Positions 1 through 64,000 of a stretch of 64,000 bases of DNA are shown in pieces (the first letter of the stretch is position 1; each line of letters starts with the position of its first letter). Below the pieces are notes generated by a model. It worked only from the letters and a program-made list of their open reading frames with translations. It was not told where the DNA came from and made no database searches. The position numbers and the translations under genes are program-made. The stretch spans positions 992,001 through 1,056,000 of the forward strand of contig JAACJK010000220.1 in assembly GCA_013368325.1 (NCBI GenBank), given 5' to 3'. The DNA comes from Ephemerocybe angulata (Eukaryota > Basidiomycota > Agaricomycetes > Agaricales > Psathyrellaceae).

Positions 1-220
1 CCTCGTTGGTTCCGTCGGAGACCTCATTGGGCTGACTTGCAGCCCCCTCACTTTAATTGGTGTCTCCGGAAATAGCTGCACCGGGCAGACCGTCTGCTGC
101 AACAACAACAACTTCGTGAGTATTCCTTCCTCAGATTCGGTTTGGAAAGTCGACTCTGATGCTTTGGTCTAGAACGGTGTCGTCGCTCTCGGCTGCACCC
201 CCGTCAACGTCAACCTCTAA
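1..220 (+). CDS. Class I hydrophobin, C-terminal part (5' end outside window)
   Basis: Two exons are visible, about 2-115 and 173-220, split by a 57-nt GT-AG intron (116-172). The reading frame shows the second half of a class I hydrophobin: Cys in GLTCSPL, Cys in NSCTG, the Cys pair VCCNNNNF, and the last Cys in [12 protein letters not shown] followed by TAA. Hydrophobins are small secreted proteins that self-assemble into amphipathic films on hyphae and fruit bodies. The intron between the Cys-pair loop and the last Cys block is at the same place as in the complete paralogue at 1335-1848, so the two are tandem duplicates. Signal peptide and the first Cys block lie upstream of the window. 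Confidence 0.9.
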
Positions 221-1228
221 GCGAGCAGGCAGTTGTTCACCTTGGTATCTGTAGATCGTTGGTTATTTCCTGGACGCTTTATATCTCTGTGTTTTTCGTG
301 ACGGTTGTTCATCCGACCCATACGTCGCCCCCGTCGCTCGTTTTGTTTTGTTGTTAAGCCAGAAAATCCCATACATGTACCCTTTGTCACGTTCTATGCG
401 TATCGACCAACTTAGTACGCTCGAAGTTTTATAGCAGAGCGCGCACTGGTCCCTTCAGCTCTCATGGTGAGCAGTGTTCATGGTGCGATACTACTACACT
501 TCCGCTTGAGCCGGAGAGGTTTCTGCAGCTTCAGATGATGTGCTAAAAGCGCTTTAAAGCTTGACGTCTTAGACACCTGTGGGCGCATGTGGGTGCGGCT
601 TGGCTTTCTTCGAGGCAGGTCATAAACAGCCGAAAACTGTGTTAGAGTGATCCAAGGAGTGATCTGGCCTCAAGGAATGCCAAAAGTGGGACGTCCCATT
701 CGTAAGCTCTGGCAGCCCCTACTCCTGGAAACATTCTACCGCCGTATATATGCTGTCATGCATTTCTGGTCATCTCAGCATCCGATAGTGCCAGTGTGTG
801 GCTTGATCGTCACGCCGCGTCAGGTCTGCGAAGGGCCCTGAGTGGGATATACCAAGCCCAATACTTTATCTGCTGCCAGAGTCTGAATTCGACTTTTGAA
901 TTATCCACCTATTCACAGAGGGCACATGTGTGTAATATTCTCTCCTCCAGAGATGCCCCGCTCCTTCAATAGCTGCCTTCTCGCGGAGTTCCATATATGT
1001 CCGTGGCAGATCAGGTCAGATCGAGGTCTCGACTTACTTTATTGGAGAGCGCAACTCGGCGCTCTTCATTGCAAAAGCTTCTATCGAGCATCCTTTCGAC
1101 CGCGGACTGCAGACGGTGTACCGTGTACCAGATTGGGAGGGTTAATTACTAGCAAAATCTGACGCGAAGGTTGCTAGGCTGGCGGACTTCGTTGAGGCAT
1201 GGGAAGCTATTAAGGATGCACAGACGGG
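221..1228. other. Intergenic region between hydrophobin genes
   Basis: About 1 kb without a supportable gene. The first part should hold the 3' UTR of the partial hydrophobin gene and the end the promoter of the next one. Short open frames here lack splice or motif support. Confidence 0.6.
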
Positions 1229-1234
1229 TATAAA
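1229..1234 (+). promoter_or_regulatory. TATA box of hydrophobin gene
   Basis: TATAAA lies 101 nt upstream of the hydrophobin ATG at 1335 and is followed by a pyrimidine-rich stretch (about 1255-1330), a common arrangement in strongly expressed fungal genes. Confidence 0.5.
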
Positions 1235-1334
1235 GGTGGTCGCGAACGATGCCCAAATCCCCATCTCCAGCTTTCCTCTCCTTCAAGCCCCCATACTCAG
1301 TCCCCACCTTCTCCCTCACCCTCTCTCTTAAGAA

Positions 1335-1848
1335 ATGTTCTTCCGCATCAGTGCCGTTACCATCGCCGTCGCCTTGGCCATACCTATGGTACTCGCCTCC
1401 CCGGCCGGTCTGGTCAGTTTACTCTAATCCTTGACCTATGTTGCATTCTGATAAGCCGCCTTCAGTCTGCTAGGACCGACTCGTGCAGCACTGGGAGCCT
1501 CGAGTGCTGCAAAGACATGACATCGGTGAGGCTGCACTTTCCCCGCCATTTAATAGAGTTGTCGACTGATGCTCTGGAATTAGGGCACAAGCGCGCCCGC
1601 AACCGCCATTGCCAAACTGCTTGGCATTACCGGGTCTCTTGGAAAGTTTGTCGGTTTTACCTGCAGCCCCATCAACGTCCCCGGGGCTGGAGGCACCCAC
1701 TGCACTCAGCAAGTCGTTTGCTGCAACAACAACAGCTTCGTAAGTTTAATCGTTCTCTGTCGCAGGGAGTGTAGCGTGCCTAACACGGCCATTACTCTAG
1801 AACGGAGTCATCGCACTTGGATGCATGCCCTTCAACGCCGGTATCTGA
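1335..1848 (+). CDS. Class I hydrophobin, complete
   Basis: Four exons (1335-1412, 1466-1525, 1584-1739, 1801-1848) give about 113 aa. Residues 1-22 form a signal peptide (FFRISAVTIAVALAIPMVLA). All eight hydrophobin cysteines are present in the C-CC-C-C-CC-C order: DSCSTGSLECCKDM, GFTCSPI, HCTQQVVCCNNNSF, ALGCMPF. The long spacing between the third and fourth Cys blocks and the CCNNN motif indicate class I. All three introns are phase 0 and 53-61 nt long. ATG 1335 is chosen because it starts the signal peptide and lies 101 nt downstream of a TATA box. The product should coat the cell wall and air interfaces. It is a tandem paralogue of the partial gene at 1-220. Confidence 0.93.
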
Positions 1849-2249
1849 TAGGTGTCTTCGTTATGTCCCACCGTACTAGACCCCTTCGCTCCAGGCAGTC
1901 TTCCTATCGAGTCGTACTACTAGTTAACGATTATTCCAGTGTTGTTAGTGAGCTTGTTCGTACTGTCTTCTCTAGCCATCGTGCACGACAACCGCCCACC
2001 ATGTACTGAGAATTGAAACGCTCGGACCAGTACGTGACAGTTATTCTTGCCAGTCGTCTTGCCAGCGCTTGTTTTTTTTGGCCGGAAGCGCTGGCCGAGT
2101 CATTATGATGGTGATATCCTCTTTCGGCTTTTGATCCCACGGTGACGCTGGGAGGTGACCAACTTGTTCAGTGACAGCTCTCGAACTGGACCGTAGCCTA
2201 CCCGTAGCTTGCTCCTCTGAACTCTTTTCACTTCCTGACTCTCAAAATC
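1849..2249. other. Intergenic, hydrophobin to F-box gene
   Basis: No supportable gene, repeat or RNA seen. It should contain the hydrophobin 3' UTR and the promoter of the F-box gene starting at 2250. Confidence 0.5.
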
Positions 2250-4896
2250 ATGAAGAAAACCGGCGCTATAGCCCCTCGACGTAACCCAAGGCGAACGAAT
2301 ACAGCGTTACAGGTCACTTCGCCCTTGGCAACTGCCAACGCGTCAACTTCTATCGACGCGGAGCCCATCAAGCCACCCAAGAAGAGACAGAAGGTCGAGA
2401 GTGCCAGTACAGATGTCACCTTTAAGAAACCAGGCAAGGCAAGGAATAAGAAGGGGTGCCTTAAGATAGTCGTCGACCTGCCAGTCGACATGCTTTTGGA
2501 GGTCTTCAGTTACCTGGACCCCGTTGACTTATACAACCTCGCGAGGACGGACCGTTCGTTGCGCGCCTTACTCCTAAGCCGTTCCGCCGCACAAGCAATA
2601 TGGACCAATGTGCGTACTCGTGCCATGCCGCCCGTTTCTGTATCTAACACGGGCTTAGGCGTTTGAACGAATTAATTACACCTGTCCAGATGACTTAACC
2701 CCTCCTCGGTTTGCAAGTATGCTATTTGGAGGATGCTTCGTGAGTTCCTAGCGCCTATGAAAACATTCGTCGCTCTAACAGCCAAATTCATAAAAGCACT
2801 GTCCCTCGAAGCAAGGTCAATGTATCTGGGCGTACTATGACCGTGTCTGCACTCGGTGCTCTCGAGAGCGGTAGGTGTTCAAACCGGCAGTGTGTTCTCC
2901 GAGTATCCTGACAAGAATGCCCCAGATATACCGACATCATAGGGAAGGACGACCTTTCTGTCGTGTTGCGGAAGATCATTCCTTCATGTAAAGTCATTGG
3001 ATCGAAGCGTGAGTATAGGATCTTTTTGTTAGTCCTATTTGCGAACTCACGACAAGACCGTCTCAGAACGGCCGAGCTTGATGTACTTGAAGGAAGAAGT
3101 TGAGAGTCAGCGTGAGGCACTCGGCAAACTAGTACAAGGTACTAAAACCTATCTGGCGTACGTCAAGAAGGCTGAGAAGCAAGCGGCGACAATCATGAAG
3201 GTACTTTATGAACTTTTAAACCCCTCTACCACGGACTCTGGCTTATCGCTATTCCCAGTGGGCGTGTGCGCACGTCGCTCGTGACGAAGAACGGAGAAAC
3301 CTTGACCAAAACAAGGCGTATCTGCTGAAGGTAGAAAGGGAGAAGGAGTGAGTCTATTGTCTCCTTTGGCGTTTGCTCAGCCTGCTCAAACCAATCTCAC
3401 GTATCAGAATCATGGCAAGACTTACCGATCTAGGTAGGGTCATGAATTAGATCGCCTTTCTGACATGCAGATCCTAAACCTGACCCCATAGGATACGAGA
3501 GAGAACTTAGGGAAATTTGGAAGTGGCGGAGCCTCAGCGGGGTAAGTATCGCGTCGCGTCTAACGGAGAGCAGTAGGTCCACCAGCCTTTCTTATATGGA
3601 GAGCAAAGACTGACCACAGTCGATGTAAGACTGGGAAAAGATCAAACCTCGGTTACTAGAGTGCCTTGAAGCACCTCGACGGGCGGCAGCACTTCAAAAG
3701 TGGAAGGAGCTCATCATCGAGCGCACCAGAACTCTTAGCGTCATATATGAAGATTACTTGGCTCAAAACCAATATGATGGATCGACAGCACCGACCGCGG
3801 GGGAGCTTGCGACAATGGAGCCGTTCCGATCCATCATTTACGACTCTCCTGAACAGGATACGGTTACGGCCTCCGAGCTTTCGAAACACACCGATACACT
3901 ACCAAATCTAATTTCGGTGTGGAATAAGGGTGTTGTCGACCATCTTCTCAGTCTTCTACCCCAGGGCCAGGCCATTCCAGGCGGAGGGACGGTTATTAGC
4001 GAGTCGGACCGCGCGCGCAAGGAGCCGCCTCCCAGCCTCAGGAGTGTTTCCGAGCTCTACAAGGCGACCTCCACTTTCAATTGTATCACATGTTCGAGCA
4101 CCCTGTTGTTCCCAAACGTCCTGGTGCACAAGTGCTTGCTCCGGCCAGACGTGAAGAATGCAGACGACCCCAATGGCCTGTGGAATCAAGGGCGCGATCA
4201 AGTCCTTTTTGATACAGCTGGACGAAGTGTGGTCAACCTCATCCTTAGCTTGATAGACATGGATTCCAATACTGCGACCTGGAAAGAGGTAGACACCGCA
4301 GGCCATCGCCTGAGCTGTATGCGGTGTCGGTACACTCGCTCATACAACGCATGCGCGATGTCATGGCGGTACGCGGTGAGTGGCACTCCTCCATTCTATA
4401 AAGCTTGGAACACTCACTCGGGGATCTCCTAGGTCGTACACGAAAGCACCGCCCATTCGTGTGATCAAGCTAGCATTGGCGAGGGGGCATGGGAAGTCTT
4501 GGACCCTATAGCGCTTGAGGCGGCTGGGTACCGCTCTGAACGCCCGAGTGAGATAGAAGTAGATGAAAGGGTTTCAAATTGGCTGATCGAACAGTGGGCA
4601 AGAAGCACAGCCGGGTACCTTATGACCAGTGACCAAAACCGAGGTTTCATCGAAGACGAACCCCAGCCCGTCAACTTGTTAATAAGGTGCGCAATCACTC
4701 ATAGCGTGCAAAATGTCCTGATCTTCACACTACCCACACCACCGGCTTGATTCGTTTACAGTCGGTAAATCCAGTGAAGCATGGTCTGGAGGGATGGGAA
4801 CAGAAATATAGCATCTTGAGGTCTATATGTCATACTAATATCGACCCAGACCTATGTACTGTCGAAAACATCACTGCCTGCTCGCCTGTGCCCTAA
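2250..4896 (+). CDS. F-box protein with a CxxC motif, multi-exon
   Basis: A basic N-terminus with an NLS-like stretch (PPKKRQKVE) leads into an F-box at about residues 80-115 (DLPVDMLLEVFSYLDPVDLYNLARTDR). Exons in good phase: 2250-2609, 2659-2739, 2812-2870, then a series of short exons to about 3541, a long exon from about 3641 to 4378, and one from about 4433. Downstream of the F-box is the layout of an expanded Agaricomycete F-box family: IW near the F-box end, a CIWAYYDRVCTRC module, an alpha-helical charged segment and a cysteine-rich tail (CITCSS, LSCMRCRYTRS). The F-box should dock Skp1 in an SCF ubiquitin ligase; the target is unknown. The last exon (ending at a TAA at 4894-4896) could not be joined in phase, so the C-terminus is tentative. 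The intron at 3542-3640 is also doubtful (see findings). Confidence 0.7.
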
Positions 4897-4915
4897 TGGC
4901 GGATGTCTCGATGCC

Positions 4916-6721
4916 CTAGTCCCCGTTGCTGGCTTGACTATTCCCTTCCTCGCCTTCCTCGTTGTCTTCGTCATCGGTAAATTCGGCGTATAATATTGGA
5001 CGAGCTCCCTCCTGTCCATGCATATCACCATTGTGCAAGTCCCAGTCAACCTCAATTCCCATTCCTTCCAATTGCTCCAGATGCTCCTGCCTGAAGTTGC
5101 TGCACGTGGAGATTTCAAGCGCGATGCAAGGGTATATCTTCCGGCGAAAGACAGTGATAGTCTGCTGGATATAGGAGATAAAGGCCGAAGGGTTGTTTGT
5201 CTGAAGGCCAAAGTCGACGGAACAAAACGTGATATTCGACAGATTCGGGAAGTGAGGGGGGAGAAGTGTGGAATTAGGTTGGACCGATCCGTCTGCCTGG
5301 AAAGCAGGGTCTTCCCCCAACGCCTCGATTAAAGATAATGCCACCGTGTGCCCAACAGTAATGCTTTTCAGACCCTCTAAAGCCCCAAATGCACTTATCC
5401 ATGTCTCTGGCGTCAAGATGTAACTCTCGAATAGGACGGATAGGAACATTAACTGTGAAAGGTCGAGTTGAGCGGCAATTGTTGAGAAAACAGCGTGGGG
5501 GTGGAGATCATGGTCACTTCGGAGATTGATGAGTAAGTCTGGGCGAATGTACTCGTTGGACTTGACTTCGATGCTGCGCTTGCGATATAGCTGGAGTTGC
5601 AGATATTCTTCATGGATGTCAAACTTTTGAAGGTACTCTTCTTCCAGGATAAGCCGCTGTACGCCCTCCTCCAGTCCTTTCCAACCTTTCCTAAGATTGA
5701 CGAGGAGTTGGGAAAGTGGACTTATTTCTATCTCGGGATCGGTATCGGTGAGATAAACAGCTACTTTTGCAGTTTGTGGGACCGTAAGCGTAGCGAAAAA
5801 GCCAGTAATCGCCGCCGAGGTGTCGGACAATTCGAGGGCACGGAGATCAGGGAGAGGGGGAGGTTCGGAGTCGTCTGAAAAGTGCTTGGGGTAGTCGCCT
5901 TCGGGAAGGAAGTCGAAAAGGCTGAGGTGTTGTAACAGTGGCATTGCTTGCAGTGACTCTAAAAACGGCTGGGCTGATGGGCGTTTGCCAGACGTCGTCA
6001 GCTTCAATTCCAGGAGGGTTAGATGTGGTCCTAAGGGTAGCTGTTCCCAACTTGGGATGTGGAAGTGTTGTAGCTCGAGATGCTTAAGACACACAGCGCC
6101 CCCTTGCAGAAAGTTTGTGGGGAGGAGTATCTTGGGCAGCGACGTCAGGGGGGTGAGTACCAGCCTCTCGAGGAAAGGGGCGCTCCGAGAAGACTTGTCG
6201 AGAAGCGCTGGATGAAGAAGGCCAGATATTTCGACGGAACGTAGGCGCTGGGGCTGGGATAGTATACGCGAGACAACATCATTGAAGCGATTGTCGTAGC
6301 AGTCGAACTTGAAGGACAGGGGCGCGTTTTTTGAGCGAATGGTCATTGCTTCCGTCAATTCTGGTGTGCAAAAGAGGAGAGTTGACCAAAGCGTTGCACA
6401 GTCAAGCGCAACCTCACGCCAATGACGACAGACGTGAGTGACATTGATCCAGGATATATCTGGTCCAATTCTTCCCACTAGACGGCCTCCTTGCCAGCGT
6501 GCTGGAGGATTGAGGCCTTTCAACGACGCCATAACCATGAGGAAGATGCTGGACATGATCTCGGCAGGAAGGGTATTGATTTTTGCCAGAGAGTTGTACT
6601 TCGTTCTGACCTTTAGAAGGTCGCTTTCCATAACTCGCATGCGCTGGCCGAGTTGTTCGCGGGATTCGGCGTCCCAGTCACGATCGACATGGGTAGTATT
6701 TCGCGTCGCTTCTAGTTTCAT
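4916..6721 (-). CDS. F-box/leucine-rich-type protein
   Basis: One uninterrupted exon of about 601 codons. An N-terminal coiled coil (residues ~10-45) precedes the F-box-like segment (INTLPAEIMSSIFLMVMA, then WINVTHVCRHWREVALDCATLWSTL). The rest is irregular leucine-rich repeats (LTLLELKLT, LPDLRALELSD, FPNLSNITFCSV), the usual plan of basidiomycete F-box proteins that recruit substrates to SCF ligases. The frame stays open up to 6757, but the sequence just upstream of the ATG at 6719-6721 reads like a 3' splice site (...GCTTGTAG then GAAGACC-ATG), so I start at 6721; a short 5' non-coding exon is likely. Its stop lies only 20 nt from the end of the F-box gene at 2250-4896 on the other strand. 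Confidence 0.85.
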   Translation of the reverse strand: MKLEATRNTTHVDRDWDAESREQLGQRMRVMESDLLKVRTKYNSLAKINTLPAEIMSSIFLMVMASLKGLNPPARWQGGRLVGRIGPDISWINVTHVCRHWREVALDCATLWSTLLFCTPELTEAMTIRSKNAPLSFKFDCYDNRFNDVVSRILSQPQRLRSVEISGLLHPALLDKSSRSAPFLERLVLTPLTSLPKILLPTNFLQGGAVCLKHLELQHFHIPSWEQLPLGPHLTLLELKLTTSGKRPSAQPFLESLQAMPLLQHLSLFDFLPEGDYPKHFSDDSEPPPLPDLRALELSDTSAAITGFFATLTVPQTAKVAVYLTDTDPEIEISPLSQLLVNLRKGWKGLEEGVQRLILEEEYLQKFDIHEEYLQLQLYRKRSIEVKSNEYIRPDLLINLRSDHDLHPHAVFSTIAAQLDLSQLMFLSVLFESYILTPETWISAFGALEGLKSITVGHTVALSLIEALGEDPAFQADGSVQPNSTLLPPHFPNLSNITFCSVDFGLQTNNPSAFISYIQQTITVFRRKIYPCIALEISTCSNFRQEHLEQLEGMGIEVDWDLHNGDMHGQEGARPILYAEFTDDEDNEEGEEGNSQASNGD

Positions 6722-7097
6722 GGTCTTCCTACAAGCCACTATCGTCAGCGACAGCAAGCCAATAAATGCATGTCACGCCTCTAAGCGCACCCTAGTTGAC
6801 GTTGAGTTGCCACACGTGGAGGATGGTGGCGAACAAGCGCCCAGTGTAAAATTTGGCGTTGTGGGAGAGCGGAGCTTACGTAAATTGATGGGGCGCGCCC
6901 GATCGAGAGAGCTTGAACTCAACATTAGCGACAGTGACTCGTTCGACAGGAAATCTTCGTCGACACCGCCAGTAACAACGAATACAGTCTCTCCATTGGT
7001 CCCCCGGCTATATAAGCTACCAGCCCCGATACCCGTTCCCCAGATCCATAGCAGAAACAACGCCCATGCATGGCTTGATACTGCGAGAAACGTATAC
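6722..7097. other. Upstream region of the minus-strand F-box gene
   Basis: No separate gene supported. It contains a CTATATAAG motif near 7008 that could be a TATA element in either direction. The TIR element starting at 7104 has inserted about 380 bp upstream of the F-box start codon. Confidence 0.4.
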
Positions 7098-7103
7098 CTA
7101 GAC

Positions 7104-7303
7104 TACGGTGTTCGAGAAGGACATGGATCATTTTCGCGCGCGCGCGACCTGGATCTGTTAGTGGCAGTGCTTATGGAGTCTGGCAGTTGCGTCTTGGAGG
7201 GCGAATTCTGATAGTTCTCGACTTCGCTAAGGGAAAGTAACTACATAGGCATGTAGCAGTAGAGTATATACATCGAATTAAGTGCTTTCTTGGACCTCCA
7301 AAG
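7104..7303 (+). repeat. Left TIR of the 14.8-kb element
   Basis: 200 bp, inverted copy of 21749-21948. It includes a (GC)n run near 7136-7147. The left TSD copy CTAGAC is directly outside, at 7098-7103. Confidence 0.9.
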
Positions 7304-7717
7304 TAGATATGGACTCAAAGACATGACGTCCATGGATGTTGCAAGCATGGAGGGCGCGCACCTGGATCCTCGACGGCACATACTTAGCTTTCAAATATTG
7401 TGTGAACCTGCGTGACGCACCGGTAACGGGCCTCCTTGGCTAAGGCGAGGGCAGCAGTTCGATCCCAGCTGAACGCGGTTTTGCAATTTTTTTAAATAGC
7501 CGAATCCAGCGAGCTAAGCTAAATTGAGAGGCGCGCTGACTATGGCAGTGCCATGCTATTGATTTTGCTGCTCGGCAGTGATGCCGAGATTAAGTAAGAT
7601 CATTTCCACGGTTCCTGGCGCGTCTAGCAGAAGCGCCGATATTATTGCTCAGTTGTGTCTCGTCTCTTCCTCTTCTTTCAAATCTTATCCTATCCTAATC
7701 CTAGTAAACGTATCTTA
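7304..7717. other. Gene-free segment inside TIR element
   Basis: Likely promoter and 5' UTR of the large gene starting at 7718. Around 7430-7470 there is a tRNA T-loop-like stretch (GTTCGATCC) but no complete tRNA fold. Confidence 0.4.
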
Positions 7718-10700
7718 ATGTCAAGGTGAGTGTCATGCTACTGCTTTAGGAGGCCTTATTTACATCTTGTTCTGTAGATCTTACCGTAGTCATCATCCAG
7801 AATTTCGCGCCGGGGAAACGTCGCGCGCCCAACAAGGTCCGTCGAACTGGTCCACACATTTAATTAGTGGCTAATCTAGCCGATTTACAGACTCGACCTC
7901 ACATCTACGCCTCATTCTCCCTCTCCCTGCTTCCTCGTCGTCCCGGACACGCGCTGCATCACCGCCAGGTTCCCTCGAGACCCAGCCGCCCCGCAACGCG
8001 ACAACCACTGAAACCCCGGCCTCGCTCGGGATACAACCACCAAGCACGACAAATGGCGAGCCAGAGAAGCGAGGGAGGGGCCGGCCACGCACAAAAGAAG
8101 TGGTTCTTGGGCCAAAACGGCCTCGTGGCCGTCCTCGAAAGGCCTTGGTGGTCGAGACTGGCCCGCCAGCGCCTGCAAAGCCCAGAGGCCGCCCTCGAAA
8201 AGACAAAGGCGCAGCGGGGGAGTTCCGCGTTCGCGTTAGCGCACAAAGCGGCCCTATTGTGAGTAATCATTGTTCTTCGGTGTCGTTCTGGGTATAAAAA
8301 CTCACGTGTAATTGTGCAGACGGTCCCGGGGGTGAAGGGGCACCTGCATCGACCCCATTTGCAGCCTCTCGCCCCACTTTTCTCGAATAACCGGAAAGCC
8401 CTGCATGGGGACATGCCCGCACCTGCGCCTGCCCCAATTCCGAGTAGCCCCGTCTCCCATAACGCCCATCCTCGATCCGGACCGAGCGTGCACATTGCAC
8501 CAGAGGAAGACCCCGAAGGGCCGGTGGACATCGACGAAGATGAAGAGACTGAGGCAAGCGGGAAGGGGATCGGCGAGGAAACGAGTGGTGGGGATGAGGG
8601 GGATGAGCAAGACGATGAACGCGAGAACGACGGAGATGAGCCCAGCGTAAACCCACATGTCCGGCATTCGCATCCGCCGTGGCTCCTCGAGCACTTTCGC
8701 AAGTGCATTCAGGCACTTCAGACCAGGGATGCAGATGGGCTGCCGGCACTCTACGCCAAAGACCGCACCTTCTGGTTTCAGCCCCCAGGAACCTGGTTCC
8801 TTCTCCAGTCGTCGCCCTCACCAGTCAGCCTGTACAAACCCCGGATGTTCGTCTGGGACCCGCTCGCACTTTACAAGAAGCTTCCCTGCCCGAGGTGCAA
8901 CAGAGTCCTCGGGCGTCATTCCACCATCTCCCAGCCCCGTCGTTGTGTTGATCTCACGACGACGTTTTGGATTGTGGGCTTCCGCTATCGCTGCCGCAAC
9001 TGCAAGCACCCGAAAACTGGGAAGTCAACTGTTACGTGGAGAAGCTGGGATCCACGTATCTTAGCTGCCATGCCCCGTGCCCTGTCTGCCCAATTCCCTG
9101 CTCGCCTTACGCATCGAAGTGCAGTTTCAAATGACCTTTTCTCGTGGATGCGATCATGCTTCCAAAACGGTATGGGGTCAGGGCAGTTTGCAGATGCCGT
9201 CCTTGCGCAGCATCTATTGCGCTATGATCAGCTTCACCTTCAGTATCTCGATTTCATTGCTCGGGGTGTTGCCGTATCAGAGTTGACTGGTCGACAATAC
9301 ATGTCCTTTCTTCCGTTTGATGACACCAGCCCAGAGGGATTCCGAGGCTTCGTACCAAGCGCGCGTTACTTCCGCGATATCTACGATACGTTCATGGACG
9401 AACACCGCCACCATTTCGAGCAGCATACCGCAATGCTTTCTGCCGTAGTCTGCGCTCTCGACCACAGCCATAAGGTGAGTTCTTTTAACTGTTATTGTCT
9501 ATCTACGTACCTTGCTGACAGTTGAGCCAATGTTATAGCTCCCAAAACGCATTGCCACCGTTAACCACCTGCCCGTCTTCGGTGCTCTGCTGTGCTTCAC
9601 CAATGAGAAAGGAGAGATTCGGGCACTGAACTTTGTGGCAACCAAGGCGCACTCGCAGTACGAGCTTACTCTCAAGGGCATCCGTGAATCGCTGGAACTC
9701 TATGGGCATGAATCGATCCAGATTGTCTATACGGACAATGTGACGGATCGAGCATTTCTCGAGTCGTCCTTCCCTTCCTTGCGTATGGGCGTGGTGCCGG
9801 TTGAGAAGTACAGCCACCTGCCGCTGTTCTCACTTCCCGATGGCGTACAACCTCTGGTTCGGCGGGATGAGAGTGCCATAAATGTGGCTATGTCAACGAT
9901 TCTCGCACATGCACCGGTCGAAGAAGCGGAGGGGGATCTGGCGATTGGGTTTGACTGTGAATGGAATGTGGGTGTGCTTGGTGATGGGCCCGGGGTAGAA
10001 AGGGGTGAGATAGCGGTTGTTCAGATAGCGTTCGAGAACCGGGTATATATATTACAGGTACGAGCAAACAGTTATATCTAGCCACATGGCACAGGTCTTT
10101 TAACTCATGATTCTATTTTCTTCTTAGGTTAGCAAAATGATAGAGCATCGTCGTCTTCCCGAAAAACTTGTGATGTTGCTCCAAAATCCTCGAGTGCGAA
10201 AAGTCGGGCGGATGGTTGCAAGTGATCTGAAGCAGCTAGAGGAAATCGTGAAGCCATCCTCCCCCTTCTCTGGTGCCGTGGACCTTGCAGCATATGCGAA
10301 AGAACGCAATGTTGTGTCGAATGCACGAATTAGTCTCTCAGACCTGTGTGCGATTGTTCTGGGCAAGATGCTTCGCAAGAACATTTCGGAGCGTTTCAGC
10401 ATGGCATGGGAACAGGACAACCTCACAGACGAACAAGTCCAATACGCTGCCTGCGATGCATATGCGCCATTGCTCATTTATCAAGAACTATCAAAGCTCC
10501 GTGTTCCCCAACCACTCCCAAGCATTCTACCTCCTCAAGGCACTGTCGACGTTCTAGTATACAACCAAGACAGATCTACAGTGCTTGCGAGCGGCTATAT
10601 CTCAGCCAGGCCTTTCCCCATCGAGTTTGACAACATCCACCTTACGCCCACCCGCGCACTTGTCACTATCACGGAAGTTCGAGTACCAGGCGCCCTCCTC

Positions 10701-13022
10701 ACGTCGCATCATGACCGCCCTCTCAGCTCATTTGGCCTACCCCCGTTTCAAGTGGTATGCAAGCGTACCTTCCTGCGGATGTACGATCCGCTCAGCTTCA
10801 AGCTCCCAGAACCACCCCAACCAATGTCCGTCGACGCCGCCACTAACGAGACGGATCAACAAGAAGGCGAAGGGGAATCATTAGCGGAGTTGGGGCAAGC
10901 CTATGAGACTGACGACGGCACTGGAAATCTCCTTCGCCAGTCAATGGGAGTGGGTGGAGAGGTGCCAGTGGATGATGAGGATGGGGACGCATCAGCTGGC
11001 CCGTCAGGCACCACAACGGCACGGCCGTTTGTCGATGCAACCAGCGACGCTTTGGGACAAGCAATGTCAGCAAAGTTGAAGCGCCCTAATACTCAGCAGT
11101 CGTCGAGTGACCCGGATTATGAAGCATTGAAGTCAAGGGTGCTGAAGGACTTGTTTCACGTTTTCAACATGCTTCGCATTTCGGCAAATCACTCACTTCG
11201 ACGAGAATTTGCTGCAGCACTTCGGGACATCCTTTTCGTGTTCGACAAGGAGGACCGTGCACGAATCACTGCTTGGGCAGCTTGCTTAGAAACACCACGT
11301 ACCTTTGAGCAGCTTATGGCATCGAACGCGGACTGGGTACAAAAGCATTCCCGCCGGTATGTCCCATCTCCTGAAGTACTTTTCCCACTGGTCGAGGAGC
11401 TGTTTCGCACGTATGGCCCATTGCAAGACGCCGCCACGAAGGAGCCTTTGTTTGGTCCCAAGCAATGGAAAACAGCATCGCAAATCCTTGACCTCATTCG
11501 GAAGGGTTACCTGTCTGACCCTGCAGGCATTGCACTGTACACGAAGATCGGAAATGATAAGAAGGCTGGAAACTTGCCAATATATCGATGCGCAAGGGGT
11601 ACAAGCTTCACTGAGGGTGTTCACTCGCAGCTTCGCTCGCGTTTGCCTACGGTTGGTGTCTCGATCCGACATATCAATTCCCGTCTCCCGGAGTATGTTT
11701 ACGTCCATAATAAACGGGTGAGTCTATACTCTTGATGGTAACTCATAACTTACCAAATAGCAGGTTGGAACTATGAATACCACGGGGAAGAAATATCGTG
11801 GTCACTATGACCCATGGATTATCAATCGGATTCAAGAGCGTTTGGCATACCTAGATGCCATTCTCATAAATCCGATCGAAATTCGTGGCATGGTAAATAC
11901 TGACCTTTACGTTCGCACTCAGGAGCGCCTGGGAATTCTTCCGATTCCAGATGACGTCCGCATCCAGAGCGCCATTGGAGAGTACAATCCCCAGGACCCA
12001 AATGCAAGGAAGCAAGAGCAAGCATACCTTGCAAGGATTCAAAACACCAAGAAAGCAGTGCTTCCTGTGCACACCCCTCAGGAGTACAAGCTCTTTGAAG
12101 AGCTGATGGTTAGCAGTCCTGCATTCAATTCCGCCTCGCGTGGCCCTGTATGGAAACTCGCTGTTAGGGTTTGGAATGAGCGAGCAGAACTGACGCACGG
12201 GGTCTCGTACAAGGTATGCAATAATTTATTATGTTATAACACATATAAATGACATGTCGACAGTTGATTGAGCATCTGAAGACCTCGTATGCATCCTTCA
12301 ACACCGGCGTTCGCATACGACAAACACTTTCCACCACCTCAGCGATCCGCCGTGACATTAATAAGCGAGCGCGAGATCCTTCACGTTCCGATGCAGCTCC
12401 CCAACTTACAGATCGCCCGTTAGCTCCCACTATGGTCACTGCCGGTCTCGACATTCCCATGGCCAGTTCCACTTCACTGCCATCACCACCATGCCCTCCT
12501 CCCCCGACTCCAGCAGATCAAGATTTTGATTTCCCGCCTCAGTCTGCATCGGCATCGACCCATCAGACGCCACCCGCATTTGCATACTCTGCCACAGCAC
12601 ATGCGTTAGCCCAGCGGCGCGTTGCTGAGGATACGGCACAAAGGCAGCAGCAGCCAATTACACCACCCACTCCCACACTCCCACCTCAACCTCCAACTCA
12701 AACATTCTCTCATGCTGTACGCGAGCTCGCTCGTCAGCGTGTTGCGAGCAGTGTTGCCCAACTCCAACCCCAGACAGCAGCTCCAAGTGGCCCACGCGGC
12801 CCACGCAAATGTCAGAAGTGCGGCTCGGCTGAGTGTAGTGGGCGAAAGCAAATCAAATACTGCTACAGCGGGCCTTGTCAGGACTGTGGCGAGGTCCTCT
12901 GCTACGGCCGTAATAGTAGGCGCCCCGGAAAACCATGCAGTCAGGCTTGGATCGGCTATGCTGAGGATCGTCTACCTGAGCTCCCCACTCTTCCACCCCC
13001 TTCCTGTAGTACCAGCTTGTAG
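7718..13022 (+). CDS. AT-hook/zinc/DDE-like transposase with embedded DEDDy 3'-5' exonuclease
   Basis: Eight exons (7718-7725, 7778-7836, 7891-8258, 8320-9474, 9539-10057, 10128-11717, ~11761-12213, 12264-13022), all in phase, give about 1636 aa. In order: three AT-hooks (GRGRPRTK, PRGRPRK, PRGRPRK; ~82-125); an acidic region; a CxxC...CxxC zinc module (~335-375: CPRCNRV, YRCRNCK); an RNase H/DDE-like core with candidate acids D526 (ALDHSHK) and D596 (VYTDN); a complete DEDDy exonuclease with FDCEW (D669, E671), SDLKQLE (D736) and YAACD (Y809, D813); a helical region; a segment with candidate third acid E1199 (FTEGVHSQLRSRL); a proline-rich stretch; and a C-terminal Cys-rich zinc module (~1567-1600). 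The exonuclease appears inserted between the second and third DDE acids. It is probably the transposase of the 14.8-kb element. Domain order is seen; the DDE assignment is inference. Confidence 0.82.
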
Positions 13023-13606
13023 TGCCCATCTGTAGCAGAAACACAATCTCCAATCTTATCTTCGCGAGTAGCATATCGAGTAGCATATCCGATAGAGCAG
13101 TAAATCATTGAAAATGTCAGAAATTCACCCGGAGCCAATCAAACGCCAATGCTCCCGAGTAGCAGAACGAACCGGTTCAAAAGAATCATGAGAAAAAGAT
13201 CCTTAATTCCCATTGGCTAAGCAATATCGACGCCGAGCGCTCAATCGACAAGGGCACCGAACCCTCTTCAGCATCCAGAAGAGCGTGCGTGAGTTCCCTC
13301 TTTTCCTTCCCCTTTTCCTCTCTTTCCTTTCTTGTATTTTCTTTTCTTTTATTAAAGCTGACCATTTCTTGGCACAACCATAGTCAGCGCGCCAATTGAG
13401 ACGGGCATTGCCAATCTCCCCACAGCCTAACCTTTTTGGTCTGAAAAGTGATCCTCAATTCTTATCGAAAGAGGATCACCTTACATCAGCAAGAGAAATA
13501 CATACTGATTGGATGTGATAGGAATGAGGGCAGGTGTGCAAATAAGTGCTCGTTCTATCGCCGTACATGATGTTTATGGAGCAACGATATCATACTGTTT
13601 ACAAGG
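13023..13606. other. Gene-free segment between convergent genes
   Basis: 3' regions of the exonuclease/transposase gene (+) and the integrase-core gene (-). It has T/C-rich low-complexity sequence around 13290-13350. No gene supported. Confidence 0.5.
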
Positions 13607-15227
13607 TCAGACCTGAAGGCGGTTACGTGCTAAAGTAACTATGTGATAGAAAATGGTCCACCCGTCACTGGGAAGCAGCTCTGGCGCACCAATACTCTGG
13701 TACAAATTCTCGTAGTTCTCGGCCTCATCCCGAGTTCCAAAACGGAAGAGACTCTGGTCCTCCCATTGTGCCAGCAGTCGATCAATATCTTCTGCAGGAA
13801 TCTTGATCAACTTATCCATACCACCGTAATCCTCAGGGGAAGAGTACATATCAATTCTGCGGGTTCCGGAGGGAAGAAGAATTTTGGCCTGGTAGCGGAC
13901 GCGATGGACTTGGTGCTCAAGGAGGAGCTCGTCGAGCTGTTTTTGGACAATCTTTGCCCACAGCCACCGTGCAAGTCCGCTATGCAAGTGATTGAAATAT
14001 CTCTGTAAGTGCTAGGGAAAACATGCAGTGATTGAGATACCCGTACCTATGAAAATCGTCGTTTGACTGATATCCGGCATCCGACTGCCCAATACGATAG
14101 AAATGAAGAATATTTGCGAGGTGTTTTTCCCATAAGGGCCTCCAACTCCTCTCGCGAGTGACATTCTGGGGAGACTTCACCGCTGAATGGGAAGGAACTT
14201 TCTCCTCCGAGATGTGAGGCTGGTATCTCTTTCTATAGGATAAGGATAGTATTAATGTTATATCAGCTTCGTAAATAGAAATAGACTAACCGGAGCGTCT
14301 GTACAAGCGAAATCAGAGGTCCGAGTTCAGACCCTTTATCACTGGTCGATGAAAGTGGCATTCCTAGAAAGATATAGATCAGAATAATGAATGGGTTCTC
14401 ATAAAATAGCTCGAGGCTGACCTCCTAGCTTTTGCACAGTTCGAAGATACACAAGCACAGGAACACGACTATGTCGGGCATTGGGAACTGCAAAAAGAGC
14501 GAGCTCCATCCGGCTGTACTTGTCCACAATTCCATAGACTGAAATACCCATGGAAAGCGCAATCTTCTCGTGCCCGTCGACACACCACTCTTCATTCGGA
14601 CCAGATGACCAAATCCCGTGCTTGTGTACCTTACGTGTGCCTGGGTGCCGGTTAGCGGCCTGAACTGGGTTCTCTGCTTTCGCAAACTGTATGGTAAAGT
14701 CACTGAAAAAATATTAACATGATATTGTCAAAGATAATGTACTGTATGGCATACCGTGATGCATGAACTCCAGTAAGTGCCAATTTCTCCTTAATAGAGC
14801 GACCTCCTAGTCGGCCGAGTGGATCCTGCTCCAGAACCGAAAGTATGGCAGCGCCCTTCTCTACATCCGTTAGTCCGCTTCTACGGACAGTCTTGATTTG
14901 AAACCTCTTCATGGCTTTCTTTATGTACGAGAGGCTAAGAAAAAGTGTAAGAAGGCAACGACAATTCTGTGATGATATGGAACTATACCTGACGACCTTG
15001 CCACAGTCCTTCTGAAGTCGCGCTGGAATTTCGCGTTGAAAGACACCTTGGTTGATGTATTTCTGGAGGCGTTCTGGAAGATCTGGTATATCTTCCACTT
15101 TAAAGAGGTGGGTCAGTTTCACTATCTGAGATCGTATAAAAAGGTCAGGCTCACAAATAGGACGGTCACTAAATTGATTTCGACCAGAAGAATTGTTCAC
15201 AAATGGCCTCCGGTCGTCGTCTGACAT
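13607..15227 (-). CDS. Integrase-core (rve-like) domain protein
   Basis: Six exons on the minus strand (15227-14989, 14934-14755, 14702-14422, 14363-14291, 14232-14047, 14000-13607) join in phase to 450 aa. The N-terminal ~140 aa include a helix-turn-helix-like segment (GRLGGRSIKEKLALTGVHAS). The catalytic core follows: first acid in NEEWCVDGHEKI, then IVDKYSRMELALFAVPNARH, second acid in TSDKGSELGPL, and E in VTRERSWRPLWEK, fitting D-D-E. The C-terminal block (VHRVRYQAKILLPSG) is typical of the eukaryotic putative integrase-core family found in fungal repeats. It should cut and join DNA ends in the nucleus. It lies in the same TIR element as the larger exonuclease-containing protein, so either could be the recombinase. 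The last acceptor was chosen because only it keeps the RYFNHLHSGL frame. Confidence 0.8.
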
Positions 15228-16119
15228 CTTTGTTCGAATGAGATAGATGTGGAGTGGGGATGAGCAAGTGTGGGCGGGTGTAGTTACGCTTCTGAATATC
15301 CCCAGCTTATGTACCTTGAGGAGCTTCGAACTTAGAGATTTACAAGGAGTTCTAGGCCAGCTCGCAGCGCACAGTGAGCGAGAGTTTATTGTGAATCATA
15401 CTGTGCAATTACATCGCATAATTACATTGGCGTCATGACAGAGACAGCTGACCGAGCTAAAACTCAAGATAGATACGTTCCCGCCGCTCCCCGGTGTCAG
15501 GTGTGCAAAAAAGAGGTAAAAAATGCTATAACAACGTGCTGAACTGGATTGTCTGACTCAGTTTATCTGTGGCAGACAATTGTTTCCTCGCCATGAGTGT
15601 CAGCAGCAGCATGGATTCCGCTGCAAGCGTTGCATTTAATCACGAATGACCAGGTCAGCCGAGCAGATTTCTTACTCACCCTACCACCCTGCATTATTAA
15701 ACTGCCCGCTTTCAAACGGACAGACTCTGATTTTGCCGAGAATTCAGGGAACTCTGAGTCTAGGTTCTGCATGTGCAGCATGCATAAACCGTCACCTGCT
15801 TGACCCTGCAATATGTCCCCCATGGTCTTCTTCGCCTCCCGGAGGCTCCATCAACTCATGTTTGGGTTTTGACCAGATATTTCATGGATTGGGGCGGCGA
15901 TATCATAGAGAACGAGGGGGAACATACCCTTCAGGATAACGTACACTTGGTCAACGCCCCGTGCATGGTCATGGGTCAAATTTAGATCAAAGGCTTCCGC
16001 TTTCGGTCAGACACGCGCTTGCCTGTAGGCGCCGGCAAGGTGCCGGCGGCTTTATGCACACATGGGCACTTTGAAGTAAGCGCCAACTCGGCGCCAACAG
16101 TCCTAGTGTCCTATGTACA
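15228..16119. other. Gene-free segment between divergent genes
   Basis: Shared upstream region of the integrase-core gene (-) and the alpha-kinase gene (+). Short open frames are present without splice or motif support. Around 16025-16050 there is a short GCCGGC-rich direct repeat. Confidence 0.5.
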
Positions 16120-16127
16120 TATAAATA
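16120..16127 (+). promoter_or_regulatory. TATA box of alpha-kinase gene
   Basis: TATAAATA, 96 nt upstream of the ATG at 16223; spacing agrees with fungal TATA promoters. Confidence 0.5.
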
Positions 16128-16512
16128 CAGGTGCAGAAAACAGCAGACAGACCAGTTTTAACTCGTACACAACTCACTTTCCTCTCTTACATTTGCTCTT
16201 TTTACCAACTATTTACGTGGTTATGGCGCCCTGCAATGGTTGTTCTCGCAACTTCCCCCAGCTCGCTGTTGGAGTGCGCTGTGGCCGTTGTCAGATGAAG
16301 AGGCCCATCCCCAACGCTGATGACTGGGGTGCCTGTACCTCCTGCGGTCGGGTTTTCGAGTTTTTGGACGGTGATACCTGCTTCGCTTGCGGTGATGGTG
16401 GTGAGTGTATTCATTTTGCCATGATTTTGCCCCCACAATTTTCATGACTAACTTGCTGTAGATGGCGCACTACGTGATGCCAGAGAGGCAATCACCAACC
16501 CAGTGAATCCGC

Positions 16513-16705
16513 TGATACGACCGGTGTGCAGCTACCCATGAAAGTACGGAAAAGGTTGGCGCTAGCAGGATTCGAACCTGCGACCTCCACCTATAGCCTG
16601 TGTTGCTCTACCACTGAGCTACAGCCCCGTTGCTAGACTGAGTATTACTCAAGTCCAGAGTTGCCACCCCCCGCTCATCCCCAGTAGTGGTTATCAACCC
16701 CATCA
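16513..16705 (-). repeat. TRIM LTR copy 1 (3' LTR)
   Basis: 193 bp, containing a tRNA-like gene at 16557-16628 in the element's sense. It appears identical to 17023-17215 and has one difference seen from 57706-57898. Confidence 0.9.
16557..16628 (-). tRNA. tRNA-like gene in TRIM LTR copy 1
   Basis: 72 nt with tRNA layout: D arm GCTC-AGTGGTA-GAGC, T arm GCAGG-TTCGAAT-CCTGC, acceptor GGGGCTG against TAGCGCC with one G-G mismatch. A box (TAGCTCAGTGG) and B box (GGTTCGAATCC) are both consensus and a TTTT run follows. The anticodon arm pairs poorly and lacks U33, so this is better read as a Pol III promoter or pseudo-tRNA than a working tRNA. Confidence 0.5.
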
Positions 16706-16717
16706 TCTCCCCCACAC
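16706..16717 (-). promoter_or_regulatory. Polypurine tract of TRIM
   Basis: Minus strand reads GTGTGGGGGAGA directly before the 3' LTR (TGATG). The last eight bases, GGGGGAGA, and the LTR start TGATG match the same junction of element A at 55159-55171. Confidence 0.8.
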
Positions 16718-17000
16718 AATGAAACTTGACGTCCTCGTCAACGGAGGTTATGCGCAGCCATGATTCAAGCACTCGCTTATACAGCAGCTGGCAAGAACTC
16801 ATCTGTCACGAATGCCCCATTCCACGATGACGACAGAGCCGGTACAGTCATGAGCTAATAGCACTCGCTTGTTCAGCAGCTGACTACGCCCACCGGAACC
16901 CCACTCATTCCATCTATGTGTTAGAGATAACGGCACCCTTCTCTTTCCTTCCTTAGGCAACATGCACAACCAACCGATGAGTTTGGAGGCCAAATGAATG

Positions 17001-17020
17001 ACCCCTCGCGGTGGGCTCCA
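17001..17020 (-). promoter_or_regulatory. Primer-binding site of TRIM
   Basis: Minus strand reads TGGAGCCCACCGCGAGGGG directly after the 5' LTR and a TC spacer. It is complementary to a tRNA 3' end finishing in CCA (tRNA identity not determined) and is the same PBS as in element A at 29059. Confidence 0.85.
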
Positions 17021-17022
17021 GA

Positions 17023-17215
17023 TGATACGACCGGTGTGCAGCTACCCATGAAAGTACGGAAAAGGTTGGCGCTAGCAGGATTCGAACCTGCGACCTCCAC
17101 CTATAGCCTGTGTTGCTCTACCACTGAGCTACAGCCCCGTTGCTAGACTGAGTATTACTCAAGTCCAGAGTTGCCACCCCCCGCTCATCCCCAGTAGTGG
17201 TTATCAACCCCATCA
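17023..17215 (-). repeat. TRIM LTR copy 2 (5' LTR)
   Basis: 193 bp direct repeat of 16513-16705; tRNA-like gene at 17067-17138. Confidence 0.9.
17067..17138 (-). tRNA. tRNA-like gene in TRIM LTR copy 2
   Basis: Identical in sequence to 16557-16628; same intact A and B boxes and degenerate anticodon arm. Confidence 0.5.
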
Positions 17216-19415
17216 CCGCGCACGCACACGGGCCCAGATGGTCGCAACACCCTTTCTTCCAGAGTGTACGACTCACAGGAGGCCGGCACCGACAGCGGAT
17301 TTGACGCTCATGACTACGCAGTACGTACCACCATCCAACCACGCAAAAATATTCCACTAATTGTTATGTAGCGCCAGCAGCATGCTGAGCAGGTCCTAGC
17401 TCACATGGCTAGCGGTTATGCCGAGGCCATGAACCGTGGCCCGGCGGGAACACGCATTGCGCCACCCAAGTTGAAGGGTAATCCTACGGGCCAGGCTGGC
17501 GGACCTCCTGGAAAGCCAGGCAACCGACTGAATGTCAAGGTTTGTGTCATGTGTTACAAATATATTATACGTGCAGCTGTCTGACTACTTAACCCGCAGG
17601 TGTCCAAGGTAACGGACTACGATAATGGGCGCTACCGCACAGGCCCACTCTTTAATGCGATAAGTGTTAGCTACCTTGAGGATACGCCAATGGCGGATAT
17701 TCGCAAGGTTTTTTTGACACTCACGGACAATACATACATGAAAGCAACTGGCTACCGTGTCTGGGAGATGTAAGTCGCTCTTTTTTTGTGTTCTAACTGT
17801 ACTAATTGTTAATCAGGGAAGAAATAACTGTTCTGTGGACCACGTCGAAGACTGTTGTTAATCCCGAGTGGATTGATGATACTAAGACTCTTGGGCATCT
17901 TTGGCGTCATGCGACTGACAGCACCCACGGTACACTTTACGTCTCGAAGATCGACATGTCGCGAAAGGTCCTTGACTTCCATCTCGTTGTCAATCCCGAC
18001 CCCGACCGCGTTATAGTCGAGGAAGATGCTGACACTCCTGTAAAGGTACGTGACAGGTCTCGATGCATAATTCTGATTATTGATGACTTATTTGCACCAG
18101 GAAAACCCAACCAATCGTTCAAAGCGCGCAAACAGTGTTGCTGCCTCCGATCTTCAGACTTCGAATGGGAAGAAACCTCGTAAGCATCTGAAGCTCTACC
18201 ATCAGACAAATAACTAATCGTCGCCAATACAGGTGCTGCGACCGGAAAAGACGCATATCGCACCATCGTTCACCGGAGTCCCGGCACTGTCCTCAACGTC
18301 GAAAAGGGATCCTACATCTCGAATGGAGTGGGCGGCTACATATGGGTGGTGGATCCTACGAGGCTCAAAGCTATTATCGAGGATAAATGCTTTGCCTCTG
18401 GTGAGACGAAAGAAGTGTACAAGGTAAGTCGCTCACTCCATAAGTACCATGCCCGCATACTCATGTTACCTCGAGATGCTTATTGCTGATAAAAGTTACG
18501 CTGCTAAGCGCTTCTTTTATATTGGTGAACTCGGAAGCACCGTATCGCAAGAAGATAATCTATCCCACCTGAAGGATGAGCTCCTTCGAAACCGCCTTGT
18601 CTCTCGCACTGTCGATAAGTTTATGGCTGCAGCACGGACTGATAAAATTGCAGTGTACAGTGAGTTTCCTTGCCATCGGATACTAGCGGCGCTTACACAT
18701 TGATGAAATTAGACCTTCGAATGGATGAGTCGTTTATCGTCTCAGTTACCGACGGTCCTCACAAGGGAGACGCATTCCTTGTTGACCCCTTAATTAGCGA
18801 GACCGCCGAGGTTCGTAAATTCTCTGGCACTGAGGAGGCGGGCGCAAACAGGGAGGACCTCGTGGGAAGGACGGCCGATGCATTTGCGCACTACTCCTAC
18901 TTTGACTCCGATGGAACTATTGTTTTGGTCGACATTCAAGGTAAAAAATACTCGCATTTTTGTTTTTGAATTAACTCTAACTTTCTTACAAAGGAATCGA
19001 CTCAGAGACACTCCGAACGGGCTCCCGAAAGTCCCAAACAACTGCACACGGCCTCACTCTCTTTGACATTATGATTCATAGGTGAGCTTCTGGTATAACT
19101 TCCAGAACTTGGTGCTCAGATATTCTTATCCATAGCTCTACCATGCAATACGGACTTGGAGACGATGGCTGGTCTGGGATTCAGGACTTTGTGGAGCAGC
19201 ACGAATGCAATGGTATCTGCAGGGCGCTTGGGCTGACTGATGTGGATATCATTTATGATGCATCTTGGCCCGATACAACCAAGAGCAAGGGAAAGGCAAA
19301 GCAGGGGGCTAAGGATAAGTCGGACCATGAAGAGGAGGGCACTTCCTCCTCCAATGCTGGCAAGGGGCTTGGTGGGCTTGCCATATACAAGGGTGGAGAG
19401 GAGTCGGATGAATAA

Positions 19416-21748
19416 TTACTAGTCATGACGCCCGCCGCTAGTTAATGGCTCATTGCTCAATGTGCCTGTCGTGTTCAATATTGGGGGCTCGATACTGGTG
19501 TGTGTAGGTGAAAATTAAAAAGGAAATTCCTTTCCAAAAAAGGAAAGAAGAAGAAAGGGAGGAAGGGAAAGAGGAGGGAAGAGAAGGGTATCCCAGGACT
19601 TTGAGATGAAACAGAAGACGGCACACCCCAGACAAGATAGAAACAGCCACAAATTCTATATTGGGACGAGTTTACCTGCTTTTGCCCTGAAGTAGACGGG
19701 AATCCCGGTGCTAATGCTATCACATCAACACGATTTGACCTGTCTTGCGTCTGGATGAGGAAAATCTGGTGGATTATTGCCGAATTCGTCTGGATACCCA
19801 ACGGATACCCGGCGCTGATTCCGTTAGGTCCGTCGGTCAGATATGCGCGCGCAGGATCAATGACTATCTAGTTTCGTTGTTGCATTACTAGTTCTATTCT
19901 ACAGGCAGTTGCCCTGTACATGGGAAAAACCATGTAGACAGTCTATAAGGTCTACATATCCTCATGACTACGCTCTAACTCCCACCTCCAAGCCTTCATG
20001 CCCCGGGTCAGTGCTCACCTCTGTTCGCACTGGCACGGAATCCGGCGGTTTGGCGTTGGTTTGGCGCCCTGTCAAAGTGTCTGTGAGTAAGCACCAAAGT
20101 GCAGCGGAATCACAAAACGAGCTGGGCTCACATTCTCTTTTGATTTGGGCCCAGTTTTTATATCACTGAAGCTGGTGAGAGGAACCGACTGAGGAAGGGT
20201 CAAGTTTGGAGTTGGTTTGAAGGCTCGTTGCACAAAGCATGCTGAGAAAGCCTTACTGAATATAGAAAGTCATGTGCTGATGGGAAATTCAAACTCAGTA
20301 TCTCGGTATCCGCTACATACATGGACAGCGAGCCATATTGGGCGCTCTACCTATGTAAACATGACAAATCAAACCTTTATCTGTTTCGAGAGTCGAGACC
20401 ATTGTACATATGAGAGCCTCGACGGTTATTAGTACTTGGCTGATGATGTCAACGAAATCCGCAAGCCTTTGAGCTTGCGGATTTCGTTGACGTTGATGCG
20501 AAGTGCGGAGAAAAGACACAAACGATGACAATCGTTTGCAACCAAACCAACCACACAAACACAAAGGCTGAGTTCGTTGGAAGAGAGCGGCGTGGCCGGA
20601 GGGTACAATTCTCGACGGTTACACACCACACAAAACCAACTCCAAGAAGAGACTACGCTCGTGAGAGGCGTAGGCAAGTCTATTTAACTAAGCGGACTGA
20701 GGAAGTAGTATGTCTCGACTCAGTAGGCAAAGCGTTCCAGTTTCCGTTTCACGAATCCTCAAAAGCCGACGCGGCGTAATGAAAGAGACACAAAGTACGA
20801 TTGAGAGAGAGAGATTAAATCTGAAGTATACAAGCTAGAGAAACTAAGTGCTACGCGATTTTACTTTTATAGTGTGACCCCCTTGGTCACAGTCACGCCG
20901 CCTACGATTTTCCTTCAATTTTCTAGGGTACTAAGTCGTGCGGTCGCGAGGCTTGAGTCGGTTGTTGCTTGGTTTCGCGCTAAGTTGGACGCGGCGCAGC
21001 ATGCCGAGGATGCCGCTCCGTTATTGATGACCCTGTTTTCCTTTTATAGTGACGCGGGCTTATCCCTCTCGCGCTTGGACTCTCCGTTGTGGAGCTCCCT
21101 TGCATTTCGAGGGACTCACCCCTGTTATTCCTGTTACCCTTTTTCCGTGTGTGGTCGGACAGCCTTGGGCTGACGAGACCGCCTCGCGTGAAACGTCTAA
21201 GTCTGAAGCCGCCCGTGCCGAGTTTTGGGTTTTGCCGACGCGGTCGGAAAACTCCGAGTGCCGCGAGTGCCGTTGCTCCTGCTGCCTGGTATCCCTGCGC
21301 TGCCTTGCCTTTCCTTGCTCGATTGAGCGGGGATCCTTTGTTTGAGAATTCAGACGGCCTGACTCGCTATCCGACTCGCCAGGTGTGGTACCCTTGGGTG
21401 GCGAGGAGGGGTTGTTGTTGCTGGCGCCCTAAGTGTTTCGCTCGCACCAGGACTCTAAGACCTTTCGTACACGACTTGTCAAACCGCTCAGTCACCCTGA
21501 GGCGGTTTCAGTACTAATCCGTCTTACTAGTGATCACCAGTGTCCCCTACTCAAGCGGCGTCTGAAGTGCTCCCTTTTGTCTCAATCCCAGGTTCTGATC
21601 TTGGAGGCCAATGTAAGCGGTGTAGTGCTTAGTGCTCGAGTCGGTGCTACGACCTTTACACATACGACCGTAAAACCGCGAAAATAGTCCACGGTCGTAT
21701 CAACGTCATCATACCAGATGTACGCTCATCGCTGCGTTCGAATTTCGG
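19416..21748. other. 2.3-kb gene-free right part of the TIR element
   Basis: No gene with splice or motif support. A perfect 19-bp hairpin lies at 20448-20491. Sequence around 20950-21700 is C/T-rich with open frames that resemble no family I recognise; it may be decayed cargo or subterminal DNA. Confidence 0.45.
20448..20491. repeat. Perfect 19-bp inverted repeat (hairpin)
   Basis: GTCAACGAAATCCGCAAGC, a 6-nt loop CTTTGA, then the exact complement. It would fold as a strong stem-loop in RNA or single-stranded DNA. Role unknown. Confidence 0.85.
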
Positions 21749-21948
21749 CTTTGGAGGTCCAAGAAAGCACTTAATTCGATGTATATACTCTACTGTTACA
21801 TGCCTGTGTAGTTACATTCCCTTAGCGAAGTCGAGAACTATCAGAATTCGCCCTCCAAGACGCAACTGCCAGACTCCATAAGCACTGCCACTAACAGATC
21901 CAGGTCGCGCGCGCGCGAAAATGATCCATGTCCTTCTCGAACACCGTA
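21749..21948 (-). repeat. Right TIR of the 14.8-kb element
   Basis: Inverted copy of 7104-7303, followed by the right TSD copy CTAGAC at 21949-21954. Confidence 0.9.
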
Positions 21949-21954
21949 CTAGAC

Positions 21955-22473
21955 CACCTGATCCTTCCGTATCAGACGGCTAACTAGCCGGGTAGTTGGG
22001 GCTCACCTACGCGGCTAACTGGCGGGGTTTATGCCTATTTTCCTATCGTATGGTTATCGGTCCAATATCGAGGCGAAATGTCTTCGTCGTTTCGCGTTTC
22101 CGCCCTCCAGACCCTCAGACCCTCCACGGCGGATGCCGAGATCGATTCGCACCCTTCCACGCGGCGGAGCGGGCCATGCCCAGGCCATCAACGGGCCTCG
22201 GCGTCGTCATCGCGGGTCAAAGCAACCTCGCTTCGCTCGTCGTCGTCGTCGTCGCCGCCGCTGTAGGTACAATTCAGAGCTTAATATAATGATTTCTACG
22301 TGTTTCTGAGAGGCGATTGAGGAAATGTTGCTCGTTATCAAATTTATCTAGTTTACGGCACTATCTAAGCTGACACGTGGGGTTATTGGATGGCTGCTGG
22401 GAACTTCATCGAGCGGCGCATGCATCAGTCCAAGCAACCATCCACAACCATCAATCGACCAACACCCACCACC
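21955..22473. other. Intergenic right of the TIR element
   Basis: No gene supported. A serine-rich frame starting at 22078 ends after 62 codons without visible splice continuation. Confidence 0.4.
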
Positions 22474-24065
22474 CTACTCCTCCTCGTCCGAAGATGGAAC
22501 AACCGACGCGCTTCTAGGAGGAAGTTGCTGCGCGACCGACTTCTTGGGCGCCTTCTTTGCTCGCTTTCGGGGAGGGGGCCCATCTTGTGCACTATCAGCT
22601 GCGTGCGCAACTTCAGGTGCGCCTTCAACAGTCTTCTTTACACCCTTATCCTTCCTCGTCTTTCTCTTTTTCTGAGGAGCAGCAGAGGCCTGCTCAGATG
22701 CAGCTGCATGCTGGGCATCTGTGAGCTTTACCCAACAGCATGCCCCGGACGCGAGGGCATCACGGAGCCTTTGGACCTGGGCGACGGCGTTGATGTTGTG
22801 TGGCGACACAAAATCAATCTTATCTGGCCAGCCTCGAAGTTTGACTTTCAGCTTGACCATGATCTGCGGTACGTAGTTGTCGCCGTACGCCATCATGAGG
22901 TTCTTGCGTTTCAAAAGACGATCTGAACACAATCAGAACGAATCAGGTATGTTTCTCTCCACTATCGAGCATAAACCACTTACTCAAGCCGTCAGATATC
23001 ATGCTCGTGCACTCCTTCTGCAGAATGCGGAGGGCAGAGCCTTTGGAGTTCGGGCCTGTTGGGTTGATAGTGGACCCAAGGTGACGTACGGTGAGTGCAC
23101 TGGTTAAGTCTACGTGAACAGTTCAAGTTGCTTACCTTCATGCCTTGCATCGTTCCAGCTCTGGTACTTCCGAATAAATTCGTTCACCGTCATGCCCAGT
23201 TGCTCAACGAAGAACATCGAAGAGTCGCCGGCGTCGACGAACGTGGGAGGTAGGGTATCGTTGACATGGTTTCGCGCGCCGACGAGAAAGAGGCTGGATC
23301 CCGTTCTTTCATGGAGGTTGGTCATCTACGACATTGGTGAGAAAATGCTTTCCTTCTCTCTATTATCGTGCAGAGGGAAAGCATTCTAACGTACCTCTGC
23401 ATGCAGACGACCAGTGGTAGCCTCGTAGTCAACGGCGGCAGCCCTGTGGTTCACTCTGGCTCCCTTTTTCTTGAGTTCCTTATGCTTTACCAGTTTCTCT
23501 ATTAACATTTTCTTCTCGTCCTCGTTCAAGTCGACCATGTCAGGGTCTTCCTTCATGCGACGTTGAATCTCCATAAGATTTTCTTTATTCCCCTCCTCGG
23601 AATCTGGTTCAAACTGGTGAGTTTTTGTAACAGATTGAGCAGAGACAGCGGCGACTGACCTTCATTAATCTCGTTTGCCAGGAAGTGCAACTTGGCATTG
23701 TGGAGGGTAGGAGCGCGCTCATTCTTGTAGACGGTCTGGGCCGTCGCCACACTGCGGACATAGTGGAGAGTCTTGCCGTGTTTCTTTGCCAGGTCCTGCA
23801 GCGCCAGAGCTTGGTTCTCTTTAAACACCTGCAAATCCTCCAACCAGCTATCCCTTGGCCCCTGCGTCTGTGCCGCCCTGGCTGCCGCCGTTATCTTTTC
23901 AGCGTCGGTGAGTTTCTTGTAGTTATTTCGTGGAGGAATAACCGGCTTCAGAGGGTTCCGTGCTGCCCAAGTAGAGATGTCGTCGTCTTGAAGGTCGGCG
24001 AGCTCGAGAGCAGTAGGTGCAAATCCACTAGGCTCCTGGTAGGATGTAGTGCTGACGTCCGCCAT
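22474..24065 (-). CDS. Unrecognised nuclear-type protein, 441 aa
   Basis: Five exons on the minus strand (24065-23660, 23603-23395, 23325-23136, 23055-22984, 22922-22474) join in phase to 442 codons including stop. Segments: a helical N-terminal third (LADLQDDDISTWAARNPLKP); charged helices with NHRAAAVDYEATTGRLHAE; a well-folded-looking middle part (GSSLFLVGARNHVNDTLPP, then FFVEQLGMTVNEFIRKYQSW); and a lysine-rich tail with NLS-like clusters (PQKKRKTRKDKGVKK, PPRKRAKKAPKK) before an acidic end. I do not recognise the family. The NLS clusters suggest a nuclear, perhaps DNA- or chromatin-bound protein. It is divergent from the gene at 24299, with 233 bp between the start codons. Confidence 0.75.
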
Positions 24066-24298
24066 TGATTCAGGAGTTGTGGGGAGGGTGTGGACGTTGG
24101 GTGACAGGGTGTTGGATGGAAGAGTGGATATTTTGCGGAGAGTAGTCTGGTGAGTTTAGCCTCGTCGTACACCAGAGAATAAAACAGTGAACTGACGCTC
24201 CTCAGTTCTAGTGATTCAGTTTCCGCTGTCGGCTGGTGCCGCGCGCGCCAGCCTCTTCATTTTTCACCCGGAAGTTCCCTCAAACCTGAACCACTCTC

Positions 24299-24826
24299 AT
24301 GTCGCACACCAACTCGCACCCCGCCTCAGAAGATCGAAAGGCCACCGAGCTCAGGCTGTGGCGCTTCAAGCAAGGTCGCTTCGAAAGCTGGGCTCGATTT
24401 GAAAGATGGAACAAGACTCTTGAGGAGTGGGACTCTGGCGACAGCGACGGTGAGGACGACGCCGAATTCCTTGCCCGCCACGATGCGGATATCCAAGCTC
24501 GTGCCCGTCAGGCTCGTCGATTCCCAGCCTACGTCGAAATCGATGACCTTCCCCCGCTGAATCAAGCCTGCAAGACTGAGCCTGGAGGAAGTTTGGCCGG
24601 CGTCCAGGGTGGAGCTCACCCGCAATCCAATGGTTTCAAACCAGCGGCAGCACAAGCGATCTCTGCTGGTACGTTCCTCTGGCTCTCCGCAATGCATCTC
24701 AGTATACTAACCCACACGTTCAAAGACTCCAAAGGATCCATCGGTCCAATCCCCGAGCACGAAGAACAGCATAGGTGTGCGATGAGGCTGTTGGAGGGCA
24801 TGAGTTTGGGGGTCCCTAGCAAATAG
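24299..24826 (+). CDS. Unrecognised small protein, 156 aa
   Basis: Two exons (24299-24668, 24726-24826) with a 57-nt phase-1 intron; stop TAG. The N-terminal half is charged and aromatic (LWRFKQGRFESWARFERW) followed by an acidic run (SGDSDGEDDAEF). No transmembrane or signal segment and no known domain. It shares a short bidirectional promoter region with the 441-aa gene on the other strand. Function not inferred. Confidence 0.6.
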   Translation: MSHTNSHPASEDRKATELRLWRFKQGRFESWARFERWNKTLEEWDSGDSDGEDDAEFLARHDADIQARARQARRFPAYVEIDDLPPLNQACKTEPGGSLAGVQGGAHPQSNGFKPAAAQAISAGTFLWLSAMHLSILTHTFKDSKGSIGPIPEHEEQHRCAMRLLEGMSLGVPSK

Positions 24827-25193
24827 CATCATGTAGTAGTGTGTAGGGATGTACAAATCGACGGTGACATAAAACACCACACCACTCCCTAGCATTGGCT
24901 GGCTTGTGTGAGATCGATGTAAGGCTTTGACGATGCGCACAAAATATTTAGTGTCCGGACTACACTGAACGTTACACCAATACGACCATAGCAGACTACT
25001 TTACGTTCTAGACATGGTTTAGTGGTTATGCTGCCAAGCTGGTACACGTTGCTCTTCTGTTCAATCCTCGTTGCTTGCCAATTTTTTTGCATGAGGATGT
25101 AGGCGTAGCTTCATTAATGACGTCTGAGATCTGAGCGTCGATCAAAATGTGAAAGGCTGGCTGATCAAATATATTTTTCTGTCCTGAACAACC
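24827..25193. other. Intergenic
   Basis: No feature recognised. Confidence 0.4.
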
Positions 25194-26291
25194 ATGGCTG
25201 CCCGCAAGGGTACCAGAGCCTCTACACACCAGAGCCTCTCAGAAGAGGCAGAACGCCTTGAGAAACGCCGCGAATCCAGCCGGAAATCTAGTCGCAAGTA
25301 TTACTACAAGTGAGTACCTTAAGCTAGCGGTGTTCTGGTACGGTGGTCTGTAGACTGAGCGTCGCTTCTAAAGGCTAAGCTTATATCTCTAACTTCTAGG
25401 AATATTACTGCATCCCGAGAAAAAGGTGCAGAGCGGGCAAGAAAGTCTCGGGCACAAAAGGCAGAAAGCCGCAGCCGGCTCAGTCTCGAAGAGAGGCGGG
25501 AGGCACATAGGCAGTCCAGCAGAAAGCACTACTACAAGTGAGTAGCGTACACTGAATAAATGTCAAATGCATTGTATTTATTATAACCTACACTTACCAG
25601 GGATTTAGCTGAATCTCGCCGAAAGGCTGCAGTCCGTGCTCGAAGATCTAGGGAGGCAAAGAAAATGTACGTTTACGCATGAACCCTAACAGTCAGCGCC
25701 TAAACGTTCGCATTATAGGCGCCAGTTCAATCAAGTGGCAATACACATGCCTATGTTACAGACACCTCCCCCCAACACTCGCAAGCGGACTTCCATACCA
25801 CCAGCTGCAAAGTGTGTATTGTCTAACCTAGCATTTGATTTAAAACTTATTAGCATATTTACAACTATAACAGCGACCTCGTCCATGCACCGGCCCTCTC
25901 TGTTTCTCCCCTTCCACCATCTTCTCCCCCGCCCTCGACTCCTCAATACCATTCTAGATTCCGGCATCTTGAAGAGATGTCTTCAGAGGATGAAAGCAAC
26001 CTCGAGTCAGAGCCCGACTCTCTACCTGGGCTCCCTCCCCCCTCACCTATGTTCTGGGAGCATCATGCAGTGAGATTGCCCCAGCTACCCCCTGGACCCA
26101 CACGCAAAGACGAGCGCCGCAGAATTTTACAAAGGCATAGTCACAACGAGAAGTCATTTCTCCAAGCCGTCTGGGCCGACGCAATGGCTGATGTCGATAG
26201 GTACGGGCGCGGAGGCTACGATACATTCTGGGACCGTGCGTACGAGAAGCATTTGAAGATAGCACGCTCCCTGGGTGGTACGTTTATGTAG
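25194..26291 (+). CDS. Basic repeat-containing protein, 276 aa, unrecognised
   Basis: Five exons (25194-25309, 25400-25537, 25601-25666, 25719-25811, 25874-26291), every junction in phase, giving 277 codons with stop. The first three exons encode copies of one basic unit: RRESSRKSSRKYYYKN, REAHRQSSRKHYYKD, then SRRKAAVRARRSREAKK. Both K-YYYK and HYYK fall exactly at exon ends with phase-2 introns, so the units look like exon duplications. The middle is proline-rich, the C-terminal third acidic and then helical (WADAMADVDRYGRGGYDTFWDRAYEKHL). The basic units resemble bZIP basic regions in composition, but no leucine zipper follows. DNA or RNA binding is a guess. Confidence 0.65.
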
Positions 26292-27099
26292 ATATATATC
26301 AAATATATATCTCCAGTACTGTCCAGTATAAAATAAACACTGTTCCTACAATGTCGTGGACTCTCTGCGTGTCATGAAGTGTCGCAACGCAGCGGCAGGG
26401 GCACGGGCACGGGCATGGGCCACCATTAGGCTGGAAACACTCCTGCACACCGAATGCACCGAGGCATATGAGTGGACTTACTTATACGAGAATATGCACG
26501 TTGGCATTGTACAAAAAACATACAGAATGATATTAATTTCACCTACCTAGATGCAGGATAGTAGTAGACAGGAAGTGCGTCAGAGATGGAGTGATGTCTG
26601 TAACAGAAATCAGTGACAACTTTTAATTGTGCTACCTTACTGCATACACCGCGCTCAAGCGCTCAAAAAATTGACGAAAGTTCCTCAATTTATGCGCTAG
26701 TATACACCTTTAGATAATTTAAGCAGGTAGACGGGATTTGAGGCCTTTGTGCGCAGTGAGTTGCAGGGTCAGGTACATATCAGTGACACAGAAATGTCAG
26801 TGACATTCTGATCCTGGTGCAGAAATCGCTAATTCCACCGCATTGGCGTTGTATCAGGACTATGTGGATACAGAGAGAGTATCCTAACTAGTATACTATC
26901 GAAATCCCATAAGTTTAAATTATATACAGCTTGTGCTAGTGCGAAGTATTATAATGTGCATCGTTGCAGGCTGCAGCGCGGCGCGCATCAAGTTCACGGC
27001 AAGACGTCCTCGGTCATGGAATCATGCTCCTCAATATTTTTGGTCAAGTTCTACAGAAACATATGTATATAACACAATCAAGAAATACTAATGGTACAT
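26292..27099. other. Intergenic, 3' of two convergent genes
   Basis: About 0.8 kb without supported features, between the 276-aa gene (+) and the C-terminal piece of the broken dioxygenase gene (-). Confidence 0.4.
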
Positions 27100-27251
27100 C
27101 TACTCCTCCAAGTCCTCGTCACTGTCTACATCTTCCTCGGTTTTCTCGACCTGCTCGAGTATCTCGTCCAGCGTGGGCCAGAGATTAAGGTCTCGCTCCC
27201 ATCGAGACTTCTTGCGCTCCATCATGTACTCATACTGCTCCGGGTCGTACG
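27100..27251 (-). pseudogene. C-terminal exon fragment of the TET/JBP-like dioxygenase gene
   Basis: The minus strand encodes about 50 codons ending in TAG (stop at 27100-27102): AYDPEQYEYMMERKKSRWER, then DLNLWPTLDEILEQV and an acidic tail. It continues in frame from the ...GYRTEEGLKA end of the main gene part at 56640-57065 once the insertion 27260-56639 and one 8-bp TSD copy are removed. The rest of the gene is 29 kb away at 56640-58331. Confidence 0.8.
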
Positions 27252-27674
27252 CCTTCAGCCAAGGGGTTGCAGAAAAAAAAATCTTGCACCAGAGGTCGAA
27301 ACTTTTGGTTAAGGATCCAGGAGGGGGGGTACCTACCTATCGTGGGAATCACCTACCGGATTTGGCAATTTTTCGTCATCATTTCGGACACTCATCTGCT
27401 CTTCGAGGTCCCATATGCCTCTACAAGCATAACCTTTATTAATAAATGCTTTTAGACTCTTTAATACACCTCTAGACACTTCCAAATCAATAGCTACATA
27501 CCTATATTAGCACTGAAAAAAGTGCGCGCACTGAGGTTTGAACCGAGGGTTGGGTGGACAGTGGTTAAAAAGGCTACCGGAGGTGGTATTCTGACTGCAC
27601 TACAATCTAATTTTCATTTCATGTGAAAAGGCTGACAAAACGGTGCCCAAAACCGCCAAAATTTCCTTTCTCGG

Positions 27675-29056
27675 TGATGCGCCTTCAGCGCGTCTACCCA
27701 CTAAAAATCGCGATTTACCTTAATAAATACGCGATTCCCACTGCATATCATCTATCAAAAGACCTGCACCAACATAAAGGGGAACGAGAGTCAGAGCCGA
27801 GCCCAGAGCTGCTGACTTAGCCTCTCTGACCTACGTGCGGGACTACGAGAAGTGGTGAGTAGCCTCAAGCGGGTAAGACCTACCTTCGCGAGACACTTGC
27901 TACTTTAAAGAGACACGCGCGGGACAACTATGGGATCGACTTGGCAAGTAACGGACATAGGCAGAGTAGTGCGTATCAATGGGAAGCCCCCTACCCATCC
28001 CTTCGTATCTCGCGAGAACACTCTCGCCACACCCAGAGTCGAGAGATCACCGTGGCATCAGTAATCGAGAGGGATTGCACCCGAGCCTCTGATAAGCGCC
28101 GGAGTATAGCTCCCGCGCGACTTGATCTTCACGAGAGGTGGCACGTCGAGAGGTCGATCACACCTCGAGATGTTCGCAATCAAACCACGTCTCGGGAAAG
28201 TTCTGGGATCGCCATCGGCTGAGGGGAAAACTCAGTACCGGCACCCGCGTGTAACACAGGGGAAGCGGAACCGGCACAACTTAAGCGCCCCATGATTCCC
28301 TTGCCCGGATATCGGATAGATCATCCGCGGCTCCACTCTATCAGAGGGGGACCACAATCAGAGATAAGAATAGGTCGTCCCACACGAGACGGGTGGCGCG
28401 GCGTGTACGAAGAAGTCGGTTGGTGGCAACGGCACAGTCTTGGGTATTTACCCGGGCGCTAATTGGCCTTGAGTTCAACCTCGAGAGGTCTTCCCTCCTA
28501 TCTCTATGTTTCACTTGGACTGTTTCGGAATGTATCGCGATCGCATGTGTTTTTCATCTGTTTGTCTTCGAGCTTGTTTGTAAATATTCGGCATGTACTT
28601 AAGTCTCGCGAGTAGTTTAGAGAAAATCAGTTACCCCCCAGTTTTCATCTTTCAAGTCTCTAAGTCAAAGTCCAAGTCTAGCCGTCGCGCTATCTGTCTG
28701 TCTGTCTGTCTGGTCGTCGTGCCAATTGTCTTTAAGTTTTCTGTTCCTTTCGCGAAGCTTTCGAGCCTAGTAAAAGCCCTCTCGTGGTAGCGACCTCGTC
28801 CTCCCGAGACCCCACCCTCTCATCGAGAACCTATATCACCCCGAAGCGCGGTCGAGTCTAGAACTCCCCTTCAAACTTGCTAGTTGCGAGTACCTTAGAG
28901 TCGACCTAGTCCTCTAGTCCAATACATTACTTTGCCCGCTCTACCCCGAGCGAGTTGCCCCTCAGCTACCCTAGTGTGGTTGTGTGTGTGTTGTGTGTTG
29001 TGTTTGTTGTTTTGGTTAGAGGCGTGTTTGGCTCTTAGCCCCGTAGCCGCACATCA
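27675..29056 (+). repeat. 5' LTR of element A
   Basis: 1382 bp. It includes a (TCTG)n run near 28695-28712 and a GT-rich stretch near 28977-29012. Open frames inside it are duplicated in the 3' LTR and are not taken as genes. Confidence 0.95.
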
Positions 29057-29058
29057 TC

Positions 29059-29078
29059 TGGAGCCCACCGCGAGGGGG
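29059..29078 (+). promoter_or_regulatory. Primer-binding site of element A
   Basis: TGGAGCCCACCGCGAGGGGG after the LTR and a TC spacer; it would pair with a tRNA ending ...GTGGGCTCCA. Shared with the TRIM at 17001-17020. Confidence 0.85.
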
Positions 29079-29616
29079 AGTCAGAATCGATCAAAGCTTC
29101 ATTCGTGATCAAGCTCTCGAGCGAGATCCGTTTGTCCGTTTCAGATAGTAAACGAGTTCTATCAACATAGCGTCGAGAAGACCTGTGCTTGATAAAGGAA
29201 AAGGAGTAGAGCGACCCAGGAAGAACCCAGTTCTCCCTAGTCAACCCGTTGGAACCCAACCGTCCGTTCGCGCGCGAACGAGAACAGCTGTTGCAGAAGC
29301 AGGAACAGAACTAGTTGCCTTTGATAACTATCCCAGACCAGGGACAAGTTTCCAAGCACCTACGAACGCGAAAGCGAGAAGCAGCAGAGTCGTACCACCG
29401 GCTGTACCTCCTACCAGAACCCGCCAAGTCGCCCCGTTCACGAGAGGAAAACCTCGAACTACCGCACTCGCGCTAGCCTCGAAATCCAATCGCGTAGAAC
29501 CCGCGCGCAATCCGAGACGAGAAAGTAGAGAAAGTTCGCAATCCACGAACTCCAGTCGCAGACGCCGTAGAAACCGCAGACATTCGAGTAGCAGTCAATT
29601 ATCAACGACTCCTATC

Positions 29617-31266
29617 ATGGCTGACGAACAAGCGCGAATCCGAGCCCTCGATCCTGATGCCACTGGCGAAGGATTCCCTGGGCTCCCCATGTCGAATAAA
29701 AACTTCCCGAATAGTTATTCCGCGAATCGTCCTAAGTACGATTCTACGAAACCAGAGGAGTTCCTAGAGTATGTGAGACAAGTAGAGGATGTGATCAGCG
29801 CATGCGAAATCATCGCGGATCGCTTGAAGAAGAAGGCATTGGTTCACTTCCGCGATATGTCGGAACAGAGTCTCTGGACAACGCTACCTGAATATAAAAC
29901 GGGTACCTACGCGGAGTTCAAGGAGAAACTGTTCTTGTACCATCCTACCGCAGCGCTACAGAACCGCGGCAGTCTAGCCCGGATCCAGCTGTTGTGCGCG
30001 AGGCACCAAGGGATAGGTCTAGACGCGAGTCATACCTTATTGCAGTTCGCGCTGAAGTTCAGGGCCGAGGCAGCTAAACTCGAGAAACATCTCATGAGCA
30101 ACAATGAATTGGTTAACCTTTTCTTGGGCGCGTTAGATGAGCCTTTCCGTACGAAAGCATGGGAGGTACTCTCGAAGGAAGCTGAAACGGATGACACCCT
30201 GGAAGTCGTTGCAGGAGAGAAGATCATTCCGTTTGACCGATGGATCTCGTGTGCTGAAAAGTTGGCGGTTCAGAGGGAACGCTTCGGAGAAAGGTTCGGA
30301 GGAAAGAAGGGAGGTATCTTGGCTAAACCCTCGGTCGTCTCTGCTCCCCCGAGCACTCCAGCGGTGACTCCCGCGGCCCCATCTAAGTTGTACGAGCCCG
30401 GTTGGAACGACGAGCCCACTGTGAAAGTCGAGTACGAGGACCTCGAACACCGAGTTCTGCAAGGAGTGAGTTCTTTGCTAGACCAGAAATTGAGTGCCAT
30501 CGATAAAAAGATGATCTCTCGGGATGCCTACATGGAGACTCAACTCGAGGAGTTGCGCGCTGGTCAAGGACGCGCTGACAAGTTCATGCGTCAGCCCAAC
30601 AACTTCGCGGTGGCAACCCAGCAGAACAATCCAGGCTCGAGAGGGGGCTTTGGATTCGGAAACAATACGAGAGGACCACCTCCTAGCGCGGGGTCGATTT
30701 GCTACTACTGTAATGGACAGGGTCACTTCGCGAACGACTGTCAAGCCAAGCAGAAGCATATCAGCGAAGGCAAGATTGTATCGGGACCGGATGGGACCTT
30801 CGACAAGCATGGGAATCGCCTGCGCAATATGCCTGGCACCTCCTTGAAAGAGATAGTAGACAAACTGCCCATGCCCACGGCTAGCCAGAACGTCCAGCAC
30901 TACTACGATGACAGTGCGGACTATGTGCGCGACCAGTTCCATCAAGCGCCGTACCAGGAATCAGAAATGATTACTCGGGACGAAATGAACATTCTGCGAG
31001 ACGAGATCTATCACCTGAGTTCCTTAAGGGAACAGGGATCGTCCGCGCGAGCCAAGAACATGCAGCCACAGGCCCAGTTCGTACAGAAACCAGTGGTCGA
31101 GCCTTGGAAGGAGCTCCAGCAGGAGCAGAGGCGGAGCAATCAATTGATGTCCCAATTAGTCGCGGCACTTACCCCGATGGTCGGGAGGAATCAATTCCCT
31201 TTGCAGACGCGGTCTGGGGCGAACCAAGGTGGCGAGGATGATGAGGGTTTTCTCAGCGACCAGTGA
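29617..31266 (+). CDS. gag: Element A Gag
   Basis: From ATG 29617 (MADEQARIRALDPD) the frame gives 549 aa. The capsid-like part lies at about residues 45-200 (LEYVRQVEDVISACEII, AEFKEKLFLYHPTAALQN), then a proline-rich linker, a predicted coiled coil and a CCHC zinc knuckle (CYYCNGQGHFANDC) for RNA binding. The same frame is open for 144 more codons upstream to 29185 with no ATG, and this stretch is basic (SSRRRRRNRRH), so a non-AUG start or another upstream start is possible. Gag forms the virus-like particle in the cytoplasm. The frame ends at TGA 31264-31266, just after a slippery site. Confidence 0.88.
   Translation: MADEQARIRALDPDATGEGFPGLPMSNKNFPNSYSANRPKYDSTKPEEFLEYVRQVEDVISACEIIADRLKKKALVHFRDMSEQSLWTTLPEYKTGTYAEFKEKLFLYHPTAALQNRGSLARIQLLCARHQGIGLDASHTLLQFALKFRAEAAKLEKHLMSNNELVNLFLGALDEPFRTKAWEVLSKEAETDDTLEVVAGEKIIPFDRWISCAEKLAVQRERFGERFGGKKGGILAKPSVVSAPPSTPAVTPAAPSKLYEPGWNDEPTVKVEYEDLEHRVLQGVSSLLDQKLSAIDKKMISRDAYMETQLEELRAGQGRADKFMRQPNNFAVATQQNNPGSRGGFGFGNNTRGPPPSAGSICYYCNGQGHFANDCQAKQKHISEGKIVSGPDGTFDKHGNRLRNMPGTSLKEIVDKLPMPTASQNVQHYYDDSADYVRDQFHQAPYQESEMITRDEMNILRDEIYHLSSLREQGSSARAKNMQPQAQFVQKPVVEPWKELQQEQRRSNQLMSQLVAALTPMVGRNQFPLQTRSGANQGGEDDEGFLSDQ
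31245..31251 (+). promoter_or_regulatory. -1 ribosomal frameshift heptamer, gag to ORF2
   Basis: G GGT TTT in the gag frame fits X XXY YYZ. A -1 slip enters the frame of ORF2, whose preceding in-frame stop is at 31242-31244. The gag stop follows 12 nt downstream. Confidence 0.75.
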
Positions 31267-34200
31267 AGGACACTGCCGTCGCGAAAAGAACCGTTGGTCG
31301 CGACAAGGCAAGCCCGGAGGTGCGTAACAACAAACCCAGCAGAAAAGCCACGGTAGAGGATGAGGAAGACAGTGAGGAGGAGGAGCCAATAAAGAGAGGG
31401 CCGCCGTCAGGAGTAAAGAAGGTCTTTAATCCGCGAGCACCTCGAGGAGTGCGGTTCGAAACGGTAGAAGTTGGGGGGACGAGTCAAGTGGCGCCTAAGT
31501 TGAAAGACCGGCCCTTTGTACTAGTACCCCCACTCAAAACGACGCCGTTGAAAACAACACCTCGCGAGGATGTCCAGCAAGGGAGAGAAGGTCGTCCCTG
31601 TCGTGAACACCGGTCAGCCCACCTATTTTCTCTTCTTTTCCTTTCATTTCTTCCTTTACTATTCATTCGTGCGCATTCCTGCACACTCTTGCACACCTTT
31701 GCACACCCTTGCACACCTTCACACTGCCTTCGCTCTTCTGAGCCTTCCCCTCACTTCATGCACAGCACGTTCGTGCTTCTTATTCTCGTGCACAGCACGT
31801 TCACACCTTGTTCGCACCTTTGTTCTCAGGCGCACTGCCCGCGCGCTGCCTTTTAGTCATATCGACTCATATGGACTCTATTGTTCTTTGGATCATTCTA
31901 TTGTTCTATTTTCGTTCGAGATCATCTGGACACATATATACTCGTAGCTACTCGTTCATTATTCCCCACTTGATCTCTTTGACTATACAGGTACATAGTC
32001 GCTTCGCTCCCATTCCCTGTATTCTATTTACCTTTGACTATACAGCTCTTGTATCTGCATCGCTGCTCGTCGCTCGTCCGACCTCTGCTCCTCTGCTCTC
32101 TGCTCTCTGCTCGTCGCTCGTCCGACATCAGCCGGCGTCTTCGCCACATTAGATCAAGTCCTCCCAACTGCGCCGACGTCCATCGTCCTCGCAGCCCCTG
32201 CTAGCCGGCACCATCGCGCCCACCCGTTCCCCCTCACCTGCAACCTCTGACGGCTCTGAACCGGACAGCTGTGCACCATACCTTCACGGCCTACAGATCG
32301 ACTCCGCCTACCTCCGATCCACGACTGATCCAGTCTGGTCCTCAGTCTACTGGTACATCGACCGGAACGGCTCAACTGTCTACACCGACTGCGCAGAACA
32401 ACCCTGCCCCCACGCTAAGGAAACCGAGGATTCTATCCCAGGCTTCTACCTCTCTGGCCTTCGTGGAGAACTAGTCCTACCACTAGTCCCACAGTACCTG
32501 CACCCTACCAGCCCGCCTAGTCGCGTCCCACCCCCTTCGTCACCACCGCCGCCGTACTCTCCGAAGCTCCCCGACTACCCAAGTCCACCTCCTACCATGT
32601 CTGACAACGCGCGTCTCGAAGCCCTCTTCACGAGGCTCATAGAAGCCCAGACGAAGACCAACGAGCAGCTAACCAAACTGGCTACTGCTCAAACCCAAGC
32701 TGCCTCCGCCGTAGCCCCACCCGCGCCCGCTCCAACCTCTACTACCACGCAGGTCGGGGCTGTCAACGTGTCCACCGGCTCCAGTATGGCTCGCCCGGAG
32801 CCTTTCAAGGGAGGTTCCGCCGATGCCCGGCGATTCCTCCAGTACTACACCATGTGGGCCCGATCGAAGGAAGCTCCCCTCAACAAGCTCAACACTACCA
32901 CCGGCTTCCATGAGATCGCTCCCGAGCAGTGGATCATCCACGCCCTCTCGCTCCTGCAGGGGGAAGCCGCGATATGGGCCGTCCGCTACCTCCAAGACAT
33001 CGAGGCCCATGCCACCACCCAAGCTGCCGCTGCAGCTGCTACCGCAGCCAACCAGACCGCTGTCCCCATCACCCCCTTCCCCTTCAGTGGATCGTGGGAC
33101 GAGTTCGTCAAGGCCTTCAAGGCCCGCTTCATGGCCTCGGACGACAACGCCGAAGCCCAGAGGGAACTCGAGTCCATCACCCAGGGCAACAAGACGGTTG
33201 CGCAGTATGCAGCGCGCTTCCAGGAGGTCTCCGGACGCACGGACTACTCCGAGTCGGACCTTGGCCATCGCTTCAAGCAGGGCCTCTCCAAGGACGCCCG
33301 TGCCTGGTTGACCATGGCCTCCTTCGCCAAAGCACCCGCCACCTTCGAGGAGCTTGTCCAGCTCGCCGTCAAGGTCGACTTCCACATGCGCGACAGCATG
33401 GCGGAAGGCCCTCGTACCAAGGGCTCCACTGCCTACTCCCCTCCCACTGCCGCTCGCGACCCCTACGCCATGGATGTCGACGCTAGTCGAAGCTCGACGG
33501 CTCGCACCCGCGAAGACTTCACCAAGCTCATGCGAGGTCGCTGCTACGGGTGCGGCTCCAAAGCCCACCTGAAGTCGGCAGGAGGACACGAGGCCACCAA
33601 GTGTGGATACTGCGCCCGCATCGGGCACATCGAGGCCGTCTGCCAGGACAAGTACCTAGGCAACGAGAAAGGCCGAGGAGCCCGACGCTCCCAGAAGGCA
33701 GCTGCCACGACCAGCGACACCCCCTTCACCCTCTTCCCAGGCGAGACCTCTGCCCCCAACGTCTCGTCCCCTGCCCCTTCGACGACGCCCGAGGACCCTA
33801 GGTTCACACGCCTAGAGGCTGCCCTCGCCGAGCAGAACCGTCTCTTTGGGCTCCTCGCCAACGACAAGCCGGGTTTTTGAAGCGGGTGCCCGTCCGTGCT
33901 GCCGCACGCGTACCCATCGCTATGTGTTCCACCTCCTCCTATGACTCCATCTCATCATGTACCATTAGTTCTATTCGTGAAATCGATCCTACTTCAGACC
34001 ATTTCCGAGTACGAACAACGTTGAGAGGTCGCAACAGGAGCACTAGCTCAGCAGCCATGATAGATTGTGGGGCCACCGCCCTCTTTCTTGACCACCCTTT
34101 TGTCCTAAAGCATCACATCACAATCTTCCCGCTCCGTCACCCCATCCTCCTTCGCAACATTGATGGCTCCCCAAACACTGCCGGGGACATCACCCACTTC

Positions 34201-37200
34201 GCGCGTCTTCACCTCACAGTCGGACCCCACAACCGCTGGACAGACTTTCTTGTCACCGACCTAGGAGGCGAGAACATCATCCTGGGGCTCCCCTGGCTTC
34301 GCCAGGTTAACCCAGAGATCGACTGGACAAAGGGTATTGTGCGCATCAACCCCCGAGCCACCATCGAGGACGTTCCTGAGGACCCGAACCCGAGCTACGC
34401 TCTGGGGGAACCGTCCAACGGATCTGTCCTGGAAGAGATCTATGCCTCGAGCGCACCCCCGGACCCCATCGCATCCGTTCCAGAGCTCCTACCCTCACGC
34501 CGTCATCCCCGCGCCTCGGTAGAGGAGGTGCCGGAGGAAAGACATCCGTGTTTGGACTTAGGGGAACCCTCTGACGGAGCGATTCTGGAGGAGATCTACG
34601 CCTCTTGGCCCACGCTCCCCAGCTCTCCAACTCCTGAACCTGCCCCACCGTCGTCGCCCCCTCCTGTGGAAGAGAAGCCCGAAACCCCCTTCTGCCGAAT
34701 CCGTGCTAACCGAACTACTCGACGCCGCTGGCTTCGAGCCGGTATCATCGAGCGCACGGATGAGGAACTGTGGTGTTCGGCTGGCTTCACCTACTCCCAG
34801 AAGATCGCTGAGGACGCGAAGAAAGGTAAACCGGAGAGAACGCTCGAGGAGATCATCCCTGCCCACTACCGAGAACACGCCGCCGTCTTTTCTGAGCAAG
34901 AGTCTACTCGACTTCCAAGCCACAAGGACTGGGATCATGCCATCGAGCTCACACCCGGCGCTCCAGCCAACATCCGCACCAAAATCTACCCCATGTCCCT
35001 AGATGAACAAGCCGTGCTCGATACATTCCTCCAGGAGAACCTCGCCAAAGGATACATCCAGCCCTCCAAGTCGCCCATATCCTCCCCTGTTTTCTTCATC
35101 AAGAAGAAGGACGGAACTCTCCGCTTCATCCAGGACTACCGCCGTCTCAACGAGTACACCATCAAGAACCGCTACCCGCTCCCTCTCGTCGCCGATATCA
35201 TCAGCCGTCTCCGAGGTGCCAAGTACTTCACCAAGTTTGACGTCCGCTGGGGATACAACAACGTCCGCATAAAGGAGGGAGATGAATGGAAAGCTGCGTT
35301 CGCCACCAGTCGAGGCCTCTTTGAACCCAAAGTCATGTTTTTCGGTCTAACCAACTCACCTGCCACATTCCAGGGCCTCATGAACTCGATCTTCTCAGAT
35401 CTGGTCGCCTCCGGCAAGGTGGCAGTCTACCTCGACGACATCCTCATCTTCACCATGGACCTGGAAGAACACCGCCGCATCACCCACGAAGTCCTCCGTC
35501 GCCTGCGACAGCACGACCTCTACCTACGTCCTGAGAAGTGTGAGTTCGAGAAGGAGGAGATTGAGTATCTGGGTATGGTTATCCGAGAGGGAGAGGTGAG
35601 CATGGACCCTGCCAAGGTCCAAGCCGTCCATGGCTGGCCCGTACCGCGCAACGTCCGCGAAGTCCGAGGATTCCTGGGCTTTGCCAACTTCTACCGCCGC
35701 TTCATCAAGGACTTCTCCAAAGTCGCCCGCCCCCTCCATGACCTCACCAAGAAGAACACCCTGTTCGAATGGACTGACGAGCGCCAACAAGCCTTCGAAA
35801 CCCTCCGTGACGCCTTTATCTCGGCCCCCGTCCTCGCTCTCTGGGATCCTGACCGCCCTACTCGCATCGAAGTCGATGCCTCTGGCTTCGCCACCGGAGG
35901 TGCCCTTCTCCAGCAAGCCGCTGATGGCGCCTGGCATCCTGTCGCCTTCCGATCAGCGTCTATGGACCCAGCTCAGCGAAACTACGAGATCTACGACCGA
36001 GAGATGCTAGCCATCATCGAAGCCCTCAAGGATTGGCGCCCGTTCCTGGAAGGTCTCCCTGACACCTTCGGGATCGTAACCGATCATGCTAACCTGAAGT
36101 ACTGGCGCACTGCCCAAGATCTGGCACGACGACAGGCGAGATGGGCGCTGTACCTCTCTCGCTTCGACTTCCGTCTCGAACACCGCCCAGGTGCCGCTAA
36201 CACCCAAGCTGACCCCCTCTCGCGCATGCCCCACCATCACGTCTCAGACTCTGACGACAACACCCAGCGCACTGTCCTCCGCCCTGAACACTTCGCCAAA
36301 CTCGCAGCCGCTTCCCAGTTCACCAACCCCCTAGAAGACCGAATTCGTCGTGCGAGTGCACGCGAATCTGTGGTCTTGGGAGGGCTAGAGAAACTGCGCA
36401 AGTTTGGACCCCAGAAACTCGTCAACGGTTTGACAGAGTGGACAGAGGAGAACGGGTTAGTACGGTTCAGAGGCAAGGTATACGTCCCAGCAGACGATGA
36501 GCTCCGGCGAGAGGTGGTGAAGCAGTGCCACGATGACCCCACTTCAGGCCATCCCGGGAACCATGCAACCCTCGAACGGGTCGAGCGGTTGTACTGGTGG
36601 CCCACGATGCGTGCTTTTGTGAAGAAGTACGTCGAAGGCTGCGATCTCTGTGCTCGACGCAAGCATGCCCAGCACCCTCGTGCCCTCACCCAGCCCATGG
36701 ACGTCCCTGAAGGCCCTTGGGAGGCTGTTGGAGTTGACCTCATCACACAGCTACCACCGGCCCATGGTTTCGACGCAGTCATCGTCTTCACCGACTTCTT
36801 CACCAAGCAGATCCACGCACTCCCCTGTTCCTCCACCATCTCGACTGAAGGAGTCGTCGACATCTACTACCGAGAGATCTTCCGCCTCCATGGTTTGCCC
36901 CTTCGTTTCATCAGCGACCGAGGGCCCCAGTTCGCCTCCAACGTCATGCGCACCCTCCTCCAACGTCTCGGGATTGGATCCAACCTCACAACAGCATACC
37001 ACCCTCAGGCCAATGGCCAGACCGAGCGTGCAAACCAGGAGGTCGAGAAGCACCTTCGCTTCTACGTCAGTCGACGACAAGACGATTGGGACCAACACCT
37101 CCCCATGGCTGAGTTCGTCATCAACTCACGCATTCACTCTGCTCACAATCGCTCCCCCTTCGAGGTCATCTACGGCTACTCCCCTCACTTCAACATTCCC

Positions 37201-39674
37201 ATCGGCGCTACCACTGGCGTCCGCGGTGTCGATGAGCGCATTCAGGACCTCCTAGACACCCGAAAGGATGTTGAAGCAGCCTTACGAATGGAGAAAGCCC
37301 GCCAGAAGACGACCTTTGAAGCTGGGAAACGGACAGCACACACCTTCGCCGTGGACGACTACGTCTGGCTCAGCGCCAAAAACATCAACATCAAGGTACC
37401 CACTCGAAAGCTTGGGGACTTCCAGCTCGGCCCCTACAAGGTCATTGAGAAGATCGGCGACCTTGACTACCGTCTCGCACTCCCTCAGTCTCTATCCCGC
37501 CTCCATCCTGTCTTCCACGTCGACAAGCTTAGTCCCTGGAAAGGGAACGACACCAACGGCATCCTACCTCCCCCACCAGAGCCTGTTGAACTCGAGGACG
37601 GGACAGAGTTTGAAGTTCAGGACGTGCTGGACAGTAGGGAGGTCAAGCGTGGACGAAAGCGCTGGGTCGAATACCTCATCAGCTGGAAGGGCTACAACAA
37701 CAGCGAGAACTCTTGGGAACCCCTTACCAACCTTGGGAACGCAGCTGAAGCCGTCGCGGAGTTCCACCTTCGACACCCCACGGCACCCCGACCATAGTCA
37801 TCGAGGACGATGAGTTCTAGGAGGGGGGTAATGTCGTGAACACCGGTCAGCCCACCTATTTTCTCTTCTTTTCCTTTCATTTCTTCCTTTACTATTCATT
37901 CGTGCGCATTCCTGCACACTCTTGCACACCTTTGCACACCCTTGCACACCTTCACACTGCCTTCGCTCTTCTGAGCCTTCCCCTCACTTCATGCACAGCA
38001 CGTTCGTGCTTCTTATTCTCGTGCACAGCACGTTCACACCTTGTTCGCACCTTTGTTCTCAGGCGCACTGCCCGCGCGCTGCCTTTTAGTCATATCGACT
38101 CATATGGACTCTATTGTTCTTTGGATCATTCTATTGTTCTATTTTCGTTCGAGATCATCTGGACACATATACTGTACCGAAATGTATGGTAGCAATCGTA
38201 ACGCGTAACGCTGCCAAAAGATATTGCCTATTTTCATCAAAGTAACGCGTAACGCCAGGCCAATTGCCTAAAAGAAATGCCAAAAAAGGTGAATATTTCC
38301 ACATTAGAGGGGCCGGAGCCGAATTATTGCCAATTTTGAGCGTAACGGACCCAAAATTGCCTAAATTTTCCGCGTACATAAACGTAACGCCCAATTTTCC
38401 ATTGCTACCCTACATTTCGGTACAGTATACTCGTAGCTACTCGTTCATTATTCCCCACTTGATCTCTTTGACTATACAGGTACATAGTCGCTTCGCTCCC
38501 ATTCCCTGTATTCTATTTACCTTTGACTATACAGCTCTTGTATCTGCATCGCTGCTCGTCGCTCGTCCGACCTCTGCTCCTCTGCTCTCTGCTCTCTGCT
38601 CGTCGCTCGTCCGACATCAGCCGGCGTCTTCGCCACAGTCCCGATCCTAAAACAGCGTTGCCTCGCCTAGAGAAGAAGGGACCAGCGTATCAGCATAAGG
38701 CGCCTATTGAGGAAGCCGAGTCGCTGAGCCGCATTATGGAGGAGTTACTGAGTACGAGGTTCACTACGAGTCTTAAGGACTTGGCAAGCATTTCGGCACC
38801 TGCCCGCGAGTACTTGAAAAAGATGATAACCAAGAAGAAGATTGCGATTGATAATAAGGAAAAAGCCTCGGATCTCGAGTACCAAATCATCGCTCTCATC
38901 GACTTGATGTCTACCGAGTACAAAGCTCGCGCGGTACAAATGTGCAACATCTTAGAGGCAGAAGAGGAGTTGGGCGAAATGGAGATCCCCGATCCTGAGA
39001 GAGAAGAAGAGGAAGAACCAGGGACTGTAAGAGTTGAACAAGTCTTCATGCAGTTGGAAGAGCTGCCTCCCGCGCAAGTCTTTCTGGCACAAGGAATTCC
39101 ATCGGTACCCGACGGAGCCTTCGTAGTTAGTGACCCCGTGGAGCAGTATCTAAATTCATTGGAAGATGGGGAAGAGCCGCGGCCAATTCTGGTAGCGCGC
39201 GAGTCCGTGTCTCTGAGAACTGTCTACCCGAGTATCAATAAATCGGGTAAGGTAGAAGTCCTCTTGGATACGGGCTCCCAGATCTGTTCCATGGATGCAG
39301 ATGTGGCGAGACGTCTGGGAATCTCATTCGATCCAGATATCGTCATTCACCTCCAGTCCGCAAACCGAACGACAGAAAAGACTCTAGGTCTAGCTAGAAA
39401 CATCGAGTTCGACTTCGATGGAGTAACGGCATATATCCAGCTTCACATCATTCGCCGTCCAGCGTATGATGTTCTTCTCGGGAGACCTTTCGACGTCGCT
39501 ATGTCAAGCGAGGTCAAGAACAACACCCGCGGCGAGCAGCAGATCACACTCTGCGATCCCAACACGGGCAAGAGGATTACCATTGCCACCAGCCCTCGAG
39601 GCAAACCACCCCCGCACGTTAGAAAAGAGATGCTTGACGCTCAAGAAGTAAATTTTCGAGCCTCGAGGATCTGA
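31245..39674 (+). CDS. Element A ORF2 with aspartic protease, split by element B
   Basis: Coding parts are 31245-31598 and 38643-39674. Removing element B with one GTCCC copy joins CCC (31596-31598) to GAT (38643) in the same frame, so the host ORF was intact at insertion. There is no convincing ATG: expression is expected through the -1 site at 31245. The N-terminal part is basic and acidic low-complexity sequence. The C-terminal part has a retroviral-type protease: VEVLLDTGSQICSMDADVA with the DTG active site and YDVLLGRPF as the partner motif. The frame ends at TGA 39672-39674 and overlaps pol, with a second -1 site at 39650. In its present state element B blocks expression of protease and pol from this copy. 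Confidence 0.85.
31599..32148 (+). repeat. 5' LTR of element B
   Basis: 550 bp, TG..CA ends, with runs of CTTGCACAC-type and CTCTGCTCT short repeats. Confidence 0.93.
32149..32596. other. Leader of element B
   Basis: 448 bp between the 5' LTR and gag. C-rich and proline/serine-rich in several frames; no separate gene supported. Confidence 0.5.
32597..33880 (+). CDS. gag: Element B Gag
   Basis: 427 aa from ATG 32597. N-terminal coiled coil (LEALFTRLIEAQTKTNEQLT), then an alanine/proline linker, then a retrotransposon gag domain at about residues 70-255 (PEPFKGGSADARRFLQYYTM, WDEFVKAFKARF, ELESITQGNKTVAQYAARF). At about 313-345 there are two Cys/His clusters (RCYGCGSKAHLK, KCGYCARIGHIEAVCQ) for RNA binding. 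The TGA stop at 33878-33880 directly follows the slippery heptamer GGGTTTT. This Ty3-type Gag builds the particle. Intact. Confidence 0.92.
   Translation: MSDNARLEALFTRLIEAQTKTNEQLTKLATAQTQAASAVAPPAPAPTSTTTQVGAVNVSTGSSMARPEPFKGGSADARRFLQYYTMWARSKEAPLNKLNTTTGFHEIAPEQWIIHALSLLQGEAAIWAVRYLQDIEAHATTQAAAAAATAANQTAVPITPFPFSGSWDEFVKAFKARFMASDDNAEAQRELESITQGNKTVAQYAARFQEVSGRTDYSESDLGHRFKQGLSKDARAWLTMASFAKAPATFEELVQLAVKVDFHMRDSMAEGPRTKGSTAYSPPTAARDPYAMDVDASRSSTARTREDFTKLMRGRCYGCGSKAHLKSAGGHEATKCGYCARIGHIEAVCQDKYLGNEKGRGARRSQKAAATTSDTPFTLFPGETSAPNVSSPAPSTTPEDPRFTRLEAALAEQNRLFGLLANDKPGF
33871..33877 (+). promoter_or_regulatory. -1 ribosomal frameshift heptamer, element B gag to pol
   Basis: G GGT TTT followed at once by the gag stop TGA. 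Zero frame is gag; the -1 frame reads GGG TTT TTG AAG into pol. No ATG is available for pol at this point. Confidence 0.75.
33871..37797 (+). CDS. pol: Element B Pol (PR-RT-RNase H-IN-chromodomain)
   Basis: About 1308 codons. Order: protease-like domain (AAMIDCGATALFLDHPF; DCG in place of the usual DTG/DSG; partner ENIILGLPWL); reverse transcriptase (FFIKKKDGTLRFIQDYRRLN, VYLDDILIF with the catalytic LDD); RNase H (IEVDASGFATGGALLQQ); integrase zinc domain (HPGNHATLERVERLYWWPTM..CDLCARRKH); integrase core with D in VGVDLITQL, D in ISDRGPQF and E in NGQTERANQEVEK; and a chromodomain at the C-terminus (WVEYLISWKGYNNSENSWEP). The chromodomain places it among chromoviruses, which use it to target chromatin. 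Frame intact; expected to be made as Gag-Pol by -1 frameshifting. Confidence 0.93.
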   Translation, partial: GFLKRVPVRAAARVPIAMCSTSSYDSISSCTISSIREIDPTSDHFRVRTTLRGRNRSTSSAAMIDCGATALFLDHPFVLKHHITIFPLRHPILLRNIDGSPNTAGDITHFARLHLTVGPHNRWTDFLVTDLGGENIILGLPWLRQVNPEIDWTKGIVRINPRATIEDVPEDPNPSYALGEPSNGSVLEEIYASSAPPDPIASVPELLPSRRHPRASVEEVPEERHPCLDLGEPSDGAILEEIYASWPTLPSSPTPEPAPPSSPPPVEEKPETPFCRIRANRTTRRRWLRAGIIERTDEELWCSAGFTYSQKIAEDAKKGKPERTLEEIIPAHYREHAAVFSEQESTRLPSHKDWDHAIELTPGAPANIRTKIYPMSLDEQAVLDTFLQENLAKGYIQPSKSPISSPVFFIKKKDGTLRFIQDYRRLNEYTIKNRYPLPLVADIISRLRGAKYFTKFDVRWGYNNVRIKEGDEWKAAFATSRGLFEPKVMFFGLTNSPATFQGLMNSIFSDLVASGKVAVYLDDILIFTMDLEEHRRITHEVLRRLRQHDLYLRPEKCEFEKEEIEYLGMVIREGEVSMDPAKVQAVHGWPVPRNVREVRGFLGFANFYRRFIKDFSKVARPLHDLTKKNTLFEWTDERQQAFETLRDAFISAPVLALWDPDRPTRIEVDASGFATGGALLQQAADGAWHPVAFRSASMDPAQRNYEIYDREMLAIIEALKDWRPFLEGLPDTFGIVTDHANLKYWRTAQDLARRQARWALYLSRFDFRLEHRPGAANTQADPLSRMPHHHVSDSDDNTQRTVLRPEHFAKLAAASQFTNPLEDRIRRASARESVVLGGLEKLRKFGPQKLVNGLTEWTEENGLVRFRGKVYVPADDELRREVVKQCHDDPTSGHPGNHATLERVERLYWWPTMRAFVKKYVEGCDLCARRKHAQHPRALTQPMDVPEGPWEAVGVDLITQLPPAHGFDAVIVFTDFFTKQIHALPCSSTISTEGVVDIYYREIFRLHGLPLRFISDRGPQFASNVMRTLLQRLGIGSNLTTAYHPQANGQTERANQEVEKHLRFYVSRRQDDWDQHLPMAEFVINSRIHSAHNRSPFEVIYGYSPHFNIPIGATTGVRGVDERIQDLLDTRKDVEAALRMEKARQKTTFEAGKRTAHTFAVDDYVWLSAKNINIKVPTRKLGDFQLGPYKVIEKIGDLDYRLALPQSLSRLHPVFHVDKLSPWKGNDTNGILPPPPEPVELEDGTEFEVQDVLDSREVKRGRKRWVEYLISWKGYNNSENSWEPLTNLGNAAEAVAEFHLRHPTAPRP
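37832..38637 (+). repeat. 3' LTR of element B, carrying a MITE
   Basis: 550 bp of LTR plus 256 bp (MITE 38172-38425 and duplicated TA). Otherwise matches 31599-32148 by eye. Confidence 0.93.
38172..38425. mobile_element. Tc1/mariner-type MITE
   Basis: 254 bp with TIRs of about 25 bp (CTGTACCGAAATGTATGG.. against CTGTACCGAAATGTAGGG..) and a TA TSD (38170-38171, 38426-38427), shown exactly by comparison with the empty 5' LTR of element B. The interior has repeated CGTAACGC units and no coding capacity. Confidence 0.92.
39650..39656 (+). promoter_or_regulatory. -1 ribosomal frameshift heptamer, ORF2 to pol of element A
   Basis: A AAT TTT in the ORF2 frame fits X XXY YYZ. The -1 frame is pol, which is open from 39638 onward. 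The ORF2 stop is 18 nt downstream of the site. Confidence 0.75.
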
Positions 39675-42600
39675 TCAACGGTGATCAGGGGGAAGTGGGT
39701 CTAATCCTCGAGAGAGATGACAGGACTGGCGAGATTAGCCTAACCCAAGTCGTGAGACCCACAGAGAGCGTATTCAGCCAAGAAGAGTTACAGAGAGCAT
39801 ATCTACAGTCGTACTTCGAGGGAACTCCAGAAGGCGACGAAGATGACAGAAAAGGACGAGAGGTATTTCAAAACTACCTCTCGACTATAGAAAACCCAGA
39901 TAGTGAAAAGAGAGTACAGTTAGTCGTGGAGACGCAACCAGCGATGACCTCCCAAGATCAGAAAGCGAAAGCCAAGGTCAAGGGAGTCTCGAAGGGCACG
40001 AAATACAAGAAGGTGGCTGATAAAGTCAAACCGGTTATGGGGCACTTAGACGAGAGGTTTCGCATCATTAGGGACATTAAAGGTGACCCGCTCGCGAACC
40101 TCCCTGAGCTGCCAACTAGGCCTTCGGAGTTCAAACCCACTGGGCGCTACACACAAGAGAGGAAGGAGGACATGGACAAGCTGCATAAAGGGGACTTCTT
40201 GTGGGACGAAGAAAGGAAACTACTACATAACTTCGTCTCGATACATGAAGAAGGCTTCGCTTGGGACGATTCAGAAAGGGGGAGCTTTAAACCAGAGTTC
40301 TTCCCGCCAGTCGAGATACCCACGACCCCTCACACCCCTTGGGCGCTTAGAAACATTCCTATTCCCCCAGGCTTGTATGATCGCGTGTGTGCCATGATCA
40401 AGAGCAAAATAGATGCCGGAGTGTACGAGCCTTCGAACTCATCGTACAGGTCGAGGTGGTTTTGCGTGTTGAAGAAAGATGGAGAGAGTCTGAGGATTGT
40501 ACACAGCTTAGAGCCGCTGAACGCAGTTACAATCGCTCACTCGGGAGTGCCCCCAGCAACGGAAGAGTTAGCGAGTAAGTTCGCAGGAAGGTCGTGTGGA
40601 GGCTGTCTGGATCTATATGTAGGATACGACGAGAGGTTATTATCACCTTCCTCGCGAGACCTCACCACATTCCAAACACCCTTCGGTGCGATGAGATTGG
40701 TAACCCTACCCATGGGATGGACCAATTCCGTGCCCATCTTCCACGACGATGTCACCCATATCTTACAAGAAGAAATACCAGAAGTCACTTGGCCGTTTTT
40801 GGATGATGTGCCCGTAGGTGGACCTCGTACTAGATACGAGAAAGCCGACGGTACGTGCGAGACTATACCCGAGAACCCTGGTATCCGAAGATTTGTATGG
40901 GAGCATTTCCAGAATCTCAACCGTGTAGTGGAGAGAATGAAGTACAGCGGCGGCACATTCTCAGGAAAGAAGTCCGTACTGTGCGCAGACGAGTTTGTGG
41001 TGGTTGGCCATTTATGTACCTATGAAGGTCGAAAACCACTGCCAGAGAGAGTAGGTGTCATCGAGAGGTGGGGACCTTGTCAGTCTGTCAGCGATGTCCG
41101 CGCCTTCCTAGGAACAGTGGGGACGATGAGAATATTTATCCGTGACTATGCTAAACGCGCAGACGCGATCCAGAAGCTGACAAGGATTGACCAACCGTTC
41201 GAGTGGGGAGAAGCTCAGGACGCCGCGATGCGAGACTTAAAGGATGCAGTCCGAGACGCACCATGCCTAAGATCCCTGGACTATGATGTTAACACCGAGA
41301 TCAAGCTCTCAGTAGACACGTCCTACAAAGCGATCGGCTGGTACATAAGTCAACAAGACATTGCAGACCTTAAGAAGTGGTGGTACGCGCGGTTCGGCTC
41401 GACTACCATGACTCCGCGCGAGGCTCGCTACTCCCAACCAAAACGAGAGTTATTCGGATTGATGAGAGCATTGCAGGAGAACAAATACTGGCTCATTGGC
41501 TGCAGACGTCTAGTGGTAGAAACCGATGCTCAATACATTAAAGGAATGCTCAACAATCCGGAAATGGGTCCTAACGCTACCATTAACCGATGGATTGAGA
41601 ACATTCTGATGTATCACTTCGAGCTACGGCACGTAGCAGGCAAGACCTTTGCCGCGGATGGACTTTCCAGGCGTGATCGCATGCCCGAGGATCCGCCGCA
41701 CCAGCCCTACGACCACCAAGGAGAATCGGGCGACGGACTGAGAGGATACTCGAAACCTAACCCAGAGGATCCGGACCCGCTCGACTTCGAGGACTTCAAA
41801 CATGAGATTGACACGCGAGGAGGATATCTCCTCAATGTCACGATCCCTGAAGCCGATTTCGAGGATGACAGAGTTCTGACTGGTGTCTCGCGACATGTCC
41901 GAACGGCGACGCGAGCACAGTTGGTCAACGTCGAGATGTTGCCAGATGCAGAGTTGAAAATGGATGAAGAAGAGATAGAGGCGTACGATGACGCGAGACG
42001 ATCCCAACAAGCGCGGGACACAGACGAGCGCCTACCCAAAATAGCTAAGTGGCTAAAGGGGCCGCTACAAGCGCCCGAGGGATTGAAGCCGGCAGATGTG
42101 GGCAAGTGGGTCCGAGAGTGCAGCCATTACTTCGAAAAAGAAGGAAAGCTGTATCGAAGACAAACTGGTCACCCACAGCTAGTTGTGCCTAAGGAGAACC
42201 GTATGTACATGATGAGGGCCGCACACGACGCACTTGGACACCGAGGCGCGTGGGCCACCACTCAGGTTCTACTGAAGCGCTTCTGGTGGCCTGAACTCGA
42301 AGGAGATGTGAACTGGTATGTAAAGACCTGTCACGTTTGCCAGCTGAGGACAAAGCTACTGTTGAAGATCCCACCACAAGTCACGGATACTCCGTCGATC
42401 TTCCAAGTGTTGCACGCGGATGTGTTGCAAATGACTCCCGCGAGCAACGGCTGCAAGTACATTGTGCATGGTCGGTGTGCGCTGTCTTCTTGGATGGAGG
42501 GCAAGCCCTTGAAAGAAGAAACAGGCGCACAGATCGGCGCGTGGTTATTGGAGATCATCACGAGATGGGGATGCATGAGGGAGATTGTTACGGACAATGG

Positions 42601-43420
42601 AGGCGCGTTCGTGAAGGCTACGAAATGGCTTGAGGATAAGTATGGCATTAAGGGAATTAAGATCTCGCCGTACAACTCTAAGGCCAATGGTCGGATCGAG
42701 CGTCCCCACTACGACGTCCGCGACATGCTGTTCAAGGCAACCAATGGTGTCGCGAAGCAATGGTACTGGTACTTCCAACACATTATGTGGGCGGACCGCG
42801 TTACGGTACGACGTCGATTCGGAGTCTCTCCGTTCTTCATGGTCACCGGCGCGGAACCAGTTCTGCCATTAGACATCCAGGAAGCAACTTGGCTAGTCGA
42901 GCCTCCAAGCGGTCCTATGACCACAGAGGAGCTTCTGGCGCAGCGCGCGAAGGGCTTAGCTAAGCATAAGGACTTAGTCGAGAACATGAGGAGTCGAGTT
43001 GATAAGGAGAAAAGAGAACGCGTCGTGAAGTACGAAAAGGAGTATGCACGGACAATCCGAGACTTCAAATTCAAACGCGGGGACTTAGTATTAATGCGCA
43101 ATACGAGTATTGAGAAAAGCCTCGACAAGAAAATGAAGCCACGGTATTTAGGCCCTTTGGTGGTGATTGCGCGTAATAAGGGAGGAGCGTACATTCTCGC
43201 AGAAATGGATGGTGCCGTCTTGCAGAGCGCCGTGGGTGCCTTCAGAGTCATCCCATATCACGCGAGAAAACGCATTCCTCTCCCTGCGTCAATCCATGAC
43301 TTCATCGACATAGAGCCGTCCACGCTGGAAGAGATGGAAGAAGAGTCGGAAACAGGGTACATTGAGGACTTAGCATTTAAAGGAATGCCGAGAGGTGACC
43401 CCGAGGAAGACGACGATTAG
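39650..43420 (+). CDS. pol: Element A Pol (RT-RNase H-IN)
   Basis: About 1256 codons, no early ATG, entered by frameshift at 39650. Reverse transcriptase: RWFCVLKKDGESLRIVHSLE, GAMRLVTLPMGWTN and a PFLDDVPVGG catalytic box (FLDD rather than the common YxDD). RNase H: IKLSVDTSYKAIGWYIS, VVETDAQYIKGML. Integrase: HHCC zinc domain (HDALGHRGAWAT..CHVCQLR), core acids D in VLHADVLQ, D in IVTDNGGAFV, E in NGRIERPHYD. There is no chromodomain; the C-terminus is acidic. The order RT before integrase is Ty3/Gypsy. The frame is intact. Confidence 0.92.
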   Translation, partial: KFSSLEDLINGDQGEVGLILERDDRTGEISLTQVVRPTESVFSQEELQRAYLQSYFEGTPEGDEDDRKGREVFQNYLSTIENPDSEKRVQLVVETQPAMTSQDQKAKAKVKGVSKGTKYKKVADKVKPVMGHLDERFRIIRDIKGDPLANLPELPTRPSEFKPTGRYTQERKEDMDKLHKGDFLWDEERKLLHNFVSIHEEGFAWDDSERGSFKPEFFPPVEIPTTPHTPWALRNIPIPPGLYDRVCAMIKSKIDAGVYEPSNSSYRSRWFCVLKKDGESLRIVHSLEPLNAVTIAHSGVPPATEELASKFAGRSCGGCLDLYVGYDERLLSPSSRDLTTFQTPFGAMRLVTLPMGWTNSVPIFHDDVTHILQEEIPEVTWPFLDDVPVGGPRTRYEKADGTCETIPENPGIRRFVWEHFQNLNRVVERMKYSGGTFSGKKSVLCADEFVVVGHLCTYEGRKPLPERVGVIERWGPCQSVSDVRAFLGTVGTMRIFIRDYAKRADAIQKLTRIDQPFEWGEAQDAAMRDLKDAVRDAPCLRSLDYDVNTEIKLSVDTSYKAIGWYISQQDIADLKKWWYARFGSTTMTPREARYSQPKRELFGLMRALQENKYWLIGCRRLVVETDAQYIKGMLNNPEMGPNATINRWIENILMYHFELRHVAGKTFAADGLSRRDRMPEDPPHQPYDHQGESGDGLRGYSKPNPEDPDPLDFEDFKHEIDTRGGYLLNVTIPEADFEDDRVLTGVSRHVRTATRAQLVNVEMLPDAELKMDEEEIEAYDDARRSQQARDTDERLPKIAKWLKGPLQAPEGLKPADVGKWVRECSHYFEKEGKLYRRQTGHPQLVVPKENRMYMMRAAHDALGHRGAWATTQVLLKRFWWPELEGDVNWYVKTCHVCQLRTKLLLKIPPQVTDTPSIFQVLHADVLQMTPASNGCKYIVHGRCALSSWMEGKPLKEETGAQIGAWLLEIITRWGCMREIVTDNGGAFVKATKWLEDKYGIKGIKISPYNSKANGRIERPHYDVRDMLFKATNGVAKQWYWYFQHIMWADRVTVRRRFGVSPFFMVTGAEPVLPLDIQEATWLVEPPSGPMTTEELLAQRAKGLAKHKDLVENMRSRVDKEKRERVVKYEKEYARTIRDFKFKRGDLVLMRNTSIEKSLDKKMKPRYLGPLVVIARNKGGAYILAEMDGAVLQSAVGAFRVIPYHARKRIPLPASIHDFIDIEPSTLEEMEEESETGYIEDLAFKGMPRGDPEEDDD

Positions 43421-43731
43421 GTCGAGAGGTTCGCAGAGTCATCGAGGACGATGATTTTTTAGTTGGGGGGAGAGAGAGGGTACTACCCGAACTCAATACT
43501 TAACATAAAGATTATCTTACTCCGAAATTTTGCGATTTTAGAGAAAGGTCCAAACGAGAATCATATTGACATCGAAAGCGGAAAACTAGAGAGCAAAAAC
43601 CGTTCGAAGGGACTACGCGATTAGACTAAAGCTGGTTCAGCGGATCCAAGACTACTAAAGCGAACCTAAGTAGAGGTAGAAGGAGCAGAAGAAGAAGCAG
43701 CCGAGTTGTCGTTGAGAGAAAGAAGAGAAGC

Positions 43732-44048
43732 TCTTATCCTAATCGGACGTAGTCGAACCTCAGCAAACGGAAAAGAGAAAGAGCTCGAGTGATATTCACC
43801 TAATCGGACGTAGTCGACTAGGAAGAGAGGATAAGTACATATAATACGAGAAAAGGACAAAGAAACACGTACACCTCAGCAAACGGAAAAGAGAAAGAGC
43901 TGAGGTGTACAAACGAGCAAAGGAACGTAGATATAGTAAGTGCGCGTGAGAAAGAGAAGCAAAAGCAAGACAGCGAAACGTATGAACAAGAGACAGGAAG
44001 AAAAGGAAACGGTAGAGCCATGTATGGGTAAGACCGTATACGCTAACA
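43732..44048 (-). repeat. 3' LTR of element C
   Basis: 317 bp. It contains an internal ~35-bp near-direct repeat (AACCTCAGCAAACGGAAAAG.. twice) and repeated CTAATCGGACGTAGTCGA units. Confidence 0.93.
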
Positions 44049-44058
44049 CACCCCCTTC
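44049..44058 (-). promoter_or_regulatory. Polypurine tract of element C
   Basis: Minus strand GAAGGGGGTG directly before the 3' LTR. Confidence 0.7.
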
Positions 44059-47000
44059 ATACGGAGAGCAAAGGAAGAGGAGAAAGCCCAAGATCATCAC
44101 GAAGAACGGAAAAAATAGGAAACGACAACGGCTTTGTGAAAATATCAGCAGTCATAAGGGCAGATGGACACCAATGAGTAACGAAAAGATCGGAACGTAA
44201 AAGGTCACGAATGAAATGATAACGGACATCAATATGTTTAGACCGAGTAGAAACAACATCAGACGAAGCGAGATGAAGTGTGGATTGATTGTCAACATAA
44301 AAGGGAAAAGGCGAAGGGAAAGGTAAGTCCAAAGCAGTAAGAACAAGGCGATACCAGAGTCCATGCCTCATCGCATGTGCAAGGGAGTAATACTCTGCCT
44401 CCGTAGAGGACAAAGCAACAGCCCTTTGGCGAACTGCAGACCATGCGACAAGGCAGTCCTCGTAAAAGAAGCAATAACCCGAAACACTCTTGCGCTCGGA
44501 CTCATCAGACGCCCAATCCGCATCAGACATCCCACAGGTCGGCGCACGCCTATACGAGGGGTCTCCATCGATGCGAGCACGAGAGGCTGGGTAGGCAATG
44601 GCGTATGTTCGCGTACCAGCTAGGTACCTCAAGACGCCCTTCGCAGCCTTGAACAACTGAAGGTTCGGCTTCGAGTTGTATTGGCCGAGGGACATGGCTG
44701 CAAAGGCAATATCCGGGCGAGTTGTCGTGGCAAGGTACGAAAGGATACCAACGATGGTCTGGTATTCTTTCTTGAGGTGATCGTCATCGCGGAATGCCGG
44801 AGTGGGGTCGGATGCGTCAGGTTCAGAGGTGGCGATGGTGTGAACGGAAGCCTTCAATGGGACTCTGTTGGGTTTGCAGTCGAGGAGGTTGTACTGGGCA
44901 AGAACGTCCGAGACGTATCCCTCCTGAGAGAGCCAGAGCCGGCGAGAGGCACGGTCGCGAGTGATGCGAACGCCGAGGTATATAACCGCGTCTCCCATAT
45001 CGACAACTTCGATTCCACACTCAACCATGCGGCGAACAAGCCATACGTGCGCCTCTGGGACGTTGGTAATGACAAGGCCATCGTCGACATGTACAGGGAC
45101 AATGATGATGATAGGGGAGCCATCAACAGGCATGGGGACAGACTCGGGGTCGGGGGATTCGACGAAGACAGCCAACCACACGGCATGCTCGATGTCAAGG
45201 TGCTTGAAGCCAATGCGGACCATGATAGCGTCGAGGAAAGTGTAGAACTCGTAAGCCGACTCTCGAAGTCCATATAGTGCGACACATAGCTTCAAGACGA
45301 GGATGGGATCTTTTTCGGGGTATCCGGGGATCTGTTTGCAGTAGACTTCAGACGTAAGGGGTGCATGAAGGAATGCGGTCTTGACGTCGAAGCTTTTGAT
45401 CTCCCAGTCCCGTATGGTAGCGAAAGCGAGTCCCTGTCGGATGGTGTTCATCGTCGCAACTGGAGCGTAAACCGGACCTGGGTAGTCAGCAGGGTCCTGA
45501 AGGTCACCACGAGCCGTAAGTCGAGCCTTCGCCGTCCCGTCTCCCTTTATCGCATAGACCCAATTGAGGGGAAGCGCCTTCCTACCCTCCGGAAGGAGGC
45601 AAGGTCTGAACGCACCGCGCTTCCGAAGCGAGACAACCTCCCTACCCATGGCCCCATCCCATATCGTCGAATCCTCCCGAGCGGTGGCCTCCCAGAAGGT
45701 TCGAGGCGGGCGCGAAAGGTCATAAAACTTGACACGGGGGTTATGGAAGCGGGTACGGTCGGCGTGAGTGGATAACAGCGCGTGAACAAGAATAACATCC
45801 GGTTCAAAGTCAAATAAAGAGGTCTCGAAAGATGAATCAAAAGAAAGAGAAGACGAAGACTCGTACGAAAGAAGAGTAAGTATTGAAGTGGAAGAAAGAT
45901 AGCTAAAAGCGAATTTAGAAACTTGAAGAGGACGCGGGCGAAGAGAACGAATGCGCTCGTCCCGCTGGGACACCAAACGAGAAACCTTATCAGTAACAGG
46001 AGAATCGCGGTCAGAAAGGAATGGAATAACAGAAGGGTCATGAGAAGAAGGGGAAGTATCGTTAAGGATTTCACGAGTGATATACGGTAAAGAATCAGAA
46101 GGGGATTTCGGCGAACGAAGACGACCAGGCACATTTTCATAAAAGATCGCATCACGGGTAGTCGTCTTCTTACCATCGAGAGAGATGACCACCCAGCCCA
46201 AGGTACCCTCGCGAAAACCAATGAAAATTGCGGGGTACCTCATCATATCTCCCTTCTTTCGAAGTTCCTTCGGAATAATAGGGAAACAAAGGCAACCAAA
46301 AACCCGGAGAAGAGAAAGGTCGGGTTTGGCACCATAGAATCGCTCATATGGGGTCATGTTGCGGGGAAGGGTAGTGGTCGGAATACGGTTGCGGACGTGC
46401 GCTGCGTAGAGGGCTGCGTATCCCCAATACGATGCTGGTAGGTCAGAATCTGCGAGCAAGGTTTGGATCGTGTCCTCAATCGTGCGGACGAACCTCTCTG
46501 CTTTACCATTCTGGGAATGAGCATATGCAACCGTCTCCTGAAATGCCACCCCAATCGACGTCAGATAATCCCCAAGAGCACCCTTGGTGAGCTCAGGCGC
46601 GCCGTCAAAACGAATGCGACGAATCTTCCGTGTGTGTGTGGAAGTGCTCGCTGCCAGCTCCCAGGCTGCCTGCATGGTCTTGAAGACGGCAAGAGTTTCC
46701 TCCCCAGAGCGGGTGGCAGTGAGAGCGACGTGGCAGAGGTTGGAGTAATCATCGACGATGATGAGGGCGTAGCGCTTTTTGTCAGGGGTGAGCGTAGGGA
46801 ATGGGCCTGCATAATCGCCATGAAGAAGCTCCAATAGCTCCGACGCGCGATGACCGAAGTGGTCGTAGGGGCGTTGAGGACGTTTTCCGACGACACAAGA
46901 GGTGCATGGTTCGGTAAGAAAGCGACCTGCAGTCTTCACGCCCACAGCATAGTCGTGGTTGAGAAGCTCTCGCACGCTGTCCATCCCGGCATGTGCAACA

Positions 47001-50000
47001 CGTCGGTGCCAAAGGTGGGGCGATGCCGCAACGGAGGCAATTGCCGTAGTAGGAGGCCTTTCGATATACTCGACGATTGGCGGGGTGACGAAGTGAAGAT
47101 ATAGGAATGGGAGGCGATGCACCATCGTGGTCTGTAAGTTGAGGCCTCGAAGCTCCGGAACAGTAAACGCTTCCGGGAAGGAGACGATGCAACTGGGACC
47201 TGCCACAAAGTGGGTCTCCACCCCCTTCTCCAAGAGCGCACCAACCGAGAGCAGGTTGATAGGGAGGTCTGGGCAAAACAAGCAGCCCTTCAACGACAAG
47301 GTCACCTCGGCATCCCCATAGACCACCACAAACTTAACACTCCCACCCCCTTGAGACCGGAATTCACCGCAATTGGCCGTCCCAACCGAAACACGAAAGT
47401 CATCCGAGTCATCGAAGTCCCAAAATAGCGCACGGTCATGGAACATATGGTTCGAGCAGCCCGAGTCGAGCAAAGCATTGAATTGGTCAAGGAGGGGAGC
47501 AAGGGCAGACTCTGACTTAGGCAGACGTGGTGCTTGACCATCCGAATCGTGACCACCCGGCGCGAGAGCAGGCGCAGCAAAGTACAAGTCAGCAGCGATG
47601 TTCTTATTAATCATGGCAAAAGACGCGTGATGTCCACTAGGTACAGGCGCGCCCCCAGCTTTACCAGCCGGGGGCGGAGCAGGAGCAGGTGCCGATGTAG
47701 GTGTGGGTGTAGGTACATGCGCCGGAGGGGCCGAGTCCTGGTGCGGCTGAGTGGGTGCAGAAGCCGCAGGAGGGATGGTGGATGCAATGGCTGCCGTGTG
47801 CCGAGGAGCAGGTGCCGTCGTCGCCTTCTTCGCCGCCCTCGCCTCCCGTTTTCTAGCCCTAACCTCCTCCTCCTTTCCTTCCATAACGCCCCCTGGCCTA
47901 AAGCAATCCGCAGCGTCATGAGTAGTCGACTGGCAGTTGGAGCAGTGGAATTTCGAAGTCGAGGTGGGTTGGTTGGTGGAGGATGTGGGATTTCCAGTGG
48001 GAGTCGAAGCGGAAGAGCCGCCCTGAGAGCGGGCGTTGCCCTTGCGGGTTTGGTGATAGGCCTGGCGCGATTGGTTCTGGGAGCGAACACGAAGCTCGAT
48101 CTGCTGTGCGTCGGCGATGGCAGACGTGATGTCGACATAGCGGCCGGTGTTAACAGCATTGGTGATGGCCGACACCAAAGGAACGTAGTTGGGATCCGTG
48201 GCCGGCAATCCGAGTGCAAACATGTTGAGGAAACGGCGTTCGTCGATAGAGAATGTCGAGCTGCGCATCACCCCCAGCTTTTCCAACCAGTTCCGCGTAT
48301 ACTCCTGAACGGAAACTTGAGAGCAAGACGTACGGAATAGTTCCGTCTCCATGGCTGCAAAAGTCGAGTAGTCGTTCAATCCATACCGCTGGAGGATCCA
48401 GTAGTAGATCTCCCGCGCGGCGACGCGAGAGACACCCGTGGAGGACGGCGCCAGCATTCGGACCGAAGGGGCAAGCTTCTCCAACAAAACACTGCTCATG
48501 ACCCCATCCACCTTCCACCAAGCATCCTGCGCAGCCGGTTCCTGGGGCATAGGCGAAGGGAATAGGCCCGAGACGTATGGGGCGCCAGGAGGAGGATCAG
48601 GTGCAACATGTGGCCACAGTCCGTTATCCACCGCGATCCGTTGTACCTCGGCATGCCATGCACCAAAGTCGCCAGCGTTCGCAAGAACCTTGACTGTATC
48701 AAGCGACGGCTTCTTTTTGTCATGGTGGACCTGGACAATGTAGGGTTGTGGCGGAGGGGCTGGGAATTGATATGGCTGCTGAGGGAAAGGCGGTGGTGGT
48801 GGAGGACCAGGATGCTGAGGGAAAGGCGGTGGCGGTGGAGGACCAGGATGAAAGGCGTTGTATGGCTGAGGAGGGTAACCGAAAGGTTGGGGTGGAGGTG
48901 GAGGTGGAGGCACCGGTGTTCGGGGTGCATGACCACCAGGGAACTGACGCTGATCGAAAGGACCGGGTCCATAGTAGTTCGCATATTCGTCATGGGCAAG
49001 AACCGAGTCAGGGCGAAGCGCAGGAGAAGGGGGAGGAAAATCCTGGAATCCCCATCGCGGTGTCCCACGCACGGATCCCAACTCGGATAGGCGACGATGA
49101 GGAGCGGGAACGTGTGGTTGCCCTCCACACCATTGAAGGCGAGAAGGGGCCGAATGGACCGAGGTGGGCGAATGAAGCGTCGAGGAAGATGAGAGTACTG
49201 AAGAGGCAGTCGACGATGGACGTGGCACCTCCTTGTGTGTGAGAGCATCATGATCCGAATGGGTAACAGATGCCGGACGATGGGAATACATCGTTGATGA
49301 AGTCGATGAGCGACTCCAGTTAACGGCCGGCAGTCCAGTCAGGGAGCGGAGAGCAGACGCAGGAGAGAGTTGAGGGTCGGTCACATAAGAAAGAGAAGGG
49401 GTATAAGTAGGCAAAGTAGGAACTGGAGCATTAATCGGTCGACGAAAAGTAACATTTTTAAATTTGCCATTCTGCTCTATCGTCTCCTGGGACGAGGGCT
49501 CCCCATAATGAGACACCTCAGGCTGGTAGCTGCGAGGAGAACTATGAGACAAGGGATCGGACACATGTCCCCCCACGAGACCAGAAGAAGCGTTCGGAGC
49601 AACAAGATCATCGGTACCAAAAGTAAGAGAAGTGCAAGAAGGTGTAGGAAAATGAGACCTCGTGTCAAAATAAGGCGCACAGGAAGACAAAGAAGAAACA
49701 GGAACGTTCGTCGAAGATTCAACACGTAACAATAACCCTGAAGTAGAGTGGAGATCCCCAGAAGGGGGAGGTGAAAGATCATTTGAAGCTTCCGTGCCAG
49801 GGGCAGAAGGTGGAAGTTCGATCAAAGCTGGGTTTGCACTAACCGGCATCCCTGTACGAGTGGCAGATGAAGTCGAGGGCCGAGGACAGAGTCCTACGCT
49901 CGGATCATTGAAAAAAATTGGTTCAGAGGCACGACGCGCGTACGCAGAGGCACGACGAGTGTACTCTGTGGGACCAGTCTCGTCCGAAAAATAAGACTGA

Positions 50001-50200
50001 AGGATCCTAGTGGAGGCAGGTGGCGAAGAGGGCAAAGAAGCAGTCGAGTAATACGAAGGAGATGAAGTATAGGTGGTATTGGAATGAATGGAAGAATGAC
50101 CCTCAACCGTGTCCGAGCGAACGTGCGTACCAATATGACTGTTCATCGGCGGGGTAAGCTCCATCGACAATGTTCCCAACTCCTGGTCACTCTCGTGCAT
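44057..50200 (-). CDS. Element C Gag-Pol polyprotein (Copia)
   Basis: 2047 aa, single frame from ATG 50198-50200. A long Ser/Pro-rich N-terminal region (~1-490) precedes the Gag domain, then a zinc knuckle CSNCQSTTHDAADC, then protease ALLDSGCSNHMFHD (DSG). Pre-integrase: HLWHRRVAHAGMDSV..CTSCVVGK. Integrase core: D in LLHGDYAGPF, D in IRFDGAPELT, E in NGKAERFVRT. Reverse transcriptase: IKSFDVKTAFLHAPL, VPVHVDDGLVI (HVDD at the active site), then RNase H with GMSDADWASD, LSSTEAEYYSL, KHIDVRYHFIRDLL. Integrase before RT is the Copia order. The frame has no break. Confidence 0.95.
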   Translation of the reverse strand: MHESDQELGTLSMELTPPMNSHIGTHVRSDTVEGHSSIHSNTTYTSSPSYYSTASLPSSPPASTRILQSYFSDETGPTEYTRRASAYARRASEPIFFNDPSVGLCPRPSTSSATRTGMPVSANPALIELPPSAPGTEASNDLSPPPSGDLHSTSGLLLRVESSTNVPVSSLSSCAPYFDTRSHFPTPSCTSLTFGTDDLVAPNASSGLVGGHVSDPLSHSSPRSYQPEVSHYGEPSSQETIEQNGKFKNVTFRRPINAPVPTLPTYTPSLSYVTDPQLSPASALRSLTGLPAVNWSRSSTSSTMYSHRPASVTHSDHDALTHKEVPRPSSTASSVLSSSSTLHSPTSVHSAPSRLQWCGGQPHVPAPHRRLSELGSVRGTPRWGFQDFPPPSPALRPDSVLAHDEYANYYGPGPFDQRQFPGGHAPRTPVPPPPPPPQPFGYPPQPYNAFHPGPPPPPPFPQHPGPPPPPPFPQQPYQFPAPPPQPYIVQVHHDKKKPSLDTVKVLANAGDFGAWHAEVQRIAVDNGLWPHVAPDPPPGAPYVSGLFPSPMPQEPAAQDAWWKVDGVMSSVLLEKLAPSVRMLAPSSTGVSRVAAREIYYWILQRYGLNDYSTFAAMETELFRTSCSQVSVQEYTRNWLEKLGVMRSSTFSIDERRFLNMFALGLPATDPNYVPLVSAITNAVNTGRYVDITSAIADAQQIELRVRSQNQSRQAYHQTRKGNARSQGGSSASTPTGNPTSSTNQPTSTSKFHCSNCQSTTHDAADCFRPGGVMEGKEEEVRARKREARAAKKATTAPAPRHTAAIASTIPPAASAPTQPHQDSAPPAHVPTPTPTSAPAPAPPPAGKAGGAPVPSGHHASFAMINKNIAADLYFAAPALAPGGHDSDGQAPRLPKSESALAPLLDQFNALLDSGCSNHMFHDRALFWDFDDSDDFRVSVGTANCGEFRSQGGGSVKFVVVYGDAEVTLSLKGCLFCPDLPINLLSVGALLEKGVETHFVAGPSCIVSFPEAFTVPELRGLNLQTTMVHRLPFLYLHFVTPPIVEYIERPPTTAIASVAASPHLWHRRVAHAGMDSVRELLNHDYAVGVKTAGRFLTEPCTSCVVGKRPQRPYDHFGHRASELLELLHGDYAGPFPTLTPDKKRYALIIVDDYSNLCHVALTATRSGEETLAVFKTMQAAWELAASTSTHTRKIRRIRFDGAPELTKGALGDYLTSIGVAFQETVAYAHSQNGKAERFVRTIEDTIQTLLADSDLPASYWGYAALYAAHVRNRIPTTTLPRNMTPYERFYGAKPDLSLLRVFGCLCFPIIPKELRKKGDMMRYPAIFIGFREGTLGWVVISLDGKKTTTRDAIFYENVPGRLRSPKSPSDSLPYITREILNDTSPSSHDPSVIPFLSDRDSPVTDKVSRLVSQRDERIRSLRPRPLQVSKFAFSYLSSTSILTLLSYESSSSLSFDSSFETSLFDFEPDVILVHALLSTHADRTRFHNPRVKFYDLSRPPRTFWEATAREDSTIWDGAMGREVVSLRKRGAFRPCLLPEGRKALPLNWVYAIKGDGTAKARLTARGDLQDPADYPGPVYAPVATMNTIRQGLAFATIRDWEIKSFDVKTAFLHAPLTSEVYCKQIPGYPEKDPILVLKLCVALYGLRESAYEFYTFLDAIMVRIGFKHLDIEHAVWLAVFVESPDPESVPMPVDGSPIIIIVPVHVDDGLVITNVPEAHVWLVRRMVECGIEVVDMGDAVIYLGVRITRDRASRRLWLSQEGYVSDVLAQYNLLDCKPNRVPLKASVHTIATSEPDASDPTPAFRDDDHLKKEYQTIVGILSYLATTTRPDIAFAAMSLGQYNSKPNLQLFKAAKGVLRYLAGTRTYAIAYPASRARIDGDPSYRRAPTCGMSDADWASDESERKSVSGYCFFYEDCLVAWSAVRQRAVALSSTEAEYYSLAHAMRHGLWYRLVLTALDLPFPSPFPFYVDNQSTLHLASSDVVSTRSKHIDVRYHFIRDLLRSDLFVTHWCPSALMTADIFTKPLSFPIFSVLRDDLGLSPLPLLSV

Positions 50201-50254
50201 CTTGCTGATAGTGTTTTAAGGTTCTAGTGCGTCCAGGTCGTCTGATCGCTCAGA

Positions 50255-50268
50255 CGGGGCTCATAACT
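50255..50268 (-). promoter_or_regulatory. Primer-binding site of element C (initiator tRNA anticodon-loop type)
   Basis: Minus strand AGTTATGAGCCCCG adjoining the 5' LTR. It is complementary to the CAU-containing anticodon arm of initiator tRNA-Met rather than a tRNA 3' end, as in copia-type half-tRNA priming. Element D has the same 14 nt at 59315-59328. Confidence 0.7.
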
Positions 50269-50585
50269 TCTTATCCTAATCGGACGTAGTCGAACCTCAG
50301 CAAACGGAAAAGAGAAAGAGCTCGAGTGATATTCACCTAATCGGACGTAGTCGACTAGGAAGAGAGGATAAGTACATATAATACGAGAAAAGGACAAAGA
50401 AACACGTACACCTCAGCAAACGGAAAAGAGAAAGAGCTGAGGTGTACAAACGAGCAAAGGAACGTAGATATAGTAAGTGCGCGTGAGAAAGAGAAGCAAA
50501 AGCAAGACAGCGAAACGTATGAACAAGAGACAGGAAGAAAAGGAAACGGTAGAGCCATGTATGGGTAAGACCGTATACGCTAACA
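50269..50585 (-). repeat. 5' LTR of element C
   Basis: 317 bp, same as 43732-44048. Confidence 0.93.
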
Positions 50586-52035
50586 GAAGCCTTCAAAGTG
50601 GTGTACTCCTCGTTGAGGATCTGCCAGAAACCAGTGTAGATCTGAAGCTTGTGAATAACCTGCAACATGACGCCGCGGGTCTCGCCAATAATAACACGGA
50701 GGTTCTCCTCGTTCTGAGTCTGGTTGGCGAAGTCGCGAACCAACTTGAGCGAGTTGGAGACCACTCCCTGAACATACTGGTTAGAGATCGCGCGATCATC
50801 GACTACAAGAGAGAGTAAGCCCGAGGACATAAGGAAATCGAAGGGAGAAGGCGCACTGTACTCGACGAGGTTACCGTCAGGGAAAAGACGGTTCCCAGAG
50901 CCTCGAGAACCAGAAGCCTGAGCCTCGCGATGAACCTCTCCCTGGCGAGACCTCTTGTTGTTAACTTGCTGGGCCTTCATAAACATAGGAGAACCGGTGT
51001 CCATGTTAGGAACCTGAGAGTGGTCCAACATGCGGACTCCGCCGGACGAGTTGGTGCTACCACCACGAGTGGGACGAGTACGAGAGCCCTAGGAACGAAG
51101 TCAGAAGGAGAAAGTGGGAAGAAAGAAAGATGCATACCCCAGCAGCACCGCCGCGAGCAGAACGGCCGCGACGAGCATTGTTGGCAGAGGCATCGGCCAT
51201 GACCACATCCTGAGGTTCCAAGAAGGTGATCTCCTAGAGAACGCGAGAGTAAGCAACGGGCTACAGGAGAGAAACATAGGATACGTACCTCAATGTCCTC
51301 AGGGGCAGGAGCACTAGCCTTAGATTTACCCTTAGAGGGAGCACTCTCCTCAGCCGGAGTAACAGACTCAGCGACAGGGAACAAGACGCCTAGGGAGAGG
51401 ATGAATCAGAGAAGAGAAGATAAGACGATGAAGGAGAGTACGCACGAGCCAAGGAAGACGCGGTAGACTTCGCGGCACGAACAGTGGCATCGCCATCGGC
51501 CGCGGTAGCCGCAGAAGCAGCGGTAGGCATCGGGGTATCCTGACGCGGACCGTAACTTTCGCGGCACTCGCCCAGGTACTTGAGAACCAGCTCGAGCTTC
51601 TCGTTATCCGGAGGTGTGACCTCGCGAGAAGAGAACGCAGCCTGGTGAGCAGTCAACGCGGCATGAAGCTTCCCAACGATGCGACGGTGACGAGAGTTGT
51701 GCTTAAGAACCGCTTCGACCGCAGGTGGCTCCTATGAGAAGGGTCAGTCGCGGGGTAAGGAGATCTGTAAGAACCGAACGTACAACGAGGTCAAACAAGC
51801 CCTCTTGGGCACGACTAACCGCGTTGGCGGCACGAGGGTTCAAGGTCTTGGAACCAGGAAGGATGTGCTTGAGGCAATCGTTGCGAACTTGGGTGAGGGA
51901 CGTAATGCTGGTCCCTAAGAGGTGGTCTTCAAGGTCATTCGCACCTTCATTGAAAGTGCGAAGGATAGACCTGGGAGACGCCGGAGCAGCAGCCTCAGGA
52001 GGAGGAGAAGGAGAAGGAGAAGGAACGACAGGCAT

Positions 52036-52697
52036 TGAGAAAGAGAAGGTCGAGTAAATCGATGCTGAAAAGGAGAGAAAGCACCCCAGTATTTATACTC
52101 GAGAGAGGATTAGTACCGAGACAGGGGCTCAAGTGGTACTTGGGACTCGGGTCGCGAAGTCCGGTGCCCAGAAGTGGCGACATACGAGGTAGCGCACGGC
52201 ACGAGCAGAACGGAATACGCGGCGAGAGGAGATCGCATGGACGCGAAACCGAGAAGAGGTGCCCGCGCGAACCAGTATGGACGAGGAGCACGAATGCACC
52301 CGCGCGCCATCAAATCAGGGGGCGCTTAACGGATAAACCGAGATCTCGAGGAGCGTAGCCACAGCAAACGTGTATCGCGAGAACGGGAGTCGTCAAGGGC
52401 TAAATCCTGACGATCTCTCGCGATAATGGCGAGAGGTCGATCCGAGAGGTGGAGAAATCTTACCTCGAGAGGTGGAACCTCAGCCTTTCACACGGGCGCT
52501 TAAACGCATGAGTCCGATCAACGAGCCGTGACAGTCCAGATACGAGCACGATGCATTGGAAGGGCGGTAAATACGGTACATTACGAGTCCAGAGTGATAG
52601 GGGTGTGGGTAAGAAGTATGTAGGAGGCCTAAGAGTCAGTGTCTGTGTGATAGAGATACAAAGGAGCCAGAGTCCAAGAAGAGTGAAAGGGAACAAC
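52036..52697. other. Spacer between the two antisense genes of element A
   Basis: 662 bp, likely promoter of antisense gene 2 and 3' end of antisense gene 1. Several CGAGAGGT-like motifs occur here, as in the LTR of element A. No gene supported. Confidence 0.45.
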
Positions 52698-54749
52698 CTA
52701 CGCAGCGGGGGGAGCGTCCTGCGCATCCACCGCCGCCTCGCCTTCTTCCTCCTCGTCGATGGGAACGCCCCCGTCACGAACCTCGCCGCCCTGCTCCTGT
52801 TCGACCGAGAGGTCGTCCTCGACCTGCGAAGACGAACCTGACGAAGGGAGAACCGCGATTTGAGGAGCGGAGGACGACGACGACGAAGGAAGTGGACCGA
52901 GGGCAGGACTGATGAAGTTGGAAGGGTTGACGACGGGGAAGGCGATGGTGCCCTCGCTGGTGCCTCGGTCCTGAGCGGCGGCATACCAAGGCGGGGGAGC
53001 GATGCTGTTGATGAGCTCGTCGGAACCACAGTCGCGAGTGCTGTTCAAGATGTTCGCCAGGAACGATTGAACAGCATCGACCTTGAGGGCCTGGAACTCG
53101 CAGGTCTTGCGCATTTCCTCATACAACGCGTGGTCGGCGACGAGCATCTGGTAGACGCGATTGGTATCTAGAGACCAAGAGATATGAGTAACCACCAAGC
53201 CAAGATAAGGAACGGGTTGGACGTACTGTTGACGCTCGGCGCCTGACTCGTGATGAACTCCATCTCTCGGACTTGAGCCAACGTGACGCGGGGAGGGCGC
53301 GACGAGGGCGCCCACGAGCACGACTGGCTCGAAGTCTTACAGGCCAAGCACTTCCCGTTGGGGTCTTTCGGGTCCACGACGCACTCTGGAAGTGCACCTC
53401 GAGCGATGCAGCGACCGCAAGGAAGAGGTGGCTAGGGTCCGGCGCGTGAGTAAGAAAGAGACGAAGCAAGGAAGAGAAAACGAACCCTGGGAGCGGGCGT
53501 GGTGACGCGCTTGAGGAGCTTGACGTCGGCGCGAGACGAAAGGAGTTCGGAGGGCGGCACTAAGTGCTGAAGGACCTCGGCCATGGCGATCTGATGAGCT
53601 TGAAAGGCGGCGGCCTGCCTCGCAGCAACAAGTTGCCTGCGGCTTTGCGCCTCGTCGACCTCACCCTCGCCGTCGCCTCCAGCATCCTCAGCGTCGCCCC
53701 CAGCATCTCCAACGAAGTCTCCGGTAATGCTGGAGGAGCCGCTAGACGAGTCGGAATCGTCGGACTGTTCAGGATCGTAGGCCTCGACGTCGATCACGGT
53801 CTTGGCGGATTTGGAAACTTGAGGGCGAAGTTGATGGGCAGCGTACAGAGAGGGTGGAGGCTGCGCGGCACGGCCCTTGCCTTTCGAAGACGAAGTTCTG
53901 GTAGACGAGGAGGGACCAGCACCGCGGGATGACGAAGTCGGCTCGACTTTGATCTTCTTGAGGGGAGGCGGCTGCACGCCCAAGAACTGTTCAGATAAGT
54001 CGACCGAGAGGAACGGAGAGAACGCGACGTACCCCAGTGTCACCAGAGGACTTGCGCTTGGATGGAACCTCGGCGGGACGAGCAGAACTAAGGCCAGCCA
54101 CTTGATGGCGCCGACCGACGTCCTTGACCTCACCGAGCGAGATAGGCGCCGGTTGCGTCGCAATCCGCTCTCGGGTGTCTGAAGCTTTCGGACGCGAAGT
54201 TGAGGGTTTGGAACTGGAGATGTGCGCGTTGACGCTGGAGAAGAATGTGAGTACACCGCCAAAATGAGCATCGAGGCTACGCACCGGGCAAGGGGCGCGG
54301 ACACCGTGCCTTGAGCTTTCCGAGAGGAACCCGAGGAAGGGGCCTTGGACGAAGGGGGTGTAGCTGGAGTAGGCCAGTCGGAGGGCGGAGGATTAGGTGG
54401 AAAGAGGGGCGCGGACCACTGAGCTTTAGGATTGAGCGCCGACGAAAGGGAGCGTTTGATTTTCTTGTCAGAAGTGGCCTGGCCGAGGTAGTACGCCATG
54501 TAGTTGCGAAAAGCGGGGAAGTTGGGATGCTGAGTTAGCAGAGGGTTGGTATGGATGAGTTGCTGTGGATTGAGAAAAGAAAGAACTCTTAGCGTCCGAT
54601 CGCAGAGCAGACGAGAGGCAGCTTACCACTACGCGGATCCACTCATCGTAGAAGGCGTTTAGCTTTTGAGGACTCCAGTCCGGGGACGCCGTCGCCGCCT
54701 GAAGCGCAGCTACCATGTCGGCTGCCATACCGAGAGAGGGATCAGCCAT
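52698..54749 (-). CDS. Antisense gene 1 of element A, six-cysteine zinc-like protein
   Basis: Six minus-strand exons (54749-54627, 54562-54285, 54234-54033, 53986-53486, 53431-53227, 53167-52698) join in phase to 592 aa. N-terminal helical part (MVAALQAATASPDWSPQKLN, NPLLTQHPNFPAFRNYMAYY); a Pro/Ser/Lys-rich linker with NLS-like basic clusters; a strongly acidic Asp/Ser/Gly run; a helix of Gln/Ala/Arg; then a six-cysteine cluster spaced C-x2-C-x8-C-x10-C-x2-C-x6-C, beginning CGRCIARGALPEC; then helices (VYQMLVADHALYEEMRKTCE) and an acidic tail. The Cys cluster recalls zinc modules common in Agaricomycete repeat-associated proteins; DNA binding is inference. It lies between pol and the 3' LTR of element A on the opposite strand, so its introns escape loss by reverse transcription. 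Confidence 0.78.
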
Positions 54750-55157
54750 CTGTATAGAGAGAGACGAGAGTAAGAAGAGAGGCGGAGCGCGAGTTAGAAA
54801 GTCCCCAAGAAGACCGGGCTATATGTGAAGACAAATGTGACATTTGTGACATGGGCCCGGGAATGGATAACGCAGAAAAATCCTGGGAGAACATTCAGAG
54901 CGCGCTTCGAATGACATGACATGTCGAGAACTACGCGAGAAGGATGTGACGTGGGCTAAACCTGCAAGCACCGGGAAAAACTTAGAATCAATAGAGTCGA
55001 GGGTACAGGGTTGTTAGGACGTCTCGGGATCAGAATGAACCGGGGACCTCGCGGCAAAGGACTGAGGCGAGGCAGACAGGTCGGTGAACTCGCGAGAGGA
55101 CAAGAACGAAGTTGGGTAGCGGTACCAAAAGGACTGAGGACAGTCTAGATTTCAGTT
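54750..55157. other. Segment between antisense gene 1 and the 3' LTR of element A
   Basis: About 400 bp that must contain the promoter of antisense gene 1 and the end of the sense transcript's 3' region. Repeated GTGACATTTGTGACAT-like words near 54833-54850. No gene. Confidence 0.45.
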
Positions 55158-55166
55158 GGGGGGAGA
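55158..55166 (+). promoter_or_regulatory. Polypurine tract of element A
   Basis: GGGGGGAGA directly before TGATG of the 3' LTR. A similar GGGGGGAGAGAG run occurs just after pol at 43465-43476 and could be a second (central) purine tract. Confidence 0.8.
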
Positions 55167-56548
55167 TGATGCGCCTTCAGCGCGTCTACCCACTAAAAAT
55201 CGCGATTTACCTTAATAAATACGCGATTCCCACTGCATATCATCTATCAAAAGACCTGCACCAACATAAAGGGGAACGAGAGTCAGAGCCGAGCCCAGAG
55301 CTGCTGACTTAGCCTCTCTGACCTACGCGCGGGACTACGAGAAGTGGTGAGTAGCCTCAAGCGGGTAAGACCTACCTTCGCGAGACACTTGCTACTTTAA
55401 AGAGACACGCGCGGGACAACTATGGGATCGACTTGGCAAGTAACGGACATAGGCAGAGTAGTGCGTATCAATGGGAAGCCCCCTACCCATCCCTTCGTAT
55501 CTCGCGAGAACACTCTCGCCACACCCAGAGTCGAGAGATCACCGTGGCATCAGTAATCGAGAGGGATTGCACCCGAGCCTCTGATAAGCGCCGGAGTATA
55601 GCTCCCGCGCGACTTGATCTTCACGAGAGGTGGCACGTCGAGAGGTCGATCACACCTCGAGATGTTCGCAATCAAACCACGTCTCGGGAAAGTTCTGGGA
55701 TCGCCATCGGCTGAGGGGAAAACTCAGTACCGGCACCCGCGTGTAACACAGGGGAAGCGGAACCGGCACAACTTAAGCGCCCCATGATTCCCTTGCCCGG
55801 ATATCGGATAGATCATCCGCGGCTCCACTCTATCAGAGGGGGACCACAATCAGAGATAAGAATAGGTCGTCCCACACGAGACGGGTGGCGCGGCGTGTAC
55901 GAAGAAGTCGGTTGGTGGCAACGGCACAGTCTTGGGTATTTACCCGGGCGCTAATTGGCCTTGAGTTCAACCTCGAGAGGTCTTCCCTCCTATCTCTATG
56001 TTTCACTTGGACTGTTTCGGAATGTATCGCGATCGCATGTGTTTTTCATCTGTTTGTCTTCGAGCTTGTTTGTAAATATTCGGCATGTACTTAAGTCTCG
56101 CGAGTAGTTTAGAGAAAATCAGTTACCCCCCAGTTTTCATCTTTCAAGTCTCTAAGTCAAAGTCCAAGTCTAGCCGTCGCGCTATCTGTCTGTCTGTCTG
56201 TCTGGTCGTCGTGCCAATTGTCTTTAAGTTTTCTGTTCCTTTCGCGAAGCTTTCGAGCCTAGTAAAAGCCCTCTCGTGGTAGCGACCTCGTCCTCCCGAG
56301 ACCCCACCCTCTCATCGAGAACCTATATCACCCCGAAGCGCGGTCGAGTCTAGAACTCCCCTTCAAACTTGCTAGTTGCGAGTACCTTAGAGTCGACCTA
56401 GTCCTCTAGTCCAATACATTACTTTGCCCGCTCTACCCCGAGCGAGTTGCCCCTCAGCTACCCTAGTGTGGTTGTGTGTGTGTTGTGTGTTGTGTTTGTT
56501 GTTTTGGTTAGAGGCGTGTTTGGCTCTTAGCCCCGTAGCCGCACATCA
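55167..56548 (+). repeat. 3' LTR of element A
   Basis: 1382 bp, one difference seen from 27675-29056 (T/C near the CTACGYGCGGG word). Followed by TSD TCGG. Confidence 0.95.
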
Positions 56549-57705
56549 TCGGCTGAGGTCAAAACTTTTTGTTAGGCCAAGGGGTAGGGGGGTACCTACC
56601 TACCCCGGGGTCCGGGATTCCCGTTCCGGCACCCCCTTGCCTTCAGCCCCTCCTCGGTACGGTATCCATTGTCAGCAAAGCGGAACAGGCCGCCAGAGGA
56701 ATATTGGGTAAAGGATACTCTAGTCTCCCCTGGCTGAATGGCCGTGTTTGAATGTGTAAAGACGGCGGATGGGATGAGGGCGCAGGAGCCTGGGGGAAAC
56801 TCGACAATGATACCAAGCTCCTCTATCACGAGATGGCCACCTAGCTTTGGGTCAAAGTCTCCCAGTGCGGTAATCGCACAATAACCAGCCGGAAGGTTCA
56901 TCGAGTCGCGATGGCGCGCACATACAACTTGTGGGCCGAAGTTGAATGCAGCAGCGGAGAACACGCTGCGCGGGAAGTTCCACTTCAAATCCATGTGGCT
57001 TTCGACGTCGGTGCGGAGGGTGTGGTACTTTACGTAGAGCTTGGGGAGAAACAAGCTGAAGGCAGCTACGGGCAACCAGAGTCAGTACAGGTACGCATCT
57101 GCAGCACCACATCACTCACCACTCTGAAAGGTTGCCATGCGCTCGACGTCCGGGTTGGCAAGGAGGTCCTCAAGCACGGGCTCAGTGCGAAGGTTATACG
57201 GCTTCTTGGGGCCCTGCTGATGGAGGATCCCGACGTTCCGCGCCCCGAAGCCACGACCGCGCCGGTGGTCCTTGTCCAACTTGATCTTGGTGCCCGCCAG
57301 GAGGATTGCCTCGCACGCCCGCAAAAGCGACGCCGCATACCTCGGGTCGTCTGGACGTCCAACGCCGACGAAGACAACTCTACCCGTGGCAGGGTCGGTG
57401 ATGATAATGGGACTTCTAGAAGCGGGAGGCGCGTGAGCGAAGTACAATGACGAGTACATTAAGCGAGTGTACTCACATTCCGTCCCAGGCAATGTACTGC
57501 TTCATGGGCAATTCGCTCTTCACTTGTTCGAGCGTTCGCGGTGCCTTCGAACCTGACGCGCCCTTGTTGATAGCTTCATACCCACTGGAGGAGGCGGGGA
57601 GGGCGTCGAAGTCGACGTCCTTTGCGAGGGCGCTAACCGATTGGCGCGAGATGTTGAGTTTGGCGTCCTGGATGCGCGACGGTTGTCCCATTGTGGCAAA
57701 CGCGT

Positions 57706-57898
57706 TGATGGGGTTGATAACCACTACTGGGGATGAGCGGGGGGTGGCAACTCTGGACTTGAGTAATACTCAGTCTAGCAACGGGGCTGTAGCTCAGTGG
57801 TAGAGCAACACAGGCTATAGGTGGAGGTCGCAGGTTCGAATCCTGCTAGCGCCAACCTTTTCCGTACTTTCATGGGTAGCTGCACACCAGTCGTATCA
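57706..57898 (+). mobile_element. Solo LTR of the TRIM family
   Basis: 193 bp, the same as the TRIM LTRs at 16.5-17.2 kb apart from one base seen. Ends TGATGGGG..CGTATCA, TSD GCGT (57702-57705, 57899-57902). Removing it with one TSD copy restores the dioxygenase frame (..KKKADAFATMGQ..). It arose by LTR-LTR recombination of a full TRIM. Confidence 0.92.
57783..57854 (+). tRNA. tRNA-like gene in solo TRIM LTR
   Basis: Same 72-nt tRNA-like unit as at 16557 and 17067, on the plus strand: intact A and B boxes, TTTT terminator 5-8 nt after, degenerate anticodon arm. Probably a Pol III promoter rather than a decoding tRNA. Confidence 0.5.
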
Positions 57899-58627
57899 GC
57901 GTCGGCCTTCTTCTTCTTCTTGTCCGACCGATGGCGAGACTTGTTGCGGAGAGCGCGATTGCTTTGCGAGGCACCGTTGGCAGGCGTGTCGCCAGCAGGG
58001 GTGGTGGCAGAAGGGTTGCCCGTTGTGCGGGGCCGCTTGGCGTCGCTCCCGGCCCCACTGAGGCCAGCTGTTACTGAACCTCTCTTCGACGCGGAATACG
58101 CGTTGCTGGTGATGTCGTCGAGTGCGGCTTCGATGTCGACGATGTCCTCGCGCTCGTACGCGGCGGTGAGGCACGGCGAAAGGGAGAAGGTGGGGGCGGG
58201 GACCGGGGCAGACAAAAACGTCGTGTACGTCTTGCCTGAGCGTGTAGTGCGAGTCTAGCAGCCTGGTAAGTGCCACGTCACAGTATTTTAGTGAGAAAAA
58301 CGCGTACCACTGTTGAGGTTTTGAACTGCATGGTGGCGAGTTGGGCCGGGGACGAGAACGGAGGGGGATGAAGGTCTCGTCACAGTGCACTCCGGTCCGT
58401 GAACGCTGCCGGGTGTGGCCTCAAGAGCCGGGGGGGAGTGCAACAGTGAGAATCTGAGGAAAGGATGGACGTGGTGGTGAAGGGGAAGAAACAACAAAGG
58501 GCTGGGTTAGGGGTCCGAGATTTCGAACCAGCGCGCTTCTCGCGACGCGTTATATGAACGTGAGAATTGATGAGTAGCCGGCAAAAAATTGAACATCCAC
58601 TTATCTACGCGCTTCACCCTGAGCCTC

Positions 58628-58926
58628 ATGCCACTGAAGAAAACCAAGGGCTCATCGTCCCGTCGCATTCGCCTCCATTCATCCCAAGTAAGCTCTACTG
58701 GCGTGTATGAGCGCCAAAGCCGGGTGCTATCCTCCCACCGCCAAATCTTGCAGAATGTGATTGAAACTCGACGAAGCGCTGAAGGTACGTTTCCATTCCT
58801 ATCTATACATGTAATGATATATTAATTTGCAGGGCCCTGACAGATACTCGCCGGAAGAACCTCTACTCCCATCTCGATGTTCCTGAGTCGTCGTCCTCTG
58901 GGGACATTGTGTTGAGCGTCTATTGA
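58628..58926 (+). CDS. Possible small basic protein, uncertain
   Basis: ATG 58628 opens a Ser/Arg/Lys-rich frame (KKTKGSSSRRIRLHSSQVSS) up to a GTACGT donor at 58785. After an acceptor TTTGCAG near 58833 a plausible frame (LTDTRRKNLYSHLDVPESSS) runs to TGA 58924-58926, but the two do not join in phase, so the model is broken or incomplete. Confidence 0.3.
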
Positions 58927-58985
58927 TAAATAAGATGCGAGATACAAAACAGTCATATATTGACCATATCCAGAAATGGAATGTA

Positions 58986-59046
58986 TGACGTCAATCAACC
59001 GCTAACTCTCGACAAGTAGCGATTCATTGACGTCATAGTCACGTGA
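58986..59046 (+). promoter_or_regulatory. bZIP/E-box-like sites in the element D LTR region
   Basis: Two perfect palindromes TGACGTCA (58986-58993, 59028-59035) and a TCACGTGAC (59038-59046), a dense cluster of CRE/ATF-type and E-box-type sites upstream of a TATATATA run at 59173-59180. Function as LTR promoter elements is inferred. Confidence 0.5.
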
Positions 59047-59314
59047 CTTTTCCCACGCCTCAATATTGGACTTCGGACTTCTGTACACACAGAATCGTGC
59101 ATTGCATATGACTCTCGTTCTTCGTTACTTACTTATATAGTATAGTCACACTCGAGTCACACTCTCTACATGTATATATACCCTGTATCGTAGCTGCAAT
59201 TCTACATCGACTTTACCAGTCATCTCAGTAGTCACTTAGTTAGCCTCTAGCTAGTCTCACTCGGTAAGTCTAGTAAGCCTTAACCGCTGCGCGTACTATC
59301 GTGCTACTTCTATA

Positions 59315-59328
59315 AGTTATGAGCCCCG
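59315..59328 (+). promoter_or_regulatory. Primer-binding site of element D
   Basis: AGTTATGAGCCCCG, identical to element C; half-initiator-tRNA type. Confidence 0.7.
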
Positions 59329-59343
59329 AGAGGCCCTGGGTAT

Positions 59344-59575
59344 GCGCTGTAATGGCTGCTCCCAACTCTCGGTTTGCGCTGTAATGGCTGCATACCCAAT
59401 GGCTCTGACTTACCCTTGAGACTGTGCGTCAGAATGTTCAGCGCTGTAATGGCTGCGTTTATTTTGATTGCTATCGATAATAATCAGCGCTGTAATGGCT
59501 GCGTTTGTTATTGATTTTGATCTGCGCTGTTAAGGCTGCGATCAATCTGGGGCAAAGAAGCGCTGTCACGGCTGC
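59344..59575 (+). repeat. Six dispersed 16-bp repeats in the element D leader
   Basis: GCGCTGTAATGGCTGC occurs exactly at 59344, 59376, 59441 and 59487, with two variants at 59524 and 59560 (changes in the middle of the unit). All are in the same direction between PBS and gag. Spacing is irregular (32-65 bp). Confidence 0.92.
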
Positions 59576-59625
59576 ATCTTTGATTGGAGAACAATTGCTG
59601 ATTTGATTTATTTCAGATCTTCAAT

Positions 59626-62600
59626 ATGTCCAACACCCTTACCACTCTTGTCAACGTCTTCGACGGTACCAACTACGCAATGTGGTCCGACGTGATGTGG
59701 GCATATCTGGAACTCCAAGGACTTTCTCTTCACGTCAATGGCACCAACAAAAGGCCCACCAAGGGTGATACCGCCGAGGAGAAGGAAGCCCAAGCCAAAT
59801 GGGACATGCAAGACAAGCAAGCACGTGGTGCAATCATCCTGAGGTTAACCCCTTCTATCCGAAGTGCGGTCACAGCCCAGACCTCGTCTAAAGGCGTCTG
59901 GGACCTCTTAAAGGAATCATATGGTACTCCTGGAGTTACCGTGATCTACGCGGACTTCAAGAAGCTTGTGTCGTTCAAGTTCAGTGGCAACGATCCCCGC
60001 CCAGAACTGGCCAAGTTTCAGGAGCTTCTGGATAGGCTGACCGCCAATCAAGTCAGCTTTGACAACTTCATCCAGTCCATGATGTTGATCAATGCTCTTC
60101 CTGCCAAGTATGACCAGATCATCGGCCTCATCCTCCAGACCAAAGCAAAGAGTCAACTCACTGTGGAGAGTATACGAGGCCCGATCATCGCCGAGTATGA
60201 GCGCACTCAAAGCTCTGCTCATGCCAACAAGATGACGGCGATCAAGAGGAAGAACAACGACCCTTCTTTCAACCAACAGCGTCAACAGAAACAACAGAAC
60301 AAGCCCGCGGATAACTCCTCTGGGAATGCCTCTAACCAGGAACCCAAGAATAACTCCCGTGGCAACGCTGGTGGAAAGAAGAAGAAGGAGAAAAAGAAGA
60401 ACCAAGGCTCTGGCCAAGGTAATTCTCGTCAACATCATCACCATACCCACGAAGCCCACGATCTCTCCCATATGGCGTCCTCTGCTGTCCTTCTTGGGCA
60501 ACATGTCGTCAATCTGGCTCCTCATATTCCACAACCCACTGCGGCATCTGTCGTCACCATCGGATCTCAAGGATCTGTCATCCGAAAGGCGCCTGTCAAC
60601 CTGCCTGCCAAGGCCTTCACACCCACGACCGGCGACAAGATCACCTCCACCGTCACTCACTCTGTCTACCCAAGTGTTGCTCAAGCCCAAAAGATCTGCG
60701 AAGCACTCGATGTCTCCAAGACCGCTCGCAACTTGAAGGTCCTTGAGGAGATTCCCCTAGCTGATCGTCTCAGCTCTCCTCCACCGGCCAAGCGCACTAG
60801 GACTGAGTCTCCACCTCCTACCCCCATCAAATCTACCATCGTCGACGATGATGATGCTGTCTCACTCGGTGATGAAGATCTTACCGATCAAGATGCGGAA
60901 GGTTCTCTCTGGGGTGGAGATGAAGACGCTGCTATGCAGCTTGATGAGATAAACACGGGGTACAATGATGATGCGAACTCGTACGTCCCATCCTCACACC
61001 TGACCAAGCACTTTGCTGACGTCTTAGCTGATCCACAGTCTCTTCGATTAGATATGTTGGATTTCAGCGACGATGTATATATGGATGCTTGTATTGCACT
61101 TAAATCTATTGCTTCTCGAGTTGATTCTTTGAATCCAGCAATTAATTGTGCTCAGTGTGAGAATCCAGAACTTCAACTCTGGATATTGGACTCAGGTGCT
61201 TCGATACATGTTACTGCAACAATATCGGACTTCCACGATTACCGGATTCTAGACAATGGTCCAAAGATCCGTACTGCTGCTAAAAACAGCATACTCCAAA
61301 TGCAAGGAGTCGGATCGGTTTTCGTTGAACATTTTGGGTATGACCCAACATCGGGAAAGCCCGCACCTGTACGATCACGCATCTCTCCAGTATTTCATAT
61401 CCCCAATCTCGATACAAGACTTCTTTCTATGGGGGAGCTCTTACAAAGACCTGGATCATACGTGAAAGGCAACAAGGATGCGATAGGAATTTACACTGCC
61501 TCGCATCATCAACTGGTTATCTGCCGCCCGCAGTTCCCTGACGATAATATCTATTGGTTTCGCACCAAAATCGTTCAGCAGGACAAACTCGCGGATACTG
61601 TGTCGACACTTTACAGTGTTGATTACGAAACCATGCATAAACGCTTTGGGCATCCCTCCAAAGAAGTGCTCGAAAGGGCCAGGGGGAGCACAGAAAAATT
61701 CCCAGAAATCTCGATTCCAAAGAAGTCTCCGATCTGTCGCGGATGCGAAGAAGGGAAGATGCCATCAAAGTCTTACCCTGTTTCGGAAACTCGTGCAGAA
61801 CAGCCTTTTGAGAAGATTCATTCAGATCTTAAGAGCTTTCCTATCGAGTCGTACCATCGTTACACGTGGTATGTGTCATTCATTGACGACTACTCCGGTC
61901 ATGCCTGGATTACTCTTTTGAGGAAAAAGGATGACACCCTCCAGGCCGTTCGCAATTTCCTAGCGATGGCTGAAACCACTTATGGCTCCAGAGTCAAAGA
62001 ATGGATGTCAGATGGAGGGGGAGAATACAAGTCGCATGAATTTGACAATCTCCTCAAAGAGAAAGGAATCAAGATTCTTCAAAGTGTTCCACACGTGCCT
62101 CAACAAAATGGAAGGGCAGAACGCTTCAACAGGACAATTATGGATAAAGCCCAGGCCATGCGACTGGATGCCTGTATTCCTCAGTCTTGGTGGGAATTTG
62201 CTGTGCTACATGCGGTGCACCTCTATAACAGGACACCAATGAAGCGTCTCAAATGGAAAACTCCATATGAGTTAGTACATAAAAGGAAACCGGATGTATC
62301 CCACTTCCGTGTTTTTGGCTGTGGCGCCTACGTCTATCTTCCACCTGATGTACGAGTTAATAAACTGGCTCCGAAATCAGAGATGATGATCTTCTTAGGT
62401 TATCCGGAAGGAATGAAGGGTTATCTCTTCATGCGCCAACCCAACAATGTCCTCTTCAAGTCGACAACAGCCACCTTTGATGAGACGTACTTTCCCAAGT
62501 GTAAAGATGTGGTTCCACGCGGTACAACCAGAGAAGGCGAACCTTCAGGATCACAAGATCAGAATAACATTCCTCCCGAGGAAGATGGAGATAGTGACGA

Positions 62601-64000
62601 TAATGAATTTCTGCCTCGTCCTCCATCACCCCCTATACCTAAAAGGGATAACGGCCCCAATCATGACGATGATCAAGGCCCGCATCCGCCGCCACCTCTG
62701 CCTCCGGTGAATGAGGAACCTCAACAACGTGGTAGACGACGTGCTCCACAAGGTGATCCTCCGGCGCCAACTAGGGCGTCAAGCAGACTGCGGAAAGTTC
62801 CTACCAAACCTGGCAATTCATATGGGGAGCGGAACCCTGTTGAATCTGAGAAAATTGGTCAAAAGGAGTGGAAAAAACTTGTCGGCGATACCGAGAATAG
62901 GCCATCTGGTAGTTCGCAACAGAAAGGAAAGGAAAAGGTTCCCGGACCAATTCCTGCTCCACCACCTCCTCCAGAAGTCGAAGCATCGTCTTCTGATGAA
63001 AGTGACTCTGATGATTCATCATCTGACCAAGCAGATAATGCCATGTGGAACGACTACGGTACCTATATTGCAAAATTGGTCCGTGAAGGGGGAGTAGAGT
63101 TTATGGAACATTTGCTATCAAAGGCAATTCCTGCAGACTTACCTCAAAAAGCACCACGCGAGTGGACATTCCGTGATATCATGCGCTTACCAAAGCCTGA
63201 AAGGGAAGAATGGCTTAAGGCCTGCAATGAGGAGATCGAGGCTCTCTTCAAACGCGGAGTTCTTTCGCTAACTGATCTACCTGCTGGCCGAAAGGCTATA
63301 GCAAACAGATGGGTTTTCGACATCAAATCAGATGGTCGGAAACGTGCCCGATTAGTTGCCAAAGGTTTCTCACAAGTTGAGGGCATAGACTTCAATGAGA
63401 TCTTCTCACCCGTCGTACGATACGAATCTGTTCGTCTCCTTTTGGCACTCGCTGCATTGGAGGGCTGGGATATTACAGCCGTCGACGTGAAAACTGCCTT
63501 TCTATATGGCAAGTTAGAAGAGGAGATTTACATGCTCCAACCTGAAGGCTTCATTATCAAAGGGCAGGCGCGTAAAGTCTATCGACTACATCGTGCCATA
63601 TACGGTCTGAAGCAAGCCTCCAACGCATGGTACAAGGAGCTTGTAGGGTCAATGAAGCTCTTAGGGTTTCAGCGACTATCGACCGACACTGGGATTTTCA
63701 TGTTCCAGGACTCTCACGGTGAATTTGTCATCGTGGTCGCTTATGTCGATGATCTCCTATTCATGGGACCAAAAACCAACCTCGTTGTGTCCAAGAAGAA
63801 TCTCTTTATGGACAAATGGGAATGTAGGGACTTAGGTGAACCATCTGAATTCCTCCGGATGCGTATCCAACGCAAGGATGGCAAGATCTTACTCGATCAA
63901 ACCAACTATCTCAAAGCTGTCCTTGAGCGCTTCGGAATGATGGACTGCCGAGTTGCTCCCACACCCATGGTTGAAGGCTATCGCCCTCTACCAAACGAAG
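59626..64000 (+). CDS. Element D Gag-Pol (Copia), 3' end outside window
   Basis: Frame open for over 1458 codons from ATG 59626. Gag domain (UBN2/Retrotran_gag type; MSNTLTTLVNVFDGTNYAMW, YGTPGVTVIYADFKKLVSFK), then a basic Lys/Asn/Gln-rich stretch with no clear CCHC knuckle. Protease: LQLWILDSGASIHVTATISD. Pre-integrase: MHKRFGHPSKEVLERA..CRGCEEGKMPSK. Integrase core: D in KIHSDLKSF, D in WMSDGGGEYKS, E in NGRAERFNRT. Reverse transcriptase: WVFDIKSDGRKRARLVAKGF, ITAVDVKTAFLYGKLEEEIY, AYVDDLLFMG with intact YVDD. No frame break seen up to the window end. RNase H and the 3' LTR lie outside. Confidence 0.92.
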   Translation, partial: MSNTLTTLVNVFDGTNYAMWSDVMWAYLELQGLSLHVNGTNKRPTKGDTAEEKEAQAKWDMQDKQARGAIILRLTPSIRSAVTAQTSSKGVWDLLKESYGTPGVTVIYADFKKLVSFKFSGNDPRPELAKFQELLDRLTANQVSFDNFIQSMMLINALPAKYDQIIGLILQTKAKSQLTVESIRGPIIAEYERTQSSAHANKMTAIKRKNNDPSFNQQRQQKQQNKPADNSSGNASNQEPKNNSRGNAGGKKKKEKKKNQGSGQGNSRQHHHHTHEAHDLSHMASSAVLLGQHVVNLAPHIPQPTAASVVTIGSQGSVIRKAPVNLPAKAFTPTTGDKITSTVTHSVYPSVAQAQKICEALDVSKTARNLKVLEEIPLADRLSSPPPAKRTRTESPPPTPIKSTIVDDDDAVSLGDEDLTDQDAEGSLWGGDEDAAMQLDEINTGYNDDANSYVPSSHLTKHFADVLADPQSLRLDMLDFSDDVYMDACIALKSIASRVDSLNPAINCAQCENPELQLWILDSGASIHVTATISDFHDYRILDNGPKIRTAAKNSILQMQGVGSVFVEHFGYDPTSGKPAPVRSRISPVFHIPNLDTRLLSMGELLQRPGSYVKGNKDAIGIYTASHHQLVICRPQFPDDNIYWFRTKIVQQDKLADTVSTLYSVDYETMHKRFGHPSKEVLERARGSTEKFPEISIPKKSPICRGCEEGKMPSKSYPVSETRAEQPFEKIHSDLKSFPIESYHRYTWYVSFIDDYSGHAWITLLRKKDDTLQAVRNFLAMAETTYGSRVKEWMSDGGGEYKSHEFDNLLKEKGIKILQSVPHVPQQNGRAERFNRTIMDKAQAMRLDACIPQSWWEFAVLHAVHLYNRTPMKRLKWKTPYELVHKRKPDVSHFRVFGCGAYVYLPPDVRVNKLAPKSEMMIFLGYPEGMKGYLFMRQPNNVLFKSTTATFDETYFPKCKDVVPRGTTREGEPSGSQDQNNIPPEEDGDSDDNEFLPRPPSPPIPKRDNGPNHDDDQGPHPPPPLPPVNEEPQQRGRRRAPQGDPPAPTRASSRLRKVPTKPGNSYGERNPVESEKIGQKEWKKLVGDTENRPSGSSQQKGKEKVPGPIPAPPPPPEVEASSSDESDSDDSSSDQADNAMWNDYGTYIAKLVREGGVEFMEHLLSKAIPADLPQKAPREWTFRDIMRLPKPEREEWLKACNEEIEALFKRGVLSLTDLPAGRKAIANRWVFDIKSDGRKRARLVAKGFSQVEGIDFNEIFSPVVRYESVRLLLALAALEGWDITAVDVKTAFLYGKLEEEIYMLQPEGFIIKGQARKVYRLHRAIYGLKQASNAWYKELVGSMKLLGFQRLSTDTGIFMFQDSHGEFVIVVAYVDDLLFMGPKTNLVVSKKNLFMDKWECRDLGEPSEFLRMRIQRKDGKILLDQTNYLKAVLERFGMMDCRVAPTPMVEGYRPLPNE

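What the first reader, a model, noticed from the sequence alone, without database searches (positions are those of the whole stretch)
7098..21954. A 14.8-kb multi-gene TIR element with 6-bp TSD and an unfamiliar gene set
Inverted 200-bp ends with three mismatches and CTAGAC duplicated exactly outside them define a whole unit. Inside are two different putative DNA recombinases on opposite strands plus an alpha-kinase. I know no named basidiomycete superfamily with this combination. The 6-bp TSD and integrase-type protein recall Polintons, but no polB, ATPase or capsid gene is seen. It may be a large cargo-carrying DNA transposon.
Basis: partly seen in the sequence, partly recalled or inferred. 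Interest (0 to 1): 0.88.

Follow-up and report, generated by a model that had tools for sequence, protein, structure and literature searches.

The report
Nested mushroom transposons, one IS256-like
The 14.8-kb unit is a jumping gene of a published family (IS3EU, with a kinase passenger) into which other elements have inserted; one of these has an unusual transposase with a built-in WRN-like exonuclease and leaves traces of a bacterial-style copy-out mechanism.

Summary
In detail: TIR arms 7104-7310/21742-21948 (6 mismatches in 207) and an exact 6-bp TSD, CTAGAC. The "single unit with two recombinases" does not. The outer element fits the IS3EU superfamily: TACGG..CCGTA ends, 6-bp TSD, an integrase-type DDE transposase (PF24764) divergent from an alpha-kinase. 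That gene pair is already published for TET-bearing IS3EU of rust fungi. In this genome (Ephemerocybe angulata) all 6 detected alpha-kinase loci lie within about 4 kb of such a transposase.

The other "recombinase" belongs to a separate 5,864-bp transposon inserted into the outer one (7530-13393, 24-bp TIRs, 8-bp TSD AATTGAGA). A probable solo LTR, two tRNA-like repeats and an 849-bp relative of the nested element are also inside.

The nested element is the novel part. Its transposase has a conserved D-D-E with a WRN-like DEDD exonuclease between the second D and the E, and its predicted fold matches the IS256-family transposase ISCth4. Relatives form tandem arrays with copies separated by exactly 6 bp (11 of 30 junction-like sites), copied from the flank of one end where read, although the TSD is 8 bp. 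ISCth4 gives the same numbers. I infer copy-out/paste-in transposition; assembly artefact or later recombination is not excluded.

The parts
7098..7103 (.). left TSD CTAGAC of the outer element
7104..7310 (+). left TIR of the outer IS3EU-type element (TACGGTGTTCGAG...)
7522..7529 (.). left TSD AATTGAGA of the nested element
7530..7553 (+). left TIR of the nested element (GGCGCGCTGACTATGGCAGTGCCA)
   Evidence: 24 nt, 92% complementary
7875..13022 (+). gene 1 (D9611_004974): AT-hooks, DUF6729, DDE transposase with inserted WRN-like DEDD exonuclease, C-terminal Cys-rich tail; exons in my model 7875-8258, 8320-9474, 9539-10057, 10128-11717, 11764-12213, 12264-13022 (start codon not fixed; the public model differs in places). 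D1 9460-9462, D2 9734-9736, exonuclease acidic residues within 9953-10457, E 11613-11615
13370..13393 (-). right TIR of the nested element
13394..13401 (.). right TSD AATTGAGA of the nested element
13607..15227 (-). gene 2 (D9611_004975): IS3EU-type integrase-like transposase, PF24764; D-D-E in VDGHEK / TSDKGSE / TRERSW
16223..19415 (+). gene 3 (D9611_004976): alpha-kinase gene (PF02816), divergent from gene 2; as I read it the two tRNA-like repeats lie between its first exon and the next coding piece (boundaries approximate)
16510..16705 (-). tRNA-like (SINE-like) repeat, copy 1
17023..17220 (-). tRNA-like (SINE-like) repeat, copy 2
19486..20334 (+). 849-bp non-autonomous relative of the nested element (GGCTCGATACTGG..AGCGAGCC) with 8-bp TSD ATATTGGG (19478-19485, 20335-20342)
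20493..21705 (.). probable solo LTR, 99% identical over 1.2 kb to repeats that elsewhere lie in pairs about 13 kb apart
21742..21948 (-). right TIR of the outer element
21949..21954 (.). right TSD CTAGAC of the outer element

Best explanation
A nest of transposons. (1) Outer: an IS3EU-type DNA transposon, about 6.5 kb before later insertions. Its integrase-fold DDE transposase (gene 2) acts on long TACGG..CCGTA TIRs and makes 6-bp target duplications; it carries a divergent alpha-kinase of unknown role in the transposition cycle. Shown: ends, TSDs, genes, linkage of the gene pair in the genome. Inferred: that gene 2 acts on these ends. (2) Nested: a 5,864-bp transposon with an IS256/MULE-like DDE transposase that holds a WRN-like 3'-5' exonuclease between the second D and the E. 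Shown: its TIRs, 8-bp TSDs, conserved catalytic residues, fold match of predicted models to ISCth4, 6-bp spacers in tandem arrays. Inferred: that it moves by copy-out/paste-in. One end attacks the strand 6 nt outside the other end, giving a circle whose ends are joined by 6 bp of donor flank; the circle reinserts with an 8-bp TSD, or recombines with the donor copy, leaving arrays (element-6 bp-element) inside one TSD. Role of the exonuclease: unknown; processing of branched or free 3' ends is a guess. The confidence given is for the anatomy (the nest, IS3EU-type outer element, IS256-like nested transposase); for the copy-out mechanism it is about 0.5.
Against: No Repbase comparison or tree was possible, so IS3EU placement rests on features. 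Two other kinase-linked loci (C105, C18) showed no TIR/TSD in the DNA I had; in C18 the two genes are on the same strand. The genome searches are not exhaustive: the PF24764 search did not list the window's own gene 2, so kinases could be missed too. Nested: the window protein itself has no MULE hit; only 4 of 32 relatives have a sub-threshold one (best E 0.021). Model confidence is moderate (pLDDT 72.5 and 69.6, pTM 0.51 and 0.44) and I could not check residue by residue that D, D, E superpose. Array copies are identical or nearly so, so misassembly is not excluded. The C22 array has no matching TSD; the C117:3366 kb TSD differs by one A. Three of the six spacer loci prompted the search, and several of the 11 sites are in the same array, so the P values are partly post hoc.
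Confidence: 0.85

Rival explanations
1. One reading: one 14.8-kb cargo transposon whose two recombinases and kinase move together.
For: All three genes lie between one TIR pair with one outer TSD and are numbered side by side, D9611_004974 to 004976.
Against: Gene 1 has its own TIRs and 8-bp TSD inside the outer element; the same 5.87-kb unit stands on C60 with TSD GGCGCCTT; the 5 other kinase/transposase pairs are on contigs without any gene-1 hit.
Confidence: 0.03
2. The nested family is an ordinary cut-and-paste MULE-like element; its tandem arrays come from unequal exchange or from assembly errors, and the 6-bp spacing is incidental.
For: Array units are identical or nearly so; MULE-type transposons also make 8-9-bp TSDs (recalled); fold similarity does not show mechanism (note).
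Against: Exchange between the 8-bp TSDs predicts 8-bp spacers; 6 bp was seen at 11 of 30 sites and 8 bp at 1. Six different spacer sequences, equal to the adjacent flank in the 4 arrays read, are hard to get from assembly errors.
Confidence: 0.35
3. The outer element belongs to another superfamily with an integrase-like transposase (Ginger, Polinton remnant, or an unnamed one) rather than IS3EU.
For: PF24764 is a broad integrase-core family; more than ten other places in this genome score for it and none overlaps the gene-2 set. No reference IS3EU sequence was available here.
Against: 6-bp TSD plus TA..TA and specifically TACGG..CCGTA ends plus an opposed alpha-kinase match the published IS3EU description; no polB, packaging ATPase or capsid domain in the ORFs scanned.
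Confidence: 0.1

Closest known systems
IS3EU transposons of rust fungi and Tuber (Kojima 2025, PMC12730594; abstract, passages, section 18, part 1 of section 24 and section 34 read)
   Same: 6-bp TSD, TIR over 30 bp, TAYGG..CCRTA ends, integrase-type transposase and alpha-kinase in opposite orientation.
   Different: No TET/JBP domain was seen in the ORFs scanned; TIR of 207 bp; host is a mushroom (Agaricomycetes), for which the section on Agaricomycotina lists no TET-bearing IS3EU; heavily nested.
ISCth4 / IS256 family insertion sequences (PMC7780238, passages read)
   Same: Fold of the DDE transposase (two models), D1-D2 spacing 70 vs 66 residues, 8-bp TSD, 6-bp junction spacer taken from the flank of one end.
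   Different: Eukaryotic host; introns, AT-hooks and DUF6729; a WRN-like exonuclease domain between D2 and E; about 10% identity in the structural alignment.
MULE / Mutator-like transposons
   Same: 8-9-bp TSD class (recalled); IS256-family transposases are similar to theirs (PMC7780238, passages).
   Different: Pfam MULE model is not reached (best E 0.021, 4 of 32 relatives); an exonuclease insert is not mentioned in the titles and abstract starts listed (papers not read).
KolobokP (PMC9587614, passages read)
   Same: Eukaryotic DDE transposon with multimers flanked by TSDs, for which a copy-out-like route was discussed.
   Different: Multimers share long direct repeats; different transposase and an added His-Me nuclease instead of a DEDD exonuclease.
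WRN exonuclease domain
   Different: Here it interrupts a transposase catalytic domain.

Membership tests
IS3EU (outer element) | 6-bp TSD | tested here: met
   CTAGAC; relatives GTCTTG and GGTGGG; the C77-C79 locus does not match
IS3EU (outer element) | TA..TA termini, in the rust families TAYGG..CCRTA | tested here: met
   TACGG..CCGTA in the window; the C147 relative has TACTG (TA..TA but not TAYGG)
IS3EU (outer element) | integrase/IS3-type DDE transposase | tested here: met
   PF24764 over its cutoff, D-D-E conserved
IS3EU (outer element) | alpha-kinase opposed to transposase (reported for TET+ IS3EU, not a defining feature of all) | tested here: met
   6 of 6 kinase loci linked, 5 of 6 divergent (C18 same strand)
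IS3EU (outer element) | phylogenetic grouping with IS3EU/GingerRoot transposases | not testable with these tools
   no Repbase sequences held
Polinton/Maverick (outer element) | polB, packaging ATPase, capsid, protease genes (recalled) | tested here: not met
   none in the element pieces scanned (25 pieces, not every short ORF)
IS256/MULE clan (nested element) | RNase H-type DDE core with an insert between D2 and E | tested here: met
   predicted models only:
IS256/MULE clan (nested element) | 8-bp TSD | tested here: met
   AATTGAGA, ATATTGGG, GGCGCCTT, TCATTATG exact; CGGAAAAC/CGGAAACA near; C22 none: 4 of 6 exact
IS256/MULE clan (nested element) | sequence match to MULE (PF10551) or IS256-type Pfam models | tested here: inconclusive
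   4 of 32 members weakly match MULE, best E 0.021; no IS256-type model listed
IS256/MULE clan (nested element) | circular intermediate with a short flank-derived spacer | tested here: inconclusive
   6-bp spacers in chromosomal arrays; circles themselves not observed
KDZ (nested element) | Kyakuja: 7-bp TSD, CA..TG termini, no TIR | tested here: not met
   8-bp TSD, GGC..GCC, 24-bp TIR; definition
KDZ (nested element) | Zisupton: 8-bp TSD and KDZ-type transposase | tested here: inconclusive
   TSD length agrees; no KDZ model among the families listed for 32 members, but no direct comparison with a Zisupton protein was run

The most novel reading that the evidence does not exclude
The nested element founds an undescribed superfamily of eukaryotic DNA transposons, widespread in mushrooms. 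Its IS256-like transposase carries a WRN-type proofreading-like exonuclease inside its catalytic domain and moves by copy-out/paste-in through circles with a 6-bp junction; the genome's tandem arrays are the fossils of those circles. Separately, mushroom alpha-kinases may all be IS3EU passengers.
Probability: 0.45. Interest if true: 0.82.

Novelty: new variant of a known kind. Interest (0 to 1): 0.66.

Why it matters
Copy-out/paste-in is described as a major bacterial pathway (PMC7780238, abstract start). A eukaryotic family with the ISCth4 fold, the same 8-bp TSD and 6-bp junction numbers, and a built-in exonuclease would make it directly testable whether eukaryotic DNA transposons copy themselves out through circles, and what a 3'-5' exonuclease does inside a transposase. 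The outer element shows that, in this mushroom, all 6 alpha-kinase loci that the search detected sit beside IS3EU-type transposases, so these kinases look like transposon passengers rather than host genes.

Tried and rejected
Rejected: Polinton (no genes of that kind in the pieces scanned); one composite element with two recombinases; self-insertion next to an older copy as the origin of 6-bp spacers (the outer flanks do not have the sequence this predicts in C60 or C22; reasoning); simple exchange between TSDs (predicts 8-bp spacers).

Paper searches: DUF6729 (0 papers); exonuclease/WRN and transposase (listings only, nothing on topic seen); copy-out in eukaryotes (listings). Within those searches of open-licence PMC papers I found no description of this family. 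A link of the kinase and transposase in Coprinopsis cinerea is hinted by equal contig lengths (2,486,401 bp for P0051 and P0086); adjacency was not tested. KDZ or hAT structures did not appear among the rows listed; this says nothing about absence.

Full report
WHAT WAS CLAIMED AND WHAT IS THERE. The 207-nt arms at 7104-7310 and 21742-21948 differ at 6 positions (3 in the first 200), and CTAGAC is repeated exactly outside them. In the genome in which the window lies (58.7 Mb, handle G000) the TIR finds its own two arms (E 4e-101 and 7e-94) and four weaker places. One is a 674-bp element with TACGGTGT ends and its own 6-bp TSD GTCTTG; the other three are nearly the same 1.38-kb element on contigs C77, C78 and C79, whose flanks do not match as a TSD. 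So the ends are those of a mobile family. The host is Ephemerocybe angulata: the window's gene-1 protein, D9611_004974, is on a contig of 1,322,814 bp, the length of C120.

THE UNIT IS A NEST. Aligning a relative on C60 showed that gene 1 sits in a self-contained unit matching only window 7530-13393. That stretch has 24-nt TIRs (92%) and an 8-bp TSD AATTGAGA. Further insertions are an 849-bp relative of the same family (19486-20334, TSD ATATTGGG), a probable solo LTR (about 20493-21705, 99% identical to repeats elsewhere) and two tRNA-like repeats of about 196 bp. By subtraction the outer element was about 6.5 kb (14,845 less 5,872 is 8,973; the rest is my arithmetic).

OUTER ELEMENT. Gene 2 (minus strand) is an integrase-core protein (PF24764, E 4e-8). 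In 39 aligned sequences, which include both my model and the public model of this gene, the three acidic residues are D 36, D 39 and E 37. Gene 3 is an alpha-kinase (PF02816, E 9e-11 and 5e-7 on two exons). They are divergent. A 3,966-bp relative on C147 holds a gene-2 homologue between 51-bp perfect TIRs TACTGTG... with TSD GGTGGG, and no kinase was found there. Kojima 2025 (PMC12730594; abstract, passages, section 18, part 1 of section 24 and section 34 read) states that TET-bearing IS3EU families of rusts have 6-bp TSDs and TIRs over 30 bp ending TAYGG..CCRTA, and that all TET-bearing IS3EU families have transposase and alpha-kinase genes in opposite orientation with the TET gene between. 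PMC10045372 (passages) gives TA..TA termini and usually 6-bp TSDs. The window fits; no TET domain was found in the ORFs scanned.

KINASE LINKAGE. A search of the genome gave 7 alpha-kinase matches at 6 loci (15 candidates scored); 6 of 6 lie within about 4 kb of a gene-2 homologue (C120, C105, C18, C107, C67, C87; 1.4 to 4.0 kb hit to hit, the window's own pair being the widest). Two of the 8 gene-2 places (C147, C22) had no kinase hit. Five of six pairs are divergent; in C18 both are on the same strand. A place within 4 kb of one of eight sites is expected at about 0.001 per kinase. The searches work exon by exon on the best candidates and are not exhaustive: the PF24764 search did not even list the window's own gene 2. 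No TIR/TSD was found for C105 and C18 in the DNA held.

NESTED ELEMENT: TARGET SITES AND ARRAYS. Exact 8-bp TSDs: AATTGAGA and ATATTGGG (window), GGCGCCTT (C60), TCATTATG (C117:1925331-1928568); one near match (C117:3366060, CGGAAAAC against CGGAAACA) and one absence (C22): 4 exact of 6 read. Several copies are head-to-tail arrays: C60 (2 of 5,870 bp), C22 (3 of 5,650 bp) and short relatives on C117. After noting 6-bp spacers in C60, C22 and C117:3366 kb, I searched the genome for AGCGMGCC-N(0-30)-GGCNCGMT: 42 strand matches (3 for the reversed control), 30 distinct sites; 11 have exactly 6 bp, the other 19 are spread over 17 lengths with at most 3 each, and 8 bp occurs once. The 11 sites carry six different spacers; three loci (C47, C86, C117:1926 kb) were new to that search, and C184 shares the C60 spacer and may be a duplicate of it. 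In all 4 arrays whose outer flanks I could read the spacer equals the 6 nt next to one array end (C60 left; C22, C117:1926 kb and C117:3366 kb right). Flanks of the C47, C86 and C184 sites were not read.

MECHANISM. In ISCth4 one end attacks the flank of the other, giving a junction with a 6-8-bp spacer from that flank; 6 bp works best and insertions have 8-bp TSDs; either end can be donor (PMC7780238 passages). The nested family shows these numbers and both directions. The simplest inference is copy-out circles, with arrays made when a circle recombines into its donor copy. Circles were not seen, and misassembly or an unrelated recombination route is possible; PMC9587614 (passages) is a precedent for multimers in a eukaryotic DDE transposon.

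VERDICT. Observation confirmed; interpretation partly supported. The outer element is a member of a published kind; the nested family is, as far as my searches go, undescribed.

Noticed in passing
C117:3366060-3434197 (own genome): An array of the 835-bp relative is split in its middle copy by about 65.6 kb (3367558-3433176), with a 2-bp overlap of the halves: a giant insertion or a misassembly.
   Followed up: no
window 16557-16628, 17067-17138, 57783-57854: Three nearly identical repeats hold an intact tRNA-like cloverleaf that ARAGORN calls tRNA-Pyl with anticodon CTA, probably a tRNA-derived SINE.
   Followed up: partly
C133:168601-170200 (L058): Two copies of the nested family lie head to head as a near-perfect palindrome with 16 bp between their ends.
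   Followed up: partly
own genome, PF24764 hits: Further integrase-core loci, none overlapping the gene-2 set; not characterised.
   Followed up: no
C77, C78, C79 (L035-L040): Nearly the same 1.38-kb TACGGTGT element and flanks occur on three contigs, suggesting haplotigs or duplicated contig ends.
   Followed up: no
C152:1009155-1040807: Three 1.2-kb LTR-like copies spaced 15.2 kb apart suggest a tandem LTR retrotransposon.
   Followed up: no
P0020, P0021, P0024, P0026 (Arthromyces matolae), P0030: Several relatives of gene 1 lie on contigs of 5.7-5.9 kb, about one element long, as collapsed repeats or circles would give.
   Followed up: no
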